Shown here: piece by piece, positions 1-64,000 of the stretch
How positions within the stretch are numbered: position 1 is the first letter of the stretch
How the letters are laid out: each line of letters begins with the position of its first letter
NCBI GenBank assembly: GCA_023512475.1
Contig: JAILZL010000013.1
Coordinates: 1-64,000, forward strand
DNA: 64,000 nt
Direction of reading: 5' to 3'
DNA from: Syntrophobacterales bacterium
Lineage (GTDB): Bacteria > Desulfobacterota > Desulfobaccia > Desulfobaccales > 0-14-0-80-60-11
Made by a program: the position numbers and the translations under genes
The notes under the pieces: generated by a model
What the model was told of the DNA's origin: nothing
Seen by the model: the letters and a program-made list of their open reading frames with translations, nothing else
Database searches by the model: none

Positions 1-140
1 CCCCCCACACCACCCCCGCCCGGCCGGGCCGCTGGTGGTGGCGACACCAGGGGGGCGTGGGTGGGGGCCAGGGATCGCAGACCCCTGCCCCCTCCCTCAC
101 GCTCCCTCCCCCAACCCCGTACAGGGGGTGGGGAGGGGAG

Positions 141-188
141 GGTGAGGGGAGGGCGGGGGATTGGCAATCCCCCGGCCCTCCCCTCACC
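141..188. repeat. long intergenic inverted repeat downstream of lexA
   Basis: A 14-base arm (141-154, GGTGAGGGGAGGGC) is perfectly complementary to 175-188. Inside it an 8-base arm (155-162) pairs with 166-173 around a GGC loop, leaving one bulged base at 174. It lies just past the lexA stop codon. No T-run follows on either strand, so a standard intrinsic terminator is not supported; an RNA processing hairpin or a dispersed extragenic palindrome is equally possible. The rest of 1-204 is C/G-rich and holds no gene that I can support. Confidence 0.6.
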
Positions 189-204
189 TGCTCCTTTATC
201 CCTC

Positions 205-816
205 TCATCGCAGCTCCCGGTAGACGCCGGTGACCTTGCCCACGATGTGGACCAGTTCGGCGGCCTCGTCGGGGGAGAAGCGCAAGGGGGGGAAGCGGGG
301 GTTGTCGCCTTTGAGGACCAGGCCCCCGGCCTCCTCGAAGACCCGCTTGACGGTGGCCTCGCCGTGGATGAGGACCACGGCGATCTCGCCCTGGGCCACC
401 CGGGGCTGCACCCGCACCAGGACCAGGTCCCCGGGTTGGAGGAGGGGGGCCATGCTCTCGCCGGTGATGCGCAACAGGAAGACCTCCTCGTCCCGGACCC
501 AGGCCCGGGGCAGGGGCAGGGTGCCTTCCAGGTGTTCGGCGGCGAACAGGGGCCGGCCGGCGGCGATGCGTCCCAGGATGGGGACGTCCACCAGGTCGCC
601 CTCCCCCCGGCCCGCCAGGGTGAGGCCCCGGGAGCGCCCCGGCTCCCGGTGCAGGTAGCCCTTGCGTTTCAGGGCCTCCAGGTGGTCCGCCGCCGCCCGG
701 GGCTGGATGCCGAAGTGGGCCGCCACCTCCCGCACCGTGGGGGGATATCCCCGGGTACGGCGGAATTCCTCCACAAAGGCCAACACCTGCCGCTGACGTT
801 CCGTTAAGGGCTTCAT
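205..816 (-). CDS. lexA: LexA repressor, SOS-response autoprotease
   Basis: A 203-residue protein, the usual LexA length. The N-terminal winged helix-turn-helix (about residues 1-65, starting KPLTERQRQVLAFVEEF) binds DNA. The C-terminal S24 peptidase domain has the self-cleavage Ala86-Gly87 bond in GRIAAGRP, the catalytic Ser121 in GESM and the catalytic Lys157 in ATVKRV. In this family RecA-DNA filaments trigger self-cleavage and derepress DNA-repair genes. The gene stands alone and is divergent from the OmpA-like gene at 966. The ATG has no Shine-Dalgarno sequence but sits directly after a promoter and a palindrome (see 819-851), suggesting a leaderless, autoregulated mRNA. All key residues are intact. 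Confidence 0.97.
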   Translation of the reverse strand: MKPLTERQRQVLAFVEEFRRTRGYPPTVREVAAHFGIQPRAAADHLEALKRKGYLHREPGRSRGLTLAGRGEGDLVDVPILGRIAAGRPLFAAEHLEGTLPLPRAWVRDEEVFLLRITGESMAPLLQPGDLVLVRVQPRVAQGEIAVVLIHGEATVKRVFEEAGGLVLKGDNPRFPPLRFSPDEAAELVHIVGKVTGVYRELR

Positions 817-818
817 GA

Positions 819-834
819 GTTTAAAATACTAAAC
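819..834. promoter_or_regulatory. probable LexA operator: GTTTA-N6-TAAAC palindrome
   Basis: The sequence GTTTAAAATACTAAAC is a perfect 5-6-5 inverted repeat located two bases upstream of the lexA start codon and covering the predicted -10 element. Position and symmetry suit an autoregulatory LexA box. LexA boxes differ widely between delta-proteobacterial lineages, so the assignment rests on location rather than on a known consensus. Confidence 0.6.
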
Positions 835-851
835 AAAAGATTACGTGTCAA
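823..851 (-). promoter_or_regulatory. lexA promoter, predicted leaderless transcript
   Basis: On the minus strand a perfect -35 TTGACA (846-851) and a -10 TATTTT (823-828) are separated by exactly 17 bases. Only six bases separate the -10 hexamer from the ATG, so transcription should start at or within a base or two of the A of the start codon. No ribosome-binding site can fit in this layout. Confidence 0.7.
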
Positions 852-965
852 GAGGATAGATTTAAGGGCCCCTTGCCGGCGGAACCACGCGGTTTTCCTT
901 GCCAAACCCGGCCGGCGTGTGCTAAGGAGGGGGTGGGGGGCCATCAATGAGGAGGTGAAGCGGAC

Positions 966-1860
966 ATGCGGTGGAGACGTCGGATCCTCGGCGCCGGCCT
1001 GGCCTGTGTCCTGCTTTGGGGCGGGGGCGGCGCCGCATGGGCTCAGAAAAAGGTGGAGGATCATCCCGTCATCAAGCCCCTGCCGGAGGTGACCCGCAAG
1101 GAGGGGGTCTTCCACAAATTCAACGCTCACAAGTTCCGCATCAAGACCGAGGAGGGCCATCAGGAGAAGGAGATCCGGGGCAAATACTGGGAATACAGTT
1201 ACCATACCACCGACGACGTCTCCGGGCTGTATATCCTGGAGAACTACAAGGCCGCAGCCCTGGAGAAGGGGGGCACCATCCTCTGTGATGAGAAGGAGCG
1301 CCTGGTCTTCACCCTCCCCACCCCCGAGGGCGGCACGCCTTCCTGGGCTCAATCGCCGGAACCGTAATCTCACCCTCCCCACCCCCGAGGGCGGCACCCT
1401 CTGGGTGGAGGTCTACCGCAACGGCTGGAACACCTACTACCGGCTGCACATCATTGAGGAGCAGCCCTTAAAGAAGGTTCTCACCTTCGGGGCGGCCCAG
1501 ATCCGAAGCGAGCTGGAGACCAAAGGGGAGGTGACCCTCCACGGCGTGCACTTCGATTTCAATCAGGCCACCTTAAGGCCGGAGTCCGGGAAGGTGCTGG
1601 TGGAGGCGGCCCGGGTGCTCCAGGCCCTGCCGGAGATGCGGGTGGAGATCCAGGGCCATACCTGCGACATCGGCGGCCGGGCTTACAATCTTAAGCTTTC
1701 CCAGGCCCGGGCCGAAACGGTGAAGAATTTCCTGGTGCAGCAGGGCATTGCCCCGGACCGGCTGGTCCCCCGGGGATATGGTATGGACCAGCCGGTGGCC
1801 TCCAATGACACGGAGGAGGGCCGGGCCCAAAACCGCCGGGTGGTGTTCAAACGCCTGTAA
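966..1860 (+). pseudogene. OmpA-family outer-membrane protein with N-terminal DUF4892-like domain, frameshifted by a 61-bp insertion
   Basis: The start is well supported (GAGGAGGTG RBS, ATG at 966). A signal peptide ends near AWAQ (about residue 26), followed by a DUF4892-like domain containing GKYWEYSYHTTDD. The first frame stops at 1367. The protein continues in the +1 frame from about 1370 to 1860 with a peptidoglycan-binding OmpA domain (HFDFNQATLRPES, GHTCDIGGRAYN, GRAQNRRVVF). The break is a 61-bp insertion carrying a second copy of a 28-bp stretch. Removing 61 bp restores one frame of 277 residues that reads smoothly across the joint. The usual GHTD motif is GHTC-D here. It may be a real recent mutation or an assembly error; an intact gene would tether the outer membrane to peptidoglycan. 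Confidence 0.75.
1309..1397 (+). repeat. 28-bp direct repeat with 33-bp spacer inside the OmpA-like gene
   Basis: Copies at 1309-1336 and 1370-1397 are identical over 28 bases (each encodes TLPTPEGGT in its own frame). The 33 bases between them (1337-1369) bring a stop codon. Total extra length is 61 bp, one more than a multiple of three, which causes the frameshift. Confidence 0.85.
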
Positions 1861-1938
1861 GCCCGGCCTGGGATGGGCCTTCCCGGGGCCCCCCTGGGTC
1901 GCACCGCCCTGTCCGCCCCTGCCGTGAGAAAGAGTGCC

Positions 1939-3123
1939 ATGGCAGAGCTCCCTTTCTCCTCTGACGTCTCCCGCCGGGCCCGGGACATCACCCCCTTTCT
2001 GGTGATGGACATCCTGGAGCGGGCCCAGGAGCTGGAGCGGGCCGGGCGGCACATCATCCATCTGGAGATCGGCGAGCCGGATTTCCCCACCCCGGAGGTC
2101 ATCAAGGAGGCGGCCTTCCGGGCCATGGCCGCGGGGGAGACCCAATACACCCACTCCCAGGGGCTGCCGGAGCTGCGGGAGGCCCTGTGCCAGCATTACC
2201 TGGCAAAATACGGGGTCAACCTGACGCCGGAGCAGTTCATCGTCACCTCGGGCACCTCCCCGGCCATGCTCCTCATCTTTGCGGGGCTGCTGGATGCCGG
2301 CGATGAGGTGCTCCTCACCGATCCGGCCTATGCCTGTTATCCCAACTTCCTGCGGCTGGTGGACGCGGTGCCCCACCGGGTGCCGGTCCGGGAGGAGGAG
2401 GGCTTCCGTCTGCCGGTGGAGGACCTGCCCCGCTTCCTGGGCCCCCGCACCAAGGGGATCATCATCAACTCGCCCAGCAACCCCACCGGCATGGTGCTGC
2501 CCCCGGAGACCCTGGCAGAGCTGGCCGGGCTCGGGCCCTATATCATCTCCGATGAGATCTACCACGGCCTGGTCTATGAGGGCCGGGAGCACTCCATCCT
2601 GGAATTCACCGACCGGGCCTTTGTCCTCAACGGCTTTTCCAAGCTCTACGCCATGACCGGCTGGCGCCTGGGGTATCTCATCGCGCCCAAAGACTTCATC
2701 CGGCCGCTCCAGCGGCTGATGCAGAACTTCTTCATCTCCGCCAACTCCTTTGTGCAGCGGGCCGGCATTGCCGCCCTCACCCAGGCCGGCCCGGAGGTGG
2801 CCCGCATGCGGGCGGTGTATGACGAGCGCCGCCGCTTCCTGCTGGCGGGGCTCCGGCGCCTGGGCTTCCGCCTCCCGGTGGATCCCACCGGCGCCTTCTA
2901 TGTCTTTGTTAACGCCCGCCATCTCTCTTTGGACTCCTACGCCCTGGCCTTCGATATCCTGGAGAAGGCAGGGGTGGGGGTCACCCCGGGAATCGACTTC
3001 GGCCCCGGCGGCGAAGGCTTCCTGAGGTTTTCCTACGCCAACTCCCTGGAGAATCTGGCGGAGGCCCTGGTCCGGCTGGAGGCGTATCTGGCCGCCCGCC
3101 GCGCCGGCCCCGCGGGCCCCTGA
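1939..3123 (+). CDS. PLP-dependent class I/II aminotransferase (aspartate/aromatic aminotransferase-like)
   Basis: A 394-residue fold-type I aminotransferase. Hallmarks are the N-terminal GEPDFPTP substrate loop, INSPSNPTG, the cofactor-binding Asp/Tyr in DEIYHGLVYEG, and the PLP Schiff-base lysine in NGFSKLYAMTGWRLGYL. The set resembles subgroup Ib aspartate or broad amino acid aminotransferases; exact substrate cannot be told. Starts at 1873 (ATG) and 1924 (GTG) are in frame, but the family-like N-terminus is reached from ATG 1939, where conservation begins shortly after; no strong RBS decides it. It follows the OmpA-like gene by 78 bp and is followed by an intrinsic terminator. Confidence 0.85.
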   Translation: MAELPFSSDVSRRARDITPFLVMDILERAQELERAGRHIIHLEIGEPDFPTPEVIKEAAFRAMAAGETQYTHSQGLPELREALCQHYLAKYGVNLTPEQFIVTSGTSPAMLLIFAGLLDAGDEVLLTDPAYACYPNFLRLVDAVPHRVPVREEEGFRLPVEDLPRFLGPRTKGIIINSPSNPTGMVLPPETLAELAGLGPYIISDEIYHGLVYEGREHSILEFTDRAFVLNGFSKLYAMTGWRLGYLIAPKDFIRPLQRLMQNFFISANSFVQRAGIAALTQAGPEVARMRAVYDERRRFLLAGLRRLGFRLPVDPTGAFYVFVNARHLSLDSYALAFDILEKAGVGVTPGIDFGPGGEGFLRFSYANSLENLAEALVRLEAYLAARRAGPAGP

Positions 3124-3192
3124 GCCTCCCCTTTTCATTTCAGGAAACCCCTCCCGGACCCTTTCCAGCCAGATGCCGCATCTCGCCTGAGG

Positions 3193-3220
3193 CTCCCGGT
3201 GCCTCCCCGGGAGGGTTTTT
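3193..3220 (+). terminator. intrinsic terminator after the aminotransferase gene
   Basis: A 7-bp stem, CTCCCGG (3193-3199) with CCGGGAG (3207-3213), has a 7-base loop and is followed by GG and five T residues (3216-3220). Confidence 0.75.
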
Positions 3221-3370
3221 CAGTTTGACAGGCTTTTCCCCTTTTTCAGGCAGAGTTTGTCAGAATTGGACCGGGGTGGGGTGCAGTCGTTGCAGCCGGG
3301 GCCGGTCCCTCATCTGGTGCCTGGAAATAATGTGTGAAAGCAAATGGTTATGTATTTTTCACGGTCAGGG

Positions 3371-3420
3371 GATAATTGGCAAGGCTGATGCATTCAGATA
3401 AGGCAGTCGCAGTGAGCGAC
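3371..3420 (+). promoter_or_regulatory. possible promoter -10 and structured leader of the small secreted protein gene
   Basis: A GATAAT hexamer (3371-3376, 5/6 match) lies 78 bp upstream of the ATG at 3454; the matching -35 region is poor. The predicted leader has two small hairpins, CTGA/TCAG (3385-3397) and GTCGC/GCGAC (3406-3420). I compared the leader with the c-di-GMP-I riboswitch pattern and found no match. Bases 3221-3370 show no gene. Confidence 0.3.
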
Positions 3421-3453
3421 GGAAAATCCCGAAGAAAAAAGGACAGACACACC

Positions 3454-3798
3454 ATGAAGAAAGCGATCTCCACTCTGACTGCCGTGGCTTTCACCCTGGG
3501 GCTGGCCGGCGTCGGCTTCTCCCAGAGCGCCCAGCCGGTGGGCAAACCGGCGGTAACCACTGCGGCCCCTCAGGCTGCCCCCCAGGTGACCCCGGTTCCG
3601 GACAAGCCCGTCAAGCCCGAAGACAAGCCCGTGACCCAGGAAAAGGCGGGGGTGCAAAAGCCGGAGGAGAAAGGCAAGGAGATGACCCAGAAGGCCGGCA
3701 AGACCGAGGTCAAGAAGGTGACCGGCAAGGACCCCAAGAAGACTGAATCCGGGAAATCCGGGGAAAAAGACATCATCAAGGAAGAGGTGAAGAAGTAA
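3454..3798 (+). CDS. small secreted Lys/Pro/Glu-rich protein of unknown function
   Basis: A 114-residue protein starting MKKAISTLTAVAFTLGL, a clear Sec signal peptide with likely cleavage after GVGFSQS (about residue 24). The mature part is low-complexity: a Pro/Ala/Val stretch (APQAAPQVTPVPDKP), then highly charged Lys/Glu/Thr repeats ending in IIKEEVKK. It has no cysteines and no recognisable domain and looks intrinsically disordered and periplasmic. The start is set by an AAAAAAGGA RBS; an earlier in-frame ATG at 3376 lacks one and would hide the signal peptide. It is monocistronic with a strong terminator behind it. I do not recognise the family. Confidence 0.8.
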   Translation: MKKAISTLTAVAFTLGLAGVGFSQSAQPVGKPAVTTAAPQAAPQVTPVPDKPVKPEDKPVTQEKAGVQKPEEKGKEMTQKAGKTEVKKVTGKDPKKTESGKSGEKDIIKEEVKK

Positions 3799-3849
3799 GC
3801 TGAGCCTCGGGGGCGGTGGTCAACCCGCCCCCGCCGGCTCCCGCCAGCG

Positions 3850-3882
3850 GCCGGCTGCCCCCCAGGGGCGGCCGGCTTTTTT
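3850..3882 (+). terminator. strong intrinsic terminator
   Basis: A 12-bp stem, GCCGGCTGCCCC (3850-3861) with GGGGCGGCCGGC (3865-3876, one G-T wobble), has a 3-base loop and a run of six T residues (3877-3882). It ends the gene at 3454-3798. Confidence 0.9.
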
Positions 3883-3988
3883 GTGGCGGGAATCACGGCA
3901 GCAAAAACGGGGGAGCCTGGGGCGGTTCCCGGCCGGCCCGGCCCCGCCGCTTTTCCCTCCGCTTCCGCTCGCCTGCTCTGCCTCGCCT

Positions 3989-4078
3989 CCCTTCCTGCCT
4001 GGCCCGCCCTTCCTGCCTGGCCCCCCCTTCCTGTCTGGCCCGCCCTTCCTGTCTGGCCCGCCCTTCCTGCTTCGGCCC
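3989..4078. repeat. 18-bp tandem repeat (minisatellite), about five units
   Basis: The units start at 3989, 4007, 4025, 4043 and 4061, with consensus CCCTTCCTGCCTGGCCCG. Units 3 and 4 are identical (CTGTCTGG variant); unit 5 decays. Because 18 is a multiple of three, every frame reads through as a six-residue repeat, which produces spurious long reading frames on both strands. It lies in the 373-bp gap after the terminator at 3850-3882 and before the stop codon of the MinD-like gene; no supported gene lies in that gap. Confidence 0.9.
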
Positions 4079-4171
4079 CGCTCTTCCTGCCCCTCGCCGT
4101 GCCCTCTTTCCGCTCTGTGCCGCCTGCCCCTCCCCGCCCCCTTCCACCTCCTGCCGGTCCGGCGGTCGGGG

Positions 4172-4978
4172 TCAGCTCCCGGCCTCCTCCTGGGGGGAAG
4201 AGTGCCAAAGGCCGATGGAACCCAGCACCTGGGCGGCCACGGAGGCCACCGCCCGGCTGGCGGCGGCCCGGGGAGCCGCCTGCACAAAGGGGAGCTGCTC
4301 CCGCACCCCCTGCTGCACCGCCGGGTCGGCGGGGATGCTCCCCAGGTAATTCAGCTCCACCTCCAGAAAGCGGGCGGCCACCTGGGAGAGGGCGGCGAAG
4401 GTGCGCTCCCCCTCGGCCTCGCTGGCCACCAGGTTGGGAAGCACCAGGAAACGGCGCCGCCGGTAGGAGCGGCTGAGCACCTTGATGAGGGCATAGGCGT
4501 CGGTGAGGGAGGTGGGGTCGGGGGTCACCACCACCAAGTTGTGGTGGGCCCAGGTGTTGAACCACAGCACGGCGGGCCCCAGACCGGCGGCGGTGTCCAC
4601 CAGCACCACCTGGAAATCCCGGGCCAGCCCCGCCAGGAGCCGGCCCAGGTGCGTTTGGTCCTCCCGGGAAAGGTTGGCCAGCTCCGCCACCCCGGAGCCC
4701 GCGGGCAGGACCGCCAGCCCCGGGGCCACCTGGATGAGGACCGCACGGGGGTCCAGGTCCTGGGTCAGGACCTCCCGGATCGTGGCGCCGACCTCCAGCC
4801 CCAGGAGCACATCCACATTGGCCAGCCCCAGGTCGCCGTCCACCAAAAGGACGCGGATGCCCTGGTCCGCCAGGGCGAAGGCCAGGTTGACGGCCAGGCT
4901 GGTCTTGCCCACCCCGCCCTTACCGCTGCTCAGGCACAGGCGGGGCGGCTGCCACCGCGGTGGTCTCGCTCGCTCCAT
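4172..4978 (-). CDS. MinD/ParA-family ATPase (FlhG/MinD-like)
   Basis: A 268-residue SIMIBI P-loop ATPase. The deviant Walker A SSGKGGVGKTSLAVNLA (about residues 17-33) carries the signature lysine that defines the MinD/ParA group. Walker A' is LLVDGDLGLANVDVLLGL, the FlhG/FleN-type sequence, and VVLVDTAAGLG is Walker B. Such proteins oscillate or recruit partners at membranes or poles; FlhG members control flagellar number. A C-terminal amphipathic membrane helix is not obvious. No flagellar genes lie nearby, so the process it positions is unknown. Its ATG lies 59 bp inside the upstream diguanylate cyclase gene, implying co-translation. No better downstream start precedes the Walker A motif. 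Confidence 0.85.
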   Translation of the reverse strand: MERARPPRWQPPRLCLSSGKGGVGKTSLAVNLAFALADQGIRVLLVDGDLGLANVDVLLGLEVGATIREVLTQDLDPRAVLIQVAPGLAVLPAGSGVAELANLSREDQTHLGRLLAGLARDFQVVLVDTAAGLGPAVLWFNTWAHHNLVVVTPDPTSLTDAYALIKVLSRSYRRRRFLVLPNLVASEAEGERTFAALSQVAARFLEVELNYLGSIPADPAVQQGVREQLPFVQAAPRAAASRAVASVAAQVLGSIGLWHSSPQEEAGS

Positions 4979-5651
4979 AGCTTTTCATCCGGGAAACAAG
5001 GTGGTGCCGCTCCTGGGGGGTGACGGCGGTGGCGGCGGGGTCCGGCTGCCGGCCCCGGTGCCAGATGAGATTGCGCCCCTGGGCCTTGGCCTCCAGGAGA
5101 TAGCGGTCGGCCCGCTCCAGGAAGGCCATGGCGCTCAAGTCTTCGTGGGCCTCGTAGACATCCACCCCGAAACTGGCGGTGATGCGTAAGGTGCAGTCCT
5201 CCAGGGTGAGCACCGCCTCCCGGAGGGCCCGGCGCAGGCGCTCGGCCAGCTTCAGGGCCCGGGGCAGGCTGGTCCCCGGCAGGATGAGGGCGAACTCCTC
5301 GCCGCCGTAGCGGCAGGGGATATCCAGCCGCCGGATGTTGTCCCGCAGGAGCCGGCTGACCCAGCGCAGCACCGCATCCCCGAACTGATGCCCGTAAGTG
5401 TCGTTGACCTGCTTGAAATGGTCCAGATCCAGCATGATGAGGCCGGTGGGAAGCCCGGTGCGCCGGGTGCGCTCCATCTCCCGGTCCAGCTCACTCAGGA
5501 GGTGGCGGAAATTATAGAGGCCGGTGAGAGGGTCGGTGCGGGACAGCTCCAGCAGCCGGTGGCATTCCTCCCGGAGGCGGCGCACCTCCGCCGCCAGGGG
5601 GCAGGTCCGGCCGTTCACCGGGCAATGGTCGGGGAAGGGGAGCACTTTCAC
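4920..5651 (-). CDS. diguanylate cyclase, single GGDEF domain
   Basis: A 243-residue cytoplasmic protein. Residues 1-35 include a Cys-containing start (CPVNGRTCPLAAEV) and a short coiled coil, followed by a GGDEF domain (DPLTGLYNFRHLL ... LDLDHFKQVNDTYGHQFGD ... RYGGEEFALILPG). The active-site GGEEF signature is intact and RRLD five residues before it forms the RxxD inhibitory site, so it should make c-di-GMP from two GTP and be product-inhibited. No transmembrane segment is visible. The start is GTG at 5651 behind an AGGGGAAGAGG RBS. It overlaps the MinD-like gene by 59 bp, so the two are likely functionally linked. Confidence 0.92.
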   Translation of the reverse strand: MKVLPFPDHCPVNGRTCPLAAEVRRLREECHRLLELSRTDPLTGLYNFRHLLSELDREMERTRRTGLPTGLIMLDLDHFKQVNDTYGHQFGDAVLRWVSRLLRDNIRRLDIPCRYGGEEFALILPGTSLPRALKLAERLRRALREAVLTLEDCTLRITASFGVDVYEAHEDLSAMAFLERADRYLLEAKAQGRNLIWHRGRQPDPAATAVTPQERHHLVSRMKSYGASETTAVAAAPPVPEQR

Positions 5652-5751
5652 CGGCAGCCTCTTCCCCTTTATCGGCCGGGGCGGCGGAAACTGAAGGGCC
5701 CACCCCGGGAATTTCCCGGCGGGAGATCCGCGGGCCCCGGCAGAGGCGGGT

Positions 5752-5925
5752 TTATTTCAGCCGGGGGTCGGCGCCCTCCGGGCCGCCGCAGCCGGGGATG
5801 TAGCAACTCACATCCACAAATTCACACTTATTGCGGCACATGGGGCAGATCTCCGGCGGGGTGGCGGCTTTCAGGGTGAAACCGCAGCTGCTGCAACGCC
5901 AGGTGGGTTCCGGGGGAGTGCTCAT
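5752..5925 (-). CDS. small rubredoxin-like protein
   Basis: A 57-residue protein started by ATG 5925 behind AAAGGAGA. It carries two CxxC knuckles, WRCSSCGFTL and ICPMCRNKC, typical of a rubredoxin-type Fe(Cys)4 site as found at the end of rubrerythrins, then a cysteine tail (FVDVSCYIPGCGGPE). Small proteins of this sort act as cytoplasmic one-electron carriers in anaerobes. The extra tail cysteines might hold a second metal, which is inference. It is monocistronic on this strand. The reading frame continues upstream to 6258, but that extension is low-complexity and not supported. Confidence 0.8.
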   Translation of the reverse strand: MSTPPEPTWRCSSCGFTLKAATPPEICPMCRNKCEFVDVSCYIPGCGGPEGADPRLK

Positions 5926-6112
5926 GGGGCTCTCCTTTAAGGTGGAATTCCGTCCGCCTGGAGGGGTGCGGTGGCCGGGGGGCGGGAGGGGCCGACGACG
6001 CGGGCCCCGCCCTCCCCTCCCGCTCCCTTCCAGAGGGGTGGAGGGGCGGATCCTGGAGGGCAAGGGGTCACAAGCTTGCCCCACCTCTCCCCGACTCCCC
6101 GCCCACCCCCCG

Positions 6113-6622
6113 CTAGAGTTTCCGCAGGCGCTGCCGGCGGCGGCGCTCCTGCTTGGGGAGTCTCCTGGCCGGGCCTTTCTTGGCCGGTCCCCGGGGCGCA
6201 GGGTCCTCGCCCTCCTTGGCCTCTCCCATTCCGGCCGCCCGGCTGGAGAGAAAGTCAAACTCCCGGGAGGACACCCAGGCAGCCCCCACCCGGCGGGCCT
6301 GCTCCTGCAGTTCCCGGTCCGAGCTCACCACCAGGGCCCGGGAGCCTTCCCGGGCCAAAAGGCGCTTGATGACCTCATCCGCCCGCTCGCCCCGCCGGGA
6401 GTAGATGATCCGCACCCCCTCAAAGAGGTCCCGGGTCTCGGTGGGGCCGCCCGCCTGCCAGCCGTCGAAGACCACGGTCAGGAGGTGGTGCGGGCGGCAC
6501 CGGCGGTAGAGTGCCAGGCGCTCCAGCAGGGCCTCCCGGCCGGCCTCCAGATCCCGGGCATCCAGATGCCGGAGGGCCGGCGACTGGCGGATGAGATTGT
6601 AGCCGTCAATGAGGAGATGCAT
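6113..6622 (-). CDS. NYN-domain protein (YacP-like, predicted RNase)
   Basis: A 169-residue protein starting MHLLIDGYNLIRQ, the PIN-like NYN fold with the first acidic residue in LIDGYN, then VVFDG and SRRGERADEVIKRLL followed by LVVSSDRELQEQAR. These are the four acidic positions expected for Mg-dependent cleavage of structured RNA. The last 40 residues are Arg/Lys-rich (RRLPKQERRRRQRLRKL) and likely bind RNA. The ATG at 6622 is family-typical. It is divergent from the L,D-transpeptidase gene. Confidence 0.85.
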   Translation of the reverse strand: MHLLIDGYNLIRQSPALRHLDARDLEAGREALLERLALYRRCRPHHLLTVVFDGWQAGGPTETRDLFEGVRIIYSRRGERADEVIKRLLAREGSRALVVSSDRELQEQARRVGAAWVSSREFDFLSSRAAGMGEAKEGEDPAPRGPAKKGPARRLPKQERRRRQRLRKL

Positions 6623-6744
6623 CCCGGTTAAGCTTACCCCTTCCGGGGGCGGGGGGCAAGGGCGGGAAGGCCTTGCGGCGGCAACGGACTTTTGCTACCC
6701 TAACAGGCCAAGAACCGTGTGGCATCGTCGGGGGAGGAGTAACG

Positions 6745-7392
6745 ATGCGGAAGCGCACCGGGGTCCTGACGTGGTCTGTCCTGATCCTGACCGGGTGTCT
6801 CATCCTGGGCGGCTGTGGCCGGTCCCGGCTGCCCGTGGCCCCGCCGGCGGCCGCCCTGCCGCCGGCCCCGGAGGCTCCGGCCCCGCCTCTGACGCCGGAG
6901 CAGGCCCTCCTTCAGGAGATTCTGGAAAAACGGGGCTATAACGGCCGGGGCTACCATCCCGTGGTGCTTGTGGTCTCCAAAGAGGCCCGCAAGCTCACCC
7001 TGTACCAAGGCATCCATCCGGTGAAGACCTACCCGGTGGTCCTGGGCGCCAATCCGGTGGCGGACAAGCTCTGCCAGGGGGACAAGTGCACCCCCGAAGG
7101 CGTCTACCGGGTGGTGACCAAATTCGACCACCCCAAGTGGAACAAGTTCATCCTCCTGGATTATCCCAACACCCGCAACTGGCTGAAATTCGCCGAGGCC
7201 AAACGCCAGAGCCGCATTCCCTGGGACGCGGACATCGGCGGGGAGATCGGCATTCACGGCACCGAGGATGATCTCAAGAACCTCCGGGGGGAAAACTGGA
7301 CCCTGGGCTGCGTCTCCCTCCTCAACCGGCATGTGGATGAGATTTACCCCTATGTGAGCTTCGACACCCTGGTGGTGATCAAGCGGCGATAA
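6745..7392 (+). CDS. L,D-transpeptidase (YkuD domain), probable lipoprotein
   Basis: A 215-residue envelope protein. The N-terminus has a hydrophobic segment ending in a lipobox (ILGGC, Cys near 24), then a Pro/Ala linker and a YkuD domain from about residue 73 (VVLVVSKEARKLTLYQG). Catalytic features are IGIHGTEDD and the nucleophile cysteine in WTLGCVSLLNRHVDE. The family makes 3-3 crosslinks in peptidoglycan or attaches proteins to it. The GGAGGAG RBS supports ATG 6745 over the in-frame ATG at 6673. It is convergent with the DegP-like gene. Confidence 0.92.
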   Translation: MRKRTGVLTWSVLILTGCLILGGCGRSRLPVAPPAAALPPAPEAPAPPLTPEQALLQEILEKRGYNGRGYHPVVLVVSKEARKLTLYQGIHPVKTYPVVLGANPVADKLCQGDKCTPEGVYRVVTKFDHPKWNKFILLDYPNTRNWLKFAEAKRQSRIPWDADIGGEIGIHGTEDDLKNLRGENWTLGCVSLLNRHVDEIYPYVSFDTLVVIKRR

Positions 7393-7531
7393 GCCTTATC
7401 CCCCCATCTTGGGGAGCCCCGGGAGGGGCGGGAGCCGTTCTCCCGTGGGGGCGTCCGGGAGCAGAGGCGCCCGGTTCTCCTGCCGCCCGGGGCGGAAAAG
7501 TATCCCCCGGATCTCCCCTGGAAATGACGAA

Positions 7532-7557
7532 GGCCCCGGCAGATAACCGCCGGGGCC
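7532..7557. terminator. symmetrical hairpin between convergent genes
   Basis: GGCCCCGGC (7532-7540) pairs with GCCGGGGCC (7549-7557) around an 8-base loop in the gap between the convergent L,D-transpeptidase and DegP-like genes. Neither side has a proper T-run, so a role as bidirectional terminator is only plausible by position. Confidence 0.4.
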
Positions 7558-7581
7558 CCGCCATTTCTCAGGGGTGCCGGG

Positions 7582-9024
7582 TTACTCCTTGGGCACCTCC
7601 AAAGTGATGAACAGGGTGTGGGTCTGGCGCTTGATGAGGAGGCGGGCGTAGCTGCCCTTCTCCACCCGGCTGAAGAGGCGCTGGAAGTCAGCGGCGGACT
7701 GGACGGCGGCGCCGTTCACCTCCAGGACCAGGTCCCCGGGCCTCAGACCCGCCTCCGCCGCGGGAGAGCCCGGGGCCACCCGGGTCACCACTGCGCCCTT
7801 GGTCTCCCGGATGCCGAAGCGCCGGGCCAGGGTGGGGGTCAGGTCATCCACCGTCAGCCCGGCCAGCTCCTCCACCTCCTGTCCCGGCTCGCCGGGGCTG
7901 CCGGGTTCATCCACCAGCTCCGTCACGGTGAGGGTGAAGGTCTTTTCCTTGCCGTCCCGGAGCACCTTCACCGTGGCCTTGGTGCCCGGCGCGGTGGCGG
8001 CCACCAGCCGGGGCAGCTCGTTCATCTCCTTGATGGGCTGGCCATTGAACTCGATGATGATGTCCCCCCGTTTGATGCCCGCCTTCTCCGCCGGGGTGCC
8101 GGGCCGCACTTCGGCCACCAAGGCCCCCATGGGTTCCTGGAGGCCGAAGGATTTGGCCAGCTCCGCGGTCACCACCTGCACCTGCACCCCCAGCATGCCC
8201 CGGGTCACCTTGCCCTTCTCCATGAGCTGCGGGATGATGGACTTGGCCAGGTTACTGGGAATGGCAAAGCCGATGCCCTGCCCTGCGGCCACGATGGCGG
8301 TGTTGATGCCGATGACCTCGCCCTTGAGGTTGAGGAGGGGGCCGCCGCTGTTGCCCGGGTTGATGGCGGCGTCGGTCTGCAGGAAGTTGTCATAGGGGCC
8401 GGCGCCGATGACCCGCCCCTTGGCGCTGATGATCCCCTGGGTGACGGTGTGCCCCAGCCCGAAGGGGTTGCCCACCGCGATGACCCAGTCGCCCACCCGG
8501 ATGGCGTCGGAATCCCCCAGGGGGAGGCTGGGGAAGGGACCGTTGGCCGTGATCTGCAGGAGGGCCAGGTCGGTTTTGGGATCCCGCCCCTTGACGGTGG
8601 CCTGATATTCCTTGCCCCCCGCCAGCTTGATCTTGATCTTGTCGGCCCCCTCAATGACGTGATTGTTGGTGATGATCAGGCCCTTGGGGTCGATGATGAA
8701 GCCGGAGCCCAGGGAGCGCTGCTTGAAGTCCCGGGGATGGGGGCCGTCGCCGAAGAAGCGCTCAAAGAAGTCCCGAAAGGGGTCCCCGGGGCCGCCGGGG
8801 CCCGGAAAGGGCATGGGGCCGAAAAACTCCCGCATGCGGTCCCGGCCCTTCACCACCTTTTCGGTGCTGATGTTCACCACCGCCGGGCCCACTCTCTGGG
8901 CCAGCTCCGAGAAGCTCTCCGGCACCGGCGCGGCCGACAGGGCCGAGACATGGGCCAGGCCGCCCATCAGGCACAGGATGAGGATGAGGACCAGAGGGGT
9001 GCCCCAGATATCAGTTTTCCGCAT
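7582..9024 (-). CDS. degP: periplasmic Do/DegP-type serine protease with two PDZ domains
   Basis: 480 residues: a signal anchor (residues 10-32), trypsin-like protease with catalytic His122 (TNNHVIEGA), Asp152 (KTDLALLQI) and Ser226 (GNSGGPLL), then PDZ1 (about 275-360) and PDZ2 (about 385-475). Length and layout match HtrA/DegP/MucD proteins that degrade and chaperone misfolded envelope proteins; DegP, DegQ and MucD cannot be told apart from sequence alone. The ATG at 9024 lies 14 bp inside the end of the upstream M16 gene, so it is the last gene of a translationally coupled protease operon. Confidence 0.93.
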   Translation of the reverse strand: MRKTDIWGTPLVLILILCLMGGLAHVSALSAAPVPESFSELAQRVGPAVVNISTEKVVKGRDRMREFFGPMPFPGPGGPGDPFRDFFERFFGDGPHPRDFKQRSLGSGFIIDPKGLIITNNHVIEGADKIKIKLAGGKEYQATVKGRDPKTDLALLQITANGPFPSLPLGDSDAIRVGDWVIAVGNPFGLGHTVTQGIISAKGRVIGAGPYDNFLQTDAAINPGNSGGPLLNLKGEVIGINTAIVAAGQGIGFAIPSNLAKSIIPQLMEKGKVTRGMLGVQVQVVTAELAKSFGLQEPMGALVAEVRPGTPAEKAGIKRGDIIIEFNGQPIKEMNELPRLVAATAPGTKATVKVLRDGKEKTFTLTVTELVDEPGSPGEPGQEVEELAGLTVDDLTPTLARRFGIRETKGAVVTRVAPGSPAAEAGLRPGDLVLEVNGAAVQSAADFQRLFSRVEKGSYARLLIKRQTHTLFITLEVPKE

Positions 9025-10474
9025 CGTCTTTCTCCTTCTCTTCCTGGGCGGCGACCAGGCCCGGCAGCCGGGGCAGGCGGTTCCGGTCTCCGGCCACCAC
9101 CAGGAGGTAACGCTCGGGATGGAGGTACTGCTGCGCCACCCGCAGCACATCCGCCGCTGTGACGCCCTGGATGATCTCGGCATAACGCCCGGGGTAATCC
9201 AATCCCAGGCCGTAAAATTCCACGTAGGCCATCAGCGCCGCCCGCTTGCCGGTGGCGTCCAGCCGCCGGGGGAAGCTGCCGATGAGGTAAGACTTGGCAT
9301 CCGCCAGCTCGGTGTCCGACACCGGCTCGGCGCGCAGCCGCTCCACCTCCTTGAGGATCAGGGCCACCGCTTCCCCGGCGTTTTCGGTCTTCGTCTCCAG
9401 GGAGATGTAAAAGGGGCCGGGCTCCAGCCCCGGCTCGAAGGTGCTGCCCACACTGTAGGCCAGCCCCCGAGTCTCCCGGATGGTGTCCATGAGCCGGGAG
9501 GCGAACCCGCCGCCCCCCAGGATATAGTTCATCACCTGGAAGGCATAAAAATCAGGATTTTGCCGGGTGATCCCCAGGTGCCCCCAGAGGATATTGGCCT
9601 GGGTGATCTTCTTGTCGATCACCTGGGTCTCCGGCCGGCTTAAGGGCGGCAGGGGCGGCAGGGTAAGCTCGGGAATCCTCCCCGGGCTCCAGCCGCCGAA
9701 ATATTTCAGGATCAGTTCCCGGGCTTCCTCCCGGGAGATATCCCCCACGACGCTCAGGATGGCATTGTTGGGGCGATAGAGATGGCGGTGGAATTCCACC
9801 ACCTGCTGCCGCTGGATGGCCTTGAGCCCCTGGGGCGTGCCCTTGGGGGGGAAGGCATACGGGTGTTGGCCGTAGAGTCGCTGGTCAAAGGCCCGCCGGG
9901 CGATGACCATGGGCTCGTCCTCGTCGCTGTCAAAGGAGGCCAGCAGCTGCTGTACCTTGCGCCGCAGCTCCTGCGGGGGAAAAGTGGGGTTCAGGACCGC
10001 GTCCGCCATGAGCTCCAGCCCCTGGCCCACGTCCTTTTTCAGGACCGTGAGACTCACCATGGCGTAGTCCTCCTCCGCCCCGGCGGACAGCTTGGCCCCC
10101 AGAAAATCGATCTCCTCGGCCATCTGGGTGGCGGTGCGCTTTTTCGTGCCCTGGGTGAGGAGCAGGGCGGTAAGGTGGGCCAGCCCCTCCCGGCCCCGGG
10201 GGTCCCGCAGCGCCCCGGCCTTGAGGAGCAGGTTCACCGCCACCAAAGGCACGCTGCGCTGTTCGGAGAACAGCCACACCAGCCCGTTGGGGAGCACCTC
10301 CCGCTCCCCCAAAGGCGGGGGGCCCGCCGCGGCGCTGGGCCCCGGGAAGTGAATCCACACCACCGCCAAAAGACTCAGGAGGATCCGTGCGGCAGAAGTC
10401 CACATGGGGAGGTCCTGTCGTACCCGGCCTTCAGCCATAAAACCCCCGGGAAGCTCAGAACCGGCGCGGTTCAT
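9011..10474 (-). CDS. M16-family peptidase homologue, catalytically degenerate subunit
   Basis: A 487-residue pitrilysin-like protein with a signal sequence (ILLSLLAVVWIHF...AAAG, about residues 30-50). The place of the zinc motif HxxEH is HLTAL (in GREGLAHLTALLL), so glutamate and second histidine are missing. The C-terminal half keeps the substrate-binding part (GLAYSVGSTFEPG). In bacterial M16B pairs one chain carries zinc and the other only binds substrate; this is the second type. Its ATG overlaps the stop codon of the active partner (ATGA at 10471-10474), arguing for 1:1 synthesis and a heterodimer. Confidence 0.9.
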   Translation of the reverse strand: MNRAGSELPGGFMAEGRVRQDLPMWTSAARILLSLLAVVWIHFPGPSAAAGPPPLGEREVLPNGLVWLFSEQRSVPLVAVNLLLKAGALRDPRGREGLAHLTALLLTQGTKKRTATQMAEEIDFLGAKLSAGAEEDYAMVSLTVLKKDVGQGLELMADAVLNPTFPPQELRRKVQQLLASFDSDEDEPMVIARRAFDQRLYGQHPYAFPPKGTPQGLKAIQRQQVVEFHRHLYRPNNAILSVVGDISREEARELILKYFGGWSPGRIPELTLPPLPPLSRPETQVIDKKITQANILWGHLGITRQNPDFYAFQVMNYILGGGGFASRLMDTIRETRGLAYSVGSTFEPGLEPGPFYISLETKTENAGEAVALILKEVERLRAEPVSDTELADAKSYLIGSFPRRLDATGKRAALMAYVEFYGLGLDYPGRYAEIIQGVTAADVLRVAQQYLHPERYLLVVAGDRNRLPRLPGLVAAQEEKEKDDAEN

Positions 10475-11901
10475 TGGATCTCATGCCCGGGCCGAAAGCC
10501 CTCCCGGCGGGGCTTGTCGGTTTTCAGGGGGACCAAAACGCCCACCGTGCGGTTGGCGGGCACCAGGTAGTGGCCCGCCACCCGTTTGAGGTCCGCCCCG
10601 GTGACCGCCTGGAGCTTGGGCACGAACTCCCGGGCCAGGGTCCAGCGGGCCACCGTCTCCAGCCGCCCCAGAAGCATGCCCCGGAAAAAGAGGGAATCCA
10701 TGGCCTGGTAGTAGGCCGCGGTGGCCTGGTTCTTCACCTTGGCCAGCTCCCTCTCCCCCACCTCCTCGGTCTGCAGGCGCTTGATCTCCCCCACCAGGGC
10801 CGCTTCGATCTGGGCGGCCGTCTTGCCCGGCAGGGGCTGGCCGTAGAGCATGAAGAGGGAGGGGTCGGCGGTGTCCAGGTCATAATCCGCCCCGGCCTCC
10901 AGGGCCAGGCGGTCGGTGTAGATGAGTTTCTGATAGAGGCGGGAGCTCTTCCCCTGGGAGAGCGCCCGGGCCAGGAGCTCCAGGGCGAAGCAGTCCGGGT
11001 GCTGCCAGTTGGGGACGTGGTGCACCATGACCACGTAGGGGAGCTGGGCCTCCCGCTCCACCCTCACCCGGCGCTCCCCGAACTGCCGGGGCTCCCGGGC
11101 CGTGGGCCGGGGCGGCTCCGGGCCACGGGGGAGAGCCCCGTAGACCTCCCGGACGTCCTTCAGGGTAGCCTCAAGGTCAATATCCCCCACCACCACCAGG
11201 GTGGCGTTGTTGGGCTGGTAGTAAGTCTGATAATAAGCCTGGAAATCGGCCAGGGTCAGGCTCCTGATGTCCTCGTACCAGCCGATGATGGGCCACTGAT
11301 AGGGGTGGGCCTTGTAGGCCGCGGCATAGACCTCCTCCACCAGGAAGCTCACCGGGTCGTCCTCGGTGCGCAGGCGCCGCTCCTCCAGGACCACCTTCTG
11401 CTCGGTGGCGAAGGCCTCCTCCGTCACCTTGAGGCCCCGCATGCGGTCGGCCTCCATCTCCATCCACCGCCTGAGCTCGCTGGCCGGCCCGGTCTGGAAG
11501 TAGGCGGTGTAATCCCGGCTGGTGAAGGCGTTGTCGTTGCCCCCGGCCTTCTGCACCAGGCGGGAGAAGACCTTGGGACCGTATTTCTCGGTGCCCTTGA
11601 ACATCAGGTGCTCGGTGAGGTGGGACAGCCCGGTCCTGCCCACGGTCTCGAAGCGGGAGCCCACCCGGTACCACACCTGGTGGGTGACCAGGGGCGCCCG
11701 GGGTTCCCGCAGGAGCAGCACCCGCATGCCGTTGTCCAGGGTCTGTTCCACCACCCCGGCAAAGGGATCCCCCAAGGCTGAGGGCTGGGCCGCCGCCGCC
11801 ACGCTGAAGGCGGGCCGGCCGGCCGCCGCCCCGGCAAACACGAGAAGCAGCCACAGAAGCCCGCACCCAAAGCTCCGGGCGGGCCTGAGAAGTTTCGGCA
11901 T
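10471..11901 (-). CDS. M16-family zinc peptidase, catalytic subunit
   Basis: A 476-residue protein with a signal peptide (residues 10-30), then the inverted zinc motif HLTEH (His94, Glu97, His98) in GLSHLTEHLMFKGTEKYGP and the downstream third ligand region (EEAFATEQKVVLEERR). Active M16B peptidases cut peptides inside a clamshell. The frame runs upstream to 12030, but the ATG at 11901 behind AGGA starts the signal peptide and is chosen. First of a three-gene set with the degenerate partner and DegP-like protease, a periplasmic peptide-disposal operon. Confidence 0.92.
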   Translation of the reverse strand: MPKLLRPARSFGCGLLWLLLVFAGAAAGRPAFSVAAAAQPSALGDPFAGVVEQTLDNGMRVLLLREPRAPLVTHQVWYRVGSRFETVGRTGLSHLTEHLMFKGTEKYGPKVFSRLVQKAGGNDNAFTSRDYTAYFQTGPASELRRWMEMEADRMRGLKVTEEAFATEQKVVLEERRLRTEDDPVSFLVEEVYAAAYKAHPYQWPIIGWYEDIRSLTLADFQAYYQTYYQPNNATLVVVGDIDLEATLKDVREVYGALPRGPEPPRPTAREPRQFGERRVRVEREAQLPYVVMVHHVPNWQHPDCFALELLARALSQGKSSRLYQKLIYTDRLALEAGADYDLDTADPSLFMLYGQPLPGKTAAQIEAALVGEIKRLQTEEVGERELAKVKNQATAAYYQAMDSLFFRGMLLGRLETVARWTLAREFVPKLQAVTGADLKRVAGHYLVPANRTVGVLVPLKTDKPRREGFRPGHEIQ

Positions 11902-12031
11902 GTTCCTGTCCTGGATCACGAACCGGGCCGTCCCGCACCGGCTCAGGATCATTCCTTTGTGAAGATAGCCTTTCGGAAGGGGGATTGCAAGCCGGAGGCC
12001 GGATGGGCGCACCATCAGGCTCCGGGACACC

Positions 12032-12577
12032 CTACCCCTGGCCTAGGCGGCCGCCGCGGCCGGGCCGCCACAGGCCGGGGATGACTATCGCGGCCATCAG
12101 GGCCCCCAGCATATCCCGGCCCACGTCCGCCGGGGTGCCGCTGCGGGCGGGATGCAGGGATTGCCGGGTTTCATCCACCCCTGCCACCCCCAGGGTCAGG
12201 ACCAGGGCCACCAGGCAGGTGCGCCCGGGGGCCAGCCCCAGATGCAGGTGCGCCGCCCGGAAAAAAAGGAGGTAGAGGACGGCATAGGCGCTCAGGTGGC
12301 CCAGTTTGCGAAACCAGGCGTGCCAGGCCTCCACCTCCTGGGGGGTGAGCTGGGGAAACCAGCTCATCAGCCAGTAAAACAGGCCGAGGGTTTTGCGGGA
12401 GGATCCCAGATCGCCGGAGAAAATCAGGATGGCCGCGCACCAGGCCACAGGCGGCCCCCAATACCGAAGCACCAGAGGGAGGGCGGGCGAGGCTGCAAGA
12501 ACCGGGGCGGCCGGGGCGCCCCCGGCCCTCCTCCTGGGCCGGACCGGGGCCGGATTCTGCTGCGGTTTCAGTGTCAT
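12032..12577 (-). CDS. VanZ-like membrane protein
   Basis: A 181-residue protein with about four hydrophobic segments. After a Pro/Arg-rich cytoplasmic start, conserved points are FSGDLGSS, KLGHLSAYAVLYLLFF and GVDETRQSLHPARSGTPADVGRDMLG, the last being the VanZ signature (DExxQ ... R ... D). The fold is named after a teicoplanin-resistance gene, but its biochemical function is unknown and most members are not resistance factors. ATG 12577 has an AGAGG RBS. It follows ftsY by 29 bp and so is likely in its transcript. Confidence 0.85.
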   Translation of the reverse strand: MTLKPQQNPAPVRPRRRAGGAPAAPVLAASPALPLVLRYWGPPVAWCAAILIFSGDLGSSRKTLGLFYWLMSWFPQLTPQEVEAWHAWFRKLGHLSAYAVLYLLFFRAAHLHLGLAPGRTCLVALVLTLGVAGVDETRQSLHPARSGTPADVGRDMLGALMAAIVIPGLWRPGRGGRLGQG

Positions 12578-12606
12578 GGGCCTCTTTTGGGCTCCTGGCC
12601 GGTCTC

Positions 12607-13884
12607 TCAGCCGAGAATGGCGGCCACGAAGGCCTCGGGGTCGAAGGGTTTGAGATCCCCCAGCCCCTCCCCCACCCCCAGATAGCGCAAGGGGAGACCG
12701 GTTTCATGCACCACCGCCAGGGCCACCCCCCCCTTGGCGGTGCCGTCCAGCTTGGTGAGAATGAGGCCGGTCAGGCCCACCGCCTCCTGGAAGAGCCGGG
12801 CCTGGCTCAGGGCGTTCTGGCCGGTGGTGGCGTCCAGCACCAGGTAGGTCTCATGGGGGGCGCCGGGCACCTTTTTCATGATGGTGCGGTGGATCTTTTT
12901 CAGCTCCTCCATGAGATTCACCTTGGTGTGCAGGCGGCCGGCGGTATCGATATAGACGCTGTCCACCCCCCTGGAGAGGGCGGCGGTGAGGCCGTCGAAG
13001 ACCACCGCGGCGGGGTCGGCCCCGGGCTTTTGCCGGATGACCTCCACCCCCAGGCGCCGGCCCCATTCCGCCAGCTGCTCCGCGGCTGCGGCCCGGAAGG
13101 TGTCCGCGGCGATGAGCAGGGGCTCCCGTCCGGCCTGCTGCTCCATATGGGCCAGCTTGGCGATGGTGGTGGTCTTGCCGACGCCGTTCACCCCCACCAC
13201 CAGCACCACCCAAGGGCGGGCCTCCCGGGGCAGGGGGGCGGGCGTGCGCAGCATCCTCAGCATCGCCTCGGCCAGGGCGGCTTTCAGACGCTCCGGATCC
13301 GAAAGCTCCCGGCGCTTGAGCTTCTCCTGGAGGGCGGCCATGAGGGCCAGGGTGGTCTCCACCCCTAGGTCGGCAGTGATGAGGAGCTCCTCCAGCTCTT
13401 CCAGGAGCTCGGCGTCCACCACCTGACGACGGGCAAAGAGGCGGGCCAGCCCTCCGGCCAGGGCCTCCCGGGTGCGTCCCAGCCGCTCCCGGAAACGCCG
13501 GAAGAGCCCCCGGCGCTCCGCCTCGGCCCTCTCCACCTCGGGTTCGGCGGCCTCCGTTTCCCCGGCGGCCGGCGCGGCCGGGGGAAGGTCCGGCTCCTCA
13601 AAAGGCCCGGGGGCTTCCGCCTCCGGTGGCGCTTCCGGGGCCGGGGCTCCGGGCTCCGCTTCCGTCAGAGGCGCCTCCCGCCCCCGGAAAAGCCGCCGGA
13701 AAAAGCCCGGGCGGCGCTCTCCCTCCCCCGGGCTTTCCGGAGCCGGGGTCTCATCCCCGGCTGAAGGGCCCTCCGGAGAGGGTTCCGGCGGCTCCGGGGC
13801 GCTTTCCCCGGAAGCCTCCGGCCCGGCCGGCTCCCGGGGTTCCTCCGGGTCGGTGTCTTGCTGACGGCGGCGCAGCCATCCCAT
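12607..13884 (-). CDS. ftsY: signal recognition particle receptor FtsY
   Basis: A 425-residue SRP-type GTPase. The first ~125 residues are an acidic, Pro/Glu/Ala-rich A domain as in E. coli FtsY, followed by the N helical bundle and the G domain: [15 protein letters not shown] (P-loop), [12 protein letters not shown] (I-box), [13 protein letters not shown] (G3), [10 protein letters not shown] (G4). It docks Ffh-ribosome complexes at the membrane for co-translational insertion. The partner gene ffh lies at the other end of this window. Confidence 0.97.
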
Positions 13885-14078
13885 GGTCGTGAGGTCCGAA
13901 ATTTTGGGGGATATGGCCCCTGGGGCCGGTTACTGCGGCCCCGGGGCCGGGGTTACCGGTGCGATGGGGAAAGGAAGGGCGGCAAGGCCCCTGCATGCCC
14001 CGCTTCCTCCCCGGCCCTGGTGCTGGTAGGGGATAAAAATGGTACCCTTGACCTTCCGCGGCCCTCCTGCCCCCCTCC

Positions 14079-16166
14079 TCAGGTGCTGATGCGGGAGAAA
14101 TCCGCCATCTTGAGGAAGGTGTGGCCGATGCGGCTGAGGAGGGCCAGGCGGTTGGCCCGCAGCTTCGGGTCCTCGGCCATCACCAGCACCCGGTCAAAGA
14201 AGGCGTCCACAAACCCCTTGAGCCTGGCCAGGGAACGGCACACCGCGGCGTAATCCCGGCGACCCAGGGCCTCCTCCACCTCGATCTCCATGAGCTGGGC
14301 GGCCTCGAAGAGCTGGTTCTCTTCCGGATGCTCAAAGAGGAGGGGATCCACCTCGCCTGCACCCGCGCCGGCGGTGATGTTGAGAACGCGCTTGAAGGCC
14401 ACCGCCAAGGCCGGAAACTCGGGGCTGCGGCGCACCTCCTCCAGGGCCTGGACCTTGTCCGCCGCCTCCACCACATCCCGGGAGCCCGCGGCCAACACCG
14501 CATTCACCGTCTCGTGGTCGTAACCCTCGGCCAGGAGCAGGTGGGTGAGGCGGGTCTGGAAGAAGTCCAGGACCTCCAGGGCGGTCTCCTCCGGGGTCCG
14601 GGAAATCTTGCCCTGAAGGAGCCGGAGGGCCTCCCACACCGCCTCGGGGAGATCCAGATGCAGGCGGTGGTGTCGGAGAATGCGGATGATGGCCAGGGCG
14701 TGGCGCCTCAGGCCATAGGGGTCGGCGGCCCCGGTGGGGGAGAGCCCCACCCCGAACATGCCGCAGAGGGTGTCCAGGCGGTCGGCCATGCCGATGATGG
14801 CCCCCACCAGGTCCCCGGGAAGGTCGTCATCGGCATGCCGGGGGAGGTAATGGCTGAAGATGGCCTCCGCCACCTCCGGGGGCTCCCCGGCGTTGCGGGC
14901 GTAGACCGTGCCCATCACCCCCTGGAGGCTGGGGAATTCCCCCACCATCTCGGAGACGATGTCCGCCTTGCACAGGGTGGCCGCCCGGCGCACCACCCCG
15001 GGGTCCAGGGAGAGGGCGCCGCCGTCGTCCCGGGTGAGGTTCTTCACCAGATAGTCCGCCAGCTCCCGGAAGCGCTCCATCTTCTCATAGGAAGTGCCCA
15101 GAAGGGAGTGGAAGACCACCCCCCGGAGCTGCTCCACCCAGGTCTGAAGAGGCACCTTGGAGTCCACCTGGTAGAAATACATGGCGTCGCTGAGGCGGGC
15201 CCGGAGCACCCGCTCATGGCCCTGGCGCACCACCTCGGGGTTGCGGGTGAGGGTGTTGTTCACCGCCATGAAGTGGGGGAGCAGGCGGCCGTCCGGCCCC
15301 CGGAGGGAAAAGTAGCGCTGATGCTCCCGCATGCAGGTGATGAGGACCTCCTCGGGCAGGGCCAGGTATTTCTCCTCGAAGCTCCCCACCACCACCGAGG
15401 GGTATTCCACCAGGAAGGTGTTTTCCTCCACCAGCCCCGGATTGGGCACCAGGGTGCCTCCCACCCGGGCCGCGGCCTTGGCCATCTCCTCCTCCAGGAA
15501 GGCGCGGCGGGCGGCGGGGTCCACGATGACGTAGCCCTGCCGCAGGGTCTCCAGATACTCATCAATGGTGCGCACTTCCCGGGCCTGGGGGCTCATGAAG
15601 CGATGGCCGTAGGTGACCCCGCCGCTCGTCACATCCCCCAGGGTGAAGGGGATGACCTCGCCGGCGAAGCGGGCCAGGATCCAGTGGATGGGCCGGGCGA
15701 AACTGATGGTCTCGGAGCCCCAGCGCATGGACTTGGGGAAGCTCAGCCCCAGGATGAACTCCGGCAGGTATTCCTGCAGGAGCTCCCGGGTGGGCCGGCC
15801 GGCCGTGGTTTTGCGCACCGCCAGATAGAGCCCCCTTGGGGTTTCCACCTCCACCAGGTCCGACACCGCCACGCCCTGGGCCTTGGCAAACCCCTGGGCC
15901 GCCGCGGTGGGCTGCCCCTGGGCGTCAAAGGCCACCGCCTTGGGAGGCCCCAGGATCTCCTGGGTGAGCTCCGCCTGGGTCTCCGCCAGGTCCCGGGCCG
16001 CCAACGTCAGGCGGCGGGGGGTGCCCCAGGTGTGAATCTCCCCGACGCTCAGACGCTCCTGCTCACAGCGCCTGGCGAAGGTGGCGGCCATCTCCTGCAA
16101 CACCGGCGGAATGAACCGGGCCGGGATCTCCTCGGTGCCGATCTCCAAGATGAACTCACGTCCCAT
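14079..16166 (-). CDS. glyS: glycine--tRNA ligase beta subunit
   Basis: A 695-residue protein starting MGREFILEIGTEEIPARF, the invariant GlyS N-terminus, which fixes ATG 16166 (the frame runs to 16205). The HD-like region and C-terminal anticodon-binding DALR domain (ending LLSRIGHTFLKMADFSRIS) are present. It forms the alpha2beta2 bacterial glycyl-tRNA synthetase with GlyQ immediately upstream (66 bp gap). Confidence 0.97.
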   Translation of the reverse strand: MGREFILEIGTEEIPARFIPPVLQEMAATFARRCEQERLSVGEIHTWGTPRRLTLAARDLAETQAELTQEILGPPKAVAFDAQGQPTAAAQGFAKAQGVAVSDLVEVETPRGLYLAVRKTTAGRPTRELLQEYLPEFILGLSFPKSMRWGSETISFARPIHWILARFAGEVIPFTLGDVTSGGVTYGHRFMSPQAREVRTIDEYLETLRQGYVIVDPAARRAFLEEEMAKAAARVGGTLVPNPGLVEENTFLVEYPSVVVGSFEEKYLALPEEVLITCMREHQRYFSLRGPDGRLLPHFMAVNNTLTRNPEVVRQGHERVLRARLSDAMYFYQVDSKVPLQTWVEQLRGVVFHSLLGTSYEKMERFRELADYLVKNLTRDDGGALSLDPGVVRRAATLCKADIVSEMVGEFPSLQGVMGTVYARNAGEPPEVAEAIFSHYLPRHADDDLPGDLVGAIIGMADRLDTLCGMFGVGLSPTGAADPYGLRRHALAIIRILRHHRLHLDLPEAVWEALRLLQGKISRTPEETALEVLDFFQTRLTHLLLAEGYDHETVNAVLAAGSRDVVEAADKVQALEEVRRSPEFPALAVAFKRVLNITAGAGAGEVDPLLFEHPEENQLFEAAQLMEIEVEEALGRRDYAAVCRSLARLKGFVDAFFDRVLVMAEDPKLRANRLALLSRIGHTFLKMADFSRIST

Positions 16167-16232
16167 GGCGGTCCTCTGTGAGGATGGTGGTGAGGGAGGA
16201 GCCAAGGTGGTCCTTTCCCCTCCCTTTGCGGG

Positions 16233-17102
16233 TTATTTCTTCAACAGCGGAAAGCCCAAGGCCTCCCGCTGCTTCAGGTAGGTTTCGGAGCACAGCCGGG
16301 CCAGGTGGCGCACCCGGCCGATGAGGCTGGCCCGCTCCGCCACGCTGATGGCCCCCCGGGCGTTCAGGAGGTTGAAGGTGTGGGAGCACTTGAGGCAGTA
16401 GTCATAGGCCGGCAGCACCAGCCCCTGCTGGATGATGCGCAGGCTCTCCTTTTCATACATGTCGAAGAGGCGGAAGAGCATGTCCACATCGGCCTGCTCA
16501 AAGTTGTAGATGGAGTGCTCCACCTCCCCCCGATGGTGGACGTCGCCGTAGGTGACGTCCTTGTTCCATTTGAGGTCATAGACGCTCTCCACCCCCTGGA
16601 GATACATGGCGATGCGCTCCGGCCCGTAGGTGAGCTCCACGCTGATGGGATGGAGATCGATGCCGCCGCATTGCTGGAAATAGGTGAACTGGGTGATCTC
16701 CATGCCGTCCAGCCAGACCTCCCAGCCCAGGCCCCAGGCCCCCAGGGTGGGGGATTCCCAGTCGTCCTCCACAAAGCGGATGTCGTGATCCAGGGGATCC
16801 AATCCCAGGGCCCGGAGGGAATCCAGATAGATCTCCTGGATGTTTTTGGGGGAGGGCTTCATGATGACCTGGTACTGATAATAGTGCTGCAGGCGGTTGG
16901 GGTTTTCGCCGTAGCGGCCGTCGGTGGGGCGCCGGGAGGGCTCCACATAGGCCACATTCCAGGGCTCCGGCCCCAGGGCCCGGAGTAGGGTGTGGGGGTT
17001 GAAGGTGCCCGCCCCCACCTCCAGGTCATAGGGCTGGGCGATAATGCAGCCCCGTTCGGCGAAGAAGCGCTCCAGGGTCATGAGCAGGTCTTGAAAGTAC
17101 AT
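16233..17102 (-). CDS. glyQ: glycine--tRNA ligase alpha subunit
   Basis: A 289-residue catalytic subunit with class II motifs ([57 protein letters not shown]). The ATG at 17102 has an AGAGGAG RBS and begins the conserved [13 protein letters not shown]; the frame is open further upstream to 17258 but crosses the promoter. First gene of the glyQS operon. Confidence 0.97.
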
Positions 17103-17136
17103 GCCGCTTCTCCTCTGAGCTGGCAAAACTCGGATT

Positions 17137-17165
17137 ACACTAACAATTTTGCCGCGTCCTGTCAA
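17137..17165 (-). promoter_or_regulatory. glyQS promoter
   Basis: A perfect TTGACA -35 (17160-17165) and a TAGTGT -10 (17137-17142) are spaced by 17 bp, about 35 bp upstream of the glyQ start. The remainder of the 351-bp gap up to 17453 holds another TTGACA on the plus strand (around 17191) that may serve the next gene, but its -10 is poor. Confidence 0.65.
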
Positions 17166-17453
17166 GCACTTCCCTGCTGAGGCCTTTTTCCTTGACATTT
17201 TCCCCCGGTGTGCTGAGATAGGGTCAAGGGCCCCCTGCAGCCGGTCCGCCTCAGACACCGGCCTTCCCCGGTCAGGAGGCGGCCGTCTGGGCTCCGCATC
17301 CCTTGCCCACGCCCGCCGTCACCAGGCCCCGGAGCGTGGCCCTTCACCTGGTCTCCCGGCCTCTTTTCTGCCTCCCGGCGTCTTGGGCCCTCCGGGGACG
17401 GCAGCCCTCGTGCGCAGAACCACCGTCAACCTTCCACCGAAAAGGAGAAGCAC

Positions 17454-18083
17454 ATGTGGCGTTCCCATGGACGGGTCCTGATCATCTCCGCCTTGGCCCT
17501 CCTGCTGCTGAGCGGCGGGGCGGCGGGCCAGGCGGCCAAGCCGGAGGCCCCGGCACCCAAACCGGAAATGCAGGCGGTCACCCCGGAACCGGTACGGCCC
17601 GGAAAGGTGTACTGGCTGAATCACCTGGATCTGCTGGCCGGCGATGACAGCGTGAGAACCTCGCACAACGCCGTCACCTCCGGGGTGGGCGGCGGTCTGG
17701 CCGGTCTGGTCATCACCTCCACCACCACCGGCGAGACCACCGCCGGCGGGGGCAACAAGGTGGTGTGGATGGCGGTGGAGGCCCCTCTGGGGCAGCGGCT
17801 CGCCGGGGTGCGGGTCTGTTATGAGTACAGCACCGGCAAAAAACCCTCCCCCACCTATATCAGCCAGATCCGCCTGGCCCAGGTGCAGACTCCCCCCGCC
17901 ACCGCCCTGGTGCTTCTGGACGACGGCACGGATCAGACCCATCCGGGCCCCATCTGCGTCAACTCCAAGCCGGCGGTGGAGATAGATCCCGCCCAAGGCC
18001 CGCTCCTGCTGAGCCTGCGGGTCAATTTCGCCGATACCAAGGACAGGATCGTCATCCGGGGGGTGGGCCTGCTGCTGAAGTAA
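17454..18083 (+). CDS. secreted protein of unknown function
   Basis: 209 residues, with an AAAAGGAG RBS and an N-terminal signal peptide (LIISALALLLLSGGAAGQ, cleavage about residue 25). A Pro/Ala/Lys linker leads into a globular region with WLNHLDLLAGDDSV, a Gly/Thr stretch (VGGGLAGLVITSTTTG), VRVCYEYSTGKKPSPTY and VRVNFADTKDRIVIRG-type beta strands ending at the C-terminus. The alternating beta pattern suggests a periplasmic jelly-roll or beta-sandwich. I do not recognise the family. It stands alone, upstream of the tRNA gene. Confidence 0.75.
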   Translation: MWRSHGRVLIISALALLLLSGGAAGQAAKPEAPAPKPEMQAVTPEPVRPGKVYWLNHLDLLAGDDSVRTSHNAVTSGVGGGLAGLVITSTTTGETTAGGGNKVVWMAVEAPLGQRLAGVRVCYEYSTGKKPSPTYISQIRLAQVQTPPATALVLLDDGTDQTHPGPICVNSKPAVEIDPAQGPLLLSLRVNFADTKDRIVIRGVGLLLK

Positions 18084-18199
18084 GCCCGCATGGGCCAGGA
18101 CGCGGAGGGGGACCTGGGGTGCGGCCGTCGCTCCGGACAGGCCTCCCGGCCCGGCCCCTGCCTCCCGGACAGGCCTCTCCCCGGGGGCGCATTTCCCTA

Positions 18200-18228
18200 T
18201 TGACGCCATGAGGGAGAGGGGATATTAA
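18200..18228 (+). promoter_or_regulatory. tRNA-Val promoter
   Basis: TTGACG (18200-18205, 5/6) and TATTAA (18223-18228, 4/6) are spaced by 17 bp and end 15 bp before the tRNA gene. Confidence 0.7.
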
Positions 18229-18243
18229 ATAATTATCCCATAA

Positions 18244-18318
18244 AGGCACGTAGCTCAGGGGGAGAGCACCACCTTGACGCGGTGGGGGTCAGGAGTTCAA
18301 ATCTCCTCGTGCCTACCA
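18244..18318 (+). tRNA. tRNA-Val (anticodon GAC), CCA encoded
   Basis: A complete cloverleaf: acceptor AGGCACG (18244-18250) with CGTGCCT (18308-18314), D-arm GCTC/GAGC, anticodon stem CCACC/GGTGG around TTGACGC with GAC at 18276-18278, 5-base variable loop, T-arm AGGAG/CTCCT with loop TTCAAAT. Discriminator A at 18315 is followed by genomic CCA. The acceptor, D, anticodon and T stems are all fully paired. Confidence 0.97.
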
Positions 18319-18329
18319 GGGAAAACCCA

Positions 18330-18358
18330 GGGTTGCGGTGGGGCCGCAACCCTTTTTT
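18330..18358 (+). terminator. intrinsic terminator of the tRNA-Val transcript
   Basis: A 9-bp perfect stem, GGGTTGCGG (18330-18338) with CCGCAACCC (18344-18352), has a 5-base loop and six T residues (18353-18358). Confidence 0.93.
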
Positions 18359-18528
18359 CTGCCCCGCGGGGCGGGTGCACCCTCCGGGTAGCGTCCCTTG
18401 CGGGTTCCCTGATGCCGCCGCGGCCGGCCATATTGACTTCCCTCCGGGTATGCTTATCTTCCCGCTAAAACCGGCGCCTCCCGCTGGCAACTTTCTGCCC
18501 GGTCGGGAGTCGGCCAAGGAGGAGCACC

Positions 18529-18858
18529 ATGTCTGAGGTCGTCCGGGTCACCCCCGATAAGATCTACCCTCGGGTCAGATCCGGGGAATGTCTGTTGGTC
18601 TGCGCCTATGACAGCGACGAGGCTTTCCGGTCCATGCACCTGGAGGGGGCGATCTCCCTGCAGGAGTTCAGGGACCGGGTGGCCAGCCTGCCCAAAGACC
18701 GGGAGATCGTCTTTTATTGCGCCTGAACCAATGAACAAACCTCCGCCAGTGTGGCGGCGGAATATCACCGGCAAGGCTTCACCAACGTCAAGGCCCTGTT
18801 GGGCGGCGTCGCCGCCTGGAAGGAGGCGGGCTTCCCCATCCTTCCCCCCGAGGCCTGA
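18529..18858 (+). CDS. rhodanese-like protein, probable selenoprotein with UGA-encoded Sec66
   Basis: ATG 18529 follows an AAGGAGGAG RBS. The frame meets a TGA at 18724-18726, then continues without interruption to TGA 18856-18858, giving 109 residues. Both sides belong to one rhodanese domain: MHLEGAISLQEFRDRV and DREIVFYCA before, TNEQTSASVAAEYHRQGF and LLGGVAAWKEAGFPI after. In Cys homologues the active-site loop reads YCxCPNE-TSA, so the TGA sits at the second, catalytic-loop cysteine (FYC-A-Sec). A hairpin with bacterial SECIS geometry follows (see next entry). Sec-containing rhodaneses are known from selenoproteome surveys. selA, selB and selC are not in this window. The alternative is a nonsense-mutated gene. 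Confidence 0.8.
18724..18760 (+). promoter_or_regulatory. bSECIS-like element for UGA recoding
   Basis: After UGA (18724-18726) a hairpin forms: CCGCCA (18743-18748) pairs with TGGCGG (18752-18757) around the loop GTG (18749-18751). The loop begins 22 bases after the UGA, and G is the first loop base, both within the published bacterial SECIS consensus (16-37 nt, G among the first two loop bases). The element lies inside the coding sequence as expected for bacteria. Confidence 0.7.
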
Positions 18859-19526
18859 AACCCCTCTCCCCGGGGAATGCGGCCCTGCACCACAATGCCC
18901 TCCGCCTCCCCCCTGCGTCACCGCATTAATGGAAGCCGGCCGGAGGGAATAAGGAGCAGAGAGTGCGCCGGAAGGGCCCCGGGGCGGGTGCCCCTGGGTG
19001 CCGCCCTGATCCCCCTCTGACTGCCCGCCGCCTGGCTTGCGCCCCGGGGGTGGAGGCGCACCCGCGGCCGGCAGGGCCGGGTGAGGGGCACCACGGCGGG
19101 AAGGCGTCCGTCCGGAGTGCGCCCCCTGATAGGGCTTCCCGGGAGACCTGGCATGCGGCGGTCCAATCCGTGCCTGGGCAGGGTCCGTGGATTCGCCCCG
19201 GGAAAGATGCCCGTGAGCAGGTGGTTGAAAAGGAATTGCAGGAAGGGGGCCAAGTGTCACAGACCCCTGCCCCCTCCTCCCAACCCCCTCCCCCGATCCC
19301 ATAGAAGGGATCTGGCTTCGCCAAACCGGTAAAACCGGCCAGTCTTATCCCACCGGATTTCGGGGAGGGGTGTTTGTGATCAGGCTGTTAAGAGCGGGGG
19401 GTGGTGCCCTCCCCCCGGCGGCGGCCGACCTCTTCTTTCCGGGCCGGGAAAGCAGCCCCGGGCAGGCTTCCATCAGTTGCCGGGGGTGAGCTCACAGGCG
19501 GCCTCTCCGAGGCCGGGGGGGCGCTG
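18859..19526. other. 668-bp region without a supported gene
   Basis: GC-rich sequence with C-rich tracts (19263-19298) resembling those near 80-120. A GTG at 18963 has a good AAGGAG RBS and opens a 113-codon frame, but its product is low-complexity Pro/Gly/Arg without recognisable motifs, so I do not call it. No tRNA, hairpin with T-run or repeat array was seen. It could be gene remnants or a long regulatory region. Confidence 0.5.
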
Positions 19527-19691
19527 TCAGCAGCCCGGCTCCCCGGGATGGCCGCAGCAATGGCGGAAATTCCGGAGCTTGAGCCAGTTGTGGCGCAGCA
19601 GCAGCCGCAGTTTCACCCTCCAGGGCTCCGGACCGGAGAGGTTGGTGACAAACGCCCGGAGGCTGGGGCGGGAGGTCTCCTGCCGGCACAC
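19527..19691 (-). CDS. 54-residue Cys-rich conserved small protein (CCGxxGEPGC tail)
   Basis: GTG start at 19691, 12 bp after the stop codon of the next gene upstream, with a TGAGGA RBS overlapping that stop. Residues 1-25 (VCRQETSRPSLRAFVTNLSG) lead to a basic helix WRVKLRLLLRHNWLKLRNF and the tail HCCGHPGEPGC at the end. I have the impression that tails of the type CCGxxGEPGC recur in short proteins of anaerobic bacteria, which makes this credible despite its size; function unknown. The basic helix plus clustered cysteines suggests metal binding or membrane/nucleic-acid association, which is inference. Confidence 0.65.
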   Translation of the reverse strand: MCRQETSRPSLRAFVTNLSGPEPWRVKLRLLLRHNWLKLRNFRHCCGHPGEPGC

Positions 19692-19703
19692 GGCGTCGGG
19701 TCC

Positions 19704-19886
19704 TCAGCGCTCCGCCTCGATCTGGCCGGCGGTATGCGTGACCACGTCCCACTCCACGCACTCCTCCAGCTCTTCCGGGGTGGCCTCGGAGGCCTTCTTC
19801 AGGGCCTCCAGGGGGCAGAGCCACACATTCCCCGAGCTGTCCTTCACCTTGACAAAACGTTTGCCCGGTTCCTTCCCTGCCACCAT
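19704..19886 (-). CDS. 60-residue conserved small protein of unknown function
   Basis: ATG 19886 with a strong AGGAGG RBS. The product reads KRFVKVKDSSGNVWLCPLEALKK, then SEATPEELEECVEWDVVTHTAG, with two cysteines. The first half looks like a small beta-hairpin domain, the second like a helix. Similar short proteins occur, as far as I recall, in sulfate reducers, with no known role. It is coupled to the 54-residue gene that follows it, so the two probably act together. The frame extends upstream to 20063, but without conservation or RBS. Confidence 0.7.
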   Translation of the reverse strand: MVAGKEPGKRFVKVKDSSGNVWLCPLEALKKASEATPEELEECVEWDVVTHTAGQIEAER

Positions 19887-20008
19887 CGCAGCCTCCTGAA
19901 TCGGCCCGTGCAGGCGTCCCCCACCCGGGGAGAGCCCCCCAGGCTGGGATTGACCCGACCCCGGCCCCATGACTGTCCCCCTGCACCCTGAACTTTGGGC
20001 TGACTGCT

Positions 20009-21043
20009 TCATCCGGGCAGATGCGCGGCCGCCAGCTCCCGCACCGCCGCCAGCACTGCACACGTGGGGATGGCGGCCACCCCGGCGGGATGGGTGAGCA
20101 CCCGGGACGGGGTCTGCCAGGGGTGCCAGCCGGCCACATTCTCCGGGGGCATCAGGGCCACGGTGGGCTTGCCCGCGGCCGCGGCGATGTGCAAAGAGCC
20201 GGTGTCCGGGGTAACCGCCAGCGCCACCCCGAAAAGGGCCGCCACCAGCGCCGGCAGGCGGGGGGTGGCATAAGCCAGGAGGGCCTGGCCGAAACGGGCC
20301 CGCAAGGTTGCCGCTGCGTCGTCATCCCCCGGAAAGAGGGGGTTATCCGCCGCGCCCGGAGCCCACAGCAGCACCACCCCCACCCGGCCCTCCTCCAGCA
20401 GGGCCCCGATGAGTTCGGAAAAGCGGTCCAGGGGCCAGCACTTTTTGGCCCCCCGGGCACTGATGGCCACGGCCACCAGGGGCCTGCCGGCGGCCGCCGG
20501 GTGGGCCGCCGCCACGGCCCGGAAGCGGGCCAGCTCTTCGGGATCCGGAAAGAGCCGCAAGGGGCCCGGGGGCCCCGTCACCCCCAGAGGCGTCAGCAGC
20601 CGGAAGACCTTTTCCACTTCATGGCAGGGCTCCCCGGGCTCCGCCAGGGGGTGGGTGAACCAGGGGAAAGGCAGCGGCCGGCGCACGTATCCCAGCCGCA
20701 TCGTGGCACCGGTGAGAAAGGCATGGTGCGCCAGGGTGGGGGTGAAGGAGCCGCAGGCGAGGGCTACGTCAAACCGTTCCCGGCGGATCCGCCAAAAGAC
20801 CCGGAAATTCTCCCACAGGACCGCGGCCCGGGCCCGCTCCGGGGTGTGCTTGGGTTTCCGGAGGGTGTAGAGGGCATCCAGATCCGGGTGGCCGGCCAGA
20901 ATGGCGGCGTTGTAGGTGTTGGCCAACAGCGCCAACCGGGCCCGGGGAAAGGCCCGGCGCAGGGCCGCCAGGGCCGGGGTGGTGCACACCAGGTCCCCGA
21001 TGTTGTCCCGGCGGATGAGGAGGATCTTGCGGGGCTCCCTCAC
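20009..21043 (-). CDS. glycosyltransferase family 9 (heptosyltransferase-like)
   Basis: 344 residues with GT-B fold signatures: KILLIRRDNIGDLVCTTPALAALRRAFP at the N-terminus, LALLANTYNAAI, and in the C-terminal half VAVAISARGAKKCWPLDRFSELI and VTPDTGSLHIAAAAGKPTVAL. Family 9 enzymes transfer ADP-heptose onto LPS inner core; acceptor not predictable. I choose GTG 21043, which overlaps the upstream stop as GTGA and has GGGGGAGG 8 bp ahead, rather than GTG 21061, which lacks an RBS. Confidence 0.88.
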   Translation of the reverse strand: MREPRKILLIRRDNIGDLVCTTPALAALRRAFPRARLALLANTYNAAILAGHPDLDALYTLRKPKHTPERARAAVLWENFRVFWRIRRERFDVALACGSFTPTLAHHAFLTGATMRLGYVRRPLPFPWFTHPLAEPGEPCHEVEKVFRLLTPLGVTGPPGPLRLFPDPEELARFRAVAAAHPAAAGRPLVAVAISARGAKKCWPLDRFSELIGALLEEGRVGVVLLWAPGAADNPLFPGDDDAAATLRARFGQALLAYATPRLPALVAALFGVALAVTPDTGSLHIAAAAGKPTVALMPPENVAGWHPWQTPSRVLTHPAGVAAIPTCAVLAAVRELAAAHLPG

Positions 21044-22221
21044 CCGGTCTTCCTCCCCCACACCGCGTAGATGGGATCCGCCTGCCTGGCCTGGGGAAAG
21101 TAACGGTCCTCCCGCGGCCGCGGCCAGTTACGGGAGGAGAAGGTCTGAAGATCCTGAAAGAGGCCGTCCCGGAGGAAATACTCCAGCACCAGCCCCATCC
21201 GTTCGAATTCCGTAAGCTCGGTCCAGAGACGGATGACCTTGGGGGGAAACCAGCGGTGGGAGAAGGTGTGCACGAGCAGCCCCCCGGGCCGCAGCACCCG
21301 GGCGCAGTCGGCGAAGACCTCAAAGGGGCGGATGAGATACTCCACCGACAGATTGCAGATCACCGCATCGAAGCTGGCCGCCTCAAAGGGGAGCCGGGGG
21401 CTCTGGTTGAGGTCGTGGAGGACATAGCCGGTGAGTTGGGGGTTGGCCTGAAGCTCCTTTTCATTGAGACCCAGGCCGATGAGGGCCTTGGGGGCCGGCT
21501 CCGGAGGCAGGTGGCTCTGCCAGCTGCTCATGAGATCCAGAATCTCCATCTCCGGGGTCAGGAGGCGGGCATAGAGGCCCTGGAGGACCTCCTGGGCTTG
21601 GGCGTCCACGTGGCTCACCAGGCGAGGCTCCTCATAAAAGCGGGCGTCAATGGAGATATCCCGGCGGCCGAAGGGGTTGTCCCGGAAGAAATCCGTGGGC
21701 TGACCCTGCCAGCGGGCCTGCATGCCCGGGCCGCTGGTGGCCACGTCGAACCAGTCCAGGCACTGGCCTCCGGTGCCGCCGCTCTCCTTGACCGCCCCGG
21801 TGATGGTGGCCGTGAGGGAAAAGGCATAAGAAGCGAAGGGATGATTGAAATCGGCCCGGAGCTCCTGGGCGCTGACGCCGACGCAGCGGAAGGGCAAGGG
21901 GTTGCCGTAATGCCCGGCCAGGAGCCCCCGGGGATAGTAGCGGCCGAAGCGGGGCTGGATCGCCCCGCCCTGGAACTCCTGCCGGGCGAAGGTAAAGACC
22001 CGCTTAGGGTCAAAGCCCGGGATGATCTCCCCGGGGCGGATGTCCACCGTGACCTGGCGGCCCGCCTCCCAGCCCTCCAAGGCGGTTTTGAGGGGCTCCG
22101 GCAGGAGATCGGCATCCCGATACAGGCTCAAAGGGACGAAAAACTCCTCCAGATGGCTGGCTTCCCGGCTGCGCCAGGAGAGCTGCCAGATCATGTGCAG
22201 GGTGCGTCGCTCCGTCATCAT
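21040..22221 (-). CDS. SlyD/FKBP-like domain fused to a class I SAM methyltransferase
   Basis: 393 residues. The N-terminal half (about 1-185) has FKBP/SlyD-type features: LPEPLKTALEGWEAGRQVTVDI, then LRADFNHPFASYAFSLTATI, which matches the SlyD motif (DxNHPLAG). From about 225 a Rossmann methyltransferase follows: ILDLMSSWQSHLP, VLHDLNQSPRLPFEAASFDAVICNLSVEYL, and VLRPGGLLVHTFSHRWF. The SAM glycine motif is weak (IGLGLNEKEL serves as the acidic strand). Acts in the cytoplasm, substrate unknown; the isomerase-like half may select a protein substrate, which is inference. Coupled to the glycosyltransferase gene by a 4-bp overlap. Confidence 0.75.
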   Translation of the reverse strand: MMTERRTLHMIWQLSWRSREASHLEEFFVPLSLYRDADLLPEPLKTALEGWEAGRQVTVDIRPGEIIPGFDPKRVFTFARQEFQGGAIQPRFGRYYPRGLLAGHYGNPLPFRCVGVSAQELRADFNHPFASYAFSLTATITGAVKESGGTGGQCLDWFDVATSGPGMQARWQGQPTDFFRDNPFGRRDISIDARFYEEPRLVSHVDAQAQEVLQGLYARLLTPEMEILDLMSSWQSHLPPEPAPKALIGLGLNEKELQANPQLTGYVLHDLNQSPRLPFEAASFDAVICNLSVEYLIRPFEVFADCARVLRPGGLLVHTFSHRWFPPKVIRLWTELTEFERMGLVLEYFLRDGLFQDLQTFSSRNWPRPREDRYFPQARQADPIYAVWGRKTG

Positions 22222-22246
22222 GGTGTCCTGTGCTCAGATATGGGGG

Positions 22247-23026
22247 TCAAAGGGAGGAGACTTCCGCCGCAGGGGACGAGACCCCTTTGGCCAGGCGCTG
22301 GCGGCGGGCCTCAAACAGCGCCACCGCCCCGGCGGCGGCGGCGTTGAGGGAACTCACCGCCTCGGAGGCCATGGGGATGGCCGCCAGCACATCGCAGCAC
22401 CGGCGCACCCGCAGACGCAACCCTTTGTCCTCCCCGCCGATGACCAGGACCAGGGGCAGGGTGAGGTCCAGGCCATAAAGGTCCTGAGGGGCGCGGGCGT
22501 CGGTGCCCACGATCAAGAGGCCCTGCTCCTTGAGGGCCAGGAGGGCCTCCGCCAGATTGGTGACCCGGCAGACGGGGAGAATCTCCAGGGCGCCGGCGGC
22601 GGCCTTGAGGACCGTGGCCGTCACCCCCACCGCCCGGTCCTTGGGGATGAGGAGGCCATGGGCCCCGGCGGCTAAGGCGCTGCGGGCCAGATTCCCCAGG
22701 TTCATGGGATCGGTGAGGCCGTCCGCGGCCACCAGCAAGGGGGGCTCGGGCACCCCCGGCAGCCGGGCCAGGAGCTCCTCTATGGATGCATAGACAAACT
22801 CCGCCCGGCGGGCCGCCACCCCCTGATGGTGGGCGCTGCCGGTCAGGCGGTCCAGGGCCGCTTTGGGGAGAGTGCGCAGCCTCACCCCCCGGCTGCGGGC
22901 CAGCCGGGTGATCTCCCCCACCCAGGCGCCGCTCAGCCCCTGGGCCAGATACACCTCCTCCAGGGAGAGGTCCCGGTGTCTGAGCGCCGCCAGCACCGGA
23001 TGGCGGCCATAAAGAATCTGGGTCAT
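22247..23026 (-). CDS. rlmB: TrmH-family rRNA 2'-O-methyltransferase (RlmB-like)
   Basis: 259 residues with an N-terminal L30e-like RNA-binding domain (ILYGRHPVLAALRHRD) and a SPOUT knot domain: motif 1 DGLTDPMNLGNLARSALAAGA, motif 2 VIGGEDKGLR, motif 3 IPMASEAVSSLNAAAAGAV. RlmB methylates G2251 of 23S rRNA; related members act on tRNA, so the exact site is inferred. The frame begins with TTG at 23053, but ATG 23026 gives the conserved start. Divergent from the recombinase gene; the AT-rich patch at 23083-23101 likely contains promoters. Confidence 0.85.
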   Translation of the reverse strand: MTQILYGRHPVLAALRHRDLSLEEVYLAQGLSGAWVGEITRLARSRGVRLRTLPKAALDRLTGSAHHQGVAARRAEFVYASIEELLARLPGVPEPPLLVAADGLTDPMNLGNLARSALAAGAHGLLIPKDRAVGVTATVLKAAAGALEILPVCRVTNLAEALLALKEQGLLIVGTDARAPQDLYGLDLTLPLVLVIGGEDKGLRLRVRRCCDVLAAIPMASEAVSSLNAAAAGAVALFEARRQRLAKGVSSPAAEVSSL

Positions 23027-23236
23027 GGCGCGGGTGGCCGGGCGGGGTCTCAAGAACCCGTCGCAACCCTCCCGGATTTAGGTTTATAATCAAATATAAC
23101 AGAAGCGAGGGGAAAGGACACGGCGGCACCGAAAGGAAGGGCGCCGGTCACTGCCTGCCGCTTTTCTCCGCAAAGGCAGGGGCGACAAGATACCCAGACC
23201 GGTCCTGGTCCCCATCTTTTGGCCTGAGGCCCCCTG

Positions 23237-24577
23237 ATGACCCACGAGGCCGCACTTCCACCCGCAGCCAGAGCTTTTCTGGCGCATCTGGAGGCGGAGG
23301 GCTGGTCCTCCGGCGAGCTGGCCGCCGCCACCGCGGACCTGGAGGCCCTGGCCGCCCGGGCCCGGCAGCAGGGCCGGGAGGCCTGGGACCCGGTCTGGCT
23401 GGCCCGGGAGGCCATCCCCCTGTCAGAGGCGGCAGCTCCCGGCAGCCGCCGCCAGGGGGAGCTGGCCCGGCATCTGGCCCGGTTTCTGGCCGCCCCGCCG
23501 GAGTCTTCCCCCCCCGACCCGGGCCCGGGGGAGGACCCCGCCCCCCGGGTGCTCTCCGAGGCCGAGCTCAGCGCCCTGCTCACCGAGCTGGCCCGGGAAG
23601 CCCCCGAACGCCTGGACGACGCCCTGGAGCGCTACCTGCACCACCTGAGCGTGGAGCGGGGTCTGGCGCCCCTGACCCTGGAGGCCTACGCCCGGGACCT
23701 CCAGGAGCTGCGCCGCTTTGTGGCCGCCCTGGGCCGCCAGGGCTGGGAGGAGGTGAGCCTGCCCGACCTGATGGATTATCTCCGCCGCCTGGAGGCCCGG
23801 GGGCTGTCGGCCCGCAGCCGGGCCCGGCACCTCTCCGCCCTGCGCCGGTTTTTCCGCTTCCTGGAGCGGGAGGAGGAGATCAGCGCCAATCCCGCGACCC
23901 TGCTCAATACCCCCCGGCTGCCGGCCCGGCTGCCCCAGGTGTTGAGCGAGGCCCAGGTGGAGGCCCTCCTCACCGCGCCGGAAGGCACCACCCCGTGGGG
24001 CCAGCGGGATGCGGCGCTCCTGGAGGTCCTCTACGCCACCGGCCTCAGGGTCTCGGAGCTGGTGGGTCTGACCCTGCGCCAGGTGGATCTGACCCGGGGA
24101 CTGGTCCGGGTCACCGGCAAGGGGGGCAAGGAACGGCTGGTGCCCCTCACCCCGCTGGCGGTGGCCAAACTCAGCCGTTATCTGAAGGACGGGCGGCAGG
24201 CTTTGCTTCATGGGCCCCCGTCCGCCGTCGAGAGCCCCAAACGCCGGGGAGAGGGCGCCCCTAAACCCAGGTCCGGCCGCCGGAGCGCCGGCATCATGCC
24301 AAGCCCGTACGTCTTTCTCAACCGCCGGGGCGGCCGCCTCAGCCGCCAGGGCTTCTGGAAGATCCTGGGGCACTATGCCCGTCAGTGCGGTCTGCCCCCG
24401 GTGAGCCCCCACATGCTGCGCCATTCCTTCGCCACCCACCTGCTCTCCCGGGGGGCCAACTTACGGATGCTGCAGCTCCTTTTAGGGCATGCGGACCTGT
24501 CCACCACCCAGATCTACACCCACCTGGAGGCGGCGCGTCTGAGAGCCGTCTATGAACAGGCACATCCCCGCCCATGA
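23237..24577 (+). CDS. tyrosine recombinase, XerC/XerD-like with long N-terminal extension
   Basis: 446 residues against about 300 for XerD. The core from about 125 carries the SAM-like DNA-binding domain and the catalytic residues Arg271 (ATGLRVSEL), Lys298 (GKGGKERLVP), His392-x-x-Arg395 (HMLRHSFATHLL), His418 (LLGHADLS) and Tyr427 (TQIYTHL), all intact. The first ~120 residues are an Ala/Arg/Glu-rich helical domain not found in classical XerCD, and residues 326-357 are a Pro/Arg-rich insert before the C-terminal part. Chromosome dimer resolution is the likely job; no other Xer gene or mobile element lies nearby. The stop overlaps the next start (ATGA). Confidence 0.85.
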   Translation: MTHEAALPPAARAFLAHLEAEGWSSGELAAATADLEALAARARQQGREAWDPVWLAREAIPLSEAAAPGSRRQGELARHLARFLAAPPESSPPDPGPGEDPAPRVLSEAELSALLTELAREAPERLDDALERYLHHLSVERGLAPLTLEAYARDLQELRRFVAALGRQGWEEVSLPDLMDYLRRLEARGLSARSRARHLSALRRFFRFLEREEEISANPATLLNTPRLPARLPQVLSEAQVEALLTAPEGTTPWGQRDAALLEVLYATGLRVSELVGLTLRQVDLTRGLVRVTGKGGKERLVPLTPLAVAKLSRYLKDGRQALLHGPPSAVESPKRRGEGAPKPRSGRRSAGIMPSPYVFLNRRGGRLSRQGFWKILGHYARQCGLPPVSPHMLRHSFATHLLSRGANLRMLQLLLGHADLSTTQIYTHLEAARLRAVYEQAHPRP

Positions 24578-27249
24578 CCGAGACCAAGCCCGCCCCGCCC
24601 CGGACCCTGGAGGTCATCACCACTCACCTAAACGCCGACTTTGACGCCCTGGCGGCCATGGTGGCGGCCAAGAAGCTCTACCCTCAGGCCCTCCTGGTCT
24701 TTTCCGGCTCCCAGGAGGCCAGCCTCCGGGACTTCTTCATCCGCTCCAGCTTCTATTTCCTGGACTTCACCCGGGCCAAGCAGGTGGATCCCCGGGAGAT
24801 CCGGCGCCTCATCCTGGTGGACACCCGCCAGGCCTCCCGGCTGGGCAAATTCGCCGAGGCCGCCCGTTCCCCCGAGGTGGAGGTGCACATCTACGACCAT
24901 CACCCCGACTCCGAGGACGACGTGTACGGGGTGGTGGAGGTGGTCAAGCCCTATGGGGCCACCACCACCGTGCTCACGGAAATCCTCCGGGAGCGGGGTC
25001 TGGAGCCCACCCCCCAGGAAGCCACCCTCATGGCCCTGGGGCTGCATGAAGACACCGGCTCCTTCACCTTCACCTCCACCACCCCGGAGGACCTGGAGGC
25101 TATGGCCTATCTTCTGCGGCGGGGAGCGGACCTCAACGTGGTGGCCCAGATGGTCACCCGGGAGCTCACCGTGGAGCAGGTGGCCCTGCTCAACGAACTC
25201 ATCGAGCATCTCACCACCTTCACCGCCGACGGGGTGGAGGTGACCCTGGCCAGCGCGGTGTCTTCCCAGTATGTGGCCGATTTCGCGGTCCTGGCCCACA
25301 AGCTCATGGACATGGAGAACCTCCAGGTCCTCTTCGCCCTGGCCCAGATGGAGGACCGGGTCTTCATCGTCGGCCGCAGCCGCATCCCGGAGGTGAACGT
25401 GGCGGAGATCCTGGGGGAGCTGGGGGGCGGCGGCCACGAATACGCCGCCAGCGCCGCGGTGAAGGGCATGCCCCTGGCCCAGGTGGAGGAAAAGCTCAAG
25501 AATTCCATCCAACGCCACATCCATCCCCAGCGCCGGGCCCGGGAGATCATGAGCTTTCCGGTGAAGTCCATCCTGCCGGAGGCCACCCTGAAGGAGGCGG
25601 AGCTCCTCCTCAACCGCTACAGCGTCAACGCCCTGCCGGTGATGGCCGAGGGCCAGCTTCTGGGCCTCATCAACCGCCAGACGGTGGAAAAGGGCATCTA
25701 CCACGGCTTGGGGGACCACCCGGTCAAGGATTACATGAGCCACCCCATCGCCACCGTGGGTCCCGACGCCACCCTGGCGGAGATCCGGGAGACCCTGGTG
25801 ATCAACAAGCAGCGCCTCCTGCCGGTGGTGCAGGACGGCCAGGTCATCGGGGTCATCAGCCGCACCGACCTTTTGCATCTCCTCATTGATCAGGAGGAGG
25901 AGTCCCAGTGGGCCCAGCCGCTGCGCACCAAAAACATCGTGGGGCTGATGCGGGAGCGCCTGCCCGCCCGGGTGCTGCGGCTGTTGGAGGAGGCCGGCCG
26001 GGTCGCCCAGGAGCTGGGCTTCCACGCCTATGCGGTGGGCGGCTTCGTCAGGGACCTCTTCCTCCGGCAGGAGAACCTGGACATCGACCTGGTCATTGAG
26101 GGGGACGCCATCGTCTTTGCCCGGCACTTCGCCGCCCGGCAGAAGGCCCGGGCCCGGGTCTTTCAGAAATTCAAGACCGCCGTGGTCATCTACCCGGACG
26201 GCTTCAAGATCGATGTGGCCACCGCCCGCACCGAATACTACGAAGCCCCCGGCGCCCTGCCGGTGGTGGAGTACAGCTCCATCAAGATGGACCTCTACCG
26301 CCGGGATTTCTCCATCAACACCCTGGCCATCAAGCTCAATCCCGGAGAGTTCGGGACGCTTCTGGACTTCTTCGGCGCCACCCGAGACCTCAAGGAGCGC
26401 CGCCTGACGGTGCTCCACAACCTGAGCTTCGTGGAGGACCCCACCCGGGTCTTCCGGGCCATCCGCTTCGAGCAGCGCTTCCATTTCCGCATCAGCAAGC
26501 TGACCCTGAACCTCATCCACAACGCGGTGAAAAACAACTTCTTCGACCGCCTCTCCGGCCCCCGGCTCTTCCACGAACTGAAACTCATCCTGGAGGAGGA
26601 AAATCCGCTCCCGGCCATCGCCCGGCTGGCGGAGCTGGACCTCCTGAAACCCATCCACCCCCGGCTGATGTACAATGAGGCCACCAAGGCCATGCTGGAA
26701 CGCCTGCAGGCGGTGCTCTCCTGGTACAACCTGTCGTATCTGGAGGAGCCCTTCGAGAAATGGCTGGTGTATTTTCTGGGGCTGGTGGAGCCTCTCCACC
26801 GGGAGGAACTGGAGGAGATGATGGCGCGTTTCCGGCCTTCCCCCAAGCTGGCCCGGCGCATCGTGGACCACAAGGTGGCGGCGGATGAGGCCCTGGTGAA
26901 GCTCTTCCGGCTGGGGGAGGAACCCGGCCGCAGCGCCGTCTATCACCTGCTGTCGCCGCTGCCCACAGAGTTTCTCCTCTACATGATGGCCAAAACCCGC
27001 CACGAAGCCTGCCGCCGGGCCATTTCCCTGTACTTCACCCACCTGAAGCACCTGAAGCCGGAGCTCAAGGGCCGGGACCTGGTGGCCCTGGGCTTTCCCC
27101 CCGGCCCCCGCATCAAGGAGATGCTCACCACCCTGCACGAGGCCCGGCTCAACGAAGTGGTGCAGAACAAAAGGGAAGAGCTGGAGCTGATCCGCAAAAT
27201 TTACGGGCCCCCACCCCAAAGCGCGGAGCCGGCCCGCAGCTCGGGGTAA
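24574..27249 (+). CDS. DHH phosphoesterase-CBS-CBS-tRNA nucleotidyltransferase fusion (A-adding type)
   Basis: 891 residues. Domain order: DHH/DHHA1 phosphoesterase (THLNADFDALAAMVAA, DTRQASRLG, YDHHPDSEDDVYG, GGGGHEYAASAAVKG; residues 1-320), two CBS domains (about 325-450), then class II poly(A) polymerase/tRNA nucleotidyltransferase (AVGGFVRDLFL, DIDLVIEGDA, RDFSINTLAI; 470-870). In bacteria with split CCA addition (shown for Aquifex and some others) such long proteins add the terminal A; whether this one adds A or whole CCA cannot be told. The tRNA-Val in this window already encodes CCA, so the role would be repair. Translationally coupled to the Xer gene. Confidence 0.9.
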   Translation: MTETKPAPPRTLEVITTHLNADFDALAAMVAAKKLYPQALLVFSGSQEASLRDFFIRSSFYFLDFTRAKQVDPREIRRLILVDTRQASRLGKFAEAARSPEVEVHIYDHHPDSEDDVYGVVEVVKPYGATTTVLTEILRERGLEPTPQEATLMALGLHEDTGSFTFTSTTPEDLEAMAYLLRRGADLNVVAQMVTRELTVEQVALLNELIEHLTTFTADGVEVTLASAVSSQYVADFAVLAHKLMDMENLQVLFALAQMEDRVFIVGRSRIPEVNVAEILGELGGGGHEYAASAAVKGMPLAQVEEKLKNSIQRHIHPQRRAREIMSFPVKSILPEATLKEAELLLNRYSVNALPVMAEGQLLGLINRQTVEKGIYHGLGDHPVKDYMSHPIATVGPDATLAEIRETLVINKQRLLPVVQDGQVIGVISRTDLLHLLIDQEEESQWAQPLRTKNIVGLMRERLPARVLRLLEEAGRVAQELGFHAYAVGGFVRDLFLRQENLDIDLVIEGDAIVFARHFAARQKARARVFQKFKTAVVIYPDGFKIDVATARTEYYEAPGALPVVEYSSIKMDLYRRDFSINTLAIKLNPGEFGTLLDFFGATRDLKERRLTVLHNLSFVEDPTRVFRAIRFEQRFHFRISKLTLNLIHNAVKNNFFDRLSGPRLFHELKLILEEENPLPAIARLAELDLLKPIHPRLMYNEATKAMLERLQAVLSWYNLSYLEEPFEKWLVYFLGLVEPLHREELEEMMARFRPSPKLARRIVDHKVAADEALVKLFRLGEEPGRSAVYHLLSPLPTEFLLYMMAKTRHEACRRAISLYFTHLKHLKPELKGRDLVALGFPPGPRIKEMLTTLHEARLNEVVQNKREELELIRKIYGPPPQSAEPARSSG

Positions 27250-27334
27250 CGCCGGCGTCGGGCCCAACAAAAAAGGGAGAGCCGGGCTGACGCCCCCCCT
27301 CCCGTCGCAAACCCGGATCGCCTGCCGAGGCGGT

Positions 27335-27739
27335 TTAATGGCGTTTGACGTGCTCCCGGATGTAGTTCACGATGTCATTGGTGTCGGTGCCGGGCCGGAA
27401 GATCTCGGCGATGCCCGCCGCCTTGAGACCCGGAATGTCCTCATCCGGGATGATGCCGCCCCCCAGGACCAGGATGTCCTCCACCCCCTTCTCCTTGAGG
27501 ATCTCCATCACCCGGGGGAAGAGATAATTGTGGGCCCCGGAAAGACAGCTCATGGCGATGACGTCGGCGTCCTCCTGCAGGGCTGCGGCCACAATCTGCT
27601 CCGGAGTCTGCCGGAGCCCGGTATAAATCACCTCCATGCCCGCGTCCCGCAGGGCCGCACAGATGACCTTGATGCCCCGGTCATGGCCGTCCAGCCCCGG
27701 CTTGGCCGCCAACACGCGGATCTTTCTCCCTTCCTGCAT
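27335..27739 (-). CDS. methylmalonyl-CoA mutase, cobalamin-binding subunit/domain
   Basis: 134 residues forming only the B12-binding domain: [17 protein letters not shown] contains the DxHxxG motif (Asp17, His19, Gly22) whose histidine ligates cobalt, followed by MSCLSGAH (SxL) and [11 protein letters not shown] (GG). ATG 27739 begins the family-typical start. It pairs with the large subunit encoded 157 bp upstream. Together they interconvert R-methylmalonyl-CoA and succinyl-CoA. Confidence 0.93.
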
Positions 27740-27896
27740 GATCCTTCTCCTTCGGATAGGCGTTGAGGTCGGGGGCGGAGGCCATGGGCCGCGGGCCCCT
27801 TCCCCCTCCCCCTGTCCCCTCCTCAATCCCTGAGATGCGGGTTGAGAGGGGGCCCGGGAGAGGGGAGGGACTTCCCTGGCCTCGCCCCGATTCCCG

Positions 27897-29561
<1,665 letters not shown>

Positions 29562-29711
29562 GGGTTTCCCTCGTGTGTGCGGCATGGAGTTTTCAGGAGG
29601 ATCGTCGGGGAGGGCAGCCCCTGCCCTCCACCGCCTTCCCCCATGGGGCGGGGGAAGCCGGGAGAAGGAGGCAGGGCCTGCTGGACCCTGCCCCCCTCCC
29701 GTGAGACCGGC

Positions 29712-30809
29712 CTAGCCACCGCCCACAATACCCCAGAGCAGGCCGGCGGTCAAGGTGGCGGTGAGGAAGGCGGCCTGGTTGAGGGCCAGGGCGGGCTGCA
29801 GGATATTGCCCTGGGGGTCCTCCTGGCGGCTGGCCACCTGGGCCAGATGCGCCGCATCGGGCGTGAGCCCCAGCGCCGCCGCGGCCAGCAAGGGGTTGAG
29901 CTTATGCCCGATCAGGGGGTTGATGGCCTTGATGAGGACGACCACGGCCAGGGGCGCCAGGGTCAGGGCCAGAAAGGCCAGTCCCAGCACCGTGATGACG
30001 CTCAGGGTCAGAACCTGGTCCAGAGGGCAGAGGCTGCCCACCGTCAGGCCCAAAAGGGCGGTCATGATCTCCGCCAGGCGGTTGGCCAGGGTGCGGGCCA
30101 GGCGGTCGGCCACCCCCGATTCCTTGAGGAGAACCCCCACAAAGAACATGCCGGTGAGGAGAAAGGCCCGGGGGGCCAGGACCAGGGTGAGGATGAGGCC
30201 GGCTGCAGCGAAAAGCAGGGTCTCCCGGCGGCTCACCGGGCGGGTGGGGGCGGCCCGGCGCAGGCGCTCGGCCCGGCTGGTGAGGAGTCGGAGCAGATGC
30301 GGCTGCACCAGGAGCTGGGCGCCCACCAGGGGAAAGACCGCCACCCCCAGGGGACCGGTGAGCTCCGGGGCCAGACGGGTGATGAGGAAGAGGGCGGCCA
30401 GCCCCTCCCCGCCGCCCACCAGGGCTGCCCCGGCGGCCTGCCCCGGCAGGAGCCCGGCCCAGATTCCCAGCCAGAGCACCGGCAGAAAACCCACCGGGGT
30501 GAAGAGACCTAAAAGGAGTTTGCGGGGATGCGCCAGCAGGGGCGCCAGATGGGCGCCCGCGCCCCAGCCCAGGAAGATGAGGGCGAAATACAGGCCGCTG
30601 TCCAGACCCTGACGCAGCAGGGCCAGCAACGGGGCCCAGGCCGCCGCCAGTTCCCGGCCGGGGAAGTTGGCCACCAGCACCCCGGCGGCCACGGGCAGGA
30701 GAAAGACCGGCTGCAGGCGGAAATGCAGGGCGATGGCCGTCAGCCCCGCCGCCAGCACCAGGGCCAGGAGGAAATAGACCAGGGAGGCTATCCCGAAGTC
30801 CAGCGTCAT
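29712..30809 (-). CDS. Na+-translocating acyl-CoA/oxaloacetate decarboxylase beta subunit-like membrane protein
   Basis: 365 residues with about ten transmembrane segments. It resembles OadB/MmdB/GcdB in length and in motifs: QGLDSGLYFALIFLGWGAGAH near the first third and KLNPLLAAAALGLTPDAAHLAQ plus QEDPQGNILQPALA near the C-terminus; the latter corresponds to the family's substrate/Na+ region. The N-terminal part is more divergent than typical. In the family, this subunit couples decarboxylation of carboxybiotin to export of two Na+. The neighbouring biotin carrier and gamma-like genes support the assignment; the preferred acyl substrate is inferred as methylmalonyl-CoA from the adjoining mutase. 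Confidence 0.85.
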   Translation of the reverse strand: MTLDFGIASLVYFLLALVLAAGLTAIALHFRLQPVFLLPVAAGVLVANFPGRELAAAWAPLLALLRQGLDSGLYFALIFLGWGAGAHLAPLLAHPRKLLLGLFTPVGFLPVLWLGIWAGLLPGQAAGAALVGGGEGLAALFLITRLAPELTGPLGVAVFPLVGAQLLVQPHLLRLLTSRAERLRRAAPTRPVSRRETLLFAAAGLILTLVLAPRAFLLTGMFFVGVLLKESGVADRLARTLANRLAEIMTALLGLTVGSLCPLDQVLTLSVITVLGLAFLALTLAPLAVVVLIKAINPLIGHKLNPLLAAAALGLTPDAAHLAQVASRQEDPQGNILQPALALNQAAFLTATLTAGLLWGIVGGG

Positions 30810-30818
30810 GGGCCGACC

Positions 30819-31295
30819 TCACTCCGGAGCAATGACCATGAGGACTTCCCCCACCGTCACGTTGGCCCCTTTCCCCACCCGGACCTCCTGTACCACCCCG
30901 GCCACGGGGGATTTGACGTCGTTTTCCATCTTCATGGCCTCGAGTTTGGCCACCGTCTGCCCCACCTTGACTGCGGCCCCCTCCGTTACCAGCACCTCCA
31001 GGATGACGCCGGGCATGGGCGCGGTGATGGCGCCGCTGCCGGCCGGTAAAGGGGCGGGTTCCGGCCGGGGGGCCGCCTCCCGGCGGGGGGCCGGTTCCGG
31101 GCGAGGCGGGGTGGGGGCCGGGGCCGGCCCCGGGGCAGCCACCGGCCGCGCCGGGGCGGGCCCCCCGAGGCCCAGGGCTTGGTAGCGCACCTCCAGGGGC
31201 CGGCCGTTGACCAATACCCGGGCCACGCCCCGGCTGGCGGTAATGATCTCGATCTCGTAGCTCTTGTCGCCAATGGCCAGGTGGAAGCGTCGCAT
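30819..31295 (-). CDS. biotin carboxyl carrier subunit of decarboxylase
   Basis: 158 residues. Residues 1-40 form a small N-terminal module (RRFHLAIGDKSYEIEI), then a Pro/Ala linker (45-85), then a biotinyl domain with the acceptor lysine in LEAMKMENDVKSP (Lys122) and GVVQEVRVGKGANVTVGEVL. Biotin shuttles CO2 from the carboxyltransferase to the membrane beta subunit. It begins at ATG 31295, overlapping the upstream stop by one base (TGATG), and is 9 bp from the beta gene. Confidence 0.93.
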   Translation of the reverse strand: MRRFHLAIGDKSYEIEIITASRGVARVLVNGRPLEVRYQALGLGGPAPARPVAAPGPAPAPTPPRPEPAPRREAAPRPEPAPLPAGSGAITAPMPGVILEVLVTEGAAVKVGQTVAKLEAMKMENDVKSPVAGVVQEVRVGKGANVTVGEVLMVIAPE

Positions 31296-31717
31296 CACGT
31301 CCTCTTGCGCAGATCCCGGCGCTGTTGCATGGTCTGCCAGCGCCCGGAGAGGCCCCAGAGGTTGACGGGGCCGCCCGGGGCGGGAGCCGGGGGCGCGAAA
31401 GCTCCCGGAGTGGTCTCCTCCAGATACAGGGTCAGGGCCACAGCCACCGCGGCCGCCAGGGCCGGGTCCTCGGTCGGGACCGTCACCTTCGGCCGGGCGG
31501 GTTCCGCCGCCGGGGCCCGGGGAGGTCCGGTTACCGGCGGGGGCTCCGGCGGCGCCGGGGCGGGGCGCTCCCCGGGCCTGACACCCAGGGGCGCGCTCAA
31601 GGGCGCCGGCTCCAGATAGTCCAGGAGGCGGGGGACCAGCACCGTGACCGCGGCCAGCAGGCCGCCCCACGCCAGGAGCATCCCGAAACCCAGGAGCGTG
31701 TGCCACAGAAGCTCCAC
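31295..31717 (-). CDS. OadG-like gamma subunit of Na+-pump decarboxylase
   Basis: 140 residues from a GTG start (31717) set by an AAGGAGG RBS. One N-terminal transmembrane helix (LLGFGMLLAWGGLLAAVTVLV) is followed by a Pro-rich linker and a C-terminal segment with EDPALAAAVAVALTLYLEE, which matches the OadG pattern. Gamma subunits anchor and assemble the complex. The larger open frame to 31903 is unsupported. Confidence 0.85.
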   Translation of the reverse strand: MELLWHTLLGFGMLLAWGGLLAAVTVLVPRLLDYLEPAPLSAPLGVRPGERPAPAPPEPPPVTGPPRAPAAEPARPKVTVPTEDPALAAAVAVALTLYLEETTPGAFAPPAPAPGGPVNLWGLSGRWQTMQQRRDLRKRT

Positions 31718-31817
31718 GGCGATCTTGCCTCCTTCCGCCGCCCGCGAGGCGGCAGGTGGTCCCTCGCGGACCGCCGGGCCGGGTCCGGCGGCGGTCCGGG
31801 GACGACTTGCCCCCGCC

Positions 31818-33647
31818 TCAGATCTCCCCGTCCTGCTCCATCTTGGCCAGCTCTTCGAAGCGGATATCCAGCCCCAGCACGCCGATGATCTCGTCGTTGT
31901 CATCCCGGATGGGGACGCTCACCGTGATGCACAGGGCCCCGGTGAACCGGGAGGTGTAGAAATCGGACACATACACCTTGCCCCGTTTGATGGGCTCGAT
32001 GAACCACGGCCGGTTGGAGAGGTCCTCGTCCAGGGCCATGGTCTCGTATTTGGCCCGGTCCACGATGTGGGTGATGTTGCGGGTGATCTTGCGCCCCTCC
32101 AGGTTGGTGACGTACATGAACTGGATGAAGGGGTTGTTGTCCAGCACCCGCTGCATCACCGGCTCCTGCTGGGCGGGATCCATGGTGCGGATCTCCTCCC
32201 GCTGGGCCAGATCCTCCGCCAGGTGGGCCGCCAGGGTGCGGGCCTTGTCCTTGAGACGGTCGAATTCGCTGACGAAATATTCCGGCAGGTAGCGGCGGGC
32301 CAGATTCTCCATCTCCTCGTTGCTGATGGAGGTGCAGCGCCCGGCCTCGTACCATTCCATGATGCGTTTGTAGATCTTGCCCACCCCGGGATGGGCCTTG
32401 TCCACCTTCTGGTCGCCGGTGAGGCCCAGCCGGGCGTTGATCCAGTGGACGATGCCGGCCTTGCCGCTCTTGTCGGTGATGGTGATGGTGAACGGCCGCT
32501 TCAGGATGCGGGCGGTGTCGAAGGGGTTGTAGATCTCTTCGTTCTTCAGGATGCCGTCCGCATGGATGCCGGCGCTGGTGGCGTTGAAGCTGGCCCCCAC
32601 AAAGGGATAATTGGGCGGGATGCGGTAATGCAGCTCCCGCTCAAAATACCGGGCGATGTCGGTGATCACCGTGGTGTCGATGCCGTCGGTGGTGCCCCTG
32701 AGCGAAATGTACTCGATGATCAGCGCCTCGATGGGGGTGTTGCCGGTGCGCTCCCCGAAGCCCAACAGGGTGCCGTTCACCGCGCCGCAGCCGTACAGCC
32801 AGGCGGTGACCCCGTTGATGAAGACTTTGTGGAAGTCATTGTGGCCGTGCCACTCCAGCAGGTGCCCCGGCACCCCGGCGTCCTCGATCATGGCCCGCAC
32901 CAGCCGGGGGACGCTCCGGGGCAGGGCCGCCCCGGGATAGGGCACCCCGTAGCCCATGGTGTCGCACAGGCGGATCTTGACGTCGATGCCGCTCTCCTCC
33001 CTCAGCTTCATAAGCTCGATGGCCAGGGGCACGCAGAAGCCGTAGATGTCGGCCCGGGTGATGTCCTCGAAGTGGCAGCGGGGGGTGATGCCCAGCTCCA
33101 GGGCCGCCTTGGCGATGGCCAGGTACTCCTCCAGGGCCCGGCGGCGGTTCCAGCCCAGCTTGAGGAAGATGTGGTAGTCGGAGACCGAGGTGAGGATGCC
33201 GGTCTCCTTCAGCCCCATGTCCCGCACCAGAGGCAGGTCGGCGGGATGGGCCCGGATCCAGCCGGTGATCTCCGGATAACGGTAGCCCCGCTCCAAGCAG
33301 CGGGCCACCGCCTCCTTGTCCTTCGCGCTGTAGAGGAAAAATTCACTCTGCCGGATGATGCCCTTGGGCCCCCCCAACCGGTGCAAAAAGTCGAAGATCT
33401 CCACGATCTGGCGCACCGTGTAGGGCGGCCGGGCCTGCTGCCCGTCCCGGAAGGTGGTGTCGGTGATGAGCATCTGCTCCGGGGGTTGGGGCATTACGAA
33501 TTTATAATCGAAATCGATGCGGGCGATCTCGGTGTAGGGAAAGATGTCCCGCATGAGGTTGGGCTCCTCTACATCCACGAGCCGATGCTTCCAGAAGGTG
33601 GTATGCTCGTGGTCCAACAGCCGGCGTTCCGGATTCCAGCGTGCCAT
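31818..33647 (-). CDS. Re-citrate-synthase-like HMGL-family enzyme fused to a C-terminal Cache/PDC-like sensor domain
   Basis: 609 residues. Residues 45-420 form the DRE-TIM metallolyase barrel: ITDTTFRDGQQARPPY, IRQSEFFLYSAKDKEAV, PRCHFEDITRADIYGF, KIRLCDTMGYGVPYPGA, LEWHGHNDFHKV, GERTGNTPIEAL and FNATSAGIHADG. This pattern matches, from memory, Re-citrate synthases of Clostridium kluyveri and sulfate reducers, relatives of homocitrate and isopropylmalate synthases. Residues ~430-605 are extra, with NRPWFIEPIKRGKVYVSDFY, ALCITVSVPIRDDND and IIGVLGLDIRFEELAK, a Cache/PDC-like ligand-sensor fold normally found outside the membrane in chemoreceptors; here no transmembrane helix exists. ATG 33647 has a GAGGAG RBS. 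Lies upstream of the decarboxylase genes. Confidence 0.8.
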   Translation of the reverse strand: MARWNPERRLLDHEHTTFWKHRLVDVEEPNLMRDIFPYTEIARIDFDYKFVMPQPPEQMLITDTTFRDGQQARPPYTVRQIVEIFDFLHRLGGPKGIIRQSEFFLYSAKDKEAVARCLERGYRYPEITGWIRAHPADLPLVRDMGLKETGILTSVSDYHIFLKLGWNRRRALEEYLAIAKAALELGITPRCHFEDITRADIYGFCVPLAIELMKLREESGIDVKIRLCDTMGYGVPYPGAALPRSVPRLVRAMIEDAGVPGHLLEWHGHNDFHKVFINGVTAWLYGCGAVNGTLLGFGERTGNTPIEALIIEYISLRGTTDGIDTTVITDIARYFERELHYRIPPNYPFVGASFNATSAGIHADGILKNEEIYNPFDTARILKRPFTITITDKSGKAGIVHWINARLGLTGDQKVDKAHPGVGKIYKRIMEWYEAGRCTSISNEEMENLARRYLPEYFVSEFDRLKDKARTLAAHLAEDLAQREEIRTMDPAQQEPVMQRVLDNNPFIQFMYVTNLEGRKITRNITHIVDRAKYETMALDEDLSNRPWFIEPIKRGKVYVSDFYTSRFTGALCITVSVPIRDDNDEIIGVLGLDIRFEELAKMEQDGEI

Positions 33648-33779
33648 AGGGCTCCTCGTATATAGGTGCGGTGGGGATTCGGGGTGCCGGTGGCTGCCCC
33701 TGCGGCCGGTGGCGCCCACGCCGTGGGCGGCCGGCCGCCTCTTAGGCAGGACCGGGTCTGCCCCTTTTCCCTTGCGGGT

Positions 33780-35561
<1,782 letters not shown>

Positions 35562-35574
35562 CGTGTCCCCTCTC

Positions 35575-36831
35575 TCAGGCCGGGGCCCGCAGCCGTGCCG
35601 CCAGGCTCCCGGCCAGCTCCGCCAGGGGGAGGCGCTCCTGGCGGCTGTCCGCCAGCCACTTCACCTGGGCCACCCCCTCTTCTAGTTCGCTCTCCCCTAA
35701 AATGACCGCCGCCGCCGCCTGCAGCCGGTCCGCCAGGGACATCTGGCTTTTGAGGGAGCGATGGTCAAAATCCATGAGCGCCGCCAGGCCCTGCTGCCTA
35801 AGTTCGTAAAGCAGCGCCAGGGCCCGGTCCCGGGCCGCCTCCCCCACGTAGGCGAGGAAGAGCAGCTCCCGCCGTGCGCCCGCGGCCGTGGGGGGCAGGA
35901 CCTCCATGAGCCGCTCCTGGCCGATGGCAAAGCCGATGCCGGGCAGGTCCGGGCCGCCCAGCTCCCGGATGAGGCCGTTGTAGCGGCCGCCCCCGGCCAC
36001 CGCGTCCTGGGCCCCCAGCCCGGCGGCGGTCACCTCAAAGGTGGTGCGGGTGTAGTAATCCAGGCCCCGCACCAGCCGGGGCTGCTCCTCAAAGTCCACC
36101 TGGAAGCGGCCCAAAAGCTCCTTGATTCGGGCATAGTGGCGGGCGCAGTCCGGGCAGAGGAAATCCACCAGGGCCGGCGCGCCCTGAAGCAGCCCCTGGC
36201 AGTGGGCGGACTTGCAGTCGAAGACCCTCAGGGCGTTCACCGCCCGGCGCCGTTCACAGTCCGGACACCAGCCCTCCCGGTCGAAGAGGAAGAGCTTGAG
36301 CTCCGCCTTGAAGTCCACCTGGCACCCGGGACAGCCCAGGGAATTGAGGAGCAGTTTCACCTGCCCCAGCCCCACTTCCCGCAGGATGTCCAGCAGCAGC
36401 AGAATGACCTCAGCGTCCAGCTCCGGGGCGTCGGAGCCCAGGGCCTCGCAGTTGATCTGGTGGAACTGGCGGTAGCGCCCCTTTTGGGGCCGCTCGTAGC
36501 GGAACATGGGGCCGATGAGGAAGTATTTCTTCACCCCCGGGGCCTTGGCCAGGCCGTGCTCCAGAAAGGCCCGCACCACCTGGGCGGTGGCCTCCGGGCG
36601 CAGGGTGACGGAATCACCGTGGCGGTCAGTGAAGGTGTACATCTCCTTGGCCACGATGTCGGTCTCCGCGCCGATGCTCCGGGCGAAGAGCTCGGTGCGC
36701 TCCAGAAGCGGCAGGCGCAGCTCCTGGTAGCCGTAGCGCCGGAAGAGCTCCCGGGCCGCCAGCTCCACCTGCTGCCAGCGCTCCGTCTCCGGCGGCAGAA
36801 GATCCCGCATGCCCCGAATGGCCCTGATCAT
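35575..36831 (-). CDS. hisS: histidine--tRNA ligase
   Basis: 418 residues with the class II motifs GMRDLLPPE, FRYERPQKGRYRQFHQI (motif 2) and LVRGLDYYTRTTFEV, plus GIGFAIGQERLM (motif 3) and a C-terminal anticodon-binding domain. ATG 36831 is chosen; a GTG at 36834 is directly in front. It is the first gene of a transcript that continues into aspS. Confidence 0.95.
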   Translation of the reverse strand: MIRAIRGMRDLLPPETERWQQVELAARELFRRYGYQELRLPLLERTELFARSIGAETDIVAKEMYTFTDRHGDSVTLRPEATAQVVRAFLEHGLAKAPGVKKYFLIGPMFRYERPQKGRYRQFHQINCEALGSDAPELDAEVILLLLDILREVGLGQVKLLLNSLGCPGCQVDFKAELKLFLFDREGWCPDCERRRAVNALRVFDCKSAHCQGLLQGAPALVDFLCPDCARHYARIKELLGRFQVDFEEQPRLVRGLDYYTRTTFEVTAAGLGAQDAVAGGGRYNGLIRELGGPDLPGIGFAIGQERLMEVLPPTAAGARRELLFLAYVGEAARDRALALLYELRQQGLAALMDFDHRSLKSQMSLADRLQAAAAVILGESELEEGVAQVKWLADSRQERLPLAELAGSLAARLRAPA

Positions 36832-36862
36832 CACTCCATCCCGACAGGTTTCAAAAAATTAA

Positions 36863-36891
36863 AATAAACCAGGAAAAGGCCCGGCTGTCAA
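36863..36891 (-). promoter_or_regulatory. hisS-aspS promoter
   Basis: Perfect TTGACA (36886-36891), 17-bp spacer, TTTATT -10 (36863-36868), about 30 bp upstream of the hisS start. Confidence 0.75.
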
Positions 36892-36955
36892 GATGAACCC
36901 GGGGAATTTCGCCCCCCGGCCCTGCCCCGGCCGGACTGCCGGGGAGAAACGGGAC

Positions 36956-36984
36956 TTGACAGGGGCGGCGGGCCGTGCTACCTA
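36956..36984 (+). promoter_or_regulatory. promoter of the riboswitch-controlled peptide operon
   Basis: TTGACA (36956-36961), 17-bp spacer, then TACCTA (36979-36984) with an extended TGC element in front (36976-36978). Transcription would begin about 20 bp before the riboswitch P1 stem. The -10 match itself is poor. Confidence 0.55.
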
Positions 36985-37009
36985 GCAGACGACAATTTAC
37001 GGTGGAACG

Positions 37010-37163
37010 CCGGACGGCATCCCGGAACCCGGTGCAAATCCGGGGCGGACCCGCCGCTGTGATCGGGGACGAGGGAGGCACCTCAGGGTCACTGCCGGGG
37101 CTCACCCCGGTGGGAAGGCCGCCTCCCGAGGAGGATCCGAGAGCCAGAAGACCTGCCGTCCGG
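37010..37163 (+). promoter_or_regulatory. cobalamin (B12) riboswitch aptamer
   Basis: P1 is a perfect 10-bp stem: CCGGACGGCA (37010-37019) with TGCCGTCCGG (37154-37163). Between the arms are the class hallmarks in order: GGTGCAAATCC, GCGGACCCGCCGCTGTGA, CACTG, GGGAAGGC, and the B12 box GAGCCAGAAGACCTGCC (37141-37157). The 440-bp gap between hisS and the peptide gene is thus filled by two promoters, this aptamer and a terminator. Confidence 0.96.
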
Positions 37164-37188
37164 GGTCCAGGTTCCCTTGAAGGCAAAG

Positions 37189-37216
37189 GGGGCACCTGAG
37201 TGAGGTGCCCCTTTTT
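37189..37216 (+). terminator. riboswitch expression-platform terminator
   Basis: A 9-bp perfect stem GGGGCACCT (37189-37197) with AGGTGCCCC (37203-37211), 5-base loop, five T residues (37212-37216). It is 25 bp past the aptamer and 56 bp before the peptide gene, so B12 binding most likely promotes transcription termination. Antiterminator pairing was not worked out. Confidence 0.9.
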
Positions 37217-37271
37217 CTTTTGCCGGCCCCGCGCCGCCGGGGTTTATTCCCAACTATAAGGAGGAAGGACC

Positions 37272-37373
37272 ATGCAGAAACCCCAGATCATCCAGATCCG
37301 CTACACCTGCCGGCCCGACGGTAACCAGGTGGGGCTGTCCCATTACCTGATGGCCGAGGCGGCCAAGAAGTAA
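37272..37373 (+). CDS. cbpA: 33-residue precursor peptide of a radical-SAM RiPP-like system (CbpA-like)
   Basis: A very strong RBS (AAGGAGGAAGG) precedes ATG 37272. The peptide begins MQKPQIIQIRYTCRPDGNQ and ends HYLMAEAAKK, with a single Cys13 flanked by Tyr11, Arg14 and Pro15. It is followed after one base by the ATG of the maturase gene. Small size, strong translation and tight linkage to a radical SAM/SPASM enzyme are the marks of a modified-peptide precursor. From memory, the NCBI/TIGRFAM names CbpA and CbpB are used for a cobalamin-riboswitch-associated peptide/maturase pair; the match of names is recalled, not searched. Modified residue and final function are unknown. Confidence 0.75.
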   Translation: MQKPQIIQIRYTCRPDGNQVGLSHYLMAEAAKK

Positions 37374-37374
37374 G

Positions 37375-38772
37375 ATGCAGAACCGCCATCTCCTGACGGG
37401 GGCGGCCCTCGGGGTCCAGGCCAATGCGGGGGCCGCCCCCCACTTCCATCTGCTGGCCACGGCCCACCCAAAGTACGTGGCCCTCATCGAGCCGGACACC
37501 GCCTTTTGGGTGCTGGTGCGCCGGGAGGAGGCCCTGGACCTCCTTTTGGGCCCGGAGCTGCCCCAGGCCTTTGCCGCCAAGGAGGCGGAGCTGGCCCGGG
37601 ATCTGACCACGGTGCGCTTCGGGCTGCTGCCCTCGGCGGTCTATTTCAATCCCACGGAACGCTGCAACCTCAACTGCAGCTACTGTTACCTGCCCCGGGA
37701 GATGCGCCAGGCCGGCCGGCAGATGACCCCGGCCCAGCTGCTTCGGGCCCTGGAGCTCCTGGAGGAGTATTTCCGGGGTGTCCTCCCGGAGGGGGCCCGC
37801 CCGCAGCTCGTCTTTCACGGCAGCGAGCCCCTGCTGGCCCGGGAGGCGGTCTTCGCCGGCATGGAGCGTTTTGCCGGGCGCTTCCGCTTCGGAGTGCAGA
37901 CCAACGCCACCCTCCTGGACCGGGAGGCCCGGGAATTTCTGGTCTCCCAGGGCGCGGGGATCGGGTTGTCCCTGGACGGTCCCACCGCCGCCATCGCCGA
38001 CCGCACCCGCAAGACCTGGGGCGGGGAGGGGGTTTTCGCCCGGACGGTCACGGTGCTGGAGGAGCTGGCCGACTACCCGGGGCTGAACGTCATCGTCACC
38101 GTCACCCGGGAAAATGTGGGCGCCCTCCCGGACCTGGTGGAGTTCCTCCACGCCCGGGGGGTGAAAAACGTCCTCCTCAACCCGGTGCGGGGCACCCAGG
38201 CGGGCGGCCGGGAGCTTCTGCCGGAAGAGGCCGCCCTGGGCCATCACTTCTTCGCCGCCCTCGAACGGGCCTACGACCTCCTGCAGGCCAGCGGCCACAA
38301 GCTGGTGGTGGGCAACTTCGCCAACCTGCTCCTGGGCCTGGTGGCCCCGGGGGCCCGGCGCCTGATGTGCGATATCTCCCCCTGCGGCGGCGGCCGCTGC
38401 TTCTTTGCGGTGGGGGCGGCCGGCGAGGTCACCCCCTGCAGCGAATTCCTGGGCCTCCCGGAATTCCACGGCGGCAACCTCTTTGAGGCGCCCCTGGCGG
38501 AGATCCTGGCCACCCCGCCCTTCCGCCAGGTCACCGGGCGGCGGGTGGAGGACATTCACCCCTGCCGCCGCTGCGCGGTGCGCCACTTCTGCGGCGCCCC
38601 CTGCCCGGCGGAGATCCACGCCATGACCGGCACCCTGCACGGCCCGGCGGCGCTGTGCGACTTTTACGCCGCCCAGGTCCGCTTCGCCCTGGGGGTCATC
38701 GCCGCCGGCCGCCTGGACGCCTACCTGTGGGATCACTGGCAGGAAAATCTGGAGGAAATCAGGGTCATGTGA
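37375..38772 (+). CDS. cbpB: peptide-modifying radical SAM/SPASM enzyme (CbpB-like)
   Basis: 465 residues. An N-terminal ~85-residue region may recognise the peptide. The radical SAM core has CNLNCSYCYLP (Cys97, Cys101, Cys104 bind the SAM [4Fe-4S] cluster), LVFHGSEPLL and VQTNATLLD. The C-terminal SPASM region supplies cysteines for auxiliary clusters: CDISPCGGGRCFF, GEVTPCSEF, CRRCAVRHFCGAPCPAE and a final Cys in ALCDFY. Such enzymes install thioethers, C-C crosslinks or other modifications on a small peptide. There is no RBS of its own, so translation is coupled to the peptide gene one base upstream. Under B12 riboswitch control. Confidence 0.9.
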   Translation: MQNRHLLTGAALGVQANAGAAPHFHLLATAHPKYVALIEPDTAFWVLVRREEALDLLLGPELPQAFAAKEAELARDLTTVRFGLLPSAVYFNPTERCNLNCSYCYLPREMRQAGRQMTPAQLLRALELLEEYFRGVLPEGARPQLVFHGSEPLLAREAVFAGMERFAGRFRFGVQTNATLLDREAREFLVSQGAGIGLSLDGPTAAIADRTRKTWGGEGVFARTVTVLEELADYPGLNVIVTVTRENVGALPDLVEFLHARGVKNVLLNPVRGTQAGGRELLPEEAALGHHFFAALERAYDLLQASGHKLVVGNFANLLLGLVAPGARRLMCDISPCGGGRCFFAVGAAGEVTPCSEFLGLPEFHGGNLFEAPLAEILATPPFRQVTGRRVEDIHPCRRCAVRHFCGAPCPAEIHAMTGTLHGPAALCDFYAAQVRFALGVIAAGRLDAYLWDHWQENLEEIRVM

Positions 38773-38790
38773 CCCCGAAAGGAAAGCCGC

Positions 38791-38831
38791 GGGGAGGGCC
38801 GGGGCCGAAGCCCTGCCCTCCCCTTGGTTTT
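38791..38831 (+). terminator. probable terminator of the peptide operon
   Basis: GGGGAGGGC (38791-38799) pairs with GCCCTCCCC (38815-38823); a loose T-run (TTGGTTTT, 38824-38831) follows. The remainder of the gap to the convergent prs gene contains nothing recognisable. Confidence 0.55.
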
Positions 38832-38928
38832 AATGGGTGAGGGCGAGTGGAAGGAGAAGAGAAGGCCGGGGCCTCCGAGCTCCGCCCCTCTCCCGGCCGG
38901 TGCCGCACCTGCCGGCGGCGTTGCCCGG

Positions 38929-39882
38929 CTAAAAATGAATCTCAAACAGGGAGCTGATGGATTCTTCCCGGTGGATGTTGAGGATGGCCCGGGCGAAGGT
39001 GCGGGCCACGCTCAACTGCACGATTTTGGGGCACTTCTGGGCGGCGTCGGAGAGGCGGATGGTGTCGGTCACCACCAGGTTTTTCAGGGCGGACTCGGAG
39101 ATGCGGGAGACGGCCGGCCCCGAGAGCACCGCGTGGGTGCAGCAGGCATTGACGCTTAGGGCCCCGTGACCCAGGATGACCTTGGCCGCCTCGGCCAGGG
39201 TGCCGCCGGTGTCCACGATGTCGTCCATGATGACCACATCCTTCCCCAGGACATCACCGATGAGGTGCATGGCCTTGGCCTTGCCGGGCGCGTCCCGGCG
39301 TTTGTCAATGAGCCCCAGGGAGGCGCCCAGGCGCTTGGCGTAGGCCCGGGCCCGGGCCACCCCGCCGGCATCCGGGGAGACGATGACCAGATCATTTTTG
39401 AAGTTTTCGTGTATGTACGGAATCATCACCGGAGAGCCGTAGAGGTTGTCCACCGGGATGTCGAAAAAGCCCTGGATCTGGCCCACGTGCAGGTCCATGG
39501 TGAGGATGCGGTCGGCCCCGGCGGTGGTGAGGAGGTCGGCCACCAGCTTGGCGGAGATGGGCACCCGGGGCGCCACCTTGCGGTCCTGGCGGGCATAGCC
39601 GAAATACGGGATCACCGCGGTGATGCGCCGGGCCGAGGCCCGCTTCACCGCGTCGATCATGATGAGCAGCTCCATGAGGTGCTGGTTCACCGGCGGGCTG
39701 GTAGGCTGGATGAGAAAGACATCCCGGCCCCGGACGTTTTCGCCGATCTCCACCCGGATTTCGCCGTCGCTGAAGGTGGAGACCAGGGCCTGCCCCAGGG
39801 TGATCCCCAGTTCCTCGCAGATCTTCCGGGCCAGCTCGGGGTTGGCGTTGCCGGTGAAGACGCGCAGGTCATTATTGAGCAT
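38929..39882 (-). CDS. prs: ribose-phosphate pyrophosphokinase
   Basis: 317 residues of a class I PRPP synthase: [75 protein letters not shown] and the PRPP loop [13 protein letters not shown] are intact. Makes PRPP from ribose-5-phosphate and ATP for nucleotide, His and Trp synthesis. ATG 39882 follows GGGAAG. It lies 44 bp downstream of sfsA on the same strand. Confidence 0.97.
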
Positions 39883-39926
39883 CTTCCCAGAATTCCTTAC
39901 TGCGTCAGAAATCCGTGAGTTGCCGG

Positions 39927-40640
39927 TTAAGAGCCGGTTAATCTTAAATCAAAGGGGAGGAGTTCGGCAAGGCTAATTTCCGGCGGGGTCACCTTCTCCC
40001 GGAAGACCAGGAGGCGCACGCCGGCCGCGTGGGCCCGGGCCAGCTCCCGGGCATAGGCCGGGTCCACCTCCCAGGCGGGCCGCAGGAGCTCCCCGTCGGC
40101 CCGCTGCACCACAAAGATCTGCCAGGCCAGGTGGCCCTGGCGCACCAGGGCGGCCAACTCCTGCAGGTGGCGCCGGCCCCGGGTGGTGACGCCATCGGGG
40201 AACAGGGCCACCCCGTCCTCCACCCAGGTGACGCTCTTCACCTCCACAAAGGCCAGGCGCCCGCCCACCTCGGCCACAAAGTCCAGGCGGCCGCCCCCGG
40301 GCAGGGTCACCTCCGGTCGCAGGGCCGTGACCGGCGGCCACCCGGGCAATCCCGGCCCTCGCAGGGCCTCCCCCACCAGGCGGTTGGGGACCAGGGTGTC
40401 GATGCAGATCCAGCCCGCCGGCCCCTGGGCAAAGCGCCAGGTATAGGCGGTCTTGCGGCGGGGGGCGGATTCCGCGGTCAGCAGCACGGGGAGACCCGGC
40501 GTGAGGCAGCCGGTGAGGGCTCCGGAATTGGGCACGTGCACCCACGGCCGGGAGCCGTCGGCCAGCTCCACCTGGGCCAGGAAACGCTGCCGCCGCGCAA
40601 GGAAACGGGCGGGGATCAACGGAGCCGGGAAACGGAGCAA
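39927..40640 (-). CDS. sfsA: SfsA-family predicted nuclease
   Basis: 237 residues. The family N-terminal pattern ([19 protein letters not shown]) follows a TTG codon at 40640, the likeliest start; the open frame extends to 40799 but overlaps the upstream gene without similarity. Further motifs: VHVPNSGAL (contacts), PRRKTAYTW, the PD-(D/E)xK core [36 protein letters not shown]. Originally linked to maltose gene expression in E. coli; the true role is unclear. No SD is visible for TTG, so translation may depend on coupling to the gene ending at 40660. Confidence 0.88.
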
Positions 40641-40659
40641 GCGGAAGGTACTGCCGGGC

Positions 40660-41289
40660 TTAGAAGGCGTACCACACCCTGAACCAGTTCTGGAGGCCCT
40701 CTTTCTGGTCCCGGCTCCTGGTGCCGTACTGACTCTGCAGGGTGAGGCTCCAGCGGCCCAGGTCGTAGCGGACTCCGGGACCCACGCCCAGCGCCACATC
40801 CCCGTAGCGCCGCTGGAAGTAACGGCTGTCGGTGGCGCCGTGGTAGAGAAAGCCGCTCAGGCCCACCTGAAGATTGGGGAAGAGGGAATAGTCCAGGGAG
40901 GATCTCAGCAGCAGGGGCTGCGGGGCCCCCTGACTTTCCGGAGGGGCTGACCTGGCCTCCCCGCCGTAGCGGAAGGAAATGGTGAGCTCCACGTTCTGGG
41001 GCAACTTCACCAGCGCCCCGCCGTCCCTCTCCTGGAGGAGGATGCCCGGCAAAAGCTCCCGCAGGGCCTGCTCAGGCGAGGAGCGGCCGCTGTCGCCGGG
41101 CGGCCGCCCGCCCAGGATCTGGGCTTCCAGGGAGGTCTCCGGCAGGTCTGCACCCACCGGCTGGAAAAGCGGGGGCAGATTCCGGGCAAAAACTCCACCC
41201 CCGGCGGCCGCCACCGGGCCGGCCGTCAGAAGACTCAGGAGCAGCAGCGTCACCGCCGCCCGTAAGGCCTTCCCCCGGGAACCCGACAT
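40660..41289 (-). CDS. outer-membrane beta-barrel protein, putative
   Basis: 209 residues with a signal peptide (ALRAAVTLLLLSLLTAG, cleavage after PVAAA). The mature protein ends in alternating beta strands (LDYSLFPNLQVGLSGFLYHG, GDVALGVGPGVRYDLG, WSLTLQSQYGTRS) and a terminal Phe in NWFRVWYAF, the BAM recognition signature. Residues 30-105 are a non-barrel region. ATG 41289 follows AGGGGGAAG. The barrel is small (perhaps eight strands). Family not recognised. Confidence 0.7.
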   Translation of the reverse strand: MSGSRGKALRAAVTLLLLSLLTAGPVAAAGGGVFARNLPPLFQPVGADLPETSLEAQILGGRPPGDSGRSSPEQALRELLPGILLQERDGGALVKLPQNVELTISFRYGGEARSAPPESQGAPQPLLLRSSLDYSLFPNLQVGLSGFLYHGATDSRYFQRRYGDVALGVGPGVRYDLGRWSLTLQSQYGTRSRDQKEGLQNWFRVWYAF

Positions 41290-41475
41290 CACTTCCCCCT
41301 TACCCCTAACTGTAGGGGGAGGAAAGCCCGAAGTCAAGGAAATTTTGCAATGGCAAAGGCGATGGATCCCGGAACCGGGGGAGCGGCACGGTCATGGCTG
41401 ATCCCGGGCCGGTGGCGGGGCTTCCCCCCCTTACCGGGCGGCATGGGTCTGCCGCGGGGGAGTGCTGCCTCCAGG

Positions 41476-42408
41476 TCAGTCCGGTCCTTCATAAAAGGCG
41501 GCCAGGATCTCCCGGCCGCCGGCGGCCAGGAGGCGTTCCGCCAGGGCCGCGCCCAGGGCGGCGGCGTCCCCGGCATCCCCTATAAGCCGGTCCTGCACCA
41601 CCTGCCGGCCGTCGGCGTCGCTGATGAGGGCGGTGAGGCTGAGGCGGCCGTCTGTGAGCTCCCCCAGGGCCGCCACCGGCACCAGACAGCCCCCCTCCAG
41701 CCGGGCCAGAAAGGCCCGTTCCGCCGTGACCGCCACCCGGGTGGGGTAATGATCCAGGGGCGCCAGCAGCTGGAGCAGCTCCCGATCCTCGGCTCTCACC
41801 TCCAGAGCCAGGGCCCCCTGACCGATGGCGGGCAGCATCTCCTGGGGCCCGAGATAGCGCCGGGGCAGATGCCCCAGCCCCAGGCGCTTGAGCCCCGCGG
41901 CCGCCAGGATGATGGCATCCAGGTTCTCCGTGGCGAGCTTGCGCAGGCGGGTGTCCACATTGCCCCGCAGGGGCACCACCTCCAGATCGGGGCGCTGGCG
42001 CAGCACCTGCACCCGGCGCCTCAGGCTGCCGGTGCCCACCCGCCCTCCGGGGGGGATGTCCGCCAGGGACTCCCAGCGGTGGGAGAGGAAGGCGTCCCGC
42101 CAGTCCTCCCGGGGCGGGAAGGCCCCCAGGACACACCCCGGCGGGAGCTCCGCGGGCATGTCCTTCAGGCTGTGCACCGCCAGGTCCACCTCCCCCCGGA
42201 GCAGGGCCTCCTCGATCTCCTTGATGAAGAGGCCCTTGCCGCCCAGGCGGGCCAGGGGCACGTCGGTGATCCTGTCCCCGCTGGTCTTGATCACCACCAG
42301 CTCGGTGGCCACCTCCGGCTGAACGGTCCGCAGCTGGGCCTCCACCCAGCGGCTCTGGGTGAGGGCCAGCACACTCCCCCGGGTGCCGATCCTGAGGGTC
42401 CGGGGCAC
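41476..42408 (-). CDS. hemC: porphobilinogen deaminase (hydroxymethylbilane synthase)
   Basis: 310 residues from GTG 42408, directly after a GAGGAG RBS. Motifs: RIGTRGSVLALTQSRWV, VHSLKDMPAELP, GTGSLRRRVQVL, LRGNVDTRLRKL, LPAIGQGALALE and the cofactor cysteine in LEGGCLVPVAAL that anchors dipyrromethane. Builds the linear tetrapyrrole for heme, siroheme and cobalamin. Eight bp after the small zinc-ribbon gene. Confidence 0.97.
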   Translation of the reverse strand: MPRTLRIGTRGSVLALTQSRWVEAQLRTVQPEVATELVVIKTSGDRITDVPLARLGGKGLFIKEIEEALLRGEVDLAVHSLKDMPAELPPGCVLGAFPPREDWRDAFLSHRWESLADIPPGGRVGTGSLRRRVQVLRQRPDLEVVPLRGNVDTRLRKLATENLDAIILAAAGLKRLGLGHLPRRYLGPQEMLPAIGQGALALEVRAEDRELLQLLAPLDHYPTRVAVTAERAFLARLEGGCLVPVAALGELTDGRLSLTALISDADGRQVVQDRLIGDAGDAAALGAALAERLLAAGGREILAAFYEGPD

Positions 42409-42415
42409 GCGCTCC

Positions 42416-42643
42416 TCAGCCGCAGGTGCTGCAGGAGGTGGCGGAGCAGCCGGAGCAGGAGCTCTTGCTGCCGGAAGAGGGGGTGGACATGAAGTCGTGG
42501 TAGTCGGTCTTGAAGGCGCAGGCGCTCATGAGCTTGGCCACCGGGCCGCCGCAGGCCGGGCAGGTGACCTCGGGGTCGCCGCTGAACACCAGCTTTTCAA
42601 AATCCTGGTTGCACTTGTCACAATGAAACTCGAAAATGGGCAT
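42416..42643 (-). CDS. FmdB-type zinc-ribbon small protein
   Basis: 75 residues with MPIFEFHCDKCNQDFEKL and VTCPACGGPVAKLM giving the CxxC...CxxC zinc ribbon of FmdB/CxxC-CxxC-SSSS proteins, and a Ser/Cys-rich tail (CSGCSATSCSTC). Regulatory role proposed in the family but not established. RBS AGAGGAAA. Sits between tspO and hemC in one operon. Confidence 0.85.
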   Translation of the reverse strand: MPIFEFHCDKCNQDFEKLVFSGDPEVTCPACGGPVAKLMSACAFKTDYHDFMSTPSSGSKSSCSGCSATSCSTCG

Positions 42644-42658
42644 TTTTCCTCTCCAGAA

Positions 42659-43138
42659 TCAACTGTTCAGGCGCCACAGGGCGTAATTGAGGGCGCCGGC
42701 AAAGCTCAGCCAGCCCAGATAGGGCAGGAGCAGCCCGCCGGCCAGGGGCTCATGGCGCCAGAAGGCCACCAGGGTGGCAGCGGCCGTCAGCCACAGGACC
42801 ATCAGGTCCGCCAGGGCCCAGCCGGGGGCCTTCAGCCCGAAAAAGATCCAGGACCACAGGGCATTGAACAGAAGCTGCACCAAAAACAGCCCCAACGCCC
42901 CGCCGGCCCCGCCGAAGCCGTGACGCCGCCACACCCGCCAGGCGGCCAGCGCCATCAGCAGGTAAAGGATGGACCACACCGGGCCGAAGAGCCAGTCCGG
43001 TGGGGTCCAGGCGGGCTTGGCCAATCCGGCGTACCACTCCCCCGGGGGGAACCAGGCCCCGAAGGCCGCGGCGCCGAAGCACAGGGCCACCCAGGCCGCC
43101 AGCCCGGCCAGGTCCGTCAGTTTGGGGGTTTGCCCCAT
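42659..43138 (-). CDS. tspO: TspO/MBR family tryptophan-rich sensory protein
   Basis: 159 residues, five transmembrane helices, with the family motifs WYAGLAKPAWTPPDWLFGPVW (quoted to conserved W/P residues), NALWSWIFFG and PYLGWLSFAGALNYALWRLN. TspO proteins bind porphyrins and cholesterol-like ligands. The adjoining hemC suggests a tetrapyrrole link. ATG 43138 has GGGGAGG upstream; the longer frame to 43312 is not supported. Confidence 0.92.
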   Translation of the reverse strand: MGQTPKLTDLAGLAAWVALCFGAAAFGAWFPPGEWYAGLAKPAWTPPDWLFGPVWSILYLLMALAAWRVWRRHGFGGAGGALGLFLVQLLFNALWSWIFFGLKAPGWALADLMVLWLTAAATLVAFWRHEPLAGGLLLPYLGWLSFAGALNYALWRLNS

Positions 43139-43267
43139 CCTCCCGGCCTCCCCAGAGAAGCTCTCCCGGCGCTTTTCCGGGGCCGGCGAAGACCGGTATT
43201 CCCCGGGCTTAGGATCCCCGGGGAAAGGGCCAGGGCTCTCTGCCCCAGCCCCTTCCCCGCTCCCTTC

Positions 43268-43273
43268 ATTATA
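43268..43273 (-). promoter_or_regulatory. perfect TATAAT -10 upstream of tspO
   Basis: A perfect TATAAT lies on the minus strand 130 bp upstream of the tspO start, just past the stop of the cyclophilin-like gene. The -35 region (around 43291) is poor. It could start a tspO-fmdB-hemC transcript. Confidence 0.45.
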
Positions 43274-43319
43274 ATCACTTTTTCCGGTTCTGCATCGCCC
43301 CGGCTGCCTCAAGGGCGCC

Positions 43320-43697
43320 TCAGCGGCGGGAGACCGTCACCGTATCCCCGTCTTGGACGTCGGCGAAGCAGCAGGGGTCCCCCAGCACCCGCCCCACCAG
43401 GTTGACGGCGCTGGCGGGCCGGATCTCCCCCGGAACGCTGGTGGGAGTGAGGCCGAAGAAGATGCAGAAGGCGCGGCCCGAGGGCCAGTAGGCCAGGTCC
43501 CCCACCTCCACCGTCACCCGGGCGTCGTCTTCCAGCTCCTGCACCACCTGGGGCACGGCGAAATAGATTTCATCCCCCCAGCGATGGGCCGGGCCGGAGA
43601 AGGGCAGGGCCGCCGCCAGGGCTTGGCCGCTGGGGGTGTCAAAGAGCACCCCCTCCATCCGGATATCCTTGGCTTGGATGAGAATGTCAGTCGGCAT
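43320..43697 (-). CDS. cyclophilin-like fold protein (DUF369/TM1367 type)
   Basis: 125 residues with GVLFDTPSGQALAAALPFSGPAHRWGDEIYF, VEVGDLAYWPSGRAFCIFFG and an end rich in beta strands (DGDTVTVSRR), quoted in part. This matches small proteins with a cyclophilin-like barrel that lack proven isomerase activity. ATG 43697 has a GGAGGAAG RBS and overlaps the upstream gene by 11 bp, so the two are co-translated. Confidence 0.8.
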   Translation of the reverse strand: MPTDILIQAKDIRMEGVLFDTPSGQALAAALPFSGPAHRWGDEIYFAVPQVVQELEDDARVTVEVGDLAYWPSGRAFCIFFGLTPTSVPGEIRPASAVNLVGRVLGDPCCFADVQDGDTVTVSRR

Positions 43698-44667
43698 GGG
43701 CTTCCTCCTCCCACAGTTCCAGGACCAAAGCGGCCAGCAGGGGCACCAGGAGCTCGTGGTGGCCGGTCAACGCCCAACCCCGGCCCCCGGGGGCGGTGGG
43801 CCGCCGCACCACATTGGTCTGGGGCCGGTAGTGCTGGATGAAATCCAGATTGACGGTGGTGAGGGGGGCCACCGGGTGGCCCAGATTGCGGGCCAGGGTC
43901 ACCGCCTTGAGGAAGACCTCCGGCAGGAGCACCGCGGAGCCCACATTCAAATACATCCCCCCCGCCAGGCGGCTCACCAGGGCGGCAAAGAGCCGGAAAT
44001 CCCGGTGGGTGCCCACCCCGGTGGCCCCGGGGTCACAGGAGGGGTGGATATGGATGATATCCGTCCCCAGGGCCACGTGCACGGTCACCGGCAGCCCCAA
44101 CTCCCAGGCGCCGGCCAGAAGGCTCAGGTGCCGATAGGGAGCCTCCCCGGTGGCCAGGGCCCGGCCCACCGCCACCCCCAGTCCCAGGCCCGCCGCCACC
44201 CCCTCGCTGATGGCCCGGTTGAGAAATTCCGCGGTTTCCCGGGCCATGCCGAATTCGCCGCCCCCCAAAGCCTGGTCCACATCTTCGGAGGTGCGTCCCG
44301 CCAGGGCGATTTCGGCGTCGTGGATGAGGCAGGCGCCGTTGACGGCCAGGGCGCTCAGTAGTCCCCGGCGGCAGAGGGCCAAAAGGACGGGGGTCAGGCC
44401 CACCTTGAGCACGTGGGCCCCCATGCCCAGGACCACCAGATGGCCCCGGCGCCGGGCGGATACCCAGGCGTGGGCCACCTCCCGCAGCCACTCCCCGGCC
44501 AGCAGGCGGGGCAGCCGGTGGCAGAAGTCCCGGAAGGTCCCGCCCGGCTCCCAGGCTTGGGCGAAGCGGGTATGGTCCACTTTGGAGGAGCGCTCATACA
44601 GAGAATACGTGCGTACCCCCTCCAGAGATAAGGGCGCCAGGGGATCGGCGGGCGGTTTGGTGGTCAT
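43687..44667 (-). CDS. conserved protein, possibly deoxyhypusine-synthase-like NAD-binding fold
   Basis: 326 residues. Strong motifs: VVLGMGAHVLKVGLTPVLLALCRRG, NGACLIHDAEIALAGRTSEDVDQAL, GEFGMARETAEFLNRAI, TVHVALGTDIIHIHPSCD, YLNVGSAVLLPEVFLKAV and VNLDFIQHYRPQTNVV (each quoted in part). The GAHxxKxG and NGAxxxHDxE blocks recall bacterial deoxyhypusine-synthase-like proteins with a Rossmann-type NAD site, but the canonical catalytic lysine is not obvious, so reaction is unknown. ATG 44667 chosen; the frame to 44796 is low-complexity. Co-translated with the cyclophilin-like gene. Confidence 0.65.
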   Translation of the reverse strand: MTTKPPADPLAPLSLEGVRTYSLYERSSKVDHTRFAQAWEPGGTFRDFCHRLPRLLAGEWLREVAHAWVSARRRGHLVVLGMGAHVLKVGLTPVLLALCRRGLLSALAVNGACLIHDAEIALAGRTSEDVDQALGGGEFGMARETAEFLNRAISEGVAAGLGLGVAVGRALATGEAPYRHLSLLAGAWELGLPVTVHVALGTDIIHIHPSCDPGATGVGTHRDFRLFAALVSRLAGGMYLNVGSAVLLPEVFLKAVTLARNLGHPVAPLTTVNLDFIQHYRPQTNVVRRPTAPGGRGWALTGHHELLVPLLAALVLELWEEEAHAD

Positions 44668-44792
44668 GGTCGGGAAATGATCCGGCCCCGGCCCGGGCGT
44701 CGGGGTAAAGCCCCCGGAGCGGAGGCGGCCGCCCTGATTATCCGCCAGCCGCCCCGGAAGTGCAACCCCGAAGGGCGGGAGCGGACCCGCCC

Positions 44793-45383
44793 TCACTCGG
44801 CAAACCGCTCCGGAAAGAGGAGATAGTCCACCAGATCGCAGAGCACGTGCCCGATGGTGATGTGCACCTCCTGGATGCGGGGGGTGTGGCGGGAGGGCAC
44901 CACGATGGCCAGCTCCGCGGCCTTGGCCACCGGGCCGCCGTCCCCGCCGCTGAGGGCCAGGGTCCGGAGCCCCAGGTCCCGGGCCGCCACCAGGGCCGCC
45001 ACCACATTGGGGGAGGAGCCGCTGGTGCTCAGGCCCACCGCCACATCCCCCGGCCGTCCCAGAGCCTGCACCTGCTTGACGAAGACCTCCCGGAAATCGT
45101 AGTCGTTGGCCACCGCGGTGAGGATGGAGGTGTCGGTGGTGAGGGCCACCGCCGCCAGAGGGGGCCGCTCCACCTGGAAGCGGTTGACGAACTCCGCCGC
45201 CAGATGCTGGGCGTCCGCGGCGCTGCCGCCGTTGCCGAACAGCAGGATCTTGCCGCCGGCTTTCAGGGTGTCCGCCAGCAGGCGGGCCGCGGCGATCACC
45301 TGTTCCCCCTGCTCCGCCACCAGCCGCTTCTTGACCTGCACCGCCTCCGCCACCGCCTCGGCCAACCGGTTCAGCAGGGGCAT
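44793..45383 (-). CDS. gmhA: sedoheptulose-7-phosphate isomerase
   Basis: 196 residues with a SIS fold: [55 protein letters not shown] and [13 protein letters not shown]. First step of ADP-heptose synthesis for LPS inner core, consistent with the family 9 glycosyltransferase at 20-21 kb. RBS AGGAGGAAGGGAG. Confidence 0.95.
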
Positions 45384-45403
45384 CTCCCTTCCTCCTCGCC
45401 TCC

Positions 45404-47920
45404 TTAGGCCAACAGCCGCAGATAGCGGGTGGGACTGAAGCCCAGGGAGCCCGCCAGGGCCACCAGCAGGTCGGCCAGCTTCCGGGCTTCGGGATCCCGG
45501 GGCGCCCGGGCCGCCAGAGGCGGAAAGTGCTCCTCCATCAGGTAGAAAAAGAAGTTCTGGGGCTCCCGCACGTCCAGCTGCATGGGGATGCGGCCCAGCA
45601 GCTCCAGAAACTCCCGGAGCCGGCCGGCGGTCTCCAGGGACAGGCGGGCGGCCAGATCCCGCAGATGGCGCTCCAGGATGCGGGCGAGAATGCGGGCCCC
45701 TTCCCGGGACTCCAGCTTCAGGTGCATAAGGGAGGCCTCGGCGATGATGGCCGCCACCTCCTCCGAGGCGGGCAGCAGCCAGGGCTCCGGCTCCAGCTTC
45801 CGCAAGGCCAGGACCAGGCGGCGGTTGAGGGCGATCTCCCCCAAGGCCCGGTAGAGCCGGGGGAGGGCCAGGTTTTCCACGGCCATGGCCTCCAGGAGGG
45901 CCCGGGCCTCCTCAAAGAGATGCACCACCTGCCCCACCGCCTCCTCCTGATTGGGGGCCAGAAGGTCCAGGAAGATCTGCTGCTTCTCCTCCCGGAAGAC
46001 GTCGTGGACGGTGAAGTAGTCGCCCCCCAGGCGCCGGGCCATCAGCGGCACCAGGTCTTCGGGCGCCGATTTCAGCACCTGAAAGAGCTCCTGCTTCAGG
46101 GTGGCGAACTCCTGGGGGGCCGGCTGCCGCAGGACCTGGGTCCGGTAGAGGTAACTCCCCAGGTGGACGGTGACAAAGCCCAGCTCCTGGGAGGCCCGGG
46201 TGATGCCCGAGGTGACGGTGAGGCGGCCGGCGGCCAGGGCCAGGGAGGCGTGGCTTTCCACCTCCAGGTCCCGGGGCTCCACCCGGAAATGGTAGATATT
46301 GGTGGGGCACTGGTGCTCCCGGGCCTTGAGCCAGGAGATGACCCAGTGGTTGACGATCTTGGGGAAATCCACCACCGCCGGGCGGATGCGGCGCTCGTAG
46401 AGGCGGCGGCCGTTGCCCTCCTCCGGCCGGTTGCTCACCGCCCGCTCCAGCCGGGCCAGGAAGGGCTCCTCCAGGTCGGCAGTGGTGAAATACAGTCCCA
46501 GCTGCAGGGCCCGGGCGGCGTATTTCAGCACCTGCAGGGTCTCCAGCCCCGCCAGGTCGGCAAAGAACCAGCCGCAACTGGTGAACATGAGGAGCGCGTG
46601 GCGCTGCATCTCCAGGAGTCTCAGGGTCGGCACCCACCGGTCCGGGGACAGTCCCGGCACCCCCTGCTGGGCGAAGAAGGCCTCCAGGGTCTCCGGGCTG
46701 CGGTCCAAAATGACCTCAATGTAGGCGTTGCGGGCCGCCCACGGGTCCCGCAGGTACTTGGCGCCCTCGGTCTCAAAGATCTCCGCCAGGCGGTCATTGA
46801 GGAAATCGAAGGCCTCCCGCAGGGGGGCGCGCCAGCGCTGCTGCCAGTGGGGGACGCCCCCGGTGCTGCAGCCGCAGTCCCCCCGCCAGCGCTCCACCCC
46901 GTGGGGGCAGCTCCAGGAGCTGCCGGCGCCGTTGGGCCCCAGGTAGAGCTCCACCATCTGGGTGGGCGGCGCCAGCTTCAGGAAAGTGGCGTAATTGGTA
47001 ACCTGAAAGCCCTTCTGGGGCAGGGCCTCGGTGAGGGTGTGGGCCAGGGCCAGCTCGCCGAACTTCTTGTGGTGGCCGTAGTTTTCACCGTCGGTGGCCA
47101 CATGCAGGAGCTGGGGCCGGGGCAGAGTGGGAGTGAAGCGGGCCGTGAGGCGCTCCGCCAGGCGGTAGCTGTCCACCAACAGGTCGCCGAAACTGATCTC
47201 CGAGGCCACCTGACCGTCATAAAAGAAGATGTCGATGTAGTTGCGCCGGCCGGGTTCCCCGGTGCCCTCCGGCAGAAAGCAGCGGTAGGGTTGGGTGGTG
47301 TCCAGGGTCTCCCCGCTCACCGTCTGCCAGGGGCCGCCGGTCAGCGGCCTGATGCGCCGGGCCTGGTAGGGGGAGAGGATCACATAGCTCAGCCCCCGGG
47401 CCACCAGGTCGGCCAGGGTGGGGTAGTCCACCGCGGTCTCCGGCAGCCACAGGGCCTCCGCCGGCCGCCCGAAGCGGTGCTCAAAGTCCTTCAGCCCCCA
47501 GATGATCTCGGTCTCCCGGTCCCGGGGGGTGGCCAGGGGCAGGATGGCGTGGTTGTAAGCCTGGGCGATGGCGTTGCCGTGTCCCAGCCGGGCGAGGCTC
47601 GCCCGGTCGGCGGCCAGCAGGCGCCGATAGGTCACCGGGCTTTTGTCCGCCAGCCAGGACAGCAGGGTGGGCCCGAAATTAAAGTTGAGATATTCGTAGT
47701 TGTTGACGATGTTGAGGATGCGCCCCTGACCGCCATAGACCCGGGCGCAGGTGTTGGGGGTGTAGCACTCAAAGGCGATGCGCTCGTTCCAGTCGTGGAA
47801 GGGCTGGGCCCCCGTCTCCTCCTCGATCTCCTCGATCCAGGGGTTTTCCCGGGGCGGCTGGTAGAAGTGGCCGTGAATGACCACATATCCCTGGGCGCGT
47901 TTGGGGCTGGAGGAATCCAT
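45404..47920 (-). CDS. glycoside hydrolase family 57 enzyme with DUF3536 region
   Basis: 838 residues. The GH57 barrel begins [16 protein letters not shown] with the His-x-His start motif; catalytic candidates are Glu in [11 protein letters not shown] and Asp in [13 protein letters not shown]. The C-terminal half is the helical DUF3536-type extension. Related enzymes act on alpha-glucans (amylase or branching-type), cytoplasmic since no signal peptide is seen; the precise activity is not predictable. The last gene before the divergent ribosomal operon. Confidence 0.88.
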
Positions 47921-47938
47921 GTCCGTGGGTTACAGGCT

Positions 47939-47968
47939 ATCTTAATGCGGCCGCAGGCCTCCTGTCAA
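47939..47968 (-). promoter_or_regulatory. promoter of the GH57 gene
   Basis: TTGACA (47963-47968), 18-bp spacer, TAAGAT (47939-47944), ending 19 bp before the ATG. Divergent from the rplU promoter, the two -35 boxes being 25 bp apart. Confidence 0.65.
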
Positions 47969-47993
47969 CCGCCGCCCCGCCCCGGCAAAAGGG

Positions 47994-48021
47994 TTGACAG
48001 GCGGGGAGGATTTTATAATAT
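47994..48021 (+). promoter_or_regulatory. rplU-rpmA-obgE promoter
   Basis: TTGACA (47994-47999), 16-bp spacer, TAATAT (48016-48021). A perfect TATAAT at 48014-48019 is also present but would give a 14-bp spacer. Confidence 0.7.
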
Positions 48022-48053
48022 TAATTGGTTTATTTCGGCCAAGGAGGCGACCT

Positions 48054-48365
48054 GTGTACGCCATCATCCAAACCGGCGGCAAACAATACCGCGTCTCGCC
48101 GGGGAATATCCTCCGGGTGGAGCGGCTTCCCGGCCTCAGGGGCGAAGAGATCATCCTGGACCAGGTCCTGCTGGTGGCCGACGGCCAGGAAATCAGGGTG
48201 GGCCAGCCCCTGGTCCCCAACGCCCAGGTGAAGGCCGCCATCCACCATCAGGGCCGGGCCAAAAAGATCCTGGTCTTCAAGAAGAAACGGCGCAAGAACT
48301 ACCGGCGCAAACGGGGCCACCGGCAACTGTATACGGCTCTGGAAATCAAAGAGATCCAGGTGTAA
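48054..48365 (+). CDS. rplU: 50S ribosomal protein L21
   Basis: 103 residues from GTG 48054 behind [25 protein letters not shown] and [15 protein letters not shown] are the L21 signatures that contact 23S rRNA. First gene of the conserved L21-L27-Obg cluster. Confidence 0.98.
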
Positions 48366-48523
48366 ACCGCCTTTCCGGCGGGCCAGGGAGAGATGGCCCT
48401 CGCCTGACTCATGGGTTCCTCCCACTTCATCGTTCCGGAGCCGGGGAGGGCGGGAGCAGGGGGCGGCCACCCCTCCGGGCCCCACAGCAGGGAATCGCCA
48501 CAGTCTTTCTCAGGAGTGCGGCC

Positions 48524-48781
48524 ATGGCACACAAAAAAGCAGGAGGCAGCTCCAGAAACGGCCGGGACAGCGCCGGCAAACGCCGGGGCGTGAAGCGCTT
48601 CGCCGGCCAGCAGGTCCGGGCCGGGAACATCCTGGTGCGGCAGTGCGGCACCAAGATCCATCCCGGCGTCAACGTCGGCATGGGCAAGGACTTCACCCTG
48701 TTCGCCGAGGTGGACGGTGTGGTGGTCTTTGAAACCTTCGGCAAGGACAAAAAGCGGGTCAGCGTCCAGCCCCTTACGTGA
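48524..48781 (+). CDS. rpmA: 50S ribosomal protein L27
   Basis: 85 residues, [20 protein letters not shown] followed by [19 protein letters not shown]. The N-terminal tail reaches the peptidyl-transferase centre. No cleavable N-terminal extension as in Firmicutes is seen. AGGAG RBS. Its TGA overlaps the GTG of obgE (GTGA). Confidence 0.98.
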
Positions 48782-49827
48782 GCGTCTTCCACGATGAGGC
48801 GGAGATCATCGTCCGGGCCGGGGCGGGCGGCGCCGGCTGTGTGAGTTTCCAGCGGGCCCCGCACCGGCCCCGGGGCCGCCCCGACGGCGGCAACGGCGGC
48901 GCCGGCGGTGACGTCTATCTCGAAGCCTCCCCCCACTGTCGCACCCTGGTCCACTTCACGCGGCGACGCTTCTTCCGGGCGGAAAACGGCCGTCCCGGCG
49001 AGGGGGGGGACCGCCAGGGCAGAAACGGCGCCCCCCTCATCATCCCGGTGCCCCTGGGCACCCGGGTGTATGAGGGCGAGCGCGGCCGCCTCCTCAAAGA
49101 GCTGGTGAGCCCCGGCGAGCGCCTCCTGGTGGCCAGGGGCGGCCGGGGCGGCAAAGGCAACGCCCATTTCGTCTCCTCCCGCCTGCGCTCCCCCCGCTTC
49201 GCCCAACCCGGGGAGCCCGGCCAGGAGCGCCGGCTGCGCCTGGAGCTGAGCCTCCTGGCCGATGTGGGTCTCATCGGCCGCCCCAACGCCGGCAAGACCA
49301 GCGTGCTCAAAGCCCTCACCGCCTCCCGGGCCCGGGTGGGGGCCTTCCCCTTCACCACCTTGACCCCGCAGTTGGGCGCCCTGGAGGTGGATCCCGCCCG
49401 GGAGCCCCTCATCCTGGCGGAGGTCCCCGGTCTCATCCCCGGCGCGCACCGGGGCAAGGGCCTGGGACTGCGTTTTTTGCGGCATCTTCAGCGCACCCGG
49501 CTCCTGTGGCACGTGGTGGACGCCACCGAGGTGGACCCGGCCCGGCCCCTGAGGGCCCTGGAGCCCGTGGAGGCGGAGATGCAGGCCTACGACCCGGAGC
49601 TCCTCCGGCGCCCCCGCTGGATCATCCTCAACAAAATCGACCTTCTGCCCCCGGATTACCCCCTGCCTGCGGTGCTGGCGGCCTTCCGGGAGGCGGGCCG
49701 GCCCGCCTTCGCCGTCTCGGCCCGGACCGGGGAGGGGGTTCCGGCGCTCACCGCGGCCCTGGCTCAGGCCGTTTATCCGGAGGAAGGCCGGGATTTCCGG
49801 GCCCTTCGGCCTGACCACCCGGCATGA
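48778..49827 (+). CDS. obgE: Obg/CgtA GTPase
   Basis: 349 residues. Glycine-rich Obg fold (residues 1-158; [27 protein letters not shown]) followed by the G domain: G1 [12 protein letters not shown]3 [18 protein letters not shown]4 LNKIDLLP. The Asp of the G3 DxPG motif is Glu (EVPG) and G1 reads KTS instead of KST; otherwise normal. Role in 50S maturation and stress response. Translationally coupled to rpmA. Confidence 0.95.
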
Positions 49828-49836
49828 GGAGGAACC

Positions 49837-50587
49837 ATGCCCACCCTGTTGCAGACCGGTCTGTTGCTGTTGCTCCTGGGGGTGCTGTCCCCCGCCTGGG
49901 GCGAGGAGCAGGTTCTCCGCCTCTACGGCCCCGGTGGTCCGTTGGCCCCCATGCAGGAATGCGCCGAGCTCTTCGCCCGCCGGCATAAGGTGCAGGTCAT
50001 CGTGGTGGCCGGACCGGAGTCCCGCTGGCTGGACCAGGCCCGTAAGGACGCCGACCTCATCTTCGGCGGCGCCGAGTACATGCTTACTCAGTGGGCCCAG
50101 AAATATCCCGGCCTCATCGACGAAGGAAACCGCACCTCCCTGTACGTGCGGCCTGCGGCCATCCTGGTGCGGCCGGGCAAATCCCAAGGGCATCCGCTCC
50201 CTGGCGGATCTGGCCCGCCCGGGCCTTGCCCTTCTGGATGTCAACGGTGCCGGGCAGGTGGGCCTGTGGGAGGACCTGGCCGGCGCCCAGGGCCTCATCC
50301 CCGCCCTGCAGAAGAACATCCGGGTGTCCGTGGCCACCACCGCCGAAGCCATCGAGCAGTGGCGATCCCGGCCGGAGCTGGATGCCTGGATCACCTTTGA
50401 GTCCTGGCACCACCGCCTGAAGGAGGAGACGGAGGTGGTGCGCCTGCCGGTCAGGCAGCGCCTCTACCGGGGCACCCCCATCGCCCTCGCCCGCGGCACC
50501 CGGCAGCCGGAGCTGGCCCGGATGTTTGTGGAGTTCCTCAAGACCCCCGAGGCCCACGCCATCTTCCAAAAGTGGGGCTGGAAATGA
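49837..50587 (+). pseudogene. AcfC-like periplasmic substrate-binding protein, frameshifted
   Basis: ATG 49837 opens a signal peptide (LLQTGLLLLLLGVLSPAWG) and the sequence LRLYGPGGPLAPMQECAELF ... DADLIFGGAEYMLTQW ... PAAILVRPG. From about 50179 the similarity moves to the next frame (NPKGIRSLADLARPG ... DAWITFESWHHRLKEE ... FVEFLKTPEAHAIFQKWGW). One extra A in the AAA at 50179-50181 explains it; removing it gives 249 residues. The pattern fits the AcfC/solute-binding type II fold. It sits between obgE and proB. Could be a real mutation or a sequencing error. Confidence 0.75.
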
Positions 50588-50599
50588 ACGGGGCCGCTG

Positions 50600-50608
50600 T
50601 GATATAGT
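50600..50608 (+). promoter_or_regulatory. extended -10 promoter of proB
   Basis: TGATATAGT is a TG-extended -10 (TATAGT, 5/6) located 40 bp before the proB ATG, just past the acfC-like stop codon. No good -35 is seen, as is common for extended -10 promoters. Confidence 0.5.
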
Positions 50609-50648
50609 CAAAGAAATTCTGGAAAAAAAACCGTCAGTTAACCTGGTC

Positions 50649-51800
50649 ATGTCTGCGGAGCGCGCCTCGTACCTCGCCAAGGCCAAACGCCTCGTCATCA
50701 AGCTGGGGAGCGCGGTGCTCACCGGGCCCGAGGGCTTAAACGGCCCCCTCATCCAGCGGCTGGCGGGGGAGATCGCCGGACTTATCCGCCAGGAGCGTCA
50801 GGTGGTACTGGTCTCCTCCGGCGCGGTGGCCGCGGGTTTGAAAAAGCTGGGGCTGAGCGAGCGCCCCCAGGGCATTCCCCAGGTGCAGGCGGTGGCCGCC
50901 GCGGGCCAGAGCATCCTCATGTACGCCTATGAGGAGGCCTTCGCCCTCCACGGCCTCAAGGTGGCCCAGATCCTCCTCACCCACGACGATCTGGCGGCCC
51001 GCACCCGCTTCCTCAACGCCCGCAACACCCTCTTCGCCCTGCTGCAATGGGGGGTTTTGCCCGTCATCAACGAAAATGACACCGTGGCCACCGAGGAGCT
51101 CAAGTTCGGGGACAACGACAACCTGGCGGCCCTCATCTGTAACCTGGTGGCTGCGGACCTCCTCCTCCTCCTCACCAATACCGACGGGCTCTACGCCCGG
51201 GACCCCCGGGAGGATCCCACCGCGCCCCTCCTGCACGTGGTGGACACCAGCGACCCCCGCCTGCTGGCCGCGGCCGGCCGGCGGCCCGGGCGCCTGGGGC
51301 GGGGGGGCATGGTGAGCAAGCTCCAGGCGGTGAAGAAGGCCGCGGGGCTGGGCATCCCCAGCCTCATCGCCAACGGCCTCACCCCGGGGATCCTCCCCGC
51401 CATCTTTGCCGGGGAGGAGGTGGGCACCCTTTTCCTCCCCCAGACCCAGAAGATGAAGAGCCGCCAGTACTGGCTGGCCTACAACGTCTCCCCGGAGGGG
51501 GCCATCCTGGTGGATGAAGGGGCCCGGGAGGCCCTGGTGCACGCGGGCAAAAGCCTGCTCCCGGCCGGCATTCTGGAGGTCTTCGGGGGCTTCCGCAAGG
51601 GCGCGGCAGTGACCCTCATGGACCCGGAGGGCCACGCCTTCGCGGTGGGCCTGAGCAACTACTCCAGCCGGGACATCAACCGCATCAAGGGCAAAAAGAC
51701 CCAGGAGATCGCCCAGGCCCTGGGACACAAGGACTACGACGAGGTCATCCACCGGGACAACCTGGTGATCTTTCCGGAGTTTTCCGGGGGAAGCTCCTGA
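50649..51800 (+). CDS. proB: glutamate 5-kinase
   Basis: 383 residues: amino acid kinase domain ([80 protein letters not shown]) and a C-terminal PUA domain (about 290-365). First step of proline synthesis. ATG 50649 is chosen; no Shine-Dalgarno is visible, and the start lies 60 bp after the acfC-like stop. Confidence 0.96.
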
Positions 51801-52195
51801 GGGGTGCAGGCCGCCGGGAGGGGGAGGACGGGGGCCCCTGGAGTCCTGAAGCCGGCCTGGTCCTCAGAAAAATCCTTTTCCCGTCCAGCCCCTGCGGGTG
51901 CGGACACCCTCCAGGGAAGGCCCGGCTGGGCCTCCCCGCCAGCCCGCCTTCGCCTTTGTCCCGCATGCCCCTCTTCCCGGCAGGATTTACCTTCACCCCT
52001 AAGGCAAAATACGCTACCATCGGGGGAGGCCGGTGGCGGACCCGGGAGCTCCGGCAAAAACCCCGGCGCCCAATGCATGAAGGCCCGGGGGCGCCCGCGG
52101 GCCGGGGGATCGGGCCCCGGCAGGCCTTTTCCCGCCCCGGGCCCCGGCCAGAAAACTTCTTACCACCCGCAACACGCAAAGGGGGCAGTCAAGGC
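51801..52195. other. 395-bp gap between proB and proA without a gene
   Basis: No frame with a credible protein was found on either strand. The stretch is GC-rich; an AT-rich patch near 52000-52015 might hold a promoter for proA but no clear -35/-10 pair could be set. The usual close spacing of proB and proA is broken here. Confidence 0.5.
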
Positions 52196-53452
52196 ATGGA
52201 CATTCCCAAGGTGATCCGGGAAATGGCGCTTCAGGCCCGGCAGGCGGCCCGGGCCTTGGGGAGCCTCTCCCGGGGGGTGAAGGATCAGGTGCTCCTCAGG
52301 ATGGCGGCACTTCTGGAGGCCCGGCGGGCCGAGCTTCAGGCGGCCAATGCCCGGGATGTGGAAAAGGCCCGGGCCGAAGGCCACCCCGCCGCCTTCCTCG
52401 ACCGCCTCACCCTCTCTGACAAGGTGATGGCCGCCATGGTCCAGGGCCTGCGGGAGGTGGCGGCCCTGCCGGACCCGGTGGGGGAGGTGGTGAAGATGTG
52501 GCGGCGGCCCAACGGCCTCTGGGTGGGCCGCATGCGCATCCCCCTGGGAGTCATCGGCTTCATCTATGAATCCCGGCCCAACGTCACGGTGGACGCCGCC
52601 GCCCTGTGCCTGAAGAGCGGCAATGCCATCATCCTCAAGGGCGGCAAGGAGGCGCTTCACTCCAACCTGGCCCTGGCCCGCCTCATGCAGGAGGTCCTGG
52701 AGGAGTACCGCCTCCCTCCGGCCGCAGTGCAGGTCATCCCCTCCGTGGCCCGGGAGGCCACCCTGGAGCTCCTCAGGCAGGACGAGCTGGTGGACCTCAT
52801 CATCCCCCGGGGCGGCGAGGGCCTCATCCGCTTCGTGGCGGAACACTCCCGCATCCCGGTGCTGAAGCACTACAAGGGGGTGTGCCATATCTTTGTGGAC
52901 GCCAGTGCCGACCTGGACCTGGCCGAAAGCGTGTGCTTCAACGCCAAGGTGCAACGCCCCGGGGTGTGCAACGCCATGGAGACCATGCTGGTGCACGAGG
53001 GGATTGCCCCGGAATTTCTCCCCCGCATGCACCGGCGCTTCCGGGAGGCCGGGGTGGAGCTCCGGGGCTGCCCCCGCACCTGTGAGCTCGATCCCCAGGT
53101 GAAGCCGGCCACTGAGGCGGACTGGGGCTGCGAATTTCTGGACCTCATCCTGGCCGTCAAGGTGGTTCCGGATCTGGACGCCGCCCTGGAGCACATCGCC
53201 CGCTACAGCTCCAACCACACCGAGGCCATCCTCACCCGGGACTACGATAACGCCCAGCGCTTCCTGCGGGAGGTGGATTCCTCGGTGGTGCTGGTGAATG
53301 CCTCCACCCGCTTCAACGACGGCGGCGAACTGGGCCTGGGAGCCGAAATCGGCATCAGCACCAGCAAGCTGCACGCCTTCGGCCCCATGAGCCTGGAGGA
53401 ACTGACCACCACCAAATTCATTGTCTACGGCCACGGACAGGTGAGGACCTGA
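52196..53452 (+). CDS. proA: gamma-glutamyl phosphate reductase
   Basis: 418 residues of an aldehyde-dehydrogenase-like fold: [69 protein letters not shown], and the nucleophile cysteine in [15 protein letters not shown]. Second step of proline synthesis. Start ATG 52196 has GGGGGC-rich weak RBS; the open frame extends to 51956 without similarity. Confidence 0.96.
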
Positions 53453-53585
53453 GGTGCGGACAGGGGTCCGGGACCCGAGGCCCCTGCCCTGTCCCTCCCC
53501 TGCACCCCTCCCCCACCCTCTCCTGGGGAAGGGGGTTGGAGGGGAAGTGGGGAAACCGGGTTCCCCCTACTCTCAAGGTAACCCG

Positions 53586-54245
53586 ATGACCAGAAAACCC
53601 GCACGCCTGGGGCTGTTTGGGGGGACGTTCAACCCCATTCATTATGGGCATCTCCGGGCCGGGGAGGAGGTGGCGGAGGGTTTGGGCTTGGATGCCGTGT
53701 GGTTTGTTCCCGCGGCCCTGCCGCCCCACAAGGCGCCGGCGGATCTCACCCCCTTTGAAGTGAGGTTGGCCATGACGAAGCTGGCGGTGGGTCGCCACGC
53801 CAGGCTCCGGGTGTCGGATATCGAGGGGCGGCGGCCGGGGAAGTCCTATTCGGTGGAGACCCTGCGCCTGCTCCGGCGGGAGCTCGGGCCGGAGACCGAG
53901 CTGTTTTTCATTCTCGGCCTGGACGCCATCCTGGAGATCCAGACCTGGAAGGATTATCGGGAGATCTTCACCCTGAGTCACTTTGTGGTATTGGACCGGC
54001 CCGGGTTCCCCCGGGATGAAATGGAGGTGGTCTTGCGCCGGGAGGTCCACCCGGACTTCCGGGAGCTGGCGGACGGCCGGGGCTTTGAGCACCCCGGCGG
54101 CGGCCGGGTGCTGTGGTGGCCCACCACCCTGATGGACATCTCCGCCACCCGGATCCGGGCCCTGGTGCGGGCCGGCCGGTCCATCCGCTTTCTCTTGCCC
54201 GAGGGGGTGCGGCGATTTATACTGAAAAACAGATTGTATCGCTGA
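53586..54245 (+). CDS. nadD: nicotinate-nucleotide adenylyltransferase
   Basis: 219 residues with nucleotidyl-transferase motifs LGLFGGTFNPIHYGHL (HxGH variant HYGH) and SATRIRALVRAGRSIRFLLPEGV (ISxTxxR). Adds AMP to NaMN in NAD synthesis. ATG 53586 begins the family start. It is followed by the rsfS gene whose frame overlaps the nadD stop. Confidence 0.95.
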   Translation: MTRKPARLGLFGGTFNPIHYGHLRAGEEVAEGLGLDAVWFVPAALPPHKAPADLTPFEVRLAMTKLAVGRHARLRVSDIEGRRPGKSYSVETLRLLRRELGPETELFFILGLDAILEIQTWKDYREIFTLSHFVVLDRPGFPRDEMEVVLRREVHPDFRELADGRGFEHPGGGRVLWWPTTLMDISATRIRALVRAGRSIRFLLPEGVRRFILKNRLYR

Positions 54246-54694
54246 GAGGTGCGGCGCCGGGGGGTTCGCCGGCGCCCGGGAGTGACATCACGCCAGCACC
54301 GGTTCCTGCCCCTCTGCCGGAAGATCTGCTGACCCTGGCCGCCGGGACCCTGACGGCGCACAAGGCTGTGGCCCCGGTGATCCTGGATGTGAGGCGGATC
54401 TGTGCCTTTGCCGACTATTTTGTCATTGCTGCCGGCACCTCCCGGCGCCATGTCCAGGCCTTGGCCCAGCATCTGGAAGAAGCCTTGGGGGCGGCCGGCA
54501 TCGAGCCGTTGGGGCGGGAAGGGGTGGAGGAAGGGAACTGGATCCTCCTGGATTACAACGAGGTGATCATCCACCTGTTTCTGCCGCCCTTCCGGGAATT
54601 TTACGATCTGGAGGGCCTGTGGGCCGAGGCGCCCCGGATGACGGCGGAGGAATATCTGGCGGGGGCCTCCCCTGCCCCCGGCGGCCCGGCCTGA
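54242..54694 (+). CDS. rsfS: ribosomal silencing factor RsfS
   Basis: About 150 residues: LPEDLLTLAAGTLTAHKA, ILDVRRICAFADYFVIAAGTS, HLEEALGAAGIEP, GNWILLDYNEVIIHLFLP and FYDLEGLWAEAP are all RsfS features; the protein binds L14 and blocks subunit joining. No ATG, GTG or TTG lies between the nadD stop and the first conserved helix in this frame. A CTG at 54242 overlaps the nadD stop (CTGA) and is used here; ATT at 54233 is another non-standard option. Start therefore uncertain; the body is clear. Confidence 0.88.
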   Translation: MRGAAPGGSPAPGSDITPAPVPAPLPEDLLTLAAGTLTAHKAVAPVILDVRRICAFADYFVIAAGTSRRHVQALAQHLEEALGAAGIEPLGREGVEEGNWILLDYNEVIIHLFLPPFREFYDLEGLWAEAPRMTAEEYLAGASPAPGGPA

Positions 54695-54707
54695 CCGGAG
54701 GTTATCC

Positions 54708-56126
54708 ATGCCCCGCCCTGGTTGGCTGCAAGGGCTACTCAGCGTCTGGCTGACGCTCTGGCTGGCCGTCTTTTCCCCCCACCCGGCGGCGGCCTTTTTG
54801 GGGGGCGGCCTCAGCATCGAGCAGGAGCGGCAGATCGGCGAGGAATTCGCCATGCAGCTCCAGCAATACTACCTTATCATCAACGATCCCTTTCTGGTCT
54901 CCTACATCAACCGTCTGGGGCAGCGGCTGGTGAGCCAGATCGGGCCGCAGCCCTTCACCTATCGCTTTCACCTCCTGGAAGACCCCACCATGAACGCCTT
55001 TGCGGTGCCGGGGGGGTATATCTATGTGACCACGGGCTTCATCCGCATGATGGAGCGGGAAGGGGAGCTGGCCGGAGTCCTGGCCCATGAAATCGCCCAT
55101 ATCCACGGCCGGCATCTGACCCGGCAACTGGAGCGCAGCCGGGTGGTGAACGTGGCCTCGGTCCTGGGGGCGCTGGCGGGCCTGCTGGTGGGGGTGGGGC
55201 CCCTGACCCAGGCCCTCATGGTGGGCTCCATGGCCGCAGGCGAGGCCTCCATGCTGAAATACAGCCGGGAGCACGAGGCGGAGGCCGACGCCCTGGGGAT
55301 CCGCTGGATGGCCAAGGCGGGCTACGACCCCCGGGACATGATGTCCGTGTACCGGAAGATGGGGCGCCAGCGCTGGTTTGAGGGCAGCGACCTGCCGGTG
55401 TATCTGAGCACCCACCCGGACATCAACAGCCGCATCGTGGATCTGGCCCATCACCTGAGCGCCTACGAGCAGCCCCGGGTGGGGCGCAATGATCCGGATT
55501 TTCCCTTTTTCGTCCTGAAGCTGGAGAGCCTGGTGGGCCGGCCGGCCCAGCTGCTGCGCCGGACCAGCCAGGACCTGGAGCGCCGGCCCCAGGATCCGGC
55601 GGTCCATTACGGCCGGGCTTTGGCACTGGCCAAGCTGCAACGGCCGGAGGAGGCGCTGGCCGCCTTCCGCCAGGCCCTGAAGCTGGCCCCGGGGCATCCC
55701 CTCATCACCCGGGACCTGGCCATCTTCCATTTCGAGGGCACCCGCTTCGCCGAGGCCCAGCCCCTCTTCGAGGAGCTGCTGCGCCGCGATCCGGGGGATG
55801 CCACGTCGCTGTATTATCTGGCCCGCATCGCCCGGGAACGCCGGCAGACGGCCCAGGCCCTCACCCTCCTGGAGAAGGCCCACCGCCTCAATCCCTCCTT
55901 TGTGGAGGTGTATCTGGACCTGGGCACCCTGTACGGGGAGAAGGGCGATCTGGGGCTGGCCCACTACTATCTGGGGCTCCACAGTCTCATGACCAAGGCC
56001 TATCCCACCGCGCTGTTTCATTTTCGCAAGGCGGCGGAGCATCTGTCCGCCAGCGACCGCCGCCTGGCGGAGGCCCGCCGGCAGGTGGCCCGGCTGCAGA
56101 AGATGAAAGTGAAAGTGGCCAACTGA
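54708..56126 (+). CDS. bepA: BepA-like M48 metalloprotease with TPR domain
   Basis: 472 residues: signal peptide (LLSVWLTLWLAVFSPHPAAA), M48 zinc protease with HEIAHIHGRH (HExxH) and downstream Glu ligand in EHEAEADALGIRW, then TPR repeats (about 280-460; ALALAKLQRPEEALAAFRQALKLAPGHP type). BepA processes or degrades stalled outer-membrane LptD and other OMPs. Follows rsfS by 13 bp. Confidence 0.92.
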   Translation: MPRPGWLQGLLSVWLTLWLAVFSPHPAAAFLGGGLSIEQERQIGEEFAMQLQQYYLIINDPFLVSYINRLGQRLVSQIGPQPFTYRFHLLEDPTMNAFAVPGGYIYVTTGFIRMMEREGELAGVLAHEIAHIHGRHLTRQLERSRVVNVASVLGALAGLLVGVGPLTQALMVGSMAAGEASMLKYSREHEAEADALGIRWMAKAGYDPRDMMSVYRKMGRQRWFEGSDLPVYLSTHPDINSRIVDLAHHLSAYEQPRVGRNDPDFPFFVLKLESLVGRPAQLLRRTSQDLERRPQDPAVHYGRALALAKLQRPEEALAAFRQALKLAPGHPLITRDLAIFHFEGTRFAEAQPLFEELLRRDPGDATSLYYLARIARERRQTAQALTLLEKAHRLNPSFVEVYLDLGTLYGEKGDLGLAHYYLGLHSLMTKAYPTALFHFRKAAEHLSASDRRLAEARRQVARLQKMKVKVAN

Positions 56127-56242
56127 GGCTGACCGGCGCCGGGGCCAGGGCTGCGGTTCCCCCTCCTTTTTATCCAGCTCCCGGGGGGCCGGGGCACTGC
56201 CCCGGTGGCAGGTTCTGGCATGTTCGGAAGCTGGAGGCCGCG

Positions 56243-56596
56243 ATGCCCATCTATGAATTCCGGTGTGCCGCCTGTGGGCGGATCTCCGAATACCTCTTCC
56301 TCAGCCGCACCGAGGAAGCCTCCCCGGTGTGCCGGCGCTGCGGCAGTCCGGAGATGACCCGGGTGCTCTCCCGGGTGCGGGTGCGCCTCTCGGAGGAGAC
56401 CCGCCTGGAGCGCCTGGCCGATCCCGCCCGCTGGGGCGACCTGGACGAGAACGACCCCAAAAGCGTCGTCAGAATGCTGAAAAAGCTGGGGCCGGAGCTG
56501 GGGGAGGACTTCGAAGGCGACGTGGACGAGCTGGTGGAAGAAGCCCTGGCCGAAGAGGAGGAAGGCGCCGGCGGGGAGGAAGAGGACCTGGAGTGA
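56243..56596 (+). CDS. FmdB-type zinc-ribbon protein with acidic tail
   Basis: 117 residues: MPIYEFRCAACGRISEYL and SPVCRRCGSPEMTRVLSRV give a CxxC...CxxC zinc ribbon; a charged helical linker leads into the acidic tail DELVEEALAEEEEGAGGEEE. RBS GGAGG. Family function unknown. A second copy of the same type lies next to hemC (42416-42643). Confidence 0.85.
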   Translation: MPIYEFRCAACGRISEYLFLSRTEEASPVCRRCGSPEMTRVLSRVRVRLSEETRLERLADPARWGDLDENDPKSVVRMLKKLGPELGEDFEGDVDELVEEALAEEEEGAGGEEEDLE

Positions 56597-56743
56597 GGGA
56601 AAGAGGGGCTCCTCTCGGGCGGACTCGACGGTTCTTTGGGCTGGCACACCCCGGTCCCGTTCAGGGGAAGGCCTGAGGGAGGAGAGACCCCAGGCCTCCT
56701 CACCCGGCCCGGCCGCCTCCCGGCTCCCGTGCACAAAATTTCC

Positions 56744-56772
56744 TTTACAAAAGGTGCTTTTCAGGCGATAAA
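56744..56772 (+). promoter_or_regulatory. iorAB promoter
   Basis: TTTACA (56744-56749, 5/6), 17-bp spacer, GATAAA (56767-56772, 4/6). Leader of about 115 nt before the iorA ATG. The gap 56597-56892 holds no other feature. Confidence 0.6.
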
Positions 56773-56892
56773 TTCTTGATCTGCCCGGCAGGAGCGGCGG
56801 GGAAGGAGAGGAAGCCCCCCGCCTCCCCGGGTCAGGGGCGATGGGGGCGTCAAGGCCCTGCGCCCCTCCATCTGTGGACAGGTGAAACTTCC

Positions 56893-58767
56893 ATGTCAGA
56901 GCTGTTGACCGGACAGCCGGGAGAGCGCCGGCTTTTTTTGGGCAATGAGGCCATCGCCCGGGGAGCCCTGGAGGCGGGGGTGGCCCTGGCGGCCTGTTAT
57001 CCCGGCACCCCCTCCTCCGAGATCGGGGACCGCCTCTACGAGGTCTCCCGCACGGGCAGGCTGGTCTTTGAATATTCCACCAATGAAAAGGTGGCCCTGG
57101 AGGTGGCCGCCGGCGCCTCCGCGGCGGGCTGGCGGGCCCTGGCCTCCATGAAGCATGTGGGCGTGAACGTGGCCGCCGACGCCCTCATGACCCTGGCCTA
57201 TGTGGGGGTCAAGGGCGGCCTGGTGCTGGTGAGCGCCGACGACCCTTCCCTGTTCTCCAGCCAGAATGAACAGGACAATCGCCTCTATGCCCGGTTTGCC
57301 GGCATCCCCATGCTGGAGCCGGAAAGCCCCCAGGAGGCCAAGGACATGACCCTGGCCGCCTTTGTCCTGTCCGAGGAGCTGGGGCTGCCGGTGATGCTGC
57401 GGACCACCACCCGGGTCAACCACACCCGGGGGGTGGTCACCCTGGGGGAGCTGGCCTCCCCCCCGCCTCCGGGCCGCTTCCTCAAAGACCCCTTTTCCCT
57501 GGTGATGGTGCCTGCGGTGGCCCGCCAGGCCCACGCCCGGCTCCTGGTCAAGCTGGAGCAGGCCCGGGCCCGGGCGGAGGCCTCCCCCTTCAACCGCCTG
57601 GAGGGCACCGGCCCCCTGGGGGTGGTGGCCAGCGGCGTGGCCGCCGCTTATGTAGCCGACGCCCTCCTGGAGCTGGGCCTGAAAGACAAAGTCACCTTCC
57701 TCCGGCTGGGCTTCACCCACCCCTTGCCGGAGGAGCTCATCGCCCGCTTCCTCTCCCGGGTGGAGAGGGTCCTGGTGGTGGAGGAGCTGGAGCCCTATCT
57801 GGAGGACAGCCTCAAGGCCATCGCCCAGTGCCGGGGCCTCACCCTGCCCATCCGGGGCAAGGGGGCAGGCCTCTTCTCCCGCCTGTATGAATTTCACCCC
57901 GCCTTGGTGCGCCGGGTGCTGGCGGATGTCTGTCAGGTGGACTACGGGGCCCCGGCACCCCTGCCGCCGGCGGCGGAGCTTCTGGGCCGGCCGCTGCCGG
58001 AGCGGCCCCCTATCCTCTGTCCGGGCTGCCCCCACCGGGCCATGTATTACGCCGTGAAGATCGCCCTCAGGGACCTGGGGGTGGAGGGCATCTTCCCCAC
58101 CGACATCGGCTGCTACACCCTGGGGCTGCTGCCGCCTCTGGCCATGGCGGACTACCTCATCTGCATGGGCTCCTCCATCACCACCGCCTGCGGGCTCTCC
58201 CGGGCCAGCGGCCAGAAGGTGGTGGCCTTCATCGGTGATTCCACCTTCTTCCACGGCGGCCTCCCGGGGCTGGCCAACGCGGTGCACAACCGCCACGACC
58301 TGCTTTTGGTCATCCTGGACAACGGCACCACCGCCATGACCGGCCACCAGCCCCACCCCGGGGTCACCCTGACCCCGCCGGACTACCCCGGCCAACCGGT
58401 GGATCTGGCCGCGGTCGTCCGGGCCCTGGGGGTGGAGCAGTTCTGGCGGGTGAATCCCCTGAAGTACAAGGACACCCTGGCCGCCACCAAGGAGGCGGTG
58501 CAAAAAGACGGGGTCCGGGTGCTTCTGGCCCAGGCCCCCTGCCCCCTGTATGTGGCCCGCCTCAAAGGGAAAAGGCCCACGGCCCGCTTTCAGATCACCG
58601 GCGAGTGTGGCGAGTGCCGCCACTGCCTGGACTACCTGGGCTGTCCGGCCATGCATGTGCGCGAGGGGGAGGGCCGCCGCCAGCTGCTCATCGATCCGGA
58701 GCTGTGCGCCGGCTGCGCCTTCTGCGTCCAGCTGTGTGATCACATCCGGCCGGTGAAGGCAAAGTGA
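56893..58767 (+). CDS. iorA: indolepyruvate ferredoxin oxidoreductase, alpha subunit
   Basis: 624 residues. N-terminal pyrimidine domain (LFLGNEAIARGALEAGV, YPGTPSSEIGD, EYSTNEKVALEVAAGAS), thiamine-diphosphate domain (CPGCPHRAMYYAVK, GDSTFFHGGLPGLANAV, LDNGTTAMTGHQPHPG) and a C-terminal ferredoxin-like region with CGECRHCLDYLGCPAM and CAGCAFCVQLCDHI. Oxidises aryl pyruvates from aromatic amino acids to acyl-CoA with ferredoxin. The ferredoxin cysteine spacing is slightly unusual in the first cluster. ATG 56893 set by family start; frame extends further upstream without similarity. Confidence 0.95.
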   Translation: MSELLTGQPGERRLFLGNEAIARGALEAGVALAACYPGTPSSEIGDRLYEVSRTGRLVFEYSTNEKVALEVAAGASAAGWRALASMKHVGVNVAADALMTLAYVGVKGGLVLVSADDPSLFSSQNEQDNRLYARFAGIPMLEPESPQEAKDMTLAAFVLSEELGLPVMLRTTTRVNHTRGVVTLGELASPPPPGRFLKDPFSLVMVPAVARQAHARLLVKLEQARARAEASPFNRLEGTGPLGVVASGVAAAYVADALLELGLKDKVTFLRLGFTHPLPEELIARFLSRVERVLVVEELEPYLEDSLKAIAQCRGLTLPIRGKGAGLFSRLYEFHPALVRRVLADVCQVDYGAPAPLPPAAELLGRPLPERPPILCPGCPHRAMYYAVKIALRDLGVEGIFPTDIGCYTLGLLPPLAMADYLICMGSSITTACGLSRASGQKVVAFIGDSTFFHGGLPGLANAVHNRHDLLLVILDNGTTAMTGHQPHPGVTLTPPDYPGQPVDLAAVVRALGVEQFWRVNPLKYKDTLAATKEAVQKDGVRVLLAQAPCPLYVARLKGKRPTARFQITGECGECRHCLDYLGCPAMHVREGEGRRQLLIDPELCAGCAFCVQLCDHIRPVKAK

Positions 58768-58883
58768 GATGCGGGGGGTGGGGCCTGGGACTTCCCGGCC
58801 CCTGACTACCCCCCGGGAGATCGGCCTTCAATAATGATCTCGGTCTTCGACCATATCACCCAGTCGGGTTTCGGGTTTAATTA

Positions 58884-59522
58884 ATGAAAATCAAAAATGA
58901 TTCTGTCCGGCTCCGGATTTTTATGACCGGCGTGGGCGGCCAGGGCACCCTCCTGGCCAGCCGCGTCCTGGGGGAGGCGGCCCTGGCCGCCGGCTTTACG
59001 CCCCTGTTGAGCGAAACCCACGGCATGGCCCAGCGGGGCGGGGTGGTGACCTCCACCGTCATCCTGGGGGACCTGAAAAGCCCCATCATCTCCCCGGGCG
59101 AGGCGGATCTCGTTTTGGCCTTCGAGGCCCTGGAGGCCCTGCGGGCCCTGGAATACTGCCACGCCCGCACCCTGATGCTGGCCAACACCGCGGTCATCCC
59201 CCCCTACCCGGTGGCGGTGGGCCAGGTGAGCTACCCGGAGGTGAGCGCCATGCTGGCCGTGGTGGCCCGGCAGGTGGGAGGCCTCCTGGCCTTCGACGCC
59301 GGTGCCCTGGCCCGGGAGGCCGGCAGTCCCCTGGCGGTGAACATGGTGCTTCTCGGGGCCCTGGCCGCCACCGACACCCTGCCGGTGAGCGCCGCGGATC
59401 TCCAGCAGGTGATCCGGGACAAGACCAATCCCCGCTTTGTGAACGCCAACCTCTCGGCCTTTGAGATGGGCGCCGCCGCCGCCCGGGAACCGGCCCACTG
59501 GCTCCGGCGCCCGGCCGCCTGA
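58884..59522 (+). CDS. iorB: indolepyruvate ferredoxin oxidoreductase, beta subunit
   Basis: 212 residues of the gamma-type domain: IFMTGVGGQGTLLASRVLGEAAL, SETHGMAQRGGVVTS, LAFEALEALRALEY, LAVNMVLLGALAAT. Catalytic partner of IorA. The ATG at 58884 is preceded by TTTAATTA and no SD; the internal ATG before TGVGGQG would cut the first strand. A gap of 116 bp separates the two genes. Confidence 0.93.
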   Translation: MKIKNDSVRLRIFMTGVGGQGTLLASRVLGEAALAAGFTPLLSETHGMAQRGGVVTSTVILGDLKSPIISPGEADLVLAFEALEALRALEYCHARTLMLANTAVIPPYPVAVGQVSYPEVSAMLAVVARQVGGLLAFDAGALAREAGSPLAVNMVLLGALAATDTLPVSAADLQQVIRDKTNPRFVNANLSAFEMGAAAAREPAHWLRRPAA

Positions 59523-59531
59523 GGAAAGGCT

Positions 59532-59559
59532 TTGCACCCCAAAGAAAATCTGCTACAGT
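59532..59559 (+). promoter_or_regulatory. possible archease-rtcB promoter
   Basis: TTGCAC (59532-59537), 16-bp spacer, TACAGT (59554-59559) with an extended TGC in front. Upstream of the GGAG that serves the archease start. Confidence 0.4.
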
Positions 59560-59585
59560 TGTAATTTGCTGGAGTGTGCCCTGAT

Positions 59586-60029
59586 ATGGCCGCCGCCACC
59601 CCCCGGCAGTACCGGCGCCCGTACCGCTTCCTGTCCCACACCGCGGACGTGGGCCTGAGAATCCGGGGAGAGACCCTGGAGGCGCTCTTTGCCAACGCCG
59701 CCCGGGCCCTCACCGCCACCATGGTGGACCGGCGCCGCCTCCGGGGCACCCTCACCCGGGACATTACCGTGGAGGCCCCGGACCGGGAGGCCCTGCTGGT
59801 GGCCTGGCTGAATCACCTGCTTTATCTTTATGACGTGGAGGGCTTCCTGGGGCGGGACTTCATCATCACCCACCTGACCCCGGAACGCCTTCAGGCCCGG
59901 GCCCTGGGGGACATCTACGACCCCCAGCGGCATATCGCCAAGACTGCGGTGAAGGCCGCCACCTATCATCATCTGGACATTACCCGGGTGCCCGGGGGCT
60001 GGCAGGCCACGGTAATTCTGGATTTGTAA
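59586..60029 (+). CDS. archease (RtcB activator)
   Basis: 147 residues: YRFLSHTADVGLRIRGETLEALFANAARAL is the archease start with the conserved Asp of HTADVG; LLVAWLNHLLYLYDVEG and the terminal KAATYHHLDI and ATVILDL follow. Archease helps RtcB bind Mn-GTP and turn over. A GTG at 59574 is an alternative start. The RtcB gene lies 137 bp downstream. Confidence 0.92.
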   Translation: MAAATPRQYRRPYRFLSHTADVGLRIRGETLEALFANAARALTATMVDRRRLRGTLTRDITVEAPDREALLVAWLNHLLYLYDVEGFLGRDFIITHLTPERLQARALGDIYDPQRHIAKTAVKAATYHHLDITRVPGGWQATVILDL

Positions 60030-60166
60030 GGAGACCAGGGGAGGGGCCAGGGGCCGAAAGATCCCGGCCCCACCCCCTCAGCTCCCCAGCCCCATAACCG
60101 GGTGGGGAGGGAGTTTGCGGGGACGGCGGCGGAGCCTTGCTCCCCCCGCCCCTCATCATCCGGCCT

Positions 60167-61612
60167 ATGGCGCAGATCAAGCTTCGGCAGGTGGATGAGT
60201 ATCGCTGGGAGATCCCCCGGGAGGGGAAGATGCGCACCCGGGGGCTGATCTTCGCCTCCAAGGAGATGCTCCCCAAGATCCACGAGGACCGCAGCCTGGA
60301 GCAGGTGGCCAACGTGGCCACCCTCCCCGGCATCGAAGGCCCCTCCATGGCCATGCCGGACATCCATTGGGGATATGGTTTTCCCATCGGCGGGGTGGCG
60401 GCCTTCAATCTCGAGGAGGGGGTGGTTTCTCCGGGTGGGGTGGGCTACGACATCAACTGCGGGGTGCGCCTGCTGCGCACCAACCTGGAGCGCCAGGAGA
60501 TTGCCCCGCGGGTGGAGGAGCTGGTCAACGCCCTCTTCCACAACATCCCCACCGGGGTGGGCTCCCGGCGCAAGGACCTCAAGCTCACCGTCCCCACCTT
60601 AAAGGAGGTCATGCGCTACGGCGCCGCCTGGGCGGTGAAGCAGGGTTTCGGAAGGGCCGAGGACCTGGCCCACATCGAGGCCGGCGGCCAGATCCCCGGG
60701 GCCGACCCGGAGGTGGTGAGCCAGTTCGCCATGGACCGGGGCAAGGACCAGCTGGGCACCCTGGGGAGCGGCAACCATTTTGTGGAAGTGGGCTATGTGG
60801 CCGAAATCTATGATGAAAAGCTGGCCCGGGCTTTGGGGCTCTTCCCCGGCCAGGTGACCATCATCATCCACACCGGCTCCCGGGGGCTGGGCCACCAGGT
60901 GTGCGATGATTTCATCAAGGTGATGCTCAAGGCCAGCGCCAAGTATGGCATTGAGCTGCCGGACCGGCAGCTGTGCTCCGCCCCCATCCGCTCCCCGGAG
61001 GGCCAGCAGTATCTGGCGGCCATGGCCGCGGCGGCCAACTTCGCCTTCGCCAACCGCCAGATGATCACCCATTGGGTCCGGGAGTCCTTCGAGCAGGTGC
61101 TGCAGATGGGCCCCCGGGACCTGGGCCTGGAGCTCATCTACGACGTGGCCCACAACATCGCCAAGATCGAAAAGCACCTCATCGACGGCAAGGAAAAGAC
61201 GGTGTGCGTGCACCGCAAAGGGGCCACCCGGGCCTTTCCCCCCGGCCACCCCGAGGTGCCGCCGGCCTACCGGGAGACGGGCCAGCCGGTGCTCATCCCC
61301 GGGGATATGGGGCGCTATTCCTTCGTGCTGGTGGGGACCCAGAAGGCCCTGGAGGAGACCTTCGGCAGCACCTGCCACGGCGCCGGCCGGGAGTTGAGCC
61401 GGGCCGCGGCCATCAAGGCCGCCAAGGGCCGCCGGGTGGTGCAGGAGATGGCCGCCAAGGGCATCATCGTGCGGGGCGCCGGCCGGGACACCATCGACGA
61501 GGAGATCTCCGAGGCCTACAAGGACGTGGAGAACGTGGTGAACGTCACCCATGGCGCCGGGATTTCCAAAAAGGTGGCCAAGCTGAAGCCCCTGGGGGTC
61601 ATTAAGGGGTAG
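60167..61612 (+). CDS. rtcB: RNA ligase RtcB
   Basis: 481 residues, no intein. Metal and guanylylation motifs: MPDIHWGYGFPIGG, GVGYDINCGVRLLRTNL, LGSGNHFVEVG, IIHTGSRGLGHQV, and the histidine of STCHGAGRELSR. Joins 2',3'-cyclic phosphate or 3'-phosphate with 5'-OH RNA ends using GTP. Works with archease just upstream. Confidence 0.97.
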   Translation: MAQIKLRQVDEYRWEIPREGKMRTRGLIFASKEMLPKIHEDRSLEQVANVATLPGIEGPSMAMPDIHWGYGFPIGGVAAFNLEEGVVSPGGVGYDINCGVRLLRTNLERQEIAPRVEELVNALFHNIPTGVGSRRKDLKLTVPTLKEVMRYGAAWAVKQGFGRAEDLAHIEAGGQIPGADPEVVSQFAMDRGKDQLGTLGSGNHFVEVGYVAEIYDEKLARALGLFPGQVTIIIHTGSRGLGHQVCDDFIKVMLKASAKYGIELPDRQLCSAPIRSPEGQQYLAAMAAAANFAFANRQMITHWVRESFEQVLQMGPRDLGLELIYDVAHNIAKIEKHLIDGKEKTVCVHRKGATRAFPPGHPEVPPAYRETGQPVLIPGDMGRYSFVLVGTQKALEETFGSTCHGAGRELSRAAAIKAAKGRRVVQEMAAKGIIVRGAGRDTIDEEISEAYKDVENVVNVTHGAGISKKVAKLKPLGVIKG

Positions 61613-61670
61613 GAGGAAGCCCTGAAGGAATCGAAACGACCCCACCCGAAGCGGGAGACAGTTTCCTCCT
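61611..61670 (+). other. stem in the rtcB-ffh intergenic region
   Basis: AGGAGGAA (61611-61618) is complementary to TTCCTCCT (61663-61670) and encloses a small CCCG-AAG-CGGG hairpin. No T-run follows. I looked for an SRP RNA pattern here and found none. Could be part of the ffh leader or the end of the rtcB mRNA. Confidence 0.35.
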
Positions 61671-61743
61671 GCTGCCAAGGGAAGGTGATTCGGGCAGTCA
61701 CCGGACTGCAGGGGTTGGGTGGCTGACGGACTGAAGCGGATAT

Positions 61744-63078
61744 ATGTTCGAGCGCCTCTCCGACAAGCTGAGCCAGGTCTTCAGGAAGCTCAAGGGCCGG
61801 GGCAAACTCTCCGAAGCCGACATCACCGCGGCCTTGCGGGAGGTGCGCCTGTCGCTTCTGGAGGCCGATGTCAACTACAAGGTCGCCAAGAACTTCATCG
61901 AAGAGGTGCGGGCCCGGGCCGTGGGGGAGGAGGTCATGGGAAGCCTCACCCCCGCCCAGACGGTCATCAAGATCGTCCACGAGGAGCTCACCCGGCTTTT
62001 GGGGGGCGAATCCCCCAAGCTGGACCTCTCCGGGCGGCCGCCGGTGGCTTTGATGCTGGTGGGCCTCCAGGGCTCGGGCAAGACCACCACCGCCGCCAAG
62101 CTGGCCAAGCGCCTGAAGGCCCAGGGGCGCCAGCCCTATCTGGTGCCGGCGGACGTGCAGCGCCCCGCAGCCATCGAGCAGCTCACCCGCCTGGGGGAGC
62201 AGATCCAGGTGGCGGTGCACCCCACCCGGCCCACGGACCACCCGGTGGCCATCTGCGAGGCGGCCATGGAGGCGGCCCACAGTGTGGGCTATGACACGGT
62301 GATCCTGGACACCGCCGGCCGCCTGCACATCGACGGCCCCCTGATGGCGGAGCTCCAGGCCATCCGGGAGCGGGTGCGCCCCCGGGAGATTCTCCTGGTG
62401 GCCGACGCCATGACCGGCCAGGACGCGGTGACCGTGGCCCAGAGCTTCCACGACCTGTTGAACCTTACCGGGGTCATCCTCACCAAGGTGGAGGGGGACG
62501 CCCGGGGGGGTGCGGCCCTGTCCATGCGGGCCGTCATCGGCAGGCCCATCAAGTTTCTGGGGGTGGGGGAAAAGCTGGACGCCCTGGAGCCCTTCCACCC
62601 CGACCGGCTGGCGGGCCGCATCCTGGGCATGGGGGATGTCTTAAGCCTCATCGAAAAGGCCCAGGAGACCTTCGACACCGAACAGGCCAGGGTCCTGGAG
62701 AAAAAACTCCGGGAGGAGAGCTTCACCCTGGAGGATTTCCGGGAGCAGATCCGCCAGATGATGAAGATGGGCTCCCTGGAACAGCTCCTGGACCTGATTC
62801 CGGGGCTCAACAAGCTCAAGGCCCTCAAGGGCGCCAAACCCGACGTGCGGGAGCTGAAGCGGGTGGAGGCCATCATCAACTCCATGACCCCCGCCGAGCG
62901 GCACAATTACCAGATCATCAACGGCTCCCGGCGGCGGCGCATTGCCAGAGGGAGCGGCACCACCGTGGAGGAAGTGAACCGCCTGCTGAAGAACTTCGCC
63001 CTGACCCAGAAGATGATGAAGCAGATGGGCCGGGCGGCCAAACGGGGGAAAATGCCCTTCCCCGGCGGCCTGTGGTAG
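61744..63078 (+). CDS. ffh: signal recognition particle protein Ffh
   Basis: 444 residues: N domain ([21 protein letters not shown]), G domain ([55 protein letters not shown]) and the Met-rich M domain ([49 protein letters not shown]) that binds 4.5S RNA and signal peptides. Partner of FtsY (12607-13884). The 4.5S RNA gene was not found in the window. Confidence 0.97.
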
Positions 63079-63191
63079 GAAGCCCCTGGAAGAAGCTGAT
63101 GACCCGACCCGTCCCCCCAGGGGGGGCGGAAGGGGGGAGGGGCCGCCTCCCCCGCACACCAACGCCAGACAAAGGAGGAGCACACGGCTCA

Positions 63192-63443
63192 ATGGCATTA
63201 CGAATCCGGTTGGCCCGCTACGGGGCCAAGAAGCGGCCTTTTTATCGCATTGTGGTGGCGAACAGCGAGTCTCCCCGGGACGGGAGGTTTTTGGAGATTG
63301 TGGGCACGTATGATCCCCGCCAGGAGCCCGCGGCCATCTCCATCAAGGAGGAGCGGCTGGCGCTGTGGGAGAGCCGGGGGGCCAAGCCCACGGACACGGT
63401 GGCCAGTCTCCTGAAGCAGTGGCGCAGCCGGAGCGTTTCCTGA
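63192..63443 (+). CDS. rpsP: 30S ribosomal protein S16
   Basis: 83 residues: [35 protein letters not shown] and [17 protein letters not shown] are S16 motifs. RBS AAAGGAGG upstream of ATG 63192. Second gene of the ffh-rpsP-khpA-rimM cluster. Confidence 0.98.
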
Positions 63444-63536
63444 GGCGCCCAGGCGGTCCCGCACCCCCGAGGCAGCGCCTGAGAATCCCGCCGGCTCCCG
63501 CGGCCGCCCGTCCCTGCCCCAGCGGAGGTGGGTCGG

Positions 63537-63767
63537 ATGAAGGATCTCATCAAGTTCATCGCGGAAGCTCTGGTGGACCACCCGGATCAGGTGTCGGTGA
63601 AGGAGATTGAAGGGGAGCAGACGTCGGTCATCGAGCTCAAGGTCGCCAAGGAGGATTTGGGCAAGGTCATCGGCAAACAGGGGCGCACGGCCCGGGCCAT
63701 GCGCACCATCCTCAACGCCGCCTCCACCAAGATGCGCAAGCGCGCCGTGTTGGAAATCATTGAGTAG
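63537..63767 (+). CDS. khpA: KhpA family KH-domain RNA-binding protein
   Basis: 76 residues: [16 protein letters not shown] and [19 protein letters not shown], the GxxG loop (GKQG) of the KH domain. Binds RNA as a KhpA/KhpB heterodimer in other bacteria. ATG 63537 follows GGAGG. Its stop overlaps the start of rimM. Confidence 0.93.
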
Positions 63768-64000
63768 CGACCGTCCCCGGCGGGTCCGGTTGGGCACGGT
63801 GGTGGGGGCCCACGGCATCCGGGGCACCCTCAAGGTGGGCACCCGCGAACCCCAGCCGGAGCTGTTGGAGGCCCTCGGCGAGGTGGAGATCGGCGAAAGC
63901 CGCCATCGGGTCCTCCGGGCCCGGGAGGGTCGCCGCTCCGTGCTTTTGGACGTGGAGGGGATCGCCACCCGGGAGGAGGCCGAAGCCCGGCGGGGGCAGG
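63760..64000 (+). CDS. rimM: ribosome maturation factor RimM, N-terminal part (cut by window end)
   Basis: The frame starts with TTG at 63760, overlapping the khpA stop (63765-63767), and runs off the window at residue 80. [20 protein letters not shown] is the RimM beta-barrel signature (GAHGxxG), and [20 protein letters not shown] matches the domain end. Assists 30S head assembly. The real start could be later (TTG/GTG codons), but the overlap fits an operon. Confidence 0.85.

Follow-up and report, generated by a model that had tools for sequence, protein, structure and literature searches.

SPASM maturases make peptide-derived cofactors such as PQQ and mycofactocin, and the substrate of one radical SAM/SPASM enzyme, the thioether-forming SCIFF maturase CteB, contains several Cys residues. 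A further pair, the precursor peptide CbpA (NCBIfam TIGR04164) and the maturase CbpB (TIGR04163), has already been named by NCBI. Literature searches, with most subscription journals outside their coverage, returned no match for TIGR04163, TIGR04164 or the CbpA/CbpB peptide names, and nothing on a B12 riboswitch combined with a RiPP; the words CbpA and CbpB were found with other meanings only. Cobalt and B12 uptake genes controlled by cobalamin riboswitches share both their regulatory element and their neighbours with cbpA/cbpB; in contrast to these genes, the product at cbpA/cbpB is a predicted modified peptide rather than a transporter or pathway enzyme. What is added here to the named pair is a divergent variant of the peptide, a conserved core, strict pairing of the two genes, and a constraint on function.

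The window (the whole 64,000-nucleotide stretch of DNA that was analysed) contains the arrangement described in the original prediction: a 33-codon gene (37272-37373, + strand) preceded by the ribosome-binding site AAGGAGGAA (37257-37265, + strand, identified from the sequence 5' of the ORF), with a radical SAM gene (37375-38772, + strand) beginning one base past its stop codon. The enzyme, 465 amino acids in length with Pfam Radical_SAM and SPASM matches, scores 623.2 bits against TIGR04163, far above the curated cut-off of 375, and this match identifies it as CbpB. The C97-x3-C101-x2-C104 motif of its radical SAM domain (PF04055; 37648-38148, + strand) and Cys 337, 355, 397, 400, 406, 410 and 428 of its SPASM region (PF13186; 38383-38658, + strand) are invariant across 78 sequences.

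In an AF2 model of CbpB (pLDDT 90.6), residues 12-86 (37408-37632, + strand) form an N-terminal domain of three strands followed by two helices. A fold search with this domain alone gave no significant match; a peptide-binding, RRE-like function is plausible from the model. CteB (5WGG/5WHY) is the closest solved structure to the whole model (VIA-align Z 34, rmsd 3.1, 374 residues, with about 20% of the structurally aligned residues identical), with the alignment starting at residue 22; over a shorter core, ChlB and anSME are also among the closest. Both CteB and CbpB combine radical SAM and SPASM domains with an N-terminal domain, and the two are matched by sequence profile at E 3e-36. Unlike the CteB substrate, CbpA has one Cys. 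The best score of the window enzyme against any other NCBIfam family is to the PapB ranthipeptide maturase (NF047865), at 117 bits against a family cut-off of 340, and CbpA peptides do not conserve the CX3D motif found in substrates of PapB.

The product of the small gene, MQKPQIIQIRYTCRPDGNQVGLSHYLMAEAAKK, has a single Cys and no obvious signal sequence. It scores 27 bits (E 2.2e-6) against TIGR04164, below the cut-off of 35, and agrees with the model at 17 of 25 positions; the names CbpA and CbpB, given in the original prediction, are supported, with the enzyme above its family cut-off (623 against 375) and the peptide below its own. Compared with common CbpA, the loop from Cys to Gly-Leu is 7 residues rather than 5 and the tail is different. 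As a short ORF adjoining CbpB with the conserved Cys and GL[STA]H[YF] core, the window peptide is classified from its sequence as a divergent relative of CbpA. A profile built from relatives recovered it at E 6.9e-9 in a whole-genome search. Alignment of relatives delimits a conserved core, IQIRYTCRPDGNQVGLSHYLMAE (37290-37358, + strand), within which lie the invariant Cys13 (37308-37310) and GLSHY (37332-37346). Between this core and that of a same-genus relative there are four synonymous and no non-synonymous changes in 69 nucleotides.

Relatives were drawn from a phylum sample, in which 36 of 395 genomes exceed the CbpB cut-off, and from named genomes (80 loci). A short ORF with the pattern C-x(5-7)-G-L-[STA]-H-[YF] lies beside CbpB in 107 of the 108 loci with enough upstream sequence, three further loci that are ended by a contig edge being outside this count. 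The frame at 37272-37373 is therefore conserved in relatives that keep the enzyme, a point on which the original prediction had been staked beforehand. Cys, Gly, Leu and His are invariant among these peptides, although Gly was required by the search pattern, which permitted several residues at the positions that follow. At the Ser position of the core, four loci have Ala (two of the four records possibly representing one genome) and others have Thr, so Ser is not a required target; at the Tyr position, 15 of 92 peptides have Phe. The core profile finds exactly one strong CbpA match in each of 34 CbpB-positive genomes and none in 22 CbpB-negative genomes. CbpA is a real peptide that is obligately paired with CbpB.

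The sole CbpB without a CbpA neighbour (L054) has its CbpA on another contig. This detached copy, in a Thermodesulfobacteriaceae genome with no riboswitch match, immediately follows another radical SAM gene (L125, 5791-6987 and about 7110-7230). Two further observations concern the relatives. The Nitrospirota and Omnitrophota peptides (L100-L114) form a subtype that mostly ends in GL[ST]HFVMYGD and mostly lies within cobalamin operons, without its own riboswitch. In a Chloroflexi assembly, the CbpB frame has one in-frame stop codon (L071, 8536-9888).

Upstream of the pair, cmscan identifies a cobalamin riboswitch aptamer (RF00174; 36983-37174, + strand) at 73.7 bits and E 2.9e-16, above the gathering score of 31.5 bits; it is the only cobalamin aptamer found in the window. 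In the predicted fold (z -2.75), 37010-37019 pairs with 37154-37163 to form its 10 bp P1, and the outer stem is better placed there than in Rfam's own alignment. Between the aptamer and the peptide gene lies an intrinsic terminator (37185-37215, + strand) with a 13-pair stem followed by a T run. A stem-loop occupies the same position in ten relatives that belong to the same order or family, with a T run in nine, and in most of the ten the stem has changed in sequence with its pairing kept, which supports an off-switch that acts by termination. Together, the aptamer and terminator are predicted to form a cobalamin-responsive off-switch of cbpA/cbpB. No antiterminator candidate of at least 7 bases against the 3' arm of the terminator was found in the window. 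The original prediction thus holds for the aptamer with its 10 bp P1, the terminator, and the overall arrangement of a riboswitch-controlled peptide with a dedicated SPASM maturase. The promoter is a candidate placed by eye alone: a consensus scan of 36850-38950 revealed no sigma-70 match. A loose regular expression for the B12 box was discarded in favour of the covariance-model results, since its 129 matches in 1.6 Mb were too many by chance.

The association with B12 extends to the relatives, as had been proposed for a genome survey. For 34 of 50 loci in the named genomes, the covariance model places a riboswitch directly 5' of the pair, within about 700 bases of CbpB, where the chance expectation at about four riboswitches per genome is roughly one in a thousand; of the 16 loci without one, 11 are inside cobalamin operons. 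Of 20 loci taken mostly from the phylum sample, 18 likewise have a riboswitch, and so do 11 of the 19 loci that were scanned directly and partly overlap the 50. When neighbours of the named loci were clustered (setting aside some apparent clusters that are antisense shadows of CbpB), the recurring families were mostly cobalamin genes: CbiA, CbiB, CbiD, CbiG/H, CbiL, CbiM, CbiQ, CobA, CobD/Q, CobS, CobT, CobU, CobC, DUF71, BtuC/D-like and TonB. Among the genes around CbpB, no family of exporters or proteases is recurrent. Genes directly 3' of the pair include CbiX, CbiM, NicO, BluB, CbiD, CobT, CobS, CobA and DUF71, the last of which was earlier predicted to have a role in B12 salvage (PMC3541065). 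In 42 of 80 named-genome loci, no recognised cobalamin gene is present in the surrounding DNA examined, and the link to B12 at these loci is the riboswitch alone. The cbpA/cbpB pair is an old and widespread companion of B12-making and B12-salvaging genes. In a genome of the same family as the window, a chelatase of the CbiK type, possibly with a signal segment at its N-terminus (L126, 757-1791, - strand), and, by eye, an apparent FecCD-like permease lie 3' of cbpB.

The explanation that we place first, tentatively, is that the peptide is a cobalamin-switched, RiPP-type precursor that is modified by CbpB and that it serves within the cell as a ligand or chaperone, either of corrinoids or of the cobalt they contain. 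Judging from the anatomy of the locus, binding of a corrinoid to the aptamer would allow the terminator to form, turning cbpA and cbpB off, while scarcity of corrinoid would lead to their joint transcription. The CteB-like CbpB would then modify the part of CbpA that spans the invariant Cys and the Gly-Leu-x-His-[Tyr/Phe] motif, also invariant; a bond from the Cys sulfur to carbon would be the most likely product. The mature peptide would most likely remain intracellular as a small ligand or chaperone, and it is plausible, by argument only, that Cys, His and the aromatic residue form a set that binds cobalt or corrinoid. Gene neighbourhoods and gene content would place this role in the part of cobamide metabolism that is common to de novo makers and salvagers. 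A role as a small cofactor or signal would fit almost as well. The pathways of cobamide assembly and uptake are considered nearly complete; if the explanation is true, a B12-switched, conserved, modified peptide found in several phyla and tied to both routes would be a missing component of them. CbpA may then be the first ribosomally made, radical-modified peptide to be devoted to cobamide metabolism, an intracellular corrinoid or cobalt ligand of makers and salvagers in many phyla, a proposal that we consider possible but far from secure.

The alternative that survives best, although it is fairly unlikely, is a Co(II) chaperone or carrier that feeds the chelatase in corrin-ring synthesis only. 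Its neighbours speak for it: CbiX is immediately 3' of the pair in four loci (L009, L039, L088 and L103), CbiM in L063 and NicO in L073, CbiMNQO lies just 5' of the pair in Nitrospirota loci, and a CbiK match is about 1.5 kb 3' in G336. Gene content is also favourable, as CbiD, a marker of de novo synthesis, is present in all 34 well-assembled CbpB-positive genomes of the phylum sample versus 20 of 38 hand-picked CbpB-negative genomes (Fisher 9e-7, counting genomes as independent and without correction for kinship), a difference in favour of a part in synthesis or in the supply of cobalt. CbiK, CbiM and CbiX were rejected as discriminators: their presence across 54 genomes did not separate CbpB-positive from CbpB-negative genomes. 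Against a task in ring synthesis only, 14 of 55 other CbpB-positive assemblies, from many phyla, lack ring genes. Ten of these come from 50 assemblies tested for CobJ/CbiH, CbiC and CbiL; for the remaining four the absence covers CbiC and CbiL. CobS is above the cut-off in 10 of the 14 and just below it in an eleventh, and in seven (L046, L058, L064, L072, L100, L104 and L106) genes for salvage and uptake surround or adjoin the pair. The 14 are metagenome-assembled genomes of uncertain completeness, and each single absence is weak; a coherent loss of ring genes with retention of salvage genes in several lineages is hard to attribute to gaps alone, making it unlikely that cobalt insertion is the only task. 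Corrinoid handling common to both routes fits better than cobalt insertion alone.

A peptide-derived redox or group-transfer cofactor, made in the manner of PQQ or mycofactocin and serving one step of cobamide assembly, is unlikely. The pair does sit among biosynthesis enzymes, and such cofactors are known products of SPASM maturases, but no peptidase recurs in the neighbourhoods, and the replacement of Tyr by Phe noted above makes a tyrosine quinone unlikely.

The original prediction had suggested a scavenger, and a secreted corrinoid or cobalt scavenger re-imported via TonB and BtuCDF is improbable. What stands of this idea is that expression is expected under B12 scarcity and that in some salvager-like assemblies (L046, L058, L064, L072 and L106) genes for a TonB receptor and BtuCDF-like proteins are found close to the pair. 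It does not agree with the presence of CbiD in every well-assembled carrier, the peptide's want of an obvious signal sequence, the lack of a recurring exporter or protease family, or the many monocistronic copies with no uptake gene nearby. That the ORF is a mere leader with a regulatory role, or arose by chance in the tail of the riboswitch, as its shortness and position right after the riboswitch might suggest, is highly improbable given a core that is invariant across many phyla, synonymous-only change relative to the same-genus relative, and a presence strictly tied to CbpB, even where detached in one genome.

Elsewhere in the window, the methylmalonyl-CoA mutase of the original prediction was found at 27897-29585. 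Other tetrapyrrole genes are close to cbpB: porphobilinogen deaminase (HemC) and a TspO/MBR family protein (41476-43312, - strand) lie 2.7-4.5 kb from it. An ORF at 31818-33719 (- strand), adjoining a biotin carrier protein gene, encodes an HMGL-like carboxyltransferase domain and, C-terminal to it, a Cache/PDC sensor domain, which is an unusual pairing.
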